Part shown: positions 1 through 35,265 of the stretch, piece by piece
Position numbering within the stretch: position 1 is the stretch's first letter
Layout of the letters: every line of letters starts with the position of its first letter
DNA from: Methanosarcinales archaeon Methan_01
Lineage (GTDB): Archaea; Halobacteriota; Methanosarcinia; Methanotrichales; Methanotrichaceae
Assembly (NCBI GenBank): GCA_001602645.1
Contig: LUYE01000035.1
Location: 1-35,265, forward strand
Reading direction: 5' to 3'
Length of the DNA: 35,265 nucleotides
The notes under the pieces: generated by a model
Seen by the model: the letters and a program-made list of their open reading frames with translations, nothing else
The model's database searches: none
What the model was told of the DNA's origin: nothing
Program-made: the position numbers and the translations under genes

Positions 1-7
1 CTGTATA

Positions 8-33
8 GTCCCGAAACCTTTGACTTTAAATAC
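8..33 (+). repeat. Left terminal inverted repeat of the IS
   Basis: The outer GTCC and the inner block TTTGACTTTAAATAC match the reverse complement of the right end at 1029-1057, apart from one base in the inner block and a 3-base gap. Confidence 0.6.
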
Positions 34-46
34 TCAACAATCCCGC

Positions 47-1009
47 ATGGGAAAGCGAAATAAGGTTGTAAAGCTAACTGATAAGAAGATCAGATACATT
101 ATCCGAGCTAAAACCAACAACATAAGCCCTAAGCGCATCGCGCTTGAGATTGTGGTAAGCGAATCTACAGTAAAGCGAGTCTGGATGTATTGGATGAAAA
201 ACCGCGAGCTGCTGCCCATTAAAAAATTTGGCAGGAAGTCGCAAGACCTAGATGGGGAATCCGTCGATTTAATACTTGAAATCCACAAAAAGCAAAGATT
301 GGGCGCAAGACGTCTCGAAAAGATCATCGAATTCGAACATGGTATCCATATCCCCCACAACAAGATCCACAAGGTCCTTCTTGAACACGGTTTGGCAAAT
401 GAGAGCAAGAATAAGAAGAAACGTAGAAAGGCCTGGATAAGATACGAACGCGAACACAGTTTGACGGCAGTACATCTCGATTGGCATACCTCCAAGATCA
501 ACGGCAAAGAGCTTTGTGTGGTCCTCGACGACAGCTCCAGATGTATCCTCGCAGGAAACGAATTCGACGAGGCGACCGCAGAAAACAGCATCAATCTAGT
601 TCAAGAAGTGCTGGATCGCTTCGGAGAAATAAGAAAAATAGAATAAGTTATTACCGATCACGTAAGCCAATTTTTCGCTAACAAGACAGACAAGAATGGT
701 GAGAGCAACAGTAAATTCTCGTTATTTCTAGATGAAAATAATATCAAGCACATCAAAGCTCGCGTCAAGCATCCGCAGACGAATGGCAAAATCGAAAAAT
801 GGTACGATACGTACGAGAAATATCGATTTCAGTTCGAGAATTTTGACAAATTCGTGAATTGGTACAACACAGTGAGGTACCACGAGAGCCTAGATTCGGA
901 TCGCTATCTAATGACCCCATATGAGGCGTTCTGGACGAGATTGCCGGAAGAATGCAAGTTGAACATGTTCCTGGAGAGAATGGAGTGTGAATTAAATGCA
1001 GGCAAATAA
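47..1009 (+). pseudogene. DDE integrase-core transposase with internal TAA stop
   Basis: The reading frame runs from ATG 47 to TAA 1007-1009 and is interrupted only by TAA at 644-646. The same frame continues cleanly after the stop, so this is a nonsense mutation (CAA to TAA would explain it) and not a frameshift. An N-terminal helix-turn-helix (about residues 10-50) precedes an rve-type catalytic core. The catalytic acids are visible as D in HLDWH, D in VITDH and E in NGKIEKW, with 45 residues between the second D and E. The usual G after TDH is V here. An upstream TTG at 20 could also start the frame. The protein would be about 320 residues and would catalyse IS transposition if the stop were repaired. 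Confidence 0.8.
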
Positions 1010-1028
1010 ATTTAGAATCATTCAAGAG

Positions 1029-1057
1029 GTATATAAAGTCAAAATTTAGCTCAGGAC
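1029..1057 (-). repeat. Right terminal inverted repeat of the IS
   Basis: Read on the minus strand from 1057 it begins GTCCTGA and contains TTTGACTTTATATAC, mirroring the left end. It lies about 20 bases after the transposase stop codon. Confidence 0.6.
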
Positions 1058-1243
1058 GCCGGGGAGCAGAACTCGGGTCCGGCTGGGGGGCCCGATTACC
1101 CCGGAAGATGCGATCGTCGGCCCTTCTTCCCCCCCCCGTTGGGCCCACATGGGCTCCCGATGGGTTTTTTCGCGACGTTTCTATGGAAAGGGATATATTC
1201 AAGCAAAGCTCGGATAATCCATACTCGGGGAGATGACTAATAT

Positions 1244-2146
1244 ATGTCCAGCAGTTTGAGGTTTAGCATTCTGATCATCCTATCTTTCTTTGCCGCCGTC
1301 TCATCGGCGCTGGCCGAGGAAGCCGATATAGCGGTTATGGCTTTATCGGAGGATATGGGGGGGTACGACAACGATACCGCCTCTCCGGACGATTCAGCAA
1401 CTATGAAAGGCGCCACCACCTCTGTAGGTGGCTCCATGGAGGCGGTGGCCTCTGAGGTGAATGCTGGTGATATCGAAGGAATGGATGATCCTAAAGGGCC
1501 CGATTTTGCGAAAAATACCTCCTTTGAGGAGTTCCCAAAGGAGGAGCAGGGCGCGGGTGTCGAGGGAGCTTCTCTCGCCGACGGCTGCTCCGGAACGGTC
1601 TTGCTGGCGTCCGAGGATTTATACGTGGACTTGCGGGAGGAGCAGGTCATCAACGGCGACCTCCTGGTTTGCGAATCCATGAAGGGCTCCGGGGATGAGA
1701 TGGACGATTATCCCCTGGTGGCTATGATCCAGTTCAATACATCCGGCCTTGACGTGGAGGAGGACGACGTAGCGATCCTGGCATTGAAGGCGGAGTCGAT
1801 GAAGAAGGGGAGCGACGACATGGCAGCAACGATTCTGGTGCCGGTCGCGTCCGATTGGTCTGAAAACTCGAGCTTTTCGGTCCTGGGTTTGAGCATCATG
1901 TCGATCGTGGACCTCATGCCCTCCGGTGAAGACCTGGCCTTCGGCCAGATCGGGATCGACTTCGGTTCGGACCAGGTTCTCGCCTTCGACGTCTCGGAGC
2001 ACCTCAAGGCGGTAGACGGGGAGCGGTTATCCTTCCTCCTGATGGCGGTGGGCGAAGTCGACTACAGGGTCAGCTTCCATTCGAGGGAGACGGGGGAGGG
2101 TCCCGCCATCCTGGTTCTGTCCTATCCGAGAGCGAACGCCGTCTGA
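1244..2146 (+). CDS. Secreted protein with DNRLRE/disaggregatase-like domain
   Basis: A 300-residue protein. It starts with a signal peptide (hydrophobic residues 7-22 ending near ALAEE), followed by an acidic, low-complexity linker to about residue 110. The C-terminal 190 residues have the layout of DNRLRE-type beta-sandwich domains of archaeal surface proteins: a strand with FNTSGL near the front, a central SDWSENSS segment, FDVSEHLK, and a closing RVSFHSRETGEGPAILVLSY. The last segment is the most diagnostic, because these domains usually end with a shell-ser-arg-glu phrase and a final VVTY-like strand. It is probably an extracellular or sheath-associated structural protein. The family call is from pattern memory, not a search. 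A weak purine-rich ribosome binding site (GGGGAGA) precedes ATG 1244. No neighbour suggests an operon. Confidence 0.55.
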   Translation: MSSSLRFSILIILSFFAAVSSALAEEADIAVMALSEDMGGYDNDTASPDDSATMKGATTSVGGSMEAVASEVNAGDIEGMDDPKGPDFAKNTSFEEFPKEEQGAGVEGASLADGCSGTVLLASEDLYVDLREEQVINGDLLVCESMKGSGDEMDDYPLVAMIQFNTSGLDVEEDDVAILALKAESMKKGSDDMAATILVPVASDWSENSSFSVLGLSIMSIVDLMPSGEDLAFGQIGIDFGSDQVLAFDVSEHLKAVDGERLSFLLMAVGEVDYRVSFHSRETGEGPAILVLSYPRANAV

Positions 2147-2983
2147 GGCTCATCGGATGGGCCGAAGGATCGAAGAGTGGGCTCGAGGGGGTCGGTGGGA
2201 ACCGTCGTCGTCCTCCACCACCGTCCCGCCTCGACGGCCCTGATCCCGGTGGTTTTGGTCTCCCTTCTAGCCTTCTCATCGATGGGGCTCTCTTCAGCGT
2301 CGGCTTCAAAGAGGTCTCCTTTTCCAAATCTAATCCAGTAGCTGAAGCAATTATTGCCAGGAACTTCCCTGTTTGAAGTGACCATTTACATAACGATATG
2401 GATTTATCGGTGCTGATCGAGCAGAGCCAACGACGTGGGTAATCACAAACCTCATGCGCTCAGGAGGGATGACCCCACGTCCCCGATTCCCTGGCAAGAG
2501 GGAGTTATGCGATGTAAGGATTTAGCTCGCCAGAGATATCTAGGGACGGGACGGCCCCTTACTTCCTCGAAGCTGAGCGAATCTTCCAGCCCCGCCCCCA
2601 GAGCCCCGACGATGACGGTGACGGGAGAGAGCTGAGTTGGATTAACCGCCGGTGTTTTTTGGGGACGGGTGCCGGAAGTACCATCTTCCTTCGTATCCAT
2701 CTAGTATGAACTTTTCGGTTAGATATGATCTTTATTCACATATCTAATTCGTTTTTTGCTAAAGAGTTCTGCCGCAAATGGGATTTGCAGAAGACAAAGA
2801 ATAACGAAGTGTAGAATAGTATCATTTGTGACATTATGATATGCATTTATTGCCATTTAGGATAAATTAGTTATAGAATTGATGTATATTTACCTCTATA
2901 GACGGAATATCATGATACAAAAAACCGATTGGAATTCGATATATTGCCAAGAAATAGTTAGAAGGAAATCCTAGAGATCCCCT
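2147..2983. other. Intergenic region, 837 bases, no gene seen
   Basis: The first 550 bases are GC-rich and hold only short frames with no recognisable protein. The last 290 bases (about 2700-2980) are strongly AT-rich. I see no tRNA, no repeat array and no clear terminator hairpin. Confidence 0.5.
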
Positions 2984-4255
2984 TCAAGCGCTCTCGATAA
3001 TCGGATATACAAAGACGCCGCTCTCGTACACATTCCAGCCCAAATTTTCGTGGAACTTGTCCAGATATTCTTGATGGATCTCTCTTGGGTCGATATCCTC
3101 GAAGAGGTCTGGATGGAACCATTTGGCCATGTAAGCGATCGATGCGGGCATACATGGCGGATAGAGGACATCGTAGCTAATTACGTATACTTTGCCCTCA
3201 ACAACGGCGTCGGTGAACTTCAATCCTTCACGATTCATGATCTCCGTTCTCAGCTCTTCCAAACCTGAGGAGTTCCCTTCTGCGTAACCTCCGCCCGAAG
3301 ATCCCCATCCAGCCATCTTGATTATAAACCCTGGATTCTGGGATACCACCCACTCTGGATCCACTTCAACCGCACCCGTCGCCAAGCCCGTCAGACCTGA
3401 TGATATGCTCTGCCCTCCTGCCATCTCTATCTGATATGTGGCTCCTCCTTCGGCGTTGAAGGTCTTGTATGGAACAGTAGCGCTCTCCTGGTAGACGGAC
3501 GGCCGCTCTTCCTCGGGTAGGTCCTTCACCCTCTCATAGATGCCACCCACATATTCCTCAAAAAAGTCTATGTAATCCTGGGCCTGTTCCCTTCGGTCCA
3601 GAATATATCCAAATTTCTTCATCTCATCCAGCATGATCCCGCCCCTGTAGAAGTCGAACCTCAGGATCGTAACCCCGGGGAGGTTATTCTCCATCTCCGA
3701 ATCTGCGGGGTTGTACCAAGAGTAGACGACTACAGAATCGGGATTTTGTGATAGAATCGCCTCGTAGTTGTCCCATGTACCTACGTTCGGAAGGTCTTTA
3801 AACTCGGGGAAGAGGGCTTTGGTGTAGTCCCTGTTGAAAAAATGCTCTCCCACGCCGACGACCTTGTCCATAGAATCGAGGATTCTCAAAGCCTCTGCCT
3901 GTTCCCCGACCCCGAGCATGACGATCCTCTCAACCGGCTTCTTCACCGTCACGACCCTCCCCGTGAAGTCCAAGTAGGTGAGTTCCGTCTCCTCGCCAGC
4001 AATTATTGCCTTGATTTGAGCTACGTCGTCTTCGTTGACCACTCCATCATAGTTGGCATCTGATAGTTCGGTCTCATCTTTAGTCCCCTGGATCACCCCT
4101 TGGACGTATCCGACATCGGCTTCGTCTATGGTCTCATCCAGGTTCGCGTTTCCAAACATGTTAAAGGTGTACTCTAGCCCGTAGACCGGCAAAGTCGAAA
4201 TGGTGAGGGAGATCGCAATGGCCAAAGCGGCCGAATAGGTGCGTATGTATGTCAC
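2984..4255 (-). CDS. Periplasmic-type substrate-binding protein with N-terminal dockerin-like calcium loops (copy 1)
   Basis: A secreted substrate-binding protein of the iron-siderophore/cobalamin (FecB/BtuF) class. I choose GTG 4255 over ATG 4306. The TATA box lies on top of the ATG, whereas the GTG follows a GGAG by 8 bases and gives a normal signal peptide. From GTG the protein has 423 residues. After the signal come two calcium-loop motifs, a degenerate one (about residues 36-47) and a clear DANYDGVVNEDD (66-77), spaced as in type I dockerins. The binding-protein fold follows, with VERIVMLG and a C-terminal IHQEY motif. There is no lipobox cysteine and no membrane anchor. No permease or ATPase is adjacent; the nearest matching ones are at 14064-15943. 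Two paralogues with the same architecture are at 9895 and 11307. Substrate unknown. Confidence 0.85.
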   Translation of the reverse strand: MTYIRTYSAALAIAISLTISTLPVYGLEYTFNMFGNANLDETIDEADVGYVQGVIQGTKDETELSDANYDGVVNEDDVAQIKAIIAGEETELTYLDFTGRVVTVKKPVERIVMLGVGEQAEALRILDSMDKVVGVGEHFFNRDYTKALFPEFKDLPNVGTWDNYEAILSQNPDSVVVYSWYNPADSEMENNLPGVTILRFDFYRGGIMLDEMKKFGYILDRREQAQDYIDFFEEYVGGIYERVKDLPEEERPSVYQESATVPYKTFNAEGGATYQIEMAGGQSISSGLTGLATGAVEVDPEWVVSQNPGFIIKMAGWGSSGGGYAEGNSSGLEELRTEIMNREGLKFTDAVVEGKVYVISYDVLYPPCMPASIAYMAKWFHPDLFEDIDPREIHQEYLDKFHENLGWNVYESGVFVYPIIESA

Positions 4256-4304
4256 GTCAAACTCTCCATTAATACGAGTAATTTTTCTTTTAGTTTTATT
4301 ATCC

Positions 4305-4313
4305 ATATATAAG
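4305..4313 (-). promoter_or_regulatory. TATA box for the binding-protein gene ending at 2984
   Basis: Minus-strand CTTATATAT. An archaeal start site about 25 bases downstream would fall near 4283, leaving a leader of about 28 bases with GGAG before GTG 4255. It overlaps the alternative ATG 4306, which therefore cannot be the main start of this transcript. Confidence 0.6.
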
Positions 4314-4367
4314 AGTACTCCAAACGTATGAATTATAGCAGGTAATTATTCGATGATGTTATACCAA

Positions 4368-4386
4368 ACCAATTGAAATAATTGGT
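4368..4386. promoter_or_regulatory. Inverted repeat upstream of binding-protein gene, possible operator
   Basis: Perfect 7-base arms ACCAATT / AATTGGT around a 5-base spacer, about 60 bases upstream of the TATA box. A regulator site is an inference from position only. Confidence 0.3.
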
Positions 4387-4465
4387 AGAATTGCATGGTA
4401 TCGGCCAATTCAGTACAAGGCTGAATAACTATTATATTTTCACTCAAACCTCTCCTGGAAGGTCT

Positions 4466-4711
4466 TTACCGCCGGATAGACGAAAAAGAGCAGAAATCCG
4501 GGATGACGATGAGAACCTTCAGAGGGCTCGATGGCGCGGCAGAAAAGGCGCCCCGGAGCCGCCCGACGGTGTAGGTAAGGGGCAGTATCCGACTTAAAAT
4601 ATGAAGCCCCTCGGGCATAGTGGATATCGGATAGACGACGCCGCGGAGGAAAAGCATCAGAAACCTCTGGAGGTGGAGGCGGATCTGAGCCTCAATAAAT
4701 TTTATAACCAT
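4466..4711 (-). pseudogene. Remnant of an ABC-2 type permease, C-terminal part
   Basis: An 81-codon frame encodes a segment typical of the last part of ABC-2 exporter permeases: a hydrophobic run, then YPISTMPEGLHILSRILPLT and YTVGRLRGA. This corresponds to the family pattern of a proline-rich turn, a PLTY motif and an R-G-A/V helix. Nothing of the N-terminal part or of a partner ATPase is visible upstream, and the sequence after the match (SAAPSSPLK onward) reads as drifted. It is a decayed exporter gene. The intact ABC-2 permease at 19722 is a different, complete copy of the same superfamily. Confidence 0.5.
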
Positions 4712-4986
4712 TTAATTTAGATATTAACTTTATAATATTGAATTTAGGATTCTATCAGCCATCACATATTAAAGATATTTACGTATATGCCGATAGACGG
4801 ATGGCTGAAATAAAGCTTGCAACAAAATTTGGATGTGGGGCGTTCCAAATGCGGCCATCCGGATTCGGAGCTCTTGGTCCACCTCGACTCCCAACGGCAC
4901 GGAAGGGGCCACCCCCGTAGGCCTCTCCCCGGCGGCGGCCCGGCTTGGAGACGAAGGTGGGCTTTGCGTCACCATAAATGAGCCGT

Positions 4987-5637
4987 TCATTTGAAGATCT
5001 CGCCCGTCTCCTTAGACCAGAGGAGGAGGTCGAGGTGGCCCATGGGGATGCCTGTCTTCTGCGAGAGCTCGATCATCCTCCGCTCGATCTCCAGGTATTT
5101 CTTCTTGGTAAGGGTGGTGGGGATCTCGTCGATCACCCCCAGAAGGAACAGGTTCTTGAGGATGTGCCGGTCGAGGATGGCGAGCTCCTCGCCGAGGCCG
5201 ATGTTTCTGAGGAAGTGGCCTGCCTCCTTGTAACCAAGGCCCTTGACGTTATCGACGAGCCACTCCCGGGCGGCTCGGGGGTCTGAGAACCCCCCCAGGA
5301 CGGATTTTATCTTTAAGCAGCCGTCCCGGGTGAATTGATTCCTGGCCGCGACTATGTAGCTAGCCTTCCTCTCCCGGAATCGGACGTTCAAGAGCTCATC
5401 TAATATCTCTTCGGGGCAGCCGGCGAAGAGGAGGTCGCAGCCTCTGAGCCTCTCTATGGCGGGCCAACAGATCCTAGCCCGAGATTGGGGTGTTAAGATG
5501 CAGAAGGCGAGCTCTGCGAAGAGGTCGCGGTCTGAGCCCGTATCCCAGATCCGCCTGAAGTCCGCAAGCCGGGCTTCGATCTTCTCCTTCTGACCCCGAT
5601 AAAAGCAGATGAGTTCATCGATATCGTCGGTTTTCAT
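4987..5637 (-). CDS. ogg: N-glycosylase/DNA lyase, archaeal Ogg2 type
   Basis: A 216-residue helix-hairpin-helix DNA glycosylase that removes 8-oxoguanine and cleaves the abasic strand. The sequence matches the short archaeal Ogg2 class. The hairpin reads VKGLGYKEAGHFLRNIG (about residues 131-147), with the Schiff-base lysine at K137. The catalytic aspartate D156 is in ILDRHILKNL, 19 residues later, the usual K-to-D spacing of the OGG superfamily. The C-terminus carries HLDLLLWSKETGEIFK, characteristic of this group. The N-terminal FAELAFCILTPQS segment is also typical. The length is normal and the gene is intact. A TATA box lies upstream at 5695-5702. Both neighbours are unrelated single genes, so it probably forms its own transcription unit. 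Confidence 0.93.
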   Translation of the reverse strand: MKTDDIDELICFYRGQKEKIEARLADFRRIWDTGSDRDLFAELAFCILTPQSRARICWPAIERLRGCDLLFAGCPEEILDELLNVRFRERKASYIVAARNQFTRDGCLKIKSVLGGFSDPRAAREWLVDNVKGLGYKEAGHFLRNIGLGEELAILDRHILKNLFLLGVIDEIPTTLTKKKYLEIERRMIELSQKTGIPMGHLDLLLWSKETGEIFK

Positions 5638-5694
5638 CCCGGCAAGATCGTCTTGGGGCGATAAGACGGTGTCGGACGGGTCGGAAATTTGCTT

Positions 5695-5702
5695 TTTATA
5701 TA
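5695..5702 (-). promoter_or_regulatory. TATA box for ogg
   Basis: Minus-strand TATATAAA about 58 bases upstream of the ATG at 5637. It would place transcription start near 5672 with a leader of about 35 bases. Confidence 0.5.
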
Positions 5703-5980
5703 TGGAGGTGAGACGCGGACTGGCCTGCCTGCTCGTCGATCCATCACCTACCAGAACATCCCAGCCTCCGCCATCGGTCCAACCCTCAGGTTCCAGCCTT
5801 TAAATCTGGACGCCATCCTGGGGCGCCTTCTGGGCGGAGACATCCACCGCCTAGCCGAAGATGGACATGAAGGAGGGGCAGCAGAGGCCGTGGCAACTAC
5901 AGTCGCCAAAGATCAAGATCCATACCGTTTTTATATGGAGATCCCCTGGAAGGAGGTCTCGTGGGTAGGAGGTCAATGGT
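5703..5980. other. Intergenic stretch with no recognised gene
   Basis: A frame on the plus strand crosses this stretch but has no recognisable protein family and runs into the antisense of the FmdE-like gene. A second TATA-like run (GTTTTTATATGG) lies near 5928-5939. A small RNA between the two TATA-like runs cannot be excluded, but no fold is evident. Confidence 0.35.
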
Positions 5981-6406
5981 TCAGATCAGGTCGAAGAGCT
6001 CCTCATCCCGCCTCTTCGATATCTCCCAGGCGAACTCCTCCAAAGAGGCGTATTTTCCTGCCTTTATCTCCTCCATCACCCCGTCTTTAACCTTCAAGGT
6101 CAGGCTCTTTCCATCGGCTGAGAAGGTCGCCTCCGCCCTACCGAGGTCGACGGTTTCGATGTTTCCCTTGCCCATGGTGCAGCCGGTGGAGATCTGGATC
6201 CCGTCCACGAGGCAGGAGATCGGCGGGATCGTACCGGTCTTGACCGTGGCTCCGATTTCCTTATGGCCGGATGATCCGAGGTCCCTCAGGGCAAAAAGTC
6301 CCATCCTGATCCCCAAAACCAGAAAGGGGCCCAGATGTCCGTGGAACTCCGTCCCCCGCACGATCAGGTCCCGGAGGGGGACATTCTCCGGGTCGATGGT
6401 CTTCAT
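5981..6406 (-). CDS. FmdE-domain protein (formylmethanofuran dehydrogenase subunit E family)
   Basis: A 141-residue protein from ATG 6406 (GTG 6424 would add six residues). It is built around the FmdE domain. The signature FHGHLGPFLVLGIRMG near the start and CLVDGIQISTGCTMGKGNI in the middle are the conserved metal/pterin-side motifs of the family, including the H-G-H and the DGIQ...TGCT cysteines. The C-terminal zinc ribbon found in many FmdE proteins is absent, so this is the short single-domain form. FmdE proteins are associated with molybdenum/tungsten formylmethanofuran dehydrogenases of methanogenesis, but many short homologues have no proven role. No fmd/fwd catalytic genes are in this window, so a direct role in that enzyme is not supported by context. 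Confidence 0.85.
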   Translation of the reverse strand: MKTIDPENVPLRDLIVRGTEFHGHLGPFLVLGIRMGLFALRDLGSSGHKEIGATVKTGTIPPISCLVDGIQISTGCTMGKGNIETVDLGRAEATFSADGKSLTLKVKDGVMEEIKAGKYASLEEFAWEISKRRDEELFDLI

Positions 6407-6464
6407 CTGCAAGTTGATCACCAATTTCTGGATATTCTTACGAAAAGCACGTTGAGAAGGGGAT

Positions 6465-6473
6465 CTATTTAAC
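6465..6473 (-). promoter_or_regulatory. TATA box for the FmdE-like gene
   Basis: Minus-strand GTTAAATAG, about 60 bases upstream of the chosen ATG. It predicts a transcript start near 6443. Confidence 0.4.
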
Positions 6474-6850
6474 TATTGTCGTTATAATTCCTCCTATATA
6501 TCGCATCCAAAAGCACGAAATTATATAATGTCCTTATCGAATGGGTGTCGAGACCGTTGGCTAGCGGAGACGTATTCTTGCCTTTCGCCCGGCGCTGCTG
6601 TCTATTGATTTGAACTATTCATCCAATTTTCAAATTAAATAGCAGCTCACTCAGATTTATCGAAATCCTTATTACAATAGATGATATCCTTATCTGACAG
6701 CATATTCGAACCTTGAAATTAAAAAGCCCATTTAATGTGGTATATTATGCCGGCGTACACGACGATTCATACAATTTACTGGGATATATTCCATCTGAAT
6801 GGGGTGGCTGGCTGCAGGGTGGCCTTCTGCATCATCCAGGAGGGGATCCT
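6474..6850. other. Intergenic region before the metal ABC operon
   Basis: No convincing gene. The plus-strand frame open from 6713 is only an upstream extension of the ATPase frame. A TATA-like GGGATATATTCC at 6781-6792 lies about 60 bases before the chosen TTG start and is the best promoter candidate for the operon. Confidence 0.4.
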
Positions 6851-7579
6851 TTGAGCATAATCGAGCTCAACGAGATTTATACGGCGTACGAGGGCGGCGA
6901 TAAACCCGTTATACGGGATCTCTCCCTCTCCGTAAAACCAGGCGAGTATGTGGTGATAGGCGGCCCCAATAGCGCCGGGAAGACGACGTTGCTGGAGTCG
7001 ATAAACGGCCTTATCAGGATCACTCACGGCAGCGCGACCGTCTGCGGCCTCGACCTCCGACGTTCCGGGAATGAAGTCCGAAGGAGGGTCGGATACGTAA
7101 TTCAGAACTTTTACTTCGACCCCTTTACTCCCTTCACCGTGGAGGAGGTGGTGATGATGGGGCGGTATGGTCGGATGGGACTCTTGAAGCGCCCCTCAAG
7201 ATCCGATTTCGAGGCGGTAGATAAGGCGATCCGCCTCGTGGGGATCGAGGAGCTGGCCGAGAAGACCATAGGGACGTTGAGCGGAGGCCAGCAGCAGAAG
7301 ACGATGATAGCCCACAACATCGCCAAGGAGCCAGAGGTGATGATGCTCGATGAGCCCTTCAGCAACCTTGACTTTAATGCGCGGGAGTATCTCCAGGGCA
7401 TATTCAAAAATATGGCCGGAAATGGTACTCCGATCCTGATGGTATCTCACGCCTTCGACGGCCTCCCCGAGACCCGAATCCATCTGGTGGTGATGAACCG
7501 GGGTCGGATCACCTACGACAATGTCTGCGATGCGGACGAGGTCGAACCCATTATTCGCGACGAGTGTGCGGTGGTCTGA
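6851..7579 (+). CDS. ABC transporter ATP-binding protein, zinc/manganese uptake type
   Basis: A 242-residue ATPase that energises import by the permease immediately downstream. I choose TTG 6851 because GGAGGGG lies 5 bases before it and the known fold starts there. The longer open frame to 6713 has no family match in its first 46 codons. The Walker A motif is GPNSAGKTT (about residues 38-46), the signature is LSGGQQQK and Walker B is VMMLDEP. The H-loop is VSHAF and the D-loop SNLD. The N in the P-loop position and the LSGGQQQK form are usual for ZnuC-like proteins. The stop codon abuts the permease ATG, indicating tight translational coupling. The metal transported cannot be told from the ATPase. 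Confidence 0.9.
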   Translation: MSIIELNEIYTAYEGGDKPVIRDLSLSVKPGEYVVIGGPNSAGKTTLLESINGLIRITHGSATVCGLDLRRSGNEVRRRVGYVIQNFYFDPFTPFTVEEVVMMGRYGRMGLLKRPSRSDFEAVDKAIRLVGIEELAEKTIGTLSGGQQQKTMIAHNIAKEPEVMMLDEPFSNLDFNAREYLQGIFKNMAGNGTPILMVSHAFDGLPETRIHLVVMNRGRITYDNVCDADEVEPIIRDECAVV

Positions 7580-8410
7580 ATGTTCGGGTTTCTCATCGAA
7601 AATAACGTCGTCTGCCATGCCGTCGAAGCGATGGTCTTCGCGTCGATAGCATGCGGCATCCTCGGCGTCATAATCTCCAGGATGAGCCTCTCATCCCTGG
7701 GCTTCACCATGTCCCATGCGGCCTTTGCCGGGGCTGCCATCGGTATGTTCCTCGGGATCGGGTCCCAGATGGCTGCCATATTCTTCAGCGCTTTTGTAGC
7801 TGCTCTCATCGGGCCTGTCAGCGACAAAGCCAAGATGGCCGCCGATGCGACCCTGGGGGTCCTCTTCGCCATGTCGATGGCTGTGGCCATATTCCTTGTC
7901 TCCTACATGCAGTACATGGGCCGAGGCCTCACCGCGACCAACCTTCTCTTCGGCAACGTCATCTCCCTTTATAGAGAAGACATCTATGCCCTGGCGGCGG
8001 TATCAGCGTTGACCGTCATATTCGTTCTTGCATTCTTCAAAGAGATCTCCGCCCTGATGTTCAACATGAAGATCGCCGAGGCCTCGGGGGTTCGGGTGAA
8101 GCTGGTGTATTACATCTTGCTCTTCATTGTCGCCATATCCGTATCCCTATCCCTCAATATCGTCGGCGGACTTCTGATCTTTGTCCTCCTGGTCACCCCA
8201 GCCTCCATCGCCAGCCAGTTCTGCTTCAACGTCAGGAGCATGTTCGTCGCAGCTCCGATGATAGCGCTTTCAGTTAGCGCTCTCGGCGTTTGGGCGGGTT
8301 TCAAGTTCACCTTGCCGATCGCGCCTCTTGTAGCGCTCCTGCTGACGTTCGTCTTTGCGATATCCGTAATCCTCTCCTTCAAGAGAAGGATAAATTATAA
8401 AAAATATTAA
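7580..8410 (+). CDS. ABC transporter permease, zinc/manganese type (ABC-3 family)
   Basis: A 276-residue integral membrane protein of the ABC-3 family (ZnuB/MntB). It has about eight hydrophobic segments. The family pattern SLSSLGFTMSHAAFAGAAIG near residues 35-54 is the first cytoplasmic coupling region, and EISALMFNMKIAEASGVRV (about residues 155-173) is the second, which contacts the ATPase. A late segment reads VGGLLIFVLLVTPASIA. The start codon follows the ATPase stop directly with no gap. The protein ends with a basic tail (FKRRINYKKY). The length is normal. Confidence 0.9.
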   Translation: MFGFLIENNVVCHAVEAMVFASIACGILGVIISRMSLSSLGFTMSHAAFAGAAIGMFLGIGSQMAAIFFSAFVAALIGPVSDKAKMAADATLGVLFAMSMAVAIFLVSYMQYMGRGLTATNLLFGNVISLYREDIYALAAVSALTVIFVLAFFKEISALMFNMKIAEASGVRVKLVYYILLFIVAISVSLSLNIVGGLLIFVLLVTPASIASQFCFNVRSMFVAAPMIALSVSALGVWAGFKFTLPIAPLVALLLTFVFAISVILSFKRRINYKKY

Positions 8411-8470
8411 TTATTTGTCGGTATGATTTGTTATAATTATATATTTAACTGTTGCGATTAATACAAAAAT

Positions 8471-8480
8471 GTTATATATA
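8471..8480 (+). promoter_or_regulatory. TATA box before the metal-binding protein gene
   Basis: GTTATATATA preceded by an A-rich BRE-like run. The predicted start, about 26 bases downstream of its centre, falls at the ATG 8502, so the transcript is probably leaderless. It gives the binding protein its own promoter inside the operon, allowing receptor excess over the channel. Confidence 0.6.
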
Positions 8481-8501
8481 TCGTAATACTTATTTCGATT
8501 T

Positions 8502-9383
8502 ATGGATACAAAGAGGTTCTACACCCTGATCATATTGGCGCTAGCGATCTTCTCGATCGCCCCGTCTTTCGCCGATCAGGCTCCTGAAAGGATAAAGATC
8601 GTATGCACCACCAGCGTCCTCATGGACCCGGCGACTTTCATAGGTGGCGATAAGGTCGAAGCGATATCCATCGCCGACCCGACCCTCTGCCCCCACCTCC
8701 AGGCCGACATAATCCCCAATCGGATACAGCTGAACATGGACTTCATCAAGAAGGCCGATGTCTTCATGGCTTACAACGACAACAATGATAAAAATATAAA
8801 TATGCCTGCCGTCGAAAATTTCATGGAAGCGAACGGCTTCGGATCCGTCGAGTGGAGGACGGTCTCCGACCCATCGAGGGGATGGAACACCCCGACGACG
8901 GCGAAGTTACTGGCGTCCGAGGTTTTTGGGTGGCTTGTGGAGGAAGATCCCGCCAACGAGGGGTACTACCAGGAGCGGTACGATGAATACGTTGAGAGCT
9001 TCGATGCCGTGGAGCCGACCGACGCCGAGAGGGAGCAGTTGAATCAGACCAAGGTTATCGTCATGCTCTGGCAGAGGGAGCCGGTGGAGAAGTGGCTCGG
9101 GATGGAGGTCGTCAACTTCTTCGCCCCCGAGTTCGTCATGAACGGCACCAAGACCGCGGAGAAGGTCGTAGATGACATCATCCTAGACCCAGAAAAGTAC
9201 GCTGATGTCGAGTATGTGATAGAGAATATGCAATCGGGGGAGCTCGGCAAGGGGATCGAAGAGGCGCTCCTGGATAGAGGCATAAATGCAGAGCGGGTGA
9301 TATTTACAAACTTCCCGAGGTCCATATTGGGCGTGGATACCATACCCCAGGTTCTGAGCTACAATAAACAATTGGTCCTCTAA
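8502..9383 (+). CDS. ABC transporter substrate-binding protein, ZnuA/TroA class with atypical ligands
   Basis: A 293-residue secreted binding protein, third gene of the metal-type uptake operon. The signal peptide (residues 1-24, ending SFADQ) is cleavable and lacks a lipobox. The fold is the two-lobe cluster A-I type: IKIVCTTSVLMDPATFIGGDKVE opens lobe one, a single rigid helix region follows, and VIFTNFPRSILGVDTIPQVL closes lobe two. Only one canonical metal histidine is obvious (CPHL, about residue 66). The usual second and third histidine motifs are replaced by AYNDNN and WNTPTTA. The ligand may therefore be a metal with different coordination, or a complex. There is no ribosome binding site, which agrees with a leaderless message. 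Confidence 0.82.
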   Translation: MDTKRFYTLIILALAIFSIAPSFADQAPERIKIVCTTSVLMDPATFIGGDKVEAISIADPTLCPHLQADIIPNRIQLNMDFIKKADVFMAYNDNNDKNINMPAVENFMEANGFGSVEWRTVSDPSRGWNTPTTAKLLASEVFGWLVEEDPANEGYYQERYDEYVESFDAVEPTDAEREQLNQTKVIVMLWQREPVEKWLGMEVVNFFAPEFVMNGTKTAEKVVDDIILDPEKYADVEYVIENMQSGELGKGIEEALLDRGINAERVIFTNFPRSILGVDTIPQVLSYNKQLVL

Positions 9384-9475
9384 AATGCCGGTTTTCTCCC
9401 CCTCGATCCCCTCCACCATGAGGCTGCCACCGCCGGACGGGGGTGTACATGGGGAGGGACCTCGGATATCTGATG

Positions 9476-9780
9476 GGCGGGGTGGAGAAGGCCCTCCACA
9501 GAAGCCTCGGTGACGTCTCGGACCTGATGGGGTCTCCGAGGGAGCGGTGGGAGAGAATTCGGGAGATTCTGGTGGCGGTGGGGCTGGAGGAGGTCCTCGT
9601 CCTCGACGAGCCGACGTCGGCCCTGGACGTCTCCATCCAGGCCAGATCCTCCATCTGTTGCAAGATCTCCAGAGGGAGATGGGGTTGGATTATCTCCTCA
9701 TCTCCCACCACCCCGAGGTGCTGGCCTCCTTCATGGCCCAGGAGGTGGGCCCTCCTCCGGGGAAGGCGACTGAGGCCTCT
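9476..9780 (+). pseudogene. Remnant of an Opp/Dpp/Nik-type ABC ATPase
   Basis: Two frames together recall the middle and end of an oligopeptide/nickel-type ATPase. One frame reads IREILVAVGLEE joined directly to VLVLDEPTSALDVSIQA (Walker B and D-loop). The next frame continues ILHLLQDLQREMGLDYLLISHHPEVLASFM (H-loop region). Walker A is missing, the LSGGQ segment between the two blocks of the first frame is deleted, and there is a frameshift near 9645. A functional protein is therefore excluded. It sits between the metal uptake operon and the dockerin-bearing receptors. Confidence 0.7.
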
Positions 9781-9894
9781 TGAAGGCGGAGAGGAGCGGG
9801 AATGCAGTCCTCTGATGAGCGATGACCTCTCCTTCAACGATGGAGGTGACCCTCGGGAGGCCCACCAGCAAAATAAAAAAATATCGCTCCTCGT

Positions 9895-11238
9895 CTAGAA
9901 GCTCACGTTCTCCCGGTCGGGAATCCCCGCCAGCTGGCCGTCGCCCTTCTCTATCGGCGGATAAAGGAAGACCCCGTCCCGATCGAGGTCGAAATCCTCT
10001 CCCAGGAACCTGGTAATGTACTCCTGGTGGATCGCCTCGGGGTCGAGGTCGGCGAATGCCTCGGGGAGGAAGACTTTTGCCATGTAGGCGGCGCCGATGA
10101 GGCCGCCACTGGCGTCATTTCTGAAGGAGCCGCTCCCTAAGTAGACCCTCCCCTCCTTCACCGCCCTCATCTCGGCGAGCTCTGGCCGGCTGGTGAAGGC
10201 GTCTCTTGCGGCTCTGATCTCCTCGGGGTCGGTGGCATCGTAGCCGTTGGCCGGGTCCAGGGAGAGGCCGCTGTAGGTGTGGGCCACCAGATGGAGGTAT
10301 ATGAGGTCGGGGTCCGCCTCTATCACCCACTCGGGATCGACCTGGATGTTGTACGAGGAGCCGAAGAACTCGGGAAGACCCTCAGCCATCACCTTGACCC
10401 CGGTGAGAATCGACATCTGGGTGAGGGTGTCGATCATGGAGTAGGTCCGGAAGGTGCCGGTGTCCAGGTGGGCGTAAGGGTAAGCGCAGATAAGGACCTT
10501 CGGCTGCTCCTCCTCGGAGACCCCAGCGGCCCTGGACCTTATCTCCTCCACCCATCCCAGGTTCCAGCTGATGAACTCCTCCGCCCTCTCCTCCTCGTCG
10601 AGGATGTAGCCGAGCTTCCTCACTCCGTCGATATATCTGGAGTTCTCGGGGTCGCTTATATCCGGAAAGTATAGGCCGAGGAAGACGACGTCCACCCCAG
10701 GAAGTTTCTCTGCCTTGGTCTCGATGTTCATGGGCGAGAAGGTGAGGAGGAGGTTCGGGTCTGGGCTGAGGACCGCCTCGTAGTCCGGCTCGTTCATCTG
10801 GCCGACGTTCTTCCTCTTGGCGAGGTCCGGAAACTCTGCTCCGCTCTTGGCGACGGCGTAGTCGACCCCCACCACCTTATCTTTGGAGTTGAGGATGGAG
10901 ACGAGCTCCGCGTTGTCCAGGTACTCGACGACGATCCTCTCTACGGGCTTGTGGACTGCGACGGGGTCTCCGTTTCCGTCCAAGATGTTGAGGACCTTCT
11001 CCTCTCCATTGATGATAGCCTCAATCTGGGCTATGTCCTCCTCGTCGATGGCGCCGTCCCGGTTGGCGTCGGCAAGGTCCGTCCTCTCGTTATTTCCGTC
11101 GATGATCCCACGGACGTAATCCGTGTCCAGCTGATCTATCGTATCGTCCATGTTGGCGTTTCCGAAGATTCCCAGGGCGGCGGACGCCGGCGTCGCCGCC
11201 AGCGCCAGGGCGACCAGAGCGAAGATAGCGATCTTCAT
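9895..11238 (-). CDS. Substrate-binding protein with dockerin-like calcium loops (copy 2)
   Basis: A 447-residue secreted protein of the FecB/BtuF class. The signal peptide is residues 1-20 (ending PASA). Two calcium loops follow: a degenerate one at residues 27-38 and DANRDGAIDEED at 57-68, each followed by a short helix, as in type I dockerins. The ligand-binding fold begins at about residue 90 (KPVERIVVEYLD) and ends with a conserved AIHQEYITRF segment and a VFLYPPIE strand. There is no lipobox or membrane anchor. It lies 68 bases downstream of the paralogue at 11307-12611 on the same strand, so the two are probably cotranscribed. Its natural permease partner is probably the FecCD permease at 14064. 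The extended acidic tail after PPIE is not shared with the paralogues. Confidence 0.88.
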   Translation of the reverse strand: MKIAIFALVALALAATPASAALGIFGNANMDDTIDQLDTDYVRGIIDGNNERTDLADANRDGAIDEEDIAQIEAIINGEEKVLNILDGNGDPVAVHKPVERIVVEYLDNAELVSILNSKDKVVGVDYAVAKSGAEFPDLAKRKNVGQMNEPDYEAVLSPDPNLLLTFSPMNIETKAEKLPGVDVVFLGLYFPDISDPENSRYIDGVRKLGYILDEEERAEEFISWNLGWVEEIRSRAAGVSEEEQPKVLICAYPYAHLDTGTFRTYSMIDTLTQMSILTGVKVMAEGLPEFFGSSYNIQVDPEWVIEADPDLIYLHLVAHTYSGLSLDPANGYDATDPEEIRAARDAFTSRPELAEMRAVKEGRVYLGSGSFRNDASGGLIGAAYMAKVFLPEAFADLDPEAIHQEYITRFLGEDFDLDRDGVFLYPPIEKGDGQLAGIPDRENVSF

Positions 11239-11306
11239 AAGGTCACCACCAATCCGCTCATCTGCCTTTCAAGGGGGGATCTGCTTAAAAGAGGCTTCCG
11301 GGCCAT

Positions 11307-12611
11307 TCAGGCCACCTCTGGATAGTAGAAGGTATTCTTATCCGCGAGGTCTTTTGATATCCCCATCATCTCCAGGTACTCCCGGTGGGCTTCCTTGGGG
11401 TTCAGGTCTTCGAAGACCTCCGGGTAGAACCACTTAGCGAGGAGCAGAAGGGCCGACGGATAGTTGGGGGTGACGGCATGATCGTTGGTGATGATGTAGA
11501 TCCGGTCGTTCTTCACAGCATCGACACCGTCGAACCCCGGAAGGCTCCGGATCTCGTCGGCGTAGCCCCGCAGGAGGGAATCGTCCGCGTAGCCCCGCAG
11601 GAGGGAATCGTCCTCGTTCTCGTAGGGCCTCACCCCTGATCCCATGGCCCTGCCGACGATAACCCCTGGGTTCTGCTCCAGAACCCACTCCGTCTCGATC
11701 TCTCCGTACTCTTCGTCGGTCTCCATGTAGAGGGGGAGGTGGCCGACGGCGACGTTCACCCCGCCCGCCAGCTCAATAAGGTTTCCGGCAGGATGATTCT
11801 TTCCGATGGCGGTCCTGGAGGAGATCGTCTCGGACCCCTCCGGGGTTGACTCCAGGTACACCCTCACCCTCTCCTCTTCGGGGATCCCGGAGGTCCTGGT
11901 CTCCACTGCGTCGACGTACCTGTCGTGCCACTCCTGATATTTTTTCGCCTCCCCTCTCGCCTCCAAAAGGTATCCGAGGATCGATACGCAGTCCCTGATG
12001 GAGTCGATCCCACACGGTCCCCCTCCGGCACAGTCGATCCGAAGGACGGGGATTTTTGAGGGGAGCTTTTCATCGAGGTCTTCCTTGGTTGGATAGAAGG
12101 TATAGGCTATTATCAGATCCGGGTCGAGGGAGACTATCGCCTCGATGTCGACGTCGGCGCCGTTTCCGATGTTCTTCTTCTTGCAGATCTCCGGGAACCT
12201 GCTCCCCTGCCTCTCGAAGGTGTCTCTCACCCCGGTCACCTTATCTGCGGCGTTCAGGATCTGGAGGATCTCCGCGCACTGGTGGTTGTAGATGACGATC
12301 CTCTCCACCGGCACCTTGACGGCGACGGCGTTCCCATCAGAATCGATCACCTTGATCTCGGTAGCCGTGCCATTGATGATCTCCTCCGTCAGCCGTATGT
12401 CCTCGTCGTCGACCTTGCCATCGCCGTTGACGTCGGCAAGATCGGTCATATCCTGCGTCCCGTCCATGATGCCGCGGGCGTATTCGATATCTATCTCGTC
12501 AATGACGTCGTCCATATCGGCGTTGCCGTAGATATGGAGGGTGAAATCGGCTGCAGATATCCCCAAGAACAGGCATAACGCCAAGACTGATGCCAGCATC
12601 TTCCCTTTCAT
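11307..12611 (-). CDS. Substrate-binding protein with dockerin-like calcium loops (copy 3)
   Basis: A 434-residue secreted protein, paralogue of the genes ending at 2984 and 9895. The signal peptide is residues 1-21. Loop one is degenerate (residues 30-41). Loop two, DVNGDGKVDDED (60-71), is a textbook dockerin/EF-type calcium loop. The FecB/BtuF-like fold starts at about residue 95 (VPVERIVIYNHQ) and ends with AHREYLEMM and FYYPEVA. An internal nine-residue tandem duplication (LLRGYADDS twice) comes from a 27-base duplication at 11561-11614. The start ATG has AAGGAG upstream. It is divergent from the transporter operon starting at 13020, and the shared 408-base region holds an inverted repeat. 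The ligand is probably a corrinoid or iron chelate, by family only. Confidence 0.88.
   Translation of the reverse strand: MKGKMLASVLALCLFLGISAADFTLHIYGNADMDDVIDEIDIEYARGIMDGTQDMTDLADVNGDGKVDDEDIRLTEEIINGTATEIKVIDSDGNAVAVKVPVERIVIYNHQCAEILQILNAADKVTGVRDTFERQGSRFPEICKKKNIGNGADVDIEAIVSLDPDLIIAYTFYPTKEDLDEKLPSKIPVLRIDCAGGGPCGIDSIRDCVSILGYLLEARGEAKKYQEWHDRYVDAVETRTSGIPEEERVRVYLESTPEGSETISSRTAIGKNHPAGNLIELAGGVNVAVGHLPLYMETDEEYGEIETEWVLEQNPGVIVGRAMGSGVRPYENEDDSLLRGYADDSLLRGYADEIRSLPGFDGVDAVKNDRIYIITNDHAVTPNYPSALLLLAKWFYPEVFEDLNPKEAHREYLEMMGISKDLADKNTFYYPEVA
11561..11614. repeat. 27-base tandem duplication inside a coding region
   Basis: Two adjacent 27-base units differ at one base (26/27 identical). 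The duplication keeps frame and adds nine residues to binding protein copy 3. Confidence 0.9.
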
Positions 12612-13019
12612 AACCTACGTCTCCTTGTTATCCCTCTCCGATCCTCTTATATCGCTCAGGGCTGATCGAAGTGTTTCTTCTCATAACTGGTAATATCAAA
12701 TCTATATTAAATATCTATTTTTGCTATAAATAGATTATCAAATAATAATTTATGCGGATGACTTCTCTATGTAGTATCTCAAATAGGGATTCCTATCGCC
12801 GGATATGGCCTCTTTAATCATTATCAGTCCCGAGGCCGGTATGACCGCTGGTATTATCCTCTGGATGTAATCACTACTGTTATAATTCACCCGTTTGATC
12901 TGTTCTTAATGATACCAAATCCAAAACTTATATATCCTAATTCGCCAATTCGGAATACCCAGTGAGAATGGCCTCTGGGCCTCCCCCCGAGGGGAGCGGC
13001 TCATGGAGGAGGAGTTCCT
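12612..13019. promoter_or_regulatory. Divergent promoter region of the receptor/transporter locus
   Basis: A 408-base AT-rich region between divergent operons. For the plus-strand operon a TATA box TTATATAT lies at 12928-12935, predicting a leader of about 60 bases that contains a CTCCCC/GGGGAG hairpin and GGAGGAGGAG before TTG 13020. For the minus strand, a TATA-like TATAAG lies at 12646-12652. An 8-base inverted repeat sits at 12713-12735. A full cobalamin riboswitch is not visible and the leader looks too short for one. Confidence 0.5.
12713..12735. promoter_or_regulatory. Inverted repeat, candidate operator between divergent receptor operons
   Basis: Perfect 8-base arms ATCTATTT and AAATAGAT separated by 7 bases, lying between the two divergent promoters. 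Metal or iron regulators of archaea bind sites of this general shape, but which protein binds here is unknown. Confidence 0.35.
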
Positions 13020-14054
13020 TTGACGATATCTCGATATATTGCCATCATTGCCCTCTGCCTCTACCTGGCGATACCCGCCCTGGGGGCCCCGATGGAGGTG
13101 GAAGATAACCTGGGACGGACCGTGACGATAGACCAGCCCTGCCAGAAGATCGTCTTTCTCGTGGAGAACGCCCTGAACACGTACTACTCGATAGGCGATC
13201 CCGAGACGGTCCTCGCCATAGGCGACAACATCTGGAAGAGGGAGCTTAAAGAGGATTTCTTCAAGGCGGTGGACCCAAAGTTCGACGATAAGGTGAGGAT
13301 CGGCTTCGATGCCGGCCTCGTCAGCCTCGAGACCCTGGCGGCTGAGGACCCAGACCTCGTCGTCCTCTGGGCCACGTCCCCCGAGGACGAGAACCTCAAT
13401 GCGATCACGGAGACCTTGAGGATACCCGTCTACGCCGTCTTCATAACCTCCAGCGGCGACATGTATAAACAGGTGAGGGACATGGGGACCATCTCCGGCA
13501 AGACTGACCGGGCCTCCGAGGTGGAAGCCATCATGATGAGCTACGTTGAGGAGGTGACCTCCGCAACAGAGGGGATACCCGACGAGGATAGGCCGAAGGT
13601 CTACTGGATGTGGAGTGACGTCCTGGGGACTGCCGGGAGAGAGAGCGGCTTTGACGACCTGATATACCAGGCTGGCGGGATCAACGTCATGAACTACTGG
13701 GATAACGATGCTAGCTATGTCGAGCATCCCACCGTCCCCCTGGAGACCCTGATCAACCTCAACCCCGACGTCATATACATGTGGTACAACGAGAAGCTGG
13801 ACCCCGAAGACGTCATCCGCGGCACTGAGTTCGCCGGATGGAGGGATATCAATGCCGTAAAGACCGGCAGAGTCTACGAGATCGAGAACCCCTTCCTCTT
13901 CGACGCCTTCTCTCCCCGGATGCCGATGGCCCTGATGCACCTCGCCAAGAACATCCAGCCCGAGCTCTTCGCCGATATGAGCATAGACGAGAGGATGGAC
14001 GGCTTCTTTGGGGAGATGTACTCGGTCCACTATCCGGGATACGCAGCCATGTAG
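13020..14054 (+). CDS. Substrate-binding protein without dockerin loops, FecB/BtuF class
   Basis: A 344-residue secreted receptor, first gene of the plus-strand transporter operon. It starts at TTG 13020, with GGAGGAGGAG five bases upstream. The signal peptide is residues 1-22 (ending ALGAP). The fold begins directly after it with MEVEDNLGRTVTIDQPCQKIVFL, the usual opening of iron-chelate/cobalamin binding proteins, and ends with MALMHLAKNIQPELF. Unlike the three paralogues in the window it lacks the calcium loops, so it is the conventional receptor of the set. A six-codon mini-frame (ATG 13003 to TGA 13023) overlaps its start and is probably just the ribosome-binding region. The permease follows after nine bases. 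Confidence 0.88.
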   Translation: MTISRYIAIIALCLYLAIPALGAPMEVEDNLGRTVTIDQPCQKIVFLVENALNTYYSIGDPETVLAIGDNIWKRELKEDFFKAVDPKFDDKVRIGFDAGLVSLETLAAEDPDLVVLWATSPEDENLNAITETLRIPVYAVFITSSGDMYKQVRDMGTISGKTDRASEVEAIMMSYVEEVTSATEGIPDEDRPKVYWMWSDVLGTAGRESGFDDLIYQAGGINVMNYWDNDASYVEHPTVPLETLINLNPDVIYMWYNEKLDPEDVIRGTEFAGWRDINAVKTGRVYEIENPFLFDAFSPRMPMALMHLAKNIQPELFADMSIDERMDGFFGEMYSVHYPGYAAM

Positions 14055-14063
14055 GTGGCGTTG

Positions 14064-15116
14064 ATGAAGATCGATTATGGACGGCGCGAATTGGACGCGG
14101 TCCATAACTCTTCCTTTATTCGCAAAAGAGTTCTCATCGTCCTCTTCCTCCTGATGCCCATCCCGGCCTTCCTGATATCGATGACCGTAGGGACCTTTCC
14201 GATAACAACGGGGGAGATTGTAGGGGTGATCTCCACAAGGCTCGGGTTGGAGATGGGACACCCCTCCGTCTACGAGACGGTGATATTCCAGGTGAGGCTT
14301 CCCAGGGTCCTCCTGGCCATGACGGTCGGTTCGGCCTTATCGGCCTCCGGGGCTGCCTTTCAGGGGATATTCCGAAATCCCCTGGTAGATCCCTACATCC
14401 TCGGCCTCTCCTCCGGCGCCGCCTTCGGGGCCGCCCTCTCCCTGGGGGTGGTCCCCTGGATTCCGGTGCAGGTGTCGGCCTTCGTCTTCAGCCTCCTCGC
14501 CGTGGCGGTCGCCTACACCATGGCCAGGACTCAAGGCAGGACCCCCGTCGTCTCTCTTGTCCTATCCGGGGTGATCGTCTCGGCGGTCTTCTCGTCCCTT
14601 CTGGCCATCGTCCAGATAGCCGTAGACGAGAGGGCTCTCCAGAGCATCGTCTACTGGATGATGGGGAGCATGAACACCGCGAGCTGGTCGAAGCTTGAAA
14701 GCTCCTTGCCCCTAGCCTTCCTGGGATGCCTCGGCATCCTGACCCTCCGATGGAGGCTGAACGTCCTCGCTCTTGGGGACGAGGAGGCCCGCTCGGTGGG
14801 GATGAATCCTGAGAGATACAAGGGCATATTTGTGATCTCTGCCGCCCTCGCTTCCTCCTCGGCCGTGGCGGTGGCGGGGATCATCGGGCTATTGGGGCTG
14901 ATCGTCCCCCATATGCTCCGGATGATCTTCGGGCCAGATCACAGGACCCTTATACCCCTCACCATAACCTTCGGGGCGACCTTCATGGTCCTGGTCGACG
15001 ATCTGGCCCGGGCAGCCCTTGGCTTCGAGGTCCCCGTGGGGATCATCACCACCCTCATCGGGGCACCCTTCTTCGCATATCTCTTGAGACGGACCCGGGC
15101 GGGGGGCTGGGAATGA
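14064..15116 (+). CDS. ABC transporter permease, FecCD/BtuC family
   Basis: A membrane permease of about 350 residues for iron-chelate or corrinoid import, forming a homodimer channel. ATG 14064 is preceded by GGTGG; GTG 14055, directly after the receptor stop, is an alternative adding three residues. Family motifs are intact: LPRVLLAMTVGSALSASGAAFQ in the first membrane pair, NPLVDPYILGLSSGAAFGAA (the FecCD hallmark), VYWMMGSMNTASW, and near the C-terminus the coupling helix region GLIVPHMLRMIFGPDHR. About nine or ten hydrophobic segments are visible. It overlaps the ATPase start by four bases (ATGA), so the two are coupled. It is the only FecCD permease in the window and probably serves several receptors. 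Confidence 0.94.
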   Translation: MKIDYGRRELDAVHNSSFIRKRVLIVLFLLMPIPAFLISMTVGTFPITTGEIVGVISTRLGLEMGHPSVYETVIFQVRLPRVLLAMTVGSALSASGAAFQGIFRNPLVDPYILGLSSGAAFGAALSLGVVPWIPVQVSAFVFSLLAVAVAYTMARTQGRTPVVSLVLSGVIVSAVFSSLLAIVQIAVDERALQSIVYWMMGSMNTASWSKLESSLPLAFLGCLGILTLRWRLNVLALGDEEARSVGMNPERYKGIFVISAALASSSAVAVAGIIGLLGLIVPHMLRMIFGPDHRTLIPLTITFGATFMVLVDDLARAALGFEVPVGIITTLIGAPFFAYLLRRTRAGGWE

Positions 15117-15943
15117 GCGGCATAGAGGTACGGGATCTGAGCTTCGGCTACAACGGGATTCTGATCCTCAACGGGATCGACCTATCCATTGATAGGGGGT
15201 CGACGGTGACACTACTGGGGCCGAACGGCTGCGGCAAGACCACCCTTCTGAAGACGATAAACGACCTCCTGAAGCCCGCCTCGGGGTCGGTGGTCATCGA
15301 CGGAAAGCTCGCCTCCACCATGGGGGCGGGGGAGCTGGCGAGAGTTCTGGGATACGTCCCCCAAGACCACCGATCTTCCTTTCCCTTCACATCCTTTGAC
15401 ATAGTCCTCACCGGGAGGATCCCCCACATCTCCACCTTCTCGTCTCCGGGGGCCAGGGACTTCGAGGAGGCCCACCGGGCCCTGGAGCTGGTGGGGGCTG
15501 GCCATCTATCAGACCGTCCCTACACCCAGATCAGCGGCGGAGAGAGGCAGATGGTGATGATCGCAAGGGCCCTCGCCCAGGACCCCCATTTTCTCCTTCT
15601 GGACGAGCCGACCTCTTACCTTGACTTCAAAAACCAGGTGAAAGTCCTGAAGACCATCCGGTCAATAGCCCTCCGGGAGAGGGTGACGGTGATCATGACC
15701 CTCCACGACCCAAACCACGCCCTCGCCTACTCCGACCGGGTGATCCTCATGCGACGCCTCCCATCGGAGGCGGATAAAGCAGGTCCGCATTTGGGTTTGA
15801 GGGGAGGCGGCCCCTCCATGGGGAACGTGGTGGCTTACGGCCCGCCGGCAGAGGTGATGACCCCGGAGAATATGGAGAAGGCATACGGTATGAAGGTGGA
15901 GATTTTCGAGCATAACGGCCGAAGGATCATACTCCCCGTTTAG
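15113..15943 (+). CDS. ABC transporter ATP-binding protein, FecE/BtuD family
   Basis: A 276-residue ATPase driving the FecCD permease. Walker A is GPNGCGKTT (residues 36-44), the signature ISGGERQM and Walker B FLLLDEPTSYLD. The H-loop is in MTLHDPNHAL. The C-terminal domain after the H-loop has an inserted glycine-rich loop (around GPHLGLRGGGPSMG) before the usual VVAYGPPAEVMTPENM strand, making it slightly longer than typical. The start overlaps the permease stop by four bases. The CooC-like gene follows after 56 bases. Confidence 0.93.
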   Translation: MSGIEVRDLSFGYNGILILNGIDLSIDRGSTVTLLGPNGCGKTTLLKTINDLLKPASGSVVIDGKLASTMGAGELARVLGYVPQDHRSSFPFTSFDIVLTGRIPHISTFSSPGARDFEEAHRALELVGAGHLSDRPYTQISGGERQMVMIARALAQDPHFLLLDEPTSYLDFKNQVKVLKTIRSIALRERVTVIMTLHDPNHALAYSDRVILMRRLPSEADKAGPHLGLRGGGPSMGNVVAYGPPAEVMTPENMEKAYGMKVEIFEHNGRRIILPV

Positions 15944-15999
15944 ATTTGGATCGTTTGGATGTATTGGTAACTGTTGTATCATAAGGGAAGTGAATTTGG

Positions 16000-16752
16000 A
16001 TGAAAGTACTGGTTTGCGGAAAAGGCGGGAGCGGCAAGAGCACCGTCGCGGCGCTCCTCGCAAAGAGCATGGCAAAGAGAGGATATGGAGTTCTGGTGGT
16101 CGACAGCGACGAGTCGAACTACGGCCTCCACCGGCAGCTGGGGATGGAGCTTCCGAGCACCCTCATGGATCACTTCGGAGGAAAGAAGGAGATGATGGGG
16201 AAGATGAGGAGGTCCTCCACCGAGGGCGAACAGGTCTCGCTCTTCGACCAAAAGTGGACCATCGCCTCCATCCCCTCCGAGGCGACGGCGGTGAAGGACG
16301 GGATCAGGCTCCTCGCCATCGGGAAGATTCACGACTTCGGGGAAGGGTGTGCCTGCCCCATGGGGGCCCTATCCAAGAAGTTCCTCGACAACCTCGCGGT
16401 CGGCGAAAAGGAGATGGTGATCGTCGACACCGAGGCGGGGATAGAGCACTTCGGCCGGGGGATCGAGGCGGGGTGCGATGCCATCCTCGCCGTCCTGGAC
16501 CCCTCCTACGAGTCGCTCCTCCTCTCGAAGAAGATCGCCGAGATCTCTGAAAAGATAAATAAACCCCTCTACTTCGTCCTCAACCGGGTCGACGAGGAGA
16601 GAAAAGCCTCCATGCTCGAGTTTCTGGATAAAGAGAGGGTGGCGGCGGCGATCCCCGAGACGAAGGCGATCTTCAGGGCGGGGCTAGCGGGCGAGGAGTT
16701 CGACTTTTCGGTGGAGGGGGTGGAGGCGCTCGCGGACCTCCTGACGGGCTAG
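16000..16752 (+). CDS. CooC-like P-loop ATPase (nickel insertion into CODH)
   Basis: A 250-residue deviant-Walker ATPase of the MinD/NifH/CooC group. The P-loop GKGGSGKST is at residues 7-15 with the signature lysine, and the switch region VVDSDESNYGLH matches CooC-type proteins. The cysteine pair in GEGCACPMGALS (about residues 112-123) is the CxC motif that binds metal at the CooC dimer interface. The NTP-side motif IVDTEAGIEHFGRG is also conserved. Known CooC proteins load nickel into carbon monoxide dehydrogenase, which methanogens carry within acetyl-CoA decarbonylase/synthase. GGAAGTGA precedes the ATG. Its position behind a corrinoid-type transporter fits, because that complex also needs a corrinoid protein. 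This link is inference. Confidence 0.85.
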   Translation: MKVLVCGKGGSGKSTVAALLAKSMAKRGYGVLVVDSDESNYGLHRQLGMELPSTLMDHFGGKKEMMGKMRRSSTEGEQVSLFDQKWTIASIPSEATAVKDGIRLLAIGKIHDFGEGCACPMGALSKKFLDNLAVGEKEMVIVDTEAGIEHFGRGIEAGCDAILAVLDPSYESLLLSKKIAEISEKINKPLYFVLNRVDEERKASMLEFLDKERVAAAIPETKAIFRAGLAGEEFDFSVEGVEALADLLTG

Positions 16753-16859
16753 GGAACGATCCTCAGGGGGCGCCATCCCATTTTTTAATCTATTTTCCTG
16801 AGATCAAATAGGCTGACGAAGAGGAGGGCTTGGATGGGACTTTTTCCGACAAGGCCGCC

Positions 16860-17594
16860 CTAGACCAGATGTTCCAAGACGCCCTTCTGAAGGGCTGAGA
16901 CGACGGGAAGCTTCACCACCACGGCCATCTTCTCGTCTCCAATCCTGGTGATCACGATCGATTCCTTTCCGTCGGCGATCATCATGCATTCGAGGCTATA
17001 GTTTACGCCGTCCACCATAACGTCTTTGTATATCTCTTCAAAGCCCCCTCCTATCTCCTGAAGATCGAACCCGAACTCGTCGAATTTTGCCATCTTGTCG
17101 ACTATGAGAACCAGGTTGCATCCCCTCTTCAGTTCGGATAAGAGGTCGGGTCTGTGCTCCCTCAAAAAGTCCGGACTTCTGCAGAATATCAAAAGCTCGC
17201 CATCCGCCCTTTTCATGATGTCTCTGACCCTGTTCTTGATCCCCCACTCGTTCCGAACGCACCAGACGGGGGTGGACCCCGGAGAGTCCAGAGTCAGGTT
17301 CTTCAGCTCATCGGCCGATCGGTCTGCGGCCTCCAAGAGTTCATCTTTCAGCCTCTCGATGACCCTCTCTGGCTCGATGGCCCTGTAGTATGTCGGAGAC
17401 CCCTGAACGAACTCAGCAAACCCCTTCTCAGTCAGGTCTTTTAGGATATCATAGACTCTGGTCCTTGGAACCCCGCTGGTCTCGTGGACCTCCCTCGCGG
17501 TCGCCTCCCCAAGCCCCACCAGGGCTGCGTAACTTCTCGCCTCGTACTCCGTCAGTCCCAGCTTTCGGAGGCCATCCACTATATCAACGTTCAT
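16860..17594 (-). CDS. TrmB-family transcriptional regulator
   Basis: A 244-residue regulator with an N-terminal winged helix of TrmB type. LGLTEYEARSYAALVGLGEATAREVHETSGVPRTRVYDILKDLTEKGF covers about residues 12-59, with the recognition helix in SGVPRTRVYDIL. The helical segment RVIERLKDELLEAADRSADEL serves as the dimer region. The C-terminal half (residues 110-235) resembles the phospholipase-D-like/effector part of short TrmB proteins, with no sugar-binding motif I can name. ATG 17594 lies at the edge of a perfect palindrome, and a TATA box 26 bases away predicts a leaderless message. It is divergent from the exporter operon at 17672, which it probably controls together with itself. Confidence 0.88.
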   Translation of the reverse strand: MNVDIVDGLRKLGLTEYEARSYAALVGLGEATAREVHETSGVPRTRVYDILKDLTEKGFAEFVQGSPTYYRAIEPERVIERLKDELLEAADRSADELKNLTLDSPGSTPVWCVRNEWGIKNRVRDIMKRADGELLIFCRSPDFLREHRPDLLSELKRGCNLVLIVDKMAKFDEFGFDLQEIGGGFEEIYKDVMVDGVNYSLECMMIADGKESIVITRIGDEKMAVVVKLPVVSALQKGVLEHLV

Positions 17595-17614
17595 TGTAAC
17601 TCAATTAGTTACAA
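17594..17614. promoter_or_regulatory. Palindromic operator at the TrmB/exporter divergent promoter
   Basis: Perfect inverted repeat TTGTAACT, five-base spacer CAATT, AGTTACAA. It starts at the first base of the TrmB start codon and sits beside the shared TATA box. A protein bound here would block the TrmB promoter and could influence the divergent one. TrmB is the obvious candidate binder. Confidence 0.65.
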
Positions 17615-17619
17615 CAAAC

Positions 17620-17626
17620 TTAAATA
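17620..17626. promoter_or_regulatory. Shared TATA box between TrmB and the exporter operon
   Basis: TTAAATA reads as an acceptable TATA element on both strands. Plus-strand start would be near 17650 (gene at 17672). Minus-strand start would be near 17597 (TrmB ATG at 17594). Confidence 0.45.
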
Positions 17627-17671
17627 GGCTCTGGTCCCTATAACCCTTAGTGGTATTGTGAGGATTGTAGC

Positions 17672-18766
17672 ATGAACGCTGATAGATCGCCGTCTCCCAA
17701 ATTTGCCTCACCTTCGCGCCTCTTTATGCTTCTCCTGTCCCTGCTGCTCGTTCACCTGATAGGATCGTCTGCGGTCTTGCAGGGGTCTCCAAATGCCCTC
17801 GAGAGGTTTCCGGATGACTTCTACAAAGTGGAGGGGTCCCCTGAGATCGCCGCAACTCTTGAACGGTCGAGGGTCTACCAGGGAGAGGAGACCAGCCTCT
17901 ACCTCACACTGACGAACAGAGGCAGAGTCACCTCCATCGAGGTGAACGATGAGTCTTCGAGTGACGCCCCCTGGGAGGTCTATGCGGCGAAGGTCGAGCT
18001 GGAGCTGGAGAACGCCAGGACCGCTGCCCAGGACGTCTCAGTCAGCCTAATTGTCCCCGGCGCCGCAGAGGACGCCCCTCTGGAGGTGAAGAGGCAGGTG
18101 GCCTATGCCGGAACTTTGCGCGAGGGTCAGGTATCTTCGAGGCTAGAGTTTCCGATAGAAGTATACGAGAACGCACCGCCTGGAGATTATGACCTGGTGG
18201 CGCAGGTCAACTATGCCTACCAGTGGGACGTGGCGGCAGAGCCCAAATCGAGCCGGCCAGAGAGCCCTGACATATTCTACCTCTACGAGAGCAAGAGCGA
18301 GACCATCCCTCTGGTCCTCCGGGTGGAGCGGGAGAGCGGCGCGGAGTTCAAGGTCCTGAACGTCACCCCATCGGATCTGAAGGTTGCATCGAAGGAGAAC
18401 GTCGTCCAGGTGACTATCGAGAACGTCGGCGACGACTATGCTCGCGACCTCGTGGCGAGGCTGCGGCCCGAGAGCGGGATCTACGTCAGCGTCGACGAGT
18501 CTCCCATCCCCCTCCTCCGGCCCGGCGAGACGGCCGAGCTGGTCTACAAGCTCGACGTCTCCAAGGACGCAGTCCCGGAAAAGACCTACTCGCTCAAGGT
18601 CCTCTTTGAGTTCTCCGACTCTCGCAATGACGACCTCTTCGAGACGGAGAACGTCTACCTGCGGATCGAGGAGGATGGTCCATGGGACCTCATCGTCGGA
18701 GCCGTTCTGGTGGCCCTGGCGGCGGCAGGCCTTCTGGTCCTCCGCCAGCGAAGGGGCATGGTCTGA
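17672..18766 (+). CDS. Membrane-anchored surface protein, COG1361/NEW3-CARDB type
   Basis: A 364-residue exported protein with an N-terminal signal sequence (hydrophobic residues about 17-37) and one C-terminal membrane helix (LIVGAVLVALAAAGLLVL) followed by a basic tail. The outside part contains two immunoglobulin-like domains of the NEW3/CARDB kind. The first is around residues 55-190 (VYQGEETSLYLTLTNRG and later APPGDYDLVAQVNYAY). The second is around 225-335 (VASKENVVQVTIENVGDDYARD and RPGETAELVYKLDVS). Such S-layer-related proteins are commonly encoded beside ABC-2 exporters in archaea, and here it is the first gene of such an operon. It stops two bases before the ATPase ATG. Its exact role (substrate, scaffold or sensor) is unknown. 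Confidence 0.78.
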   Translation: MNADRSPSPKFASPSRLFMLLLSLLLVHLIGSSAVLQGSPNALERFPDDFYKVEGSPEIAATLERSRVYQGEETSLYLTLTNRGRVTSIEVNDESSSDAPWEVYAAKVELELENARTAAQDVSVSLIVPGAAEDAPLEVKRQVAYAGTLREGQVSSRLEFPIEVYENAPPGDYDLVAQVNYAYQWDVAAEPKSSRPESPDIFYLYESKSETIPLVLRVERESGAEFKVLNVTPSDLKVASKENVVQVTIENVGDDYARDLVARLRPESGIYVSVDESPIPLLRPGETAELVYKLDVSKDAVPEKTYSLKVLFEFSDSRNDDLFETENVYLRIEEDGPWDLIVGAVLVALAAAGLLVLRQRRGMV

Positions 18767-18768
18767 TC

Positions 18769-19725
18769 ATGCAGGAGGATGGGCTCGTGAAGGGTGAAGA
18801 ATTTCCGGCCGCCGATCCGTCCCAGGATTACAGCATCGTCGCCCGGGGCCTTTTGAAGAGCTTCGGCAAATTGAAGGCGTTGAACGACCTTTCGGTGAGG
18901 ATGCCCCGGGGGACGACCTACTGTCTTTTAGGACCGAACGGGTCGGGGAAGACGACCTTCATCCGGGCCGTCGCCGGCCTCCTCCGGCTCGACGGGGGAG
19001 ATCTTTCGGTTCTGGGGGAGCCGGTCCATAGCGTCAACAGGGTCTATCCCAGGATCGGGTACATGACCCAGCACAAGGCCCTCTACCCGGACCTCACCTT
19101 GAGAGAGAATATGGAGTTTTATGCTGGCCTCTACGGGATCGAGGGATGGGAGAGGGACGAGAGGATATCGGAGCTCCTGGAGATGGTGGACCTCGCAGAT
19201 CACATCGATAGGATCACAGGAGCCCTCAGCGGCGGGATGTATCAGAGGCTGTCTCTCGCCTGCACCCTCATCCACGACCCCGACCTCCTCCTCCTCGACG
19301 AGCCTACGGTGGGGGTCGATCCTATCCTCCGGGAGGCCTTCTGGCGGTTCTTCGACGGTCTCGCCGAGCGAGGGGCGACGATCCTCATCACCACCCATCT
19401 GATGGACGAGGCCGAGAGGTGCAAGATAGTCGGCTACATGCGAGCCGGGCGGATGCTGGCGGAGGGGAGCCCCGAAGATCTGAAGAGGCTTGCAGGGCTC
19501 CGGCCGATCTTGAGGCTCTGGGTGAAGGATCCTCAAGCCTCTGCTTCCAGCCTGGCAGCTGATGGCCTTGAGGTCGAAGTCGTCGGTGGCGTGCTTCAAG
19601 TGAGGATCGAGGAGCACGGGAGGCTGAAAGAGATCCTCGAGGGGGTCGAGCCCTCCGACCTCAGGCTCGTCGAGCCCTCCCTCGCCGACGCCTTTCTGAG
19701 GCTTTCTGAGGGAGGGTCGAGATGA
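18769..19725 (+). CDS. ABC-2 exporter ATP-binding protein
   Basis: A 318-residue ATPase of the drug/antibiotic/lipid exporter class. Walker A is GPNGSGKTT, the signature LSGGMYQRLSLA, Walker B LLLLDEPTVGVDP, and the H-loop is in ITTHLMDEAERC. The C-terminal 80 residues form the regulatory extension typical of this class. Start choice: ATG 18769 follows the upstream stop by two bases, but GTG 18787 has a better AGGAGG eight bases upstream, so either is possible. The stop overlaps the permease start (ATGA), a sign of coupled translation. It works with the permease at 19722. Confidence 0.92.
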   Translation: MQEDGLVKGEEFPAADPSQDYSIVARGLLKSFGKLKALNDLSVRMPRGTTYCLLGPNGSGKTTFIRAVAGLLRLDGGDLSVLGEPVHSVNRVYPRIGYMTQHKALYPDLTLRENMEFYAGLYGIEGWERDERISELLEMVDLADHIDRITGALSGGMYQRLSLACTLIHDPDLLLLDEPTVGVDPILREAFWRFFDGLAERGATILITTHLMDEAERCKIVGYMRAGRMLAEGSPEDLKRLAGLRPILRLWVKDPQASASSLAADGLEVEVVGGVLQVRIEEHGRLKEILEGVEPSDLRLVEPSLADAFLRLSEGGSR

Positions 19726-20942
19726 TGGGTCCAAAGATCAATTCGAGGCGGGTCCTGGTGGTGGCAAGGCGGGTCGTCCGCCAGCTGAAGCGGGATCGAA
19801 GGACGATCGGCCTCATCACCCTCGCCCCCGTATTCCTGATGATCCTCTTCGGCTACGCCCTCTCGGGGGAGATGGCTGGCATAAACCTGGGGGTGGTGGA
19901 CCTCGGAGGCCAGGACGCCCTGAGGGATCACCTCGCCACCGTCGACGACTTCGACCTTCTCCGCCTCGGATCAGAGTCGGACGCCGAGAGGCTGATCGTC
20001 GAGGGGAGGCTCCACGGGGCGGTGGTGATCCGGGGGGAGGAGGTGAGGGTTCTGCTGGACGGGTCGAGCCCTCAGATCACAGCTTCGATCATGACCGAGG
20101 TGAAGAACGGCCTTCTGCCCCTGAAGGGGCTCCAGAACGGCGGAAGGATGGATGTTGGCGGAGAACTGGAAGATGTAGAGGGGGGGTGGCTTGGAGGCGA
20201 TGGCATCGTCGGAGGGTCCAGCGGCCCGGGAGGCTTGGGGTCGGATGGAGACATCGGAATATGCGCCGCCCTCGGGGGGTATGGCGGCCCTGGGGCGGCC
20301 CCCGAGGTCGTCCAGCGGTACATTCGCGGCTACGATCTGGAGATGATGGACTCCGTAGGCCCCGCGGTCCTCGGCCTCGTCGTCTTCTTCTTCACCTTCA
20401 TCACCGCCGCGATCTCTTTTCTCCGGGAGAGGACCCAGGGGTCCCTGGAGAAGTTCATGGTCTCCCCCCTCAGCAGGCCGGAGATGGTGGCCGGCTACCT
20501 CCTGGGGTTCAGCCTCTTCGCCCTCCTTCAGTCGGCGACGACCCTCCTCGTCGTCGTCCTCGCCTTCGGCGTCCCGATGGAGGGCAGCCCCCTGACGGCC
20601 TTCGGCGTGATCCTCCTACTGGGGGCGGGAGGGCTCGTCCTCGGCGCCTTCTTATCGAACTTCGCGAAGACGGAGTTTCAAGTCGTCCAGTTCATACCGA
20701 TCGTCATCCTCCCTCAGGTCGTCCTCTCGGGGGTCTGGTGGCCCCTGGAGTCGATCCCCGCCTTCCTCCAGCCGATCTCTTACGCCCTTCCGCTCACCTA
20801 CTCCAGCGATGCTCTCCGGGCGGTGATGCTGAAGGGCGCCGGGATCAGCGAGATCCTCGTCCCCGACCTCCTCTTCCTCGTTGGGTTCTTCGTCCTAGCT
20901 TTCGGAGCGGCGACGCTGATGCTGAAGCGGGAGGTGGGATGA
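19722..20942 (+). CDS. ABC-2 type exporter permease with glycine-rich extracellular insert
   Basis: A 406-residue permease. One membrane helix near residues 28-48 is followed by a large outside domain (about 50-205). Five or six helices make up the rest (for example AVLGLVVFFFTFITAAISF, FIPIVILPQVVLSGVWWPLESIP and the PLTYSSDALRAVML motif of ABC-2 permeases). The motif FLRERTQGSLEKFMVSPLSRPEMVAGYL is the standard coupling region. Unusual is a stretch at residues 137-200 made largely of G, D, E and S, with many GG pairs, inserted in the outside domain. The start overlaps the ATPase stop and the stop overlaps the next start (ATGA) in the same way. Confidence 0.9.
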   Translation: MMGPKINSRRVLVVARRVVRQLKRDRRTIGLITLAPVFLMILFGYALSGEMAGINLGVVDLGGQDALRDHLATVDDFDLLRLGSESDAERLIVEGRLHGAVVIRGEEVRVLLDGSSPQITASIMTEVKNGLLPLKGLQNGGRMDVGGELEDVEGGWLGGDGIVGGSSGPGGLGSDGDIGICAALGGYGGPGAAPEVVQRYIRGYDLEMMDSVGPAVLGLVVFFFTFITAAISFLRERTQGSLEKFMVSPLSRPEMVAGYLLGFSLFALLQSATTLLVVVLAFGVPMEGSPLTAFGVILLLGAGGLVLGAFLSNFAKTEFQVVQFIPIVILPQVVLSGVWWPLESIPAFLQPISYALPLTYSSDALRAVMLKGAGISEILVPDLLFLVGFFVLAFGAATLMLKREVG

Positions 20943-21461
20943 TTCTATTGAAGTGCGGCGTATGGGGATACATGATTCGAGATTGGAGCAGAGACGACGC
21001 ATCTTCTTTAGCACGATATGCCAACAATCGAAAGATCTGGCTCAACCTCCGAGATGCCTTTCCCCACCCGTATACTCAGGATGATGCTGCTCTTTATATA
21101 GCCAGATCGCTAAAAAATGTGCCGCGAACTGCTTTTGCCATCGCAACTAATACAGAGGCCATAGGAAGCATAGGACTGATGCCGGGGCAAGAGGTTCATC
21201 GCTTCGCCGCAGAATTGGGCTACTGGCTGGGGGAGCCCTTTTGGGGAAGGGGAATAATGACGGAAGCGGTAAAGGAGTTGAGCGAATATGCCCTCGAGGA
21301 GCTTGGATTTCGCCGCATCTTTGCAAGAGCCTTACGCCACAAACCTGGCTTCTGCCCGGGTACTCGAAAAATCTGGATTTTTTCTGGAGGGGATACTGCG
21401 CGCAAACGTCGTAAAGGAGGATAGGATCCTGGATCAGTTCTTATATGCCAAGATAAAATAA
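20939..21461 (+). pseudogene. GNAT acetyltransferase (RimJ/RimL-like), frameshifted
   Basis: The start overlaps the permease stop by four bases, so it is the last gene of the exporter operon. The first frame gives an N-terminal GNAT half: IRDWSRDDASSLARYANN, AIGSIGLMPG, ELGYWLGEPFWGRGIMTEAV (the acetyl-CoA pyrophosphate-loop motif) and EELGFRRIFARA. At 21332-21333 one extra T shifts the frame. Removing it yields A-Y-A-T-N-L-A-S-A-R-V-L-E-K-S-G-F and so on to AKIK and a stop at 21461, exactly the expected GNAT C-terminus. The protein would be about 173 residues. Either the gene broke recently or the base is a sequencing error. An inner ATG at 20972 could be the true start. Confidence 0.8.
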
Positions 21462-21481
21462 CCCCTGACAAAATATCATAT

Positions 21482-22342
21482 TTACCTATCTAGCCTTGCC
21501 GTCGCCGCCTTCTTCACGCTTTGATCCCCATCCTCCACGAGAGCTCTCACGACCTCTTCAGGAGTGGACGGATTCTTCGCCACCGCCTCCCTCACCTTCC
21601 AGGCCCAGTCTCCAGAGAGGGCCACCAGGGTCTTTTGATCAGCGTTCGGGTTCGACGCCACAGCCGCCCGAATCTCGCCGTCCCGGTCGGCGGCGAGGCT
21701 CGCGAGGGAGGATGCAGACGTCTTTTTGTTCATCGCGACGGCGGCCCGGACGTCCTGGATCCGGTCGGCGGCGAGGTAGTCCAGGAGCTCGACGGTCGCC
21801 TGCGAGCTTCTTGCCGCCGCCGTCCTGACGGACCAGGATGGGTCGACCCTCCTATCGAAGAGGACGTCCTTGGGGACCTTCGGGTTTGAGACGGCGGCGG
21901 CCCGGACTCCCTCGTCTCCGTGGTCGGCGAGGGTCCTATTCACCTCCTCAGGGGTGTTCGGGTTTTTGGCCGCCGCCTCCTGGACGATGTACCGGTTCTT
22001 GGATAGAGAGTAGTCGAAGTCCATCGTCACGTCGGAGGATAACTTCGTCAGGGCCCCGGGGGACGTCTTCTGATTCAGGGCGACGGCGGCCCGGACGAAG
22101 CCGTCGCCGTCTTCGGATAAAAATTCGAGGATATCGCCATCGGCCCGGAGGCTCGCCGCCACCGCCTCCCGGACCCACTGGACCTGGTCATTCGCCAGGT
22201 GCCGCAGGATCTCGATCGGCGCGCCGGGGTTGATGGCCACGGCCCTCCGGACGTGCCAGTCCCAGTCTCTCGCCAGAGCCTCCAGCTCCTTCGCCTCAGT
22301 CTTCGGATCAGAAGCCGTCTTCTCCTTTCCCCAGTCTCTCAT
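21482..22342 (-). CDS. Leucine-rich-repeat-variant (LRV/HEAT-like) protein
   Basis: A 286-residue soluble protein built from about ten repeats of 23-25 residues. The consensus is roughly V-R-x-A-V-A-x-N-P-x-T-P-x-E-V-L-x-x-L-A-x-D-x-D, the LRV repeat form first described in nitrogen fixers. Clear units are VRRAVAINPGAPIEIL, VRAAVALNQKTSPGAL, VQEAAAKNPNTPEEV, VRAAAVSNPKVPKDVL and VREAVAKNPSTPEEVV. There is no signal peptide or membrane segment. LRV proteins form right-handed superhelices and are thought to bind proteins or nucleic acid, but no substrate is known. LRV proteins with an N-terminal iron-sulfur cluster exist; this one has no cysteines for that. It converges with the exporter operon. 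Confidence 0.85.
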   Translation of the reverse strand: MRDWGKEKTASDPKTEAKELEALARDWDWHVRRAVAINPGAPIEILRHLANDQVQWVREAVAASLRADGDILEFLSEDGDGFVRAAVALNQKTSPGALTKLSSDVTMDFDYSLSKNRYIVQEAAAKNPNTPEEVNRTLADHGDEGVRAAAVSNPKVPKDVLFDRRVDPSWSVRTAAARSSQATVELLDYLAADRIQDVRAAVAMNKKTSASSLASLAADRDGEIRAAVASNPNADQKTLVALSGDWAWKVREAVAKNPSTPEEVVRALVEDGDQSVKKAATARLDR

Positions 22343-22439
22343 CTCTCAAACCTCTGCAATTCCCTCATAATCCGCTCTGGCCTTCTCTCGCCTCTATGAT
22401 AGTCATCCCACCGCGAACCCTCTGCCCTCTGCACCGTCA

Positions 22440-23381
22440 TCATCCCCGGATGAGGACGAATCCGTAGACCTCCTCCAGGATCTCCGCCGGATCCTTCCGG
22501 TCGATCCGGCCGATCTTCGCCTCCAGGATCGGGAGGTCGATGGCGGGGGCGATCATCTTGACGAGGGCGGGATCGCCGCTGACGACGGCGTAGGCGGGGA
22601 TCGACCGCCGCCCCTCCAGGAGGCTCTCCAGCCTCTCCGCGACGAGGTCTGCGTGCTGGCGGATGTCCTCCTCCCTAAGCCGCTCAAACCTCTTCTGGCT
22701 CCACCCCCCCTTGGTGTGCTTCTCCTTGACGGTGCTCTTTACGACGGCATGCTGGAGAAATCCCTCCCTCCCCAGGGCCAGCCCCAGGAGGGTCTCTCCG
22801 GCGTGGGCCGCCACCGCCAGGACCGGGATCTCCAGCATCTCCCGCAGGGGGCCCGTCCTGAAGGAGGAGGCGAAGGCCGTCACGTCCTTTTTTATGGGGA
22901 AGGGGGGCACTAGGCCGATGGTGAAGATGAGGGGGTCGGAGAAGACGGCGACCCCCCGGTCCGATACCGCCCGCCTCGCTAGATCGGCGACCTCGGTAGG
23001 GAGGCTCTGGGCTGCCGTCGACCCGCCGGCGACGTAGGCAGATAATAGATCCTCTTTTGGGGATCGGACGGCATCGAGCCGCTCGAGGAGCCGCTCCACC
23101 TCTCTCGGTCTGAGGGTCCGGCTTTTGGCAGGCTCTTTCGTCGCTGTAGCATGCCAATCGCCCCCTCCATCGCCCTGATCCCGAAGGGCGGCGAGCCTCT
23201 GCTCTGCGGCCTTGAGGGCAAGGCTCGTCTCCTGCGCGGCTGCCGTCAGCTTTCTGATCTTCTCATCGCGCCTCTCGATCTGGAGGGCGAGGGAGTTTTT
23301 CTCCTCTTCCAGCAGAGCCACCTTCGATCGGAGCTGCTCCATCTCCTCTTCCCGCTTCTTTCTTCCCAGAAGGTCGACCAA
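22440..23381 (-). CDS. VLRF1/Vms1-family peptidyl-tRNA hydrolase or release factor
   Basis: A 313-residue protein related to Vms1/ANKZF1, which release nascent chains on stalled ribosomes. The N-terminus (residues 8-68) is a charged coiled coil (EEEMEQLRSKVALLEEEKNSL and so on). The catalytic domain follows from about residue 130. The hallmark loop KGGWSQKRFERLREEDI lies at residues 224-240: a GG, a conserved Q, then RF-x-R. It matches the archaeal/bacterial VLRF1 version, where Q corresponds to the glutamine of eRF1-type hydrolysis. The C-terminal domain has the eRF1 domain-2/3-like alternation (AYAVVSGDPALVKMI). No zinc finger or ankyrin part is present, as expected in archaea. A TATA-like element lies at about 23470-23480. 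Confidence 0.82.
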   Translation of the reverse strand: MVDLLGRKKREEEMEQLRSKVALLEEEKNSLALQIERRDEKIRKLTAAAQETSLALKAAEQRLAALRDQGDGGGDWHATATKEPAKSRTLRPREVERLLERLDAVRSPKEDLLSAYVAGGSTAAQSLPTEVADLARRAVSDRGVAVFSDPLIFTIGLVPPFPIKKDVTAFASSFRTGPLREMLEIPVLAVAAHAGETLLGLALGREGFLQHAVVKSTVKEKHTKGGWSQKRFERLREEDIRQHADLVAERLESLLEGRRSIPAYAVVSGDPALVKMIAPAIDLPILEAKIGRIDRKDPAEILEEVYGFVLIRG

Positions 23382-23484
23382 GCCCTCACCACCGCCCCTC
23401 AGATGGACCTATTGGCAAAAAGGGTTTTCTTCTGGCCTCAAACCAGGAGTTGAGAGCCAATGGAATTCCGATATAAAAGACGGA

Positions 23485-23573
23485 CGGACCCGCTGGGATT
23501 CGAACCCAGGTCAGCGGGTTTCTTCGAGAGGCCTCTCCGAAGCCCGCTAGGATATCCTCTACCCTACGAGTCC
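23485..23573 (-). tRNA. tRNA-Arg (anticodon TCG) with a 17-base intron
   Basis: Read on the minus strand from 23573: a 7-base acceptor stem (GGACTCG with CGGGTCC, one G-T pair), TA, then a D-arm with A14, G15, GG and A21. A 5-base anticodon stem (GCGGG with CCCGC), four variable bases and a T-arm (CTGGG TTCGAAT CCCAG) follow, then discriminator G. CCA is not encoded. Removing the intron leaves the loop CTTCGGA with anticodon TCG, which reads the arginine codon CGA and possibly the other CGN codons. The mature length is 72 bases. It lies just upstream of the VLRF1 gene on the same strand. Confidence 0.93.
23520..23536 (-). other. tRNA intron with canonical bulge-helix-bulge
   Basis: The intron lies between positions 37 and 38. 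The precursor folds into the anticodon stem, a 4-base central helix CTTC/GAAG, and 3-base bulges GGA and AAA (cut after the second base of each). An inner 3-base helix GAG/CTC closes a GCCT loop. This is the standard site and structure for the archaeal splicing endonuclease. Confidence 0.88.
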
Positions 23574-23940
23574 ACGGCCAAGCCTTACCCTTCAACCGCT
23601 ATTAACCTTTTCCAGGCCTCCTGCCTCAGCAGTCCCGCAGCCCCTCCATTTCCTCATGGCAGAGATTAAAAAATAGCTATATAAATTTAACATAAAGCAA
23701 GCAGTATAAGATCTAATTACGATTTAAGGGCCGTTTCGATCTCCAGTTTTGAATGGATGGCTGAAATAGTTGGGGAAACTATTTCAACCAATAGGCCGAT
23801 CTGGTCGCCGTCGGACGCGGTGCAGGCAGCTCAGAGCGGATCCGATAAGTAGTCGGCATAAATGTCCGATCTGATCCGTTGGCCGGATTGGCACCCAGCG
23901 GCGGAGAAGGGTCCGCAGGGTTCTCACGGGGTGAATCCTC
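23574..23940. other. Intergenic region with a strong hairpin
   Basis: No gene seen. Its AT-rich middle (23660-23720) probably holds the tRNA promoter side. A perfect 10-base stem with a 5-base loop lies at 23762-23786, about 155 bases before the flavoprotein gene. Confidence 0.45.
23762..23786. other. Perfect 10-base hairpin upstream of the flavoprotein gene
   Basis: TGAAATAGTT, loop GGGGA, AACTATTTCA. No T-run follows, so it is not a classic terminator. It could be an operator or an RNA structure in the leader of the gene at 23941. Confidence 0.5.
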
Positions 23941-24873
23941 ATGGAAGAAACGATATGTGAAAGGTCTGTCGGCTCCATCGCAAACGAGATAGTCCGGAAA
24001 GAGACGGTCGCCCCCGGCTTCACTCTGATGGAGATCAGGGCTCCAGATATCGCCGAGAAGATCCAGCCGGGGCAGTTCATGATCCTCCGGGTCGACGAGG
24101 CGGGGGAGAGGATACCGATGAGCGTAGCCGATTGGGATCGGGAGAGGGGTACGGTCACCCTCGTCTTCCAGGAGCTGGGGCTCTCTACAAAGAAGCTTGG
24201 CCTCTTGGAGCCGGGGCAGAGGCTCGCAAACCTGGCGGGCCCCCTGGGGAAGGCCGCTGAGGTGGGATTTTTCGGGACCGTCGTCGTCGTCAGCGGCTGC
24301 TTTGGGACGGGGCCGGGGTATGCCCTCGCAAGGGCCTTGAAGGAAGCGGGGAACCGGGTGATCTACATCGCCGAGGCCTTCAAGGGAGAATTTCACTTCT
24401 GGCTCGACAGGCTCGCGGAGGTCGCCGACCGGCTGATCGTCGTCTCCGGCGACAGGACGGTGGGGGATGCCCGATGGGCGAAGGACCCTTTGAGGTCCCT
24501 CCTCGAATCCGAGGAGATCGAGAGGATATACCTCATCGGCTGCACCTTCATGATGGCGACCTGCTCCCGGGCTGCGGAGCCCTTTGGCGTCGAGACGAGG
24601 GCGAGCCTGATGCCGATAATGATCGACGGGACCGGGATGTGCGGCGCCTGCCGCGTCAACGTCGCCGCGGAGACGAAGCTCGCCTGCGTCGAGGGGCCGG
24701 AGTTCGACGGCCGCGAAGTTGACTGGTCCGAGCTGATGGAGAGGGCTCGGGGATACCTGAAGGAGGAGGAGCGGGCCCTCGACCTCTGGGAGATCGACAA
24801 CTGGCATCTGGTCCGGTTCAGAGACCGGGGTCCCGAGAAGAGAAGAAAGAGGGGCGGAGCTCGGCGGTGCTGA
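23941..24873 (+). CDS. FAD/[2Fe-2S] flavoprotein, PyrK/NfnA/SudB type electron-transfer subunit
   Basis: A 310-residue protein of the ferredoxin-NADP reductase superfamily. The FAD site is ERIPMSVAD (residues 57-65; R-x-P-x-S). The NAD(P) site follows at VVVVSGCFGTGPGYALARAL (114-133). The C-terminal cluster motif MIDGTGMCGACRV...C...GPEFDGREVDW gives ligands D229, C234, C237 and C249, the aspartate-plus-three-cysteine arrangement of NfnA/SudB proteins. These subunits pass electrons between NAD(P)H and a large glutamate-synthase-like partner (NfnB/SudA), or to dihydroorotate dehydrogenase (PyrK). No partner gene is adjacent, so the reaction here is undecided. GPEFDGxEVDW favours the NfnA/SudB side. 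The basic tail after RFRDRG is unusual. Confidence 0.85.
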   Translation: MEETICERSVGSIANEIVRKETVAPGFTLMEIRAPDIAEKIQPGQFMILRVDEAGERIPMSVADWDRERGTVTLVFQELGLSTKKLGLLEPGQRLANLAGPLGKAAEVGFFGTVVVVSGCFGTGPGYALARALKEAGNRVIYIAEAFKGEFHFWLDRLAEVADRLIVVSGDRTVGDARWAKDPLRSLLESEEIERIYLIGCTFMMATCSRAAEPFGVETRASLMPIMIDGTGMCGACRVNVAAETKLACVEGPEFDGREVDWSELMERARGYLKEEERALDLWEIDNWHLVRFRDRGPEKRRKRGGARRC

Positions 24874-24898
24874 TGCGGCCGGGCCAGCTGCCTCCCAA

Positions 24899-25100
24899 AT
24901 GTACATGGACCTGAAGTCTTTATTGGAGGGTCTTTTGGGCCGGACTGCGGACCCGGTCGCCAGGAGTTCGATCCGTCCGAGGCTGAAGGAGCAGATCGAG
25001 AGCGAGGCCCAATATCTTCAGGGACTACAAGCTATATATTGAGGAGATGAGGCCCACCTGCAGTAAGCTTTTGCGGCATGCAGAGAGGCTCGAATTTTAA
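24899..25100 (+). pseudogene. Small helical protein gene broken by a frameshift (tentative)
   Basis: From ATG 24899 a charged helical frame runs (MDLKSLLEGLLGR, then RLKEQIESEAQYLQ) to TGA 25040-25042. Shifting frame near 25020 continues naturally with RDYKLYIEEMRPTCSKLLRHAERLEF to TAA 25098-25100. The joined product would be about 66 residues, all helix, resembling small coiled-coil proteins. I do not recognise the family. It could be chance, but both halves have similar charge pattern and codon choice. Confidence 0.35.
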
Positions 25101-25168
25101 ATATGATGTATGCATGGCACTATGTCATGACAAAGAGTTCGGAATTCTAATCAGCTGTAACAACAGCA

Positions 25169-25558
25169 ATGGAGAGGTACGCCCGAGCATATTCCGCAAA
25201 AGATTTGGATGGGATTTTGTCAATAGTTGATGAATACTTCTTTGGATATGGTTCTGGCCCCGACGAGGAAGTGTACGGCAAAGAGCAGCTACGCGCCCAG
25301 GTAGAAAGGGACTTAACCCAGTGCGATCGGGTCTCCATGGCCATCGGGCCTGGCCACATATCCGGAAAGGGAGATGTGGCCTGGTATGCCGGGAAGTGCG
25401 CCATCGAGGCCACCGTCGACGGCCAGGATGTGAGGATGGATGCGAGGATTACAGCCGTTTTGAAGAGGGATGGGGACCGGTGGCTCTTCGCCATGATCCA
25501 CTTCGCCATGCCCTTTGGGGCGCAGGAGGCGGGTCAGTCCTGGCCGGAAGCTGAATGA
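25169..25558 (+). CDS. SnoaL/NTF2-like protein, N-terminus interrupted
   Basis: A 129-residue protein of the NTF2-like superfamily (SnoaL-like, DUF4440-type). It has the typical first helix YARAYSAKDLDGILSIVDEYFFGYGSG and four following strands (VAWYAGKCAIEATVDG, RMDARITAVLKRDGDRWLFAMIHFAMPF). The fold gives a small cone-shaped pocket; members are enzymes or binding proteins, and no catalytic residues identify this one. In the same frame, ATG 25127 precedes it by 14 codons (MTKSSEF), but a TAA at 25148-25150 cuts that extension. The following S-A-V-T-T-A then leads into M-E-R-Y. A full-length ancestor probably began at 25127, so this may be an N-terminally reset or broken gene. Confidence 0.7.
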   Translation: MERYARAYSAKDLDGILSIVDEYFFGYGSGPDEEVYGKEQLRAQVERDLTQCDRVSMAIGPGHISGKGDVAWYAGKCAIEATVDGQDVRMDARITAVLKRDGDRWLFAMIHFAMPFGAQEAGQSWPEAE

Positions 25559-25628
25559 GCATCTTACACTACATACCTCCAAGAAAAGATTTTCAGCGAC
25601 CGTCATTTTCATTCCTTTAGCGTCGGGA

Positions 25629-26002
25629 CCTGCTCGTTCAGGATTCGCTCTTTCGGGAAGGGACGGAGGGCGGCGCGGGGCGATGGGTGGCCGCCTCTCG
25701 GCCGATCTCCCCCCGGAAGCCCTCGATCCTCCTGCTCCGAGAGGTCCATCTGGCTCATCCGACCCGATGGCTCCGCCAGGATCTCTCCGTCGCCCTCGCG
25801 GATCATCTCGCCCCGGAGGATCGACCCGAGGAAGGGCGGACCTCAAAACGACTGTTTCTCAAGAGGGCGGCGAGGACCTCTTCCCGCCGCGCCCCTTTCG
25901 GGGATGGCGCCATTTCGGCGGGTCGGCGCGTTGCGGCTGGTGGCCGAAGGGCGCGGGCGACCGGGCGGCGCTGGGGTGGGGGATGCTTCCGGAGGCGGCA
26001 GT
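25629..26002 (+). repeat. GC-rich repeat element, copy 1
   Basis: First of four direct copies of a family found nowhere else in the window. The best conserved blocks are TCCGTCGCCCTCGCGG followed by CGGAGGATCG, then GGCGAGGACCTCTT with GGGGATGGCGC, ending in GGGCGGCGCTGGGGT. The core runs 25724-25980. It lies between the SnoaL-like gene and hicB. No conserved protein frame spans the copies, because indels of one or two bases separate them. Confidence 0.8.
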
Positions 26003-26082
26003 AGGGAGGAGCATCTTGAGGCCGGAGGAGGAACTCTCCTCCCCAAGCGTTAAATCCCTTTAGAGTCAAAACTACTGATAGC

Positions 26083-26337
26083 ATGTTCTCGGAGTATGTG
26101 GAGACGGCGCTCGCCAGAGCCGAATACAAGGTTATCGTGGACGACGAGCCCTACTTCGCCTCGGTCCCCGAGCTGCCCGGCGTCTGGGCATCGGGCAGGA
26201 CGGTCGAGGAGTGCAGAAAGGAGCTGATCGAGGTCATCGAGGAGTGGATCGTGGCAAGGCTCCAGAGAGGCCTTCCGATCCCGCCGATGGGCGAGCACAA
26301 GATCGGCGTCGCCGATGGATGGGTCTCTGTTGTCTAA
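26083..26337 (+). CDS. hicB: HicB-family antitoxin
   Basis: An 84-residue protein with the HicB fold: YKVIVDDEPYFASVPELPGVWASGRTVEECRKELIEVIEEWIV is the family pattern of a partial RNase-H-like domain followed by a helix. No DNA-binding helix-turn-helix or ribbon-helix-helix follows, so it is the short form. HicB binds and neutralises HicA and often represses the operon. A TATA-like GTTAAATCC at about 26048-26056 predicts a start close to the ATG, so the transcript may be leaderless. The hicA gene follows at once. The order hicB-hicA is one of the two usual orders. It lies between repeat copies 1 and 2. Confidence 0.85.
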   Translation: MFSEYVETALARAEYKVIVDDEPYFASVPELPGVWASGRTVEECRKELIEVIEEWIVARLQRGLPIPPMGEHKIGVADGWVSVV

Positions 26338-26548
26338 GCTCGTGCCGGTCTCTTACAGGGAGCTCGTGAGAAAGCTCAAAAAGCTGGGTTTTGAAGGCCC
26401 CCATTCCGGCGGAAAGCATCCGTACATGGTCAGGGGAGATCTGGTCCTGATAATTCCAAACCCTCACAAGGCGACGATAGGAGTCGGATTATTGACCGAG
26501 ATCTTGAAAAGGGGCGAGATCGATCGAGTGGAGTGGCTTTCGGCTTGA
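26315..26548 (+). CDS. hicA: HicA-family mRNA interferase toxin
   Basis: A 77-residue double-stranded-RNA-binding-like toxin. The core VSYRELVRKLKKLGFEG, then a glycine-rich turn and KHPYMVRGDLVLIIPNPHKATIGVGLLTEILKRGEI, follows the HicA pattern. The catalytic histidine is in GGKHPYM (family GSH). Known HicA proteins cleave mRNA at ribosomes. ATG 26315 overlaps hicB by 23 bases. GTG 26342, four bases after the hicB stop, fits the family start (VPVSYREL) better, so the first nine residues are uncertain. Confidence 0.85.
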   Translation: MDGSLLSKLVPVSYRELVRKLKKLGFEGPHSGGKHPYMVRGDLVLIIPNPHKATIGVGLLTEILKRGEIDRVEWLSA

Positions 26549-26633
26549 AGGGAAAGAAACGCATCGTCAGAATCCTCTTCGGGATTGATTGAGAAAGAAT
26601 TGATCAATCCTGATCTTTCCTCATGGTATCGGT

Positions 26634-27023
26634 ACCTGCTCTTATCCGATTCTCTCTTTCAGCTGGGGATGGCGGGAGACTTGGGCGAGGGGGCGTCCGC
26701 CTCCCCGCCCGGCGCCCGAAAGCCCGCGATCCTCCTGCTCCGGGAGGTCCATCGGGCTCATATCCGACCCGAAAGCTCCGCCAGGATCTCTCCGTCGCCT
26801 TCGCGGATCACCTCGCCTCGGAGGATCGGCCCGAAGGAGGGCGGCCTGCGAAGACGCCGGCCTCTCGAAGGAGCGGCGGGGACCTCTTTCCCCAACGCGG
26901 AGCCGTCGGGGATGGCGCGTATCGGAGGAGGGCGCTGTGAGGGCCGGGAGGCAGGGACAGGGGTGCGGGCACAGGGCGCTCGGGCGGCGCTGGGGTGGTG
27001 CGACTGCTTCTGGAGGCGGCGTT
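26634..27023 (+). repeat. GC-rich repeat element, copy 2
   Basis: Core 26727-27000. Closest to copy 1, sharing even the left flank (CCTGCTC, GATTC, CTCTTTC) and the right flank GCTTCYGGAGGCGGC. It lies between hicA of the first pair and hicA of the second, opposite pair. Confidence 0.8.
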
Positions 27024-27100
27024 GTTAATGGGGACGAAATCGGTTCCTGGCAACGTCCTCGGGAGCTTTTAAAATACGTGGATGAAGACCAAAAACCTGT

Positions 27101-27331
27101 TTACTGGTGCCTTTCGAACTCTTCGGGCTCGATCTTCGCCAGCTTCAATACGCTTCTTAGGGTTCCAAGCTTCAGCTCCCGATGCATCGGAACGACGGTT
27201 CCCACCTTTCCTTCGGGCGTCATCTTCGAGAGCCTCACGTGGCTCCCGGATCGGCCGGATATCGAAAAGCCGAACTCATTGCAAAGGATCTTGACCACTT
27301 TTTGGCCTGAGACGGGCTTAAGTCCCGGCAA
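27101..27331 (-). CDS. hicA: HicA-family mRNA interferase toxin, second pair
   Basis: A 76-residue protein of classic HicA type: LKPVSGQKVVKILCNEFGFSI, then SGRSGSHVRLSKM with the catalytic histidine, VVPMHRELKLGTLRSVLKLAKIEPEEF. It is a closer match to the well-studied HicA toxins than the protein at 26315, so the two pairs are not recent duplicates. It overlaps hicB by 14 bases. It faces the first pair convergently, with repeat copy 2 in between. Confidence 0.92.
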   Translation of the reverse strand: MPGLKPVSGQKVVKILCNEFGFSISGRSGSHVRLSKMTPEGKVGTVVPMHRELKLGTLRSVLKLAKIEPEEFERHQ

Positions 27332-27530
27332 CCTTCGCCACCTCGAAGGTGGTCACAAAGGACCTCTCGGACCTCTCGAGGGGGAACTCCTCGAGGTAGA
27401 GCTCCGTCGCATCTTTCAGGTTTTGCACCGCCTCCTCTATCGTCTCCCCCTGGCTTGCGGTGCCGACCTCGGGGCATTCGGCGACGTAAACGTCCTCTTC
27501 TCTATGGACAACGGCGGTTAGGGTGACCAT
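27318..27530 (-). CDS. hicB: HicB-family antitoxin, second pair
   Basis: A 70-residue short HicB: TAVVHREEDVYVAECPEVGTASQGETIEEAVQNLKDATELYLEEF is the family core. No DNA-binding extension is present. It is first in its two-gene operon and overlaps hicA, which fits coupled synthesis of antitoxin then toxin. AGGAGG lies about 11 bases before the ATG, next to a GGCGATCGCC palindrome at 27531-27540. Confidence 0.9.
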   Translation of the reverse strand: MVTLTAVVHREEDVYVAECPEVGTASQGETIEEAVQNLKDATELYLEEFPLERSERSFVTTFEVAKVAGT

Positions 27531-27609
27531 GGGCGATCGCCTCCTATCCGAGATTGGACCCCTTTCGATAAGTAGTCTTTTGTCATTCAGCCTTCTTCTT
27601 GGAGGAGGC

Positions 27610-27975
27610 GGGAAGGAGGCGGTTCCTGCGGTCAGGGAGAGATGGGCGAGGGGCGTTCGCCTCCCGCTCGATCGCCTCCGAAAGCCCGCGATTCGTCAAG
27701 CCCGAGAGGTCCATGGGGCTATTTCGACCCGCAAGCTCCACTAGGACTATCCGTCGCCCTCGCGGGTCATATCGCCCCGGAGGATCGGCCCGAATGAGGC
27801 GGCCGGGAAGACGCTCGTTTCAGCGCAGGGCGGCGAGGCCCTCTTCTCACCCGCGCTCCTTTAGGGGATGGCGCCAATTTTTCCAGAAGTGCTGTCCCGG
27901 ACCGGTGGCGATGGGCGCGGTCACTGGGCGGAGCCGGATGGGGGGGCGGCCAGATGCGTTGGGTTGGGGCTAAAG
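27610..27975 (+). repeat. GC-rich repeat element, copy 3
   Basis: Core 27689-27947. It shares GCCCGCGATTCGTCA with copy 4 and the central TCCGTCGCCCTCGCGG and CGGAGGATCGGCCCGAA blocks with all. The reading frame differs from copies 1, 2 and 4 by small indels. It lies between hicB of the second pair and the BECR-like/DUF2283 pair. Confidence 0.78.
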
Positions 27976-28046
27976 TTGCAAGATGCGGGGAGGGATCGAT
28001 TCGAAGAGCTTTTGCGTTCCCTGAATCTGTGATCGTATGCAGATTC

Positions 28047-28054
28047 TTTTATAA
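28047..28054 (+). promoter_or_regulatory. TATA box for the BECR-like/DUF2283 pair
   Basis: TTTTATAA in an AT-rich strip. It predicts a start at about 28078, inside the inverted repeat that follows. Confidence 0.55.
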
Positions 28055-28063
28055 GGATTGGAC

Positions 28064-28083
28064 CACTATCATCTGATGTAGTG
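28064..28083. promoter_or_regulatory. Imperfect palindrome over the predicted start site
   Basis: CACTA-T-CATC, one base, GATG-TAGTG. The position at the start site suits autorepression, as in many toxin-antitoxin operons. Inference from position only. Confidence 0.4.
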
Positions 28084-28135
28084 ATGATATGCCGTAAATA
28101 TTCTCAACAGAACTGTAGTTATCGGGGGCGCTTGA

Positions 28136-28447
28136 ATGGAGACGGTCAGATCGAAGAACGACGTGCAGATCCGGCTGCCGGATGAAAGATGGCTGCACAT
28201 AATAGAATCTCACACCGAGATGGCGGGCCTCTATTCCGACGTCCTAGAGACCGTAGAGGACCCTGATGCGATCTATGAAGCCGAGTCCGGGGAGCTTCTG
28301 GCGACAAAAGAGGTGCAAAGCGATAAATATCTGGTCGTGGTTTATAAAGAGGTAAGCCGAGAGGATGGCTTCGTAATCACGGCGTTTCTCACGAGAAGGT
28401 CGAAGCAGCTTGAAAGGAGGTCGAAGATATGGGCGCGGCAGAGGTAG
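28136..28447 (+). CDS. BECR-fold nuclease-like (DUF4258/PBECR2-like) protein, possible toxin
   Basis: A 103-residue protein: IRLPDERWLHIIESHTEM, then VLETVEDPDAIYEAESGELLATKEV and KYLVVVYKEVSREDGFVITAFLTRR. This is the pattern of small phage/plasmid-type BECR (barnase-EndoU-ColicinE5-RelE-like) proteins, with a conserved H after the ERW helix, a YLVVVY strand and the T-A-F-L-T-R-R end. I believe the family is an RNase fold, but the catalytic set is only inferred. It is followed, with an overlap of 19 bases, by a DUF2283 protein, an arrangement seen often in bacteria and archaea. Confidence 0.65.
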   Translation: METVRSKNDVQIRLPDERWLHIIESHTEMAGLYSDVLETVEDPDAIYEAESGELLATKEVQSDKYLVVVYKEVSREDGFVITAFLTRRSKQLERRSKIWARQR

Positions 28448-28677
28448 AGAAGGTATCGGCGCTGGTCCCCCACCTGCTCACCATCCCCCATAAGAAGATC
28501 TGGGTCGATTACGACGAGGAGGCGGACGTGCTCTATGTGAACTTCAAGAGGCCGAGCCGTGCCGACGACTCCGAGCTGACCGACGACGACGTCATCATCC
28601 GGCGCCAGAAGGGCGAGGTGGTGGGGATGACCTTCCTCAACGTTGCCAAGCGGTTCGGGACGAAGAGCCGGGCCTGA
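28429..28677 (+). CDS. DUF2283 family protein, possible antitoxin
   Basis: An 82-residue protein. IWVDYDEEADVLYVNFKRPSRADDSELTDDDVIIRRQKGEVVGMTFLNVAKRF is the DUF2283 signature (YDxEADxLYI, a central acidic turn, and a G-x-V-V-G-h-T strand). DUF2283 proteins are short and frequently encoded next to BECR or RelE-like genes, suggesting an antitoxin role, but this is not proven. The first 22 residues (to PHKK) look like a linker or alternative start. An overlapped start suggests translational coupling with the preceding gene. Confidence 0.8.
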   Translation: MGAAEVEKVSALVPHLLTIPHKKIWVDYDEEADVLYVNFKRPSRADDSELTDDDVIIRRQKGEVVGMTFLNVAKRFGTKSRA

Positions 28678-28689
28678 TACCAAAGTCGA

Positions 28690-29032
28690 TTATGGCGGCG
28701 GCCGGCGCGGGGCGAGGGGCGGCCGCTCTCCCTGCCGATCGCCCGAAAGCCCGCGATTCGTCAGGCCCGGAAGGTCCAACATGCTCTTTCGACCCGAAAG
28801 CCCCGCCAGGATCTCCGTCGCCCTCGCGGGTCATCTCGCCCCGGACGATCGGACCGAAGGAGGGCGGCCGGGAAGACGCCGGTCTCTCGAAGGGGCGGCG
28901 AGGACCTCTTCCCCATCCGCGATGCTTTCGGGGTGGCGCGAGTTTTTGCGGAGGCGCTGTCACGGTCCGGAGGCCTGGGGCGCAGGCGACTGGGCGGCGC
29001 CTGATGGAGGGGAGCTGCTCCTGGAGCCGGTG
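28690..29032 (+). repeat. GC-rich repeat element, copy 4
   Basis: Core 28754-29011. It has all four conserved blocks; here the central block reads GGATCTCCGTCGCC, two bases shorter than copies 1 and 2, which breaks any shared frame. It lies between the DUF2283 gene and the hsdM remnant. Confidence 0.8.
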
Positions 29033-29055
29033 TGGTCGGGTGAGGGGGGCCGGAT

Positions 29056-29520
29056 CTATCCGACGGCAGGCCCCTCTTTCTCTTCGAGCTCCTCGGTGAT
29101 GCTCAAAAACTGCTCCAGCGCCGACTGGAGGTTCTCGACGATCTCCAGGGCCAGGACCTCGGGCTCGGGGAGGTTCTCAGAGTCTTCGAGGCTATCGTCT
29201 TTCAGCCAGAAGATGTCCAGGTTCGCCTTGTCCCGCTGCATAAGCTCGTCGTAAGAGAAGGACCTGAACCGCTCCGTCTCCTTCCTCTCGTGCCGGTTCT
29301 CGGGGTTGTAGCAATCGACGAACTCCCGGAGGTCCTCAGGCCTGAGGGGATTGGTCTTGAGGGTGAAGTGCCTGTTCGTCCGCAGGTCGTAGATCCAGAG
29401 CCTCTCGGTCCAGGGGGTCTTGCTCGCCTCTTTTCGGTCGAAGAAGAGGACGTTGGCTTTGACGCCCTGGGCGTAAAAGTCGCCGGTGGGAAGCCTGAGG
29501 AGGGTGTGGACGTCCACCTG
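29056..29520 (-). pseudogene. C-terminal fragment of a type I restriction methyltransferase (HsdM)
   Basis: The frame encodes the last 150 or so residues of an N-6 adenine methylase subunit. VHTLLRLPTGDFYAQGVKANVLFFDRK is the conserved segment just before the helical C-terminus, and WIYDLRTNRHFTLKTNPL, FVDCYNP, FRSFSYDELMQRDKANLDIFWL continue it. The SAM-binding and NPPF motifs, which should be upstream on this strand, are missing. Beyond 29520 the frame changes to unrelated sequence. It cannot methylate DNA and is a relic of a restriction system at this site. Confidence 0.88.
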
Positions 29521-29674
29521 GGGATGGCGTCGTTTTTGGTGGAGGGCGTTTTGCACTCGGTGGGTAAGAGGCGCCCGGCTGGCGCCGGGAGATGGGGCAC
29601 CACAAGACATTTTTTTGGGAAAATCTCTATTTTATACAGTTCAACGAAATCGTGGGCCACAAAAGCCCTTTATC

Positions 29675-29785
29675 ATGAGAAGACCTGAGACCCTCAAGTC
29701 ATTGGAAACCCACAAAGATGAGCTGGTCGAGATGGGGGTAAAGAACCTGGTCATCTTGAGATCTGCGGCCAGGGATGAGGACTGA
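29675..29785 (+). pseudogene. Truncated nucleotidyltransferase start (MNT-like)
   Basis: A 36-codon frame: LKSLETHKDELVEMGVKNLVILRSAARDED then stop. It resembles the first helix and strand of minimal nucleotidyltransferases, in which L-x-x-F-G-S-x-A-R-G-E is expected; here the glycine-serine is R-S and the frame ends right after. It lies at the edge of the AT-rich island. A chance match is possible. Confidence 0.35.
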
Positions 29786-29843
29786 CCAGACAGCGATTTT
29801 GATATACTGGAAAATTTTTATATAAGATTCTTTAATAGTTGTC

Positions 29844-31298
29844 TTAAAAGTCAAACAACGATTTCCCTCCAACGTTCTTCGGTATCGTTTCAACATCTTT
29901 CTTCGATATCGATTCAACATCTTTAGAATATTTAGATTTATATGACTTATATATCTGCCGAACATATTTTTTATCAACAACTTCAAAACGTGAATTAGTA
30001 CTCATCGAGCTAGCTATTTTGCGGATATTTTCAACCACCATTGGCGCCGTGTCAAAAGGATTCCAGTAGAGAACTAACGCGTGGTCATTTGATAATAATG
30101 TTGTACATTGGCGATGTAAAACGTCTCCTTCTCCTCTTTGTTTTGTTATTGGTTCTGCTTTAATCACGAAATAAATTCCACGTTCAAGGGCATAAATAAC
30201 AACATCCGCAACTTCAAAAGGACCATGTGTCCACGGGTCCCTTCCGGTAATTTTTGATAAAATTCGAATCCAACATTCGCCTTGGGGTTCGGTCATACAT
30301 AGTCTACAAGTCTCCCTACTTGGCGCAGTGGTACATTTTTCTTTGATTGATTCAACTTCACTTTGTAATTCCTGCAGTTCGTCGTACTCATTCAGAAATC
30401 GAAAAATATCTTTTAATTTAAAAAATATGGATGGGGTGAGATTTCGTACGATTTCATATCGAATTGCTTCTTTTTTATCGACATCACTTAGATAATATGC
30501 GGCTTCAAGAATAATTGGTGTATTATTCCAGTCAAGTTGACGTACCTTATATAAATTATTAAATAAATATTCTTTAAAAGTTTTAAGGTTCTCCGTGTTC
30601 GAAGTCTTAAAATACCAATCTAGACGAGTAGATAATCTTGCCCAAACAAGGATTTGTCGCCTCGGTGTATCATTAACTATAACAGATTCCATATTCGAAA
30701 GTAAGGCGTTAGTTAGTTTATTTTTAAGGTGATCACAATCTGTGAGCATTTTTACCACATTCAAGTACGCGGTGATCTGGTGAAGTGTTAATTTATTGAA
30801 ATCAACAGATTCATCTATCCAGCGTAATAGTGGATCTTTGAAATCCGAAAATTCATCCGGTAAACATGCAACTGCAGAACAAAGCATGAAATCGTGACCG
30901 GATTCTCCGGGAGATTTTATAGCATCTCTCAAACCTATTTTGGCGTATTTCAACATCTTATTTTTTGCGGATTCGTTATAAGGATACCCAACTAAGTTCA
31001 CAATTTCAAAGATATTTGACCATTCGAGAGAGTTGATCCATCCTTTTTCAAGGTCGATTGGACTTCTATAACCATAATAATCATTGGATGGATCCCTAAG
31101 AAAAATATTTGCATATCTGTCTTGATATTCTTTCCAAATAATGTCATCATCATCTTCAGAGAATCTCCTAAAAAGATGATACGAATAAAGGAAGAATTGT
31201 TTTGTTTTCCACCTAGGTTCCTTAAGATTGAAAAGATAATCTAAATATTTTTCATTGTGGTGTCTAAGCCATTCCTTAACCAGATCATTTATCTGCAT
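29844..31298 (-). CDS. Uncharacterised 484-residue protein with a cysteine cluster, candidate effector
   Basis: I do not recognise this protein. Residues 1-310 are mostly helical, rich in aromatic and charged residues, resembling alpha-solenoid regions. A compact cysteine group C322-X8-C331-X2-C334-X7-C342 could bind zinc. A short alpha/beta region follows (residues 355-430), with FEVADVVIYALERGIYFVIKAE and HALVLYWNPFD. It has the D-then-K shape of nuclease folds (D365, K380), but the expected acid before the K is absent, so a nuclease is only a guess. The tail has an eight-residue tandem repeat (KDVESISK, KDVETIPK). GGGAGGGA lies three bases before the ATG, and the gene overlaps the nucleotidyltransferase stop by ten bases. 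Base composition is far more AT-rich than the surroundings, indicating transfer. Confidence 0.8.
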   Translation of the reverse strand: MQINDLVKEWLRHHNEKYLDYLFNLKEPRWKTKQFFLYSYHLFRRFSEDDDDIIWKEYQDRYANIFLRDPSNDYYGYRSPIDLEKGWINSLEWSNIFEIVNLVGYPYNESAKNKMLKYAKIGLRDAIKSPGESGHDFMLCSAVACLPDEFSDFKDPLLRWIDESVDFNKLTLHQITAYLNVVKMLTDCDHLKNKLTNALLSNMESVIVNDTPRRQILVWARLSTRLDWYFKTSNTENLKTFKEYLFNNLYKVRQLDWNNTPIILEAAYYLSDVDKKEAIRYEIVRNLTPSIFFKLKDIFRFLNEYDELQELQSEVESIKEKCTTAPSRETCRLCMTEPQGECWIRILSKITGRDPWTHGPFEVADVVIYALERGIYFVIKAEPITKQRGEGDVLHRQCTTLLSNDHALVLYWNPFDTAPMVVENIRKIASSMSTNSRFEVVDKKYVRQIYKSYKSKYSKDVESISKKDVETIPKNVGGKSLFDF

Positions 31299-31717
31299 CG
31301 ATCCCTCCCAGGGTACAGTATCGTAAAGCCTTGAGTAATTGATTGTCCAAGCGATGTTTTGTTATACACGTGGTTAAGAACGTCATATGGTGATGCTAAA
31401 GATATGTCAAATTTTATCGTAGGCGATAATTTTTGAAATCTATATAAAACTTCTTTGTATAAATGGCGCATCGACCAAAAGGATATCTTAGATGAAGCAA
31501 TTATCAGATCAAAATCTGGATCTCCCTCTGGAGAATAACGAACCTTAGTTACATAAGATCCGTGAATTAGTATTATTTGTGGTGAAATAAATCTAGATAC
31601 GTCAATTAGATCTCTTATTGAAATTTCGCACGGAACCATATTATTATCAAATATGTAGAATGATTTAGATGACTTAAGTATGGTTAGTATATCTGGTATC
31701 GTTATTATTTCATTCAT
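31289..31717 (-). CDS. Minimal nucleotidyltransferase, coupled to the unknown 484-residue protein
   Basis: A 142-residue protein. The nucleotidyltransferase motif is complete: ILIHGSYV with G53-S54, then D68-F69-D70 in GDPDFDLII, and a third acid at D104 in IKFDIS. It therefore probably transfers AMP or another nucleotide. The 30 residues before the core and the C-terminal helices do not match any subfamily I can name with certainty. In MNT-HEPN systems a similar protein is the antitoxin that modifies its toxin. Here the partner has no clear HEPN motif, so the pair would be a new combination. AT-rich like its partner; composition changes abruptly at its start codon. Confidence 0.8.
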   Translation of the reverse strand: MNEIITIPDILTILKSSKSFYIFDNNMVPCEISIRDLIDVSRFISPQIILIHGSYVTKVRYSPEGDPDFDLIIASSKISFWSMRHLYKEVLYRFQKLSPTIKFDISLASPYDVLNHVYNKTSLGQSITQGFTILYPGRDRCR

Positions 31718-31745
31718 AAGACATCGGAAACCTTCGCCCCCCGGC

Positions 31746-31775
31746 AGGGCGGACGCGCGCCTTGGCGCCCGCCCT
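31746..31775. other. GC-rich hairpin between ilvC and the AT-rich island
   Basis: Arms AGGGCGGACG and CGCCCGCCCT pair at nine of ten positions around a ten-base loop. It lies about 40 bases after the ilvC stop on the minus strand. No T-run follows, so termination is possible but not shown. Confidence 0.4.
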
Positions 31776-31814
31776 CCCGATGGGCTCAGTCATCCCTCCT
31801 TTAAGAGATGATCT

Positions 31815-32810
31815 TCACTCTTTCTTCAGCCAGGGCATCATCGACCGGAGCTCCGCGCCCACCTCTTCGATGAGATGCTCGGACTCCATCCTCTCCAGAG
31901 CCCTCTTGACGGGAAGGCCGGCCTGGCTCTCCAGGATCCACTCTCGGGCGAACTCGCCGGTCTGGATCTCCGTCAGGATCTCCCACATCGCCTCCCTCGA
32001 CTTCTCGTTGATGATCCGGTCGCCCCGGGTGAGGCCGCCGTACTCGGCGGTGTTGGAGACGTTCTCCCACATTCTCATCAGGCCTCCCTCGTGGATCAGG
32101 TCGACGATCAGCTTCAGCTCGTGGCAGGCCTCGAAGTAGGCGATCTCGGGCTGGTAGCCCGCCGCGACGAGGGTCTCGAAGGACGCCTTGACGAGCTCGG
32201 TGACCCCGCCGCAGAGGTCGACCTGCTCCCCGAAGAGGTCGGTCTCCGTCTCCTCCCGGAAGGTCGTCGTCAGGACGCCGGCCCGGGTCCCGCCGATCCC
32301 CTTGGCGTAGGCCATCGCCTTATCGAAGGCCGTTCCGGAATAGTCCTGCTGGATGGCGACGAGGCAGGGGGTCCCTATCCCCTCGACGTACGTCCTCCGG
32401 ACCAGGTCCCCGGGCCCCTTCGGCGCCACCATGTAGACGTCGACGTTCTCGGGGGGTATGATCTGGGAGAAGTGGATGTTGAAGCCGTGGGAGAAGCCGA
32501 GGGCGTTCCCCTCCTCCAGGTTCGGCTCGATATCCTTCTTGTAAACTATCGGGTGAATCTCGTCGGGAAGGAGGATCTGGATCATCTCCGCCTCCTTCGC
32601 CGCCTCCGCCGCCGTCGTCACCCTGATCCCGTCCGCCTCCGCCCTCTTCCAGGCCCTCGATCCCGGGACGTCCGCCGCGACGACCTCGAGCCCCGAGTCC
32701 TGGAGGTTCTGGGCCTGGGCGTGCCCCTGGCTTCCGTATCCGATGATGGCGATCGTCTTCTCCTTCAGAACGCCCAGGTCGGCGTCCCCGTCGTGGTATA
32801 TCTTTGCCAT
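31815..32810 (-). CDS. ilvC: Ketol-acid reductoisomerase
   Basis: A 331-residue class I enzyme. It isomerises and reduces acetolactate or acetohydroxybutyrate to dihydroxy acids with NAD(P)H, the second step of valine and isoleucine synthesis. The dinucleotide motif [20 protein letters not shown] lies at residues 24-43. The Mg-binding and knotted helical domain is present ([33 protein letters not shown] and [16 protein letters not shown]). The length is the usual class I length. It has GGAGG nine bases before its ATG and its own TATA box at 32864, and is separated from ilvN by a stem-loop. Expression can therefore differ from ilvBN. Confidence 0.97.
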
Positions 32811-32863
32811 TTCCTAAGTCCTCCCTACCTTGAGAAGTCCTCTTCTGAGAACCCATTAAGCAT

Positions 32864-32873
32864 TAAATATAAA
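32864..32873 (-). promoter_or_regulatory. TATA box for ilvC
   Basis: Minus-strand TTTATATTTA, about 55 bases upstream of the ATG. It predicts a leader of about 30 bases containing GGAGG. Confidence 0.6.
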
Positions 32874-32922
32874 CTTGATCTGGTTGATGATCTGTTTTGT
32901 CGGCCTCGGGCGAAGCCTTCTC

Positions 32923-32967
32923 TTCGGCCCGGTCCGATCGGGTGGGATCGGATGAGGCCGGGCCGAA
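32923..32967. other. Two-part stem-loop between ilvN and ilvC
   Basis: The outer stem is a perfect 10 bases: TTCGGCCCGG with CCGGGCCGAA. The inner stem is a perfect 7 bases: TCCGATC with GATCGGA, loop of six and a five-base bulge. It starts four bases after the ilvN stop on the minus strand. No T-run follows. It probably acts as a transcript end, processing or stabilising structure. Confidence 0.65.
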
Positions 32968-32971
32968 CCGA

Positions 32972-33469
32972 TCAGGGGTTCACCACCTTCGCTCCCCTGA
33001 CCATCGAGACCCTCCCGGTCCGGGCCATCTCCTTGATCCCGAACTGACGGAGGAGCCGGACCATCGCCTCCACCTTGTCCTGGCTCCCCGTCACCTCGAT
33101 TATCATCGATCGAGGAGATACGTCGATGATCTTGGCTCGGAAGACGCTGACGATCTGCATGATCTCGCTTCTGTCCTCCTTCTTCGCCGCGACCTTTATC
33201 ATCACCAGCTCCCGCTCCACCGACTCCGCAGGGTCGAGCTCGCTGACCCGGATGACGTTTATCAGCTTGTTCAGCTGCTTTGTCACCTGCTCGAGGACGA
33301 CCTCGTCTCCGTCGACGGTGATCGTCATCCTGGAGTAGTCGGGGTTGTCCGTCGCCCCGACGGTGAGGCTGTCGATGTTGAAGCCGCGCCTGCTGAAGAG
33401 ACCCGCTATCCTCACCAGGACGCCGGGCCTGTTCTCGACGATGAGGGCTATGGTGTGCAGCACTTTCAC
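32972..33469 (-). CDS. ilvN: Acetolactate synthase regulatory subunit
   Basis: A 165-residue regulatory subunit. An N-terminal ACT domain (VENRPGVLVRIAGLFSRRGFNIDSLTVG, residues 9-36) carries the usual valine-binding glycine and asparagine positions. It is followed by NPDYSRMTITV and a second ACT-like half from about residue 80, where VSPRSMIIEVTG is typical of the IlvN C-terminal domain. It binds IlvB and confers valine feedback. The start overlaps the ilvB stop by four bases, consistent with coupled synthesis of the two subunits. Confidence 0.96.
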   Translation of the reverse strand: MKVLHTIALIVENRPGVLVRIAGLFSRRGFNIDSLTVGATDNPDYSRMTITVDGDEVVLEQVTKQLNKLINVIRVSELDPAESVERELVMIKVAAKKEDRSEIMQIVSVFRAKIIDVSPRSMIIEVTGSQDKVEAMVRLLRQFGIKEMARTGRVSMVRGAKVVNP

Positions 33470-35208
33470 CCCTCCAGCTCCAGAATCTCCGTCGCGGCCG
33501 GTACTGCATACGACTTTTGGAGCCCCCCAGGCTGGTCAGCCTTCTCCAGCTCCAGGATCTCGCTCAGGGAGGCCCCAGCCGGGACCATCGGCGAGACCTT
33601 CTCGTCGGGGGATATTATGACGTCGACGACGGTAACCACCTCTGAATCGATCGCCTCCGCCAGGACCCCCTCCAGCTCCGAGGGCTTCGTCGCCCGCAGG
33701 CCTAGGGCTCCGTAGGCTTCGGCGACCTTGACGAAGTCGGGGACTCGGTGGAGGGTGGTGCTCGAGAACCTCTTCTCGTAGAAGAGGTCCTGCCACTGCC
33801 GGACCATCCCCAGGACGCCGTTGTTGAGGATGATCACCTTGACGGGGACCTCGTTGACGACGGCCGTCGCCAGCTCCTGGATGTTCATCTGGAAGCTCCC
33901 GTCCCCTGCTATGTCGAAGACCTCCGCGTCCGGGCAGCCGAGCTTCGCCCCGATCGCCGCAGGAAAACCGTACCCCATCGTCCCCAGGCCCCCGGAGGAT
34001 ATGAACCTCCGGGGATCCTTGTGGGTGAAGAACTGGGCTGCCCACATCTGGTTCTGGCCCACCTCCGTCACTATGACCGCCTCGGGACAGAGCTCGTAGA
34101 GGGTCTCCAGGACCGCCTGCGGCTTGATCGTCTCGGAGTCCTTGGCATAGCCGAGGGGATGGTCGCCCTTCCATCCCGAGATCTTGTCGTTCCAGGGGCT
34201 CCAGGGCTTATCCTCGACGGCCTTGGCGAGCTCGGCCAGGGCCGACTTCGCGTCGCCGACGACCGGTATGTCGACTCTGACGTTTTTTCCGATCTCGGCG
34301 GGGTCGACGTCGACGTGGATCACCCTCGCCTGGGGGGCGAAGCTCGCCACCTTGCCGGTGACCCGGTCGTCGAACCGGGCGCCCACCGCCAAAATGAGGT
34401 CTGCCTCCTGGATCGCGTAGTTGGCGTACTTCGTCCCGTGCATCCCGAGCATCCCCAGGGAGAGGGGATGGTCCTCGGGGAAGCAGCCGATCCCCATCAG
34501 GGTCGTCGTCACCGGGGCCTTGATCCTCTCAGAAAGCCGGAGGAGCTCCCGATGGCCGTCGGAGTACTTGACGCCGCCTCCCACGTAGATGACGGGCCGT
34601 TCCGCCTCCATCAGGGCTGCCGCCGCCTTCTTGATCTGGAGGTGGTGGACCTTCAGGTTGGGGTTGTAGCCCGGGAGGTTGATCTCGGGATACTTGAACT
34701 CCAGCTCGTTGACGGTGACGTCCCGGGGAAGGTCGATGAGGACGGGGCCGGGCCTTCCGGTCCTCGCGATGTAGAACGCCTCCCTGAAGACCCGGGGGAT
34801 CTCCTTAGCATCCTTGACGAGGTAGCTGTGCTTGGTCACCGGCATCGTAATCCCGGTGATGTCCGCCTCCTGGAAGGCGTCCTTTCCGATGAGGTCCGTC
34901 GAGACCTGGCCGGTCATCGCCACCATCGGCACCGAGTCCATGTAGGCGGTGGCTATACCCGTCACCAGGTTCGTGGCGCCGGGGCCCGAGGTCGCAAGGC
35001 ATACTCCGACTCGGCCCGTCGCCCTGGCGTATCCGTCGGCGGCGTGGGCTGCCGCCTGCTCGTGCCTGACGAGAATGTGCCTGATATCAGAATCGTAAAT
35101 GGCGTCATAGAGGGGCAGAAGCACCCCGCCCGGAAGCCCGAAGATGATCTCGACCCCCTCGAGCTTCAGGCACTCCAGGATGGCTTCGGCCCCGCTCATC
35201 TTACCCAT
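33466..35208 (-). CDS. ilvB: Acetolactate synthase catalytic subunit
   Basis: A 580-residue thiamine diphosphate enzyme that condenses two pyruvates, or pyruvate with 2-oxobutyrate. The catalytic glutamate is in LVRHEQAAAHAADGYARATG, near residue 50. The FAD region is around RFDDRVTGKV. The thiamine-diphosphate motif GDGSFQMNIQELATAVVNEVPVKVIILNN is near residues 434-462, and the C-terminal VVDVIISPDEKVSPMVPAGASLSEI segment closes the active site. The first residues MGKMSGAEAILECLK fit the family start. The stop of the preceding gene is one base before its ATG. First complete gene of the ilv operon in the window. Confidence 0.97.
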   Translation of the reverse strand: MGKMSGAEAILECLKLEGVEIIFGLPGGVLLPLYDAIYDSDIRHILVRHEQAAAHAADGYARATGRVGVCLATSGPGATNLVTGIATAYMDSVPMVAMTGQVSTDLIGKDAFQEADITGITMPVTKHSYLVKDAKEIPRVFREAFYIARTGRPGPVLIDLPRDVTVNELEFKYPEINLPGYNPNLKVHHLQIKKAAAALMEAERPVIYVGGGVKYSDGHRELLRLSERIKAPVTTTLMGIGCFPEDHPLSLGMLGMHGTKYANYAIQEADLILAVGARFDDRVTGKVASFAPQARVIHVDVDPAEIGKNVRVDIPVVGDAKSALAELAKAVEDKPWSPWNDKISGWKGDHPLGYAKDSETIKPQAVLETLYELCPEAVIVTEVGQNQMWAAQFFTHKDPRRFISSGGLGTMGYGFPAAIGAKLGCPDAEVFDIAGDGSFQMNIQELATAVVNEVPVKVIILNNGVLGMVRQWQDLFYEKRFSSTTLHRVPDFVKVAEAYGALGLRATKPSELEGVLAEAIDSEVVTVVDVIISPDEKVSPMVPAGASLSEILELEKADQPGGLQKSYAVPAATEILELEG

Positions 35209-35265
35209 CTATCCGTCCTCCTCAAGTTGCATCAGCCTGTTGATCCCTTCCAAGACGGCCTCCAC
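35209..35265 (-). CDS. C-terminal end of an upstream operon gene, probably LeuA/CimA-type synthase (partial)
   Basis: Only the last 18 codons are in the window (VEAVLEGINRLMQLEEDG, then TAG). The A-V-x-x-x-I-N-R pattern is like the end of 2-isopropylmalate/citramalate synthase regulatory domains, which commonly precede ilvB in methanogens. The fragment is too short for certainty. The stop sits one base before the ilvB ATG, so the genes are co-translated. Confidence 0.5.
   Translation of the reverse strand: MEAVLEGINRLMQLEEDG

Follow-up and report, generated by a model that had tools for sequence, protein, structure and literature searches.

How are the substrate-binding receptors of archaeal ABC transporters kept at the cell when they carry no membrane anchor, and what is the role of two calcium loops placed directly after the signal peptide of such receptors? 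The question is raised by three receptors encoded in a 35,265-nucleotide stretch of DNA (contig C32, analysed over its whole length and here called the window) from the 2.6 Mb, 99% complete genome of Methanosarcinales archaeon Methan_01. The host, a sheath-forming and methane-producing archaeon of the family Methanotrichaceae, groups with Methanothrix/Methanocrinis, as judged from the named relatives of its receptors. A sequence-only reading had proposed that the loops form a dockerin-like module, by which the receptors are docked to a cohesin-bearing protein of the cell surface or sheath.

The tagged receptors and their genomic family

All three receptor genes are located on the reverse strand: receptor 1 at 2984–4306 (Pfam PF01497, E 1.7e-11), receptor 2 at 9895–11238 (E 1.3e-16) and receptor 3 at 11307–12611 (E 7.9e-23). 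In each of them a hydrophobic signal-like segment is followed by a module of approximately 60 residues with two EF/F-hand loops, and then by a Peripla_BP_2 fold of the FepB/YiuA type. The modules, likewise read on the reverse strand, cover positions 3968–4171 in receptor 1 and 10978–11178 in receptor 2 (profile A1, E 7.6e-33 and 8.8e-32, each copy being itself among the profile rows), and 12342–12548 in receptor 3, as placed by residue counting, the sequence and an alignment of 40 paralogs. Residue counting puts the two loops of receptor 1 at about 4115–4150 and 4025–4060, and the first loop reads N-A-N-L-D-E-T-I-D-E-A-D or its equivalent in the window receptors. In a structure search with the AF2 model of receptor 1, module included (pLDDT 91.7, pTM 0.90), the nearest folds were YiuA and FepB-like iron-chelate receptors.

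A module-free Peripla_BP_2 receptor on the forward strand (13020–14054; PF01497, E 8.9e-17), having neither lipobox nor C-terminal helix, provides an internal control within the window. It is followed by an open reading frame named by resemblance as a FecCD-like permease (14055–15116, forward strand), which is a candidate for a transporter shared by the receptors, and by the ATPase partnering it (15113–15943). The window also contains ZnuCBA-like zinc/manganese uptake genes (6713–9383), a fragment resembling an oligopeptide ABC ATPase (9443–9898; DEPTSALD motif), which is apparently a truncated gene, and a gene (21482–22342) for a protein that consists nearly throughout of short repeats, which look helical and, by eye, HEAT/LRV-like.

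The three receptors are members of a large family. There are 69 Peripla_BP_2 matches in the genome and about 65 of these proteins are at least 300 aa in length. A complete module is present on 40 full-length receptors, eight paralogs have half a module at the same place, the second loop being stripped of calcium ligands (VPGDADGDMIVSDEELELAEQSYSEGKITSDELEEIKHIHE), and 17 receptors of more than 300 aa have no recognisable module, some of these possibly being truncated gene calls. Searched with profile A1, the genome yields 43 module copies (E <= 1e-5), mostly at 1e-31 to 1e-36 among the matches listed, the three window copies included; the profile consists of 20 sequences, window and genome copies among them, so that high scores within the genome are given by construction.

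Many of the genes form long arrays, with 14 module receptors at C78:55479-75010 and 11 on C23. Array neighbours comprise a CobN-type chelatase, a BchI/D-like AAA-VWA protein, nitrogenase-like (PF00148) proteins, a radical SAM protein, a methyltransferase and FecCD permeases. Genes of the chelatase, nitrogenase-like, NifH-like, BchI/D-like, radical SAM and methyltransferase kinds are interleaved with the arrays, at C23:16146-19961, C23:30621-34322, C23:35533-39204, C75:7038-10613, C34:60432-64066 and C70:5779-7794. The interleaved genes possibly represent an uncharacterised tetrapyrrole or metallophore pathway, and the array neighbours point to chelated metals or tetrapyrrole-like compounds as the receptor ligands. 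At the loci read, FecCD-like permeases are clearly fewer than the receptors.

Across genomes, all 183 assessable module carriers belong to this one receptor type, in a set of loci gathered via the module rather than the receptor and mostly originating from one family. Fusions of this module to the receptor are also found in Methanospirillum stamsii (L216, L254), whose genus is only distantly related, though it too comprises sheathed methanogens. Two contigs labelled Bacteroidales bacterium (L182 and L192; JAAYDO010000166.1 and JAAYDO010000158.1) encode receptors near-identical to, e.g., C78:72507-73772, and probably come from a methanogen, as contaminants in a bacterial MAG.

Dockerin-like character and constraint of the module

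The window receptors match the Pfam dockerin family PF00404 below its 22.9-bit cut-off, with E 0.022 for receptor 1, no match for receptor 2 and E 0.18 for receptor 3 (match spanning 12336–12518). This cut-off is reached by 3 of the 42 matches in the genome and passed by copies in 24 of the 50 family genomes, the best having 32.7 bits. In a search of PDB sequences with the module profile, in which the matches are independent of the genome copies, dockerins came top (5lxv_B, E 4e-5, then CelS 2mte, endoglucanase SS 1daq and others). The calcium ligands at loop positions 1, 3, 5, 9 and 12 are kept in 36–40 of the 40 paralogs per column. As a family, the module is dockerin-like beyond chance, and the two calcium loops next to the signal peptide are confirmed in all three receptors.

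With the type I dockerins (PF00404) of clostridial cellulosomes and Ruminococcus (5lxv_B), the module shares two 22-residue calcium F-hand repeats with internal symmetry. It differs from them in being N-terminal, in having no flexible linker and in the uneven conservation of its recognition positions. In addition, varied partner domains are usual, if not required, for type I dockerins, whereas the module is confined to a single type of ABC receptor.

The module is also considerably more conserved than the rest of the protein. Median pairwise identity among the 40 paralogs is 70% in the module, which has no gaps or indels, vs. 31% in the receptor remainder, and nonsynonymous divergence (pN) is 0.18 vs. 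0.48 in the receptor domain. Since synonymous divergence (pS) is near saturation in both (0.74 in the module and 0.80 in the receptor domain) and module pS is not below 0.25 in any pair, gene conversion or recent homogenisation can be ruled out, and the conservation of the module is due to purifying selection. Near-fixed residues that are not ligands include E at loop position 10 of both repeats, Y25, G28, Q55 and E57, several conserved residues being neither calcium ligands nor obviously part of the core. In type I dockerins cohesin is recognised through positions 10, 11, 17, 18 and 22, position 11 being a classic one. In the paralogs positions 10 and 22 are conserved, 17 and 18 are mixed, and position 11 ranks with the most variable columns in both loops.

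Such a module might be a calcium-folded, type I dockerin-like tag common to a large set of envelope receptors whose ligands are chelated metals or tetrapyrrole-like compounds. It would bind a partner, with calcium gating the binding, and as a common docking handle it would hold many receptors at one site of the envelope, near a few shared FecCD permeases. Docking of the receptors to some common partner is the reading we tentatively favour, while holding it to be quite uncertain.

Next to it, and somewhat more doubtful, stands the possibility that the module has no partner at all and is an integral, calcium-stabilised N-terminal subdomain which serves as a cap or brace of the N-lobe, or as a spacer between receptor and membrane. 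Its restriction to one receptor family (183/183) would be expected of such a part, the partly variable classic recognition positions are compatible with it, and so are the eight half modules, which sit at the same place with a second loop devoid of calcium ligands. In the AF2 model the last module helix passes into the first receptor strand after about 4 residues with no flexible linker; this, too, is in line with a subdomain, as is the pTM of 0.90, a whole-chain score from which the packing of the module on the receptor is not read directly. The modelled junction itself fits an integral subdomain and a rigid docking arm equally. Against a structural brace speak the 17 receptors of the same genome without a recognisable module (some perhaps truncated gene calls), a degree of constraint on the module far above that on the fold to be braced, and conserved residues with no ligand or obvious core role.

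An S-layer protein domain with a cohesin fold

Docking to a common partner presupposes a protein to which the module can bind, and the genome was searched for one by profile searches. No cohesin (PF00963) was found over the Pfam cut-off. By itself this absence would have ended the docking idea, and it was a sub-threshold match that led further: the best PF00963 match at a loose threshold (E 0.08; C34:40834-40974) falls within the C-terminal region of a large ORF, in a domain spanning C34:40648-41010. Other sub-threshold matches are inside CARDB/Ig-like surface proteins and were dismissed on visual inspection. The large ORF encodes an S-layer protein with two PF07752 stretches (E 8e-123) and a TIGR01567 match, in which the PF07752 domains are followed by the matched domain and then, by eye, a hydrophobic C-terminal helix and RRR.

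The domain of this genome scores 15.6 of the 24.1 bits of the PF00963 cut-off, and because the curated cut-off is missed, it is here termed cohesin-fold and not a member of PF00963. Among 26 members of the domain family eight match PF00963 at E<=1 (best 4.9e-4), while any other family is matched by at most four, and an independent scan gave E 0.002 for the copy of one relative (G009). The domain profile retrieved five PDB sequences, four of them cohesins, at weak E-values of 0.013 to 2. When the AF2 model of the domain (pLDDT 86.5) was compared with the PDB by Foldseek, the top 44 matches were all cohesins (E 3.4e-11 to 3e-5), the archaeal 2xdh included, with query TM-scores of about 0.56–0.76. 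We conclude that the S-layer protein carries, close to the membrane, a domain with the jelly-roll fold of cohesins; the genome has no cohesin by Pfam and one cohesin-fold domain beside a membrane helix by profile and structure.

The domain has the fold of the cohesins (PF00963; e.g. Archaeoglobus fulgidus 2xdh), from which it differs by being shorter (about 120 aa), below the Pfam cut-off and present in a single copy next to a membrane helix. Its host protein resembles other Methanosarcinales S-layer proteins (PF07752/DUF1608; TIGR01567) in the tandem PF07752 domains and the hydrophobic C-terminal helix, and is distinguished by the extra domain before the helix. This domain is found in 27 of the 50 family genomes, in one of them as a fragment, and two more have it with an internal deletion. 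Its membrane-proximal placement would suit pairing with the receptors, and it may be the partner of the module, or one of several, although we regard this as rather unlikely.

If the two were an obligate pair, they should be found together. Among the 50 family genomes, 16 have both, 11 the domain only (no module at E 1e-5), 18 the module only and five neither, which amounts to no co-occurrence (Fisher odds ratio 0.40, p 0.23, in draft genomes and by a test that ignores kinship). Because the genomes are drafts and phylogeny is uncorrected, this result speaks against an obligate domain-module pair and not against all pairing. Modules without an intact domain are numerous in G006 (12), G010 (nine), G018 (seven) and G012 (six), and in the cohesin-negative genomes examined the matching S-layer protein is there, but shorter, with the domain absent or partly deleted. 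In G012 (C71, L168) and G013 (L053) most of the domain is deleted internally with the flanks intact, and six and four module receptors, respectively, are kept. The major S-layer protein of the cohesin-negative relatives, approximately 1100 aa in size, was considered as a cohesin and rejected, having only weak A2 matches, which fall in PEGA/CARDB-like regions. The sole family genome with a Pfam cohesin above the cut-off has it on another ORF (G047:C48:17193-17477, L094) and is without module receptors. The proposed docking to a cohesin-bearing surface protein is thus borne out insofar as an S-layer candidate exists; the expectation that domain and module go together is not, and modules persist where the domain is missing.

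The lack of co-occurrence would be natural if the module docked elsewhere, i.e. to a permease, to another receptor by module-module pairing or to a sheath protein, while the S-layer domain serves other ligands. The modules in the sheathed Methanospirillum stamsii would agree with this, and its relative M. hungatei has nine dockerins and one cohesin (PMC5244752, Table 2); receptor gene transfer would equally account for Methanospirillum, however, and no specific partner candidate was found. We consider docking elsewhere unlikely, with a probability that overlaps that of docking to a common partner, the mechanism being the same.

Anchoring of the receptors and the meaning of the proposed docking

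That the three window receptors have neither a lipobox nor a C-terminal helix was confirmed. Indeed, none of the 40 module-bearing receptors has a C-terminal helix or a convincing lipobox; five of them have a Cys motif, but it falls within the hydrophobic core and is too close to the N-terminus to qualify. The best NCBIfam match of receptor 3 and of the 13020–14054 receptor, far below cut-off, is TIGR04281, a PGF-CTERM-anchored archaeal receptor; members of that family are anchored through a sorting signal at the C-terminus, whereas the window receptors have no C-terminal helix. The further premise, that the cell could not keep its receptors if the module were absent, is undercut by the module-free receptors of the same genome, none of which has a C-terminal helix (0/17) and 15 of 17 of which have no lipobox. 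As these controls likewise lack anchors, missing anchors do not alone call for docking, and anchor loss is weakened as an argument for it. It would be enough if the S-layer and sheath retained the receptors or if the signal segment stayed uncleaved. The most improbable of the explanations holds that no anchor is needed, the receptors being retained by an uncleaved signal segment or in a quasi-periplasm under S-layer and sheath with the module as a leftover or slight stability tuner; the anchor-free control receptors and, by eye, the ZnuA-like protein (8502–9383), which shows neither lipobox nor C-terminal helix, agree with it, but a leftover would not face the strong purifying selection seen on the module.

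Dockerins as receptor anchors in archaea, thought unusual in the sequence-only reading, are not unusual in kind. In ANME archaea ABC receptors are common among dockerin-bearing proteins, and dockerin/cohesin pairs have been suggested as the means by which proteins are fixed to the outer layer (Chadwick et al., 2022, PMC9012536). The ANME receptors are alike in having a dockerin on archaeal ABC substrate-binding proteins with a proposed S-layer attachment; they are of the NikA/OppA and TroA types and accompanied by annotated cohesin scaffoldin-like proteins (PMC9012536), whereas here there are approximately 40 FepB/YiuA-type receptors and no cohesin above the cut-off. Methanosaeta concilii was reported to have 17 dockerins and no cohesins (PMC5244752, Table 2), and granule EPS was found to contain the S-layer protein of this species as well as its ABC transporter receptors (PMC6367495), which does not distinguish between the hypotheses. 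A literature search on Methanothrix dockerins gave nothing specific. Receptors with dockerins had therefore been described before in ANME archaea, as had the occurrence in M. concilii of dockerins with no cohesin; new, as far as the literature searched shows, are how large and how constrained the tagged receptor family is, and the S-layer cohesin-fold domain missed by domain annotation.

In favour of docking count the near-invariant ligands, purifying selection, conserved non-ligand residues, dockerin matches in the PDB, the S-layer domain and the excess of receptors over permeases at the loci read. Against it count the lack of co-occurrence, the confinement to one receptor family, the missing linker, the variable position 11 and the module-free receptors without anchors. 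In its most specific form, docking would place approximately 40 metallophore or tetrapyrrole receptors on the inner side of the Methanothrix S-layer via one plug and socket of the cohesin-dockerin type, feeding a few shared permeases, an arrangement slightly less probable again than the S-layer domain being the partner.

The S-layer cohesin-fold domain gives orphan dockerins such as these a concrete candidate partner. Should docking fail, the family would show that some function other than the binding of cohesins can keep dockerin modules under strong conservation. If it is true, cohesin-dockerin pairing would organise the nutrient receptors of a dominant acetate-using methanogen, with the socket residing in the S-layer protein beside the membrane.
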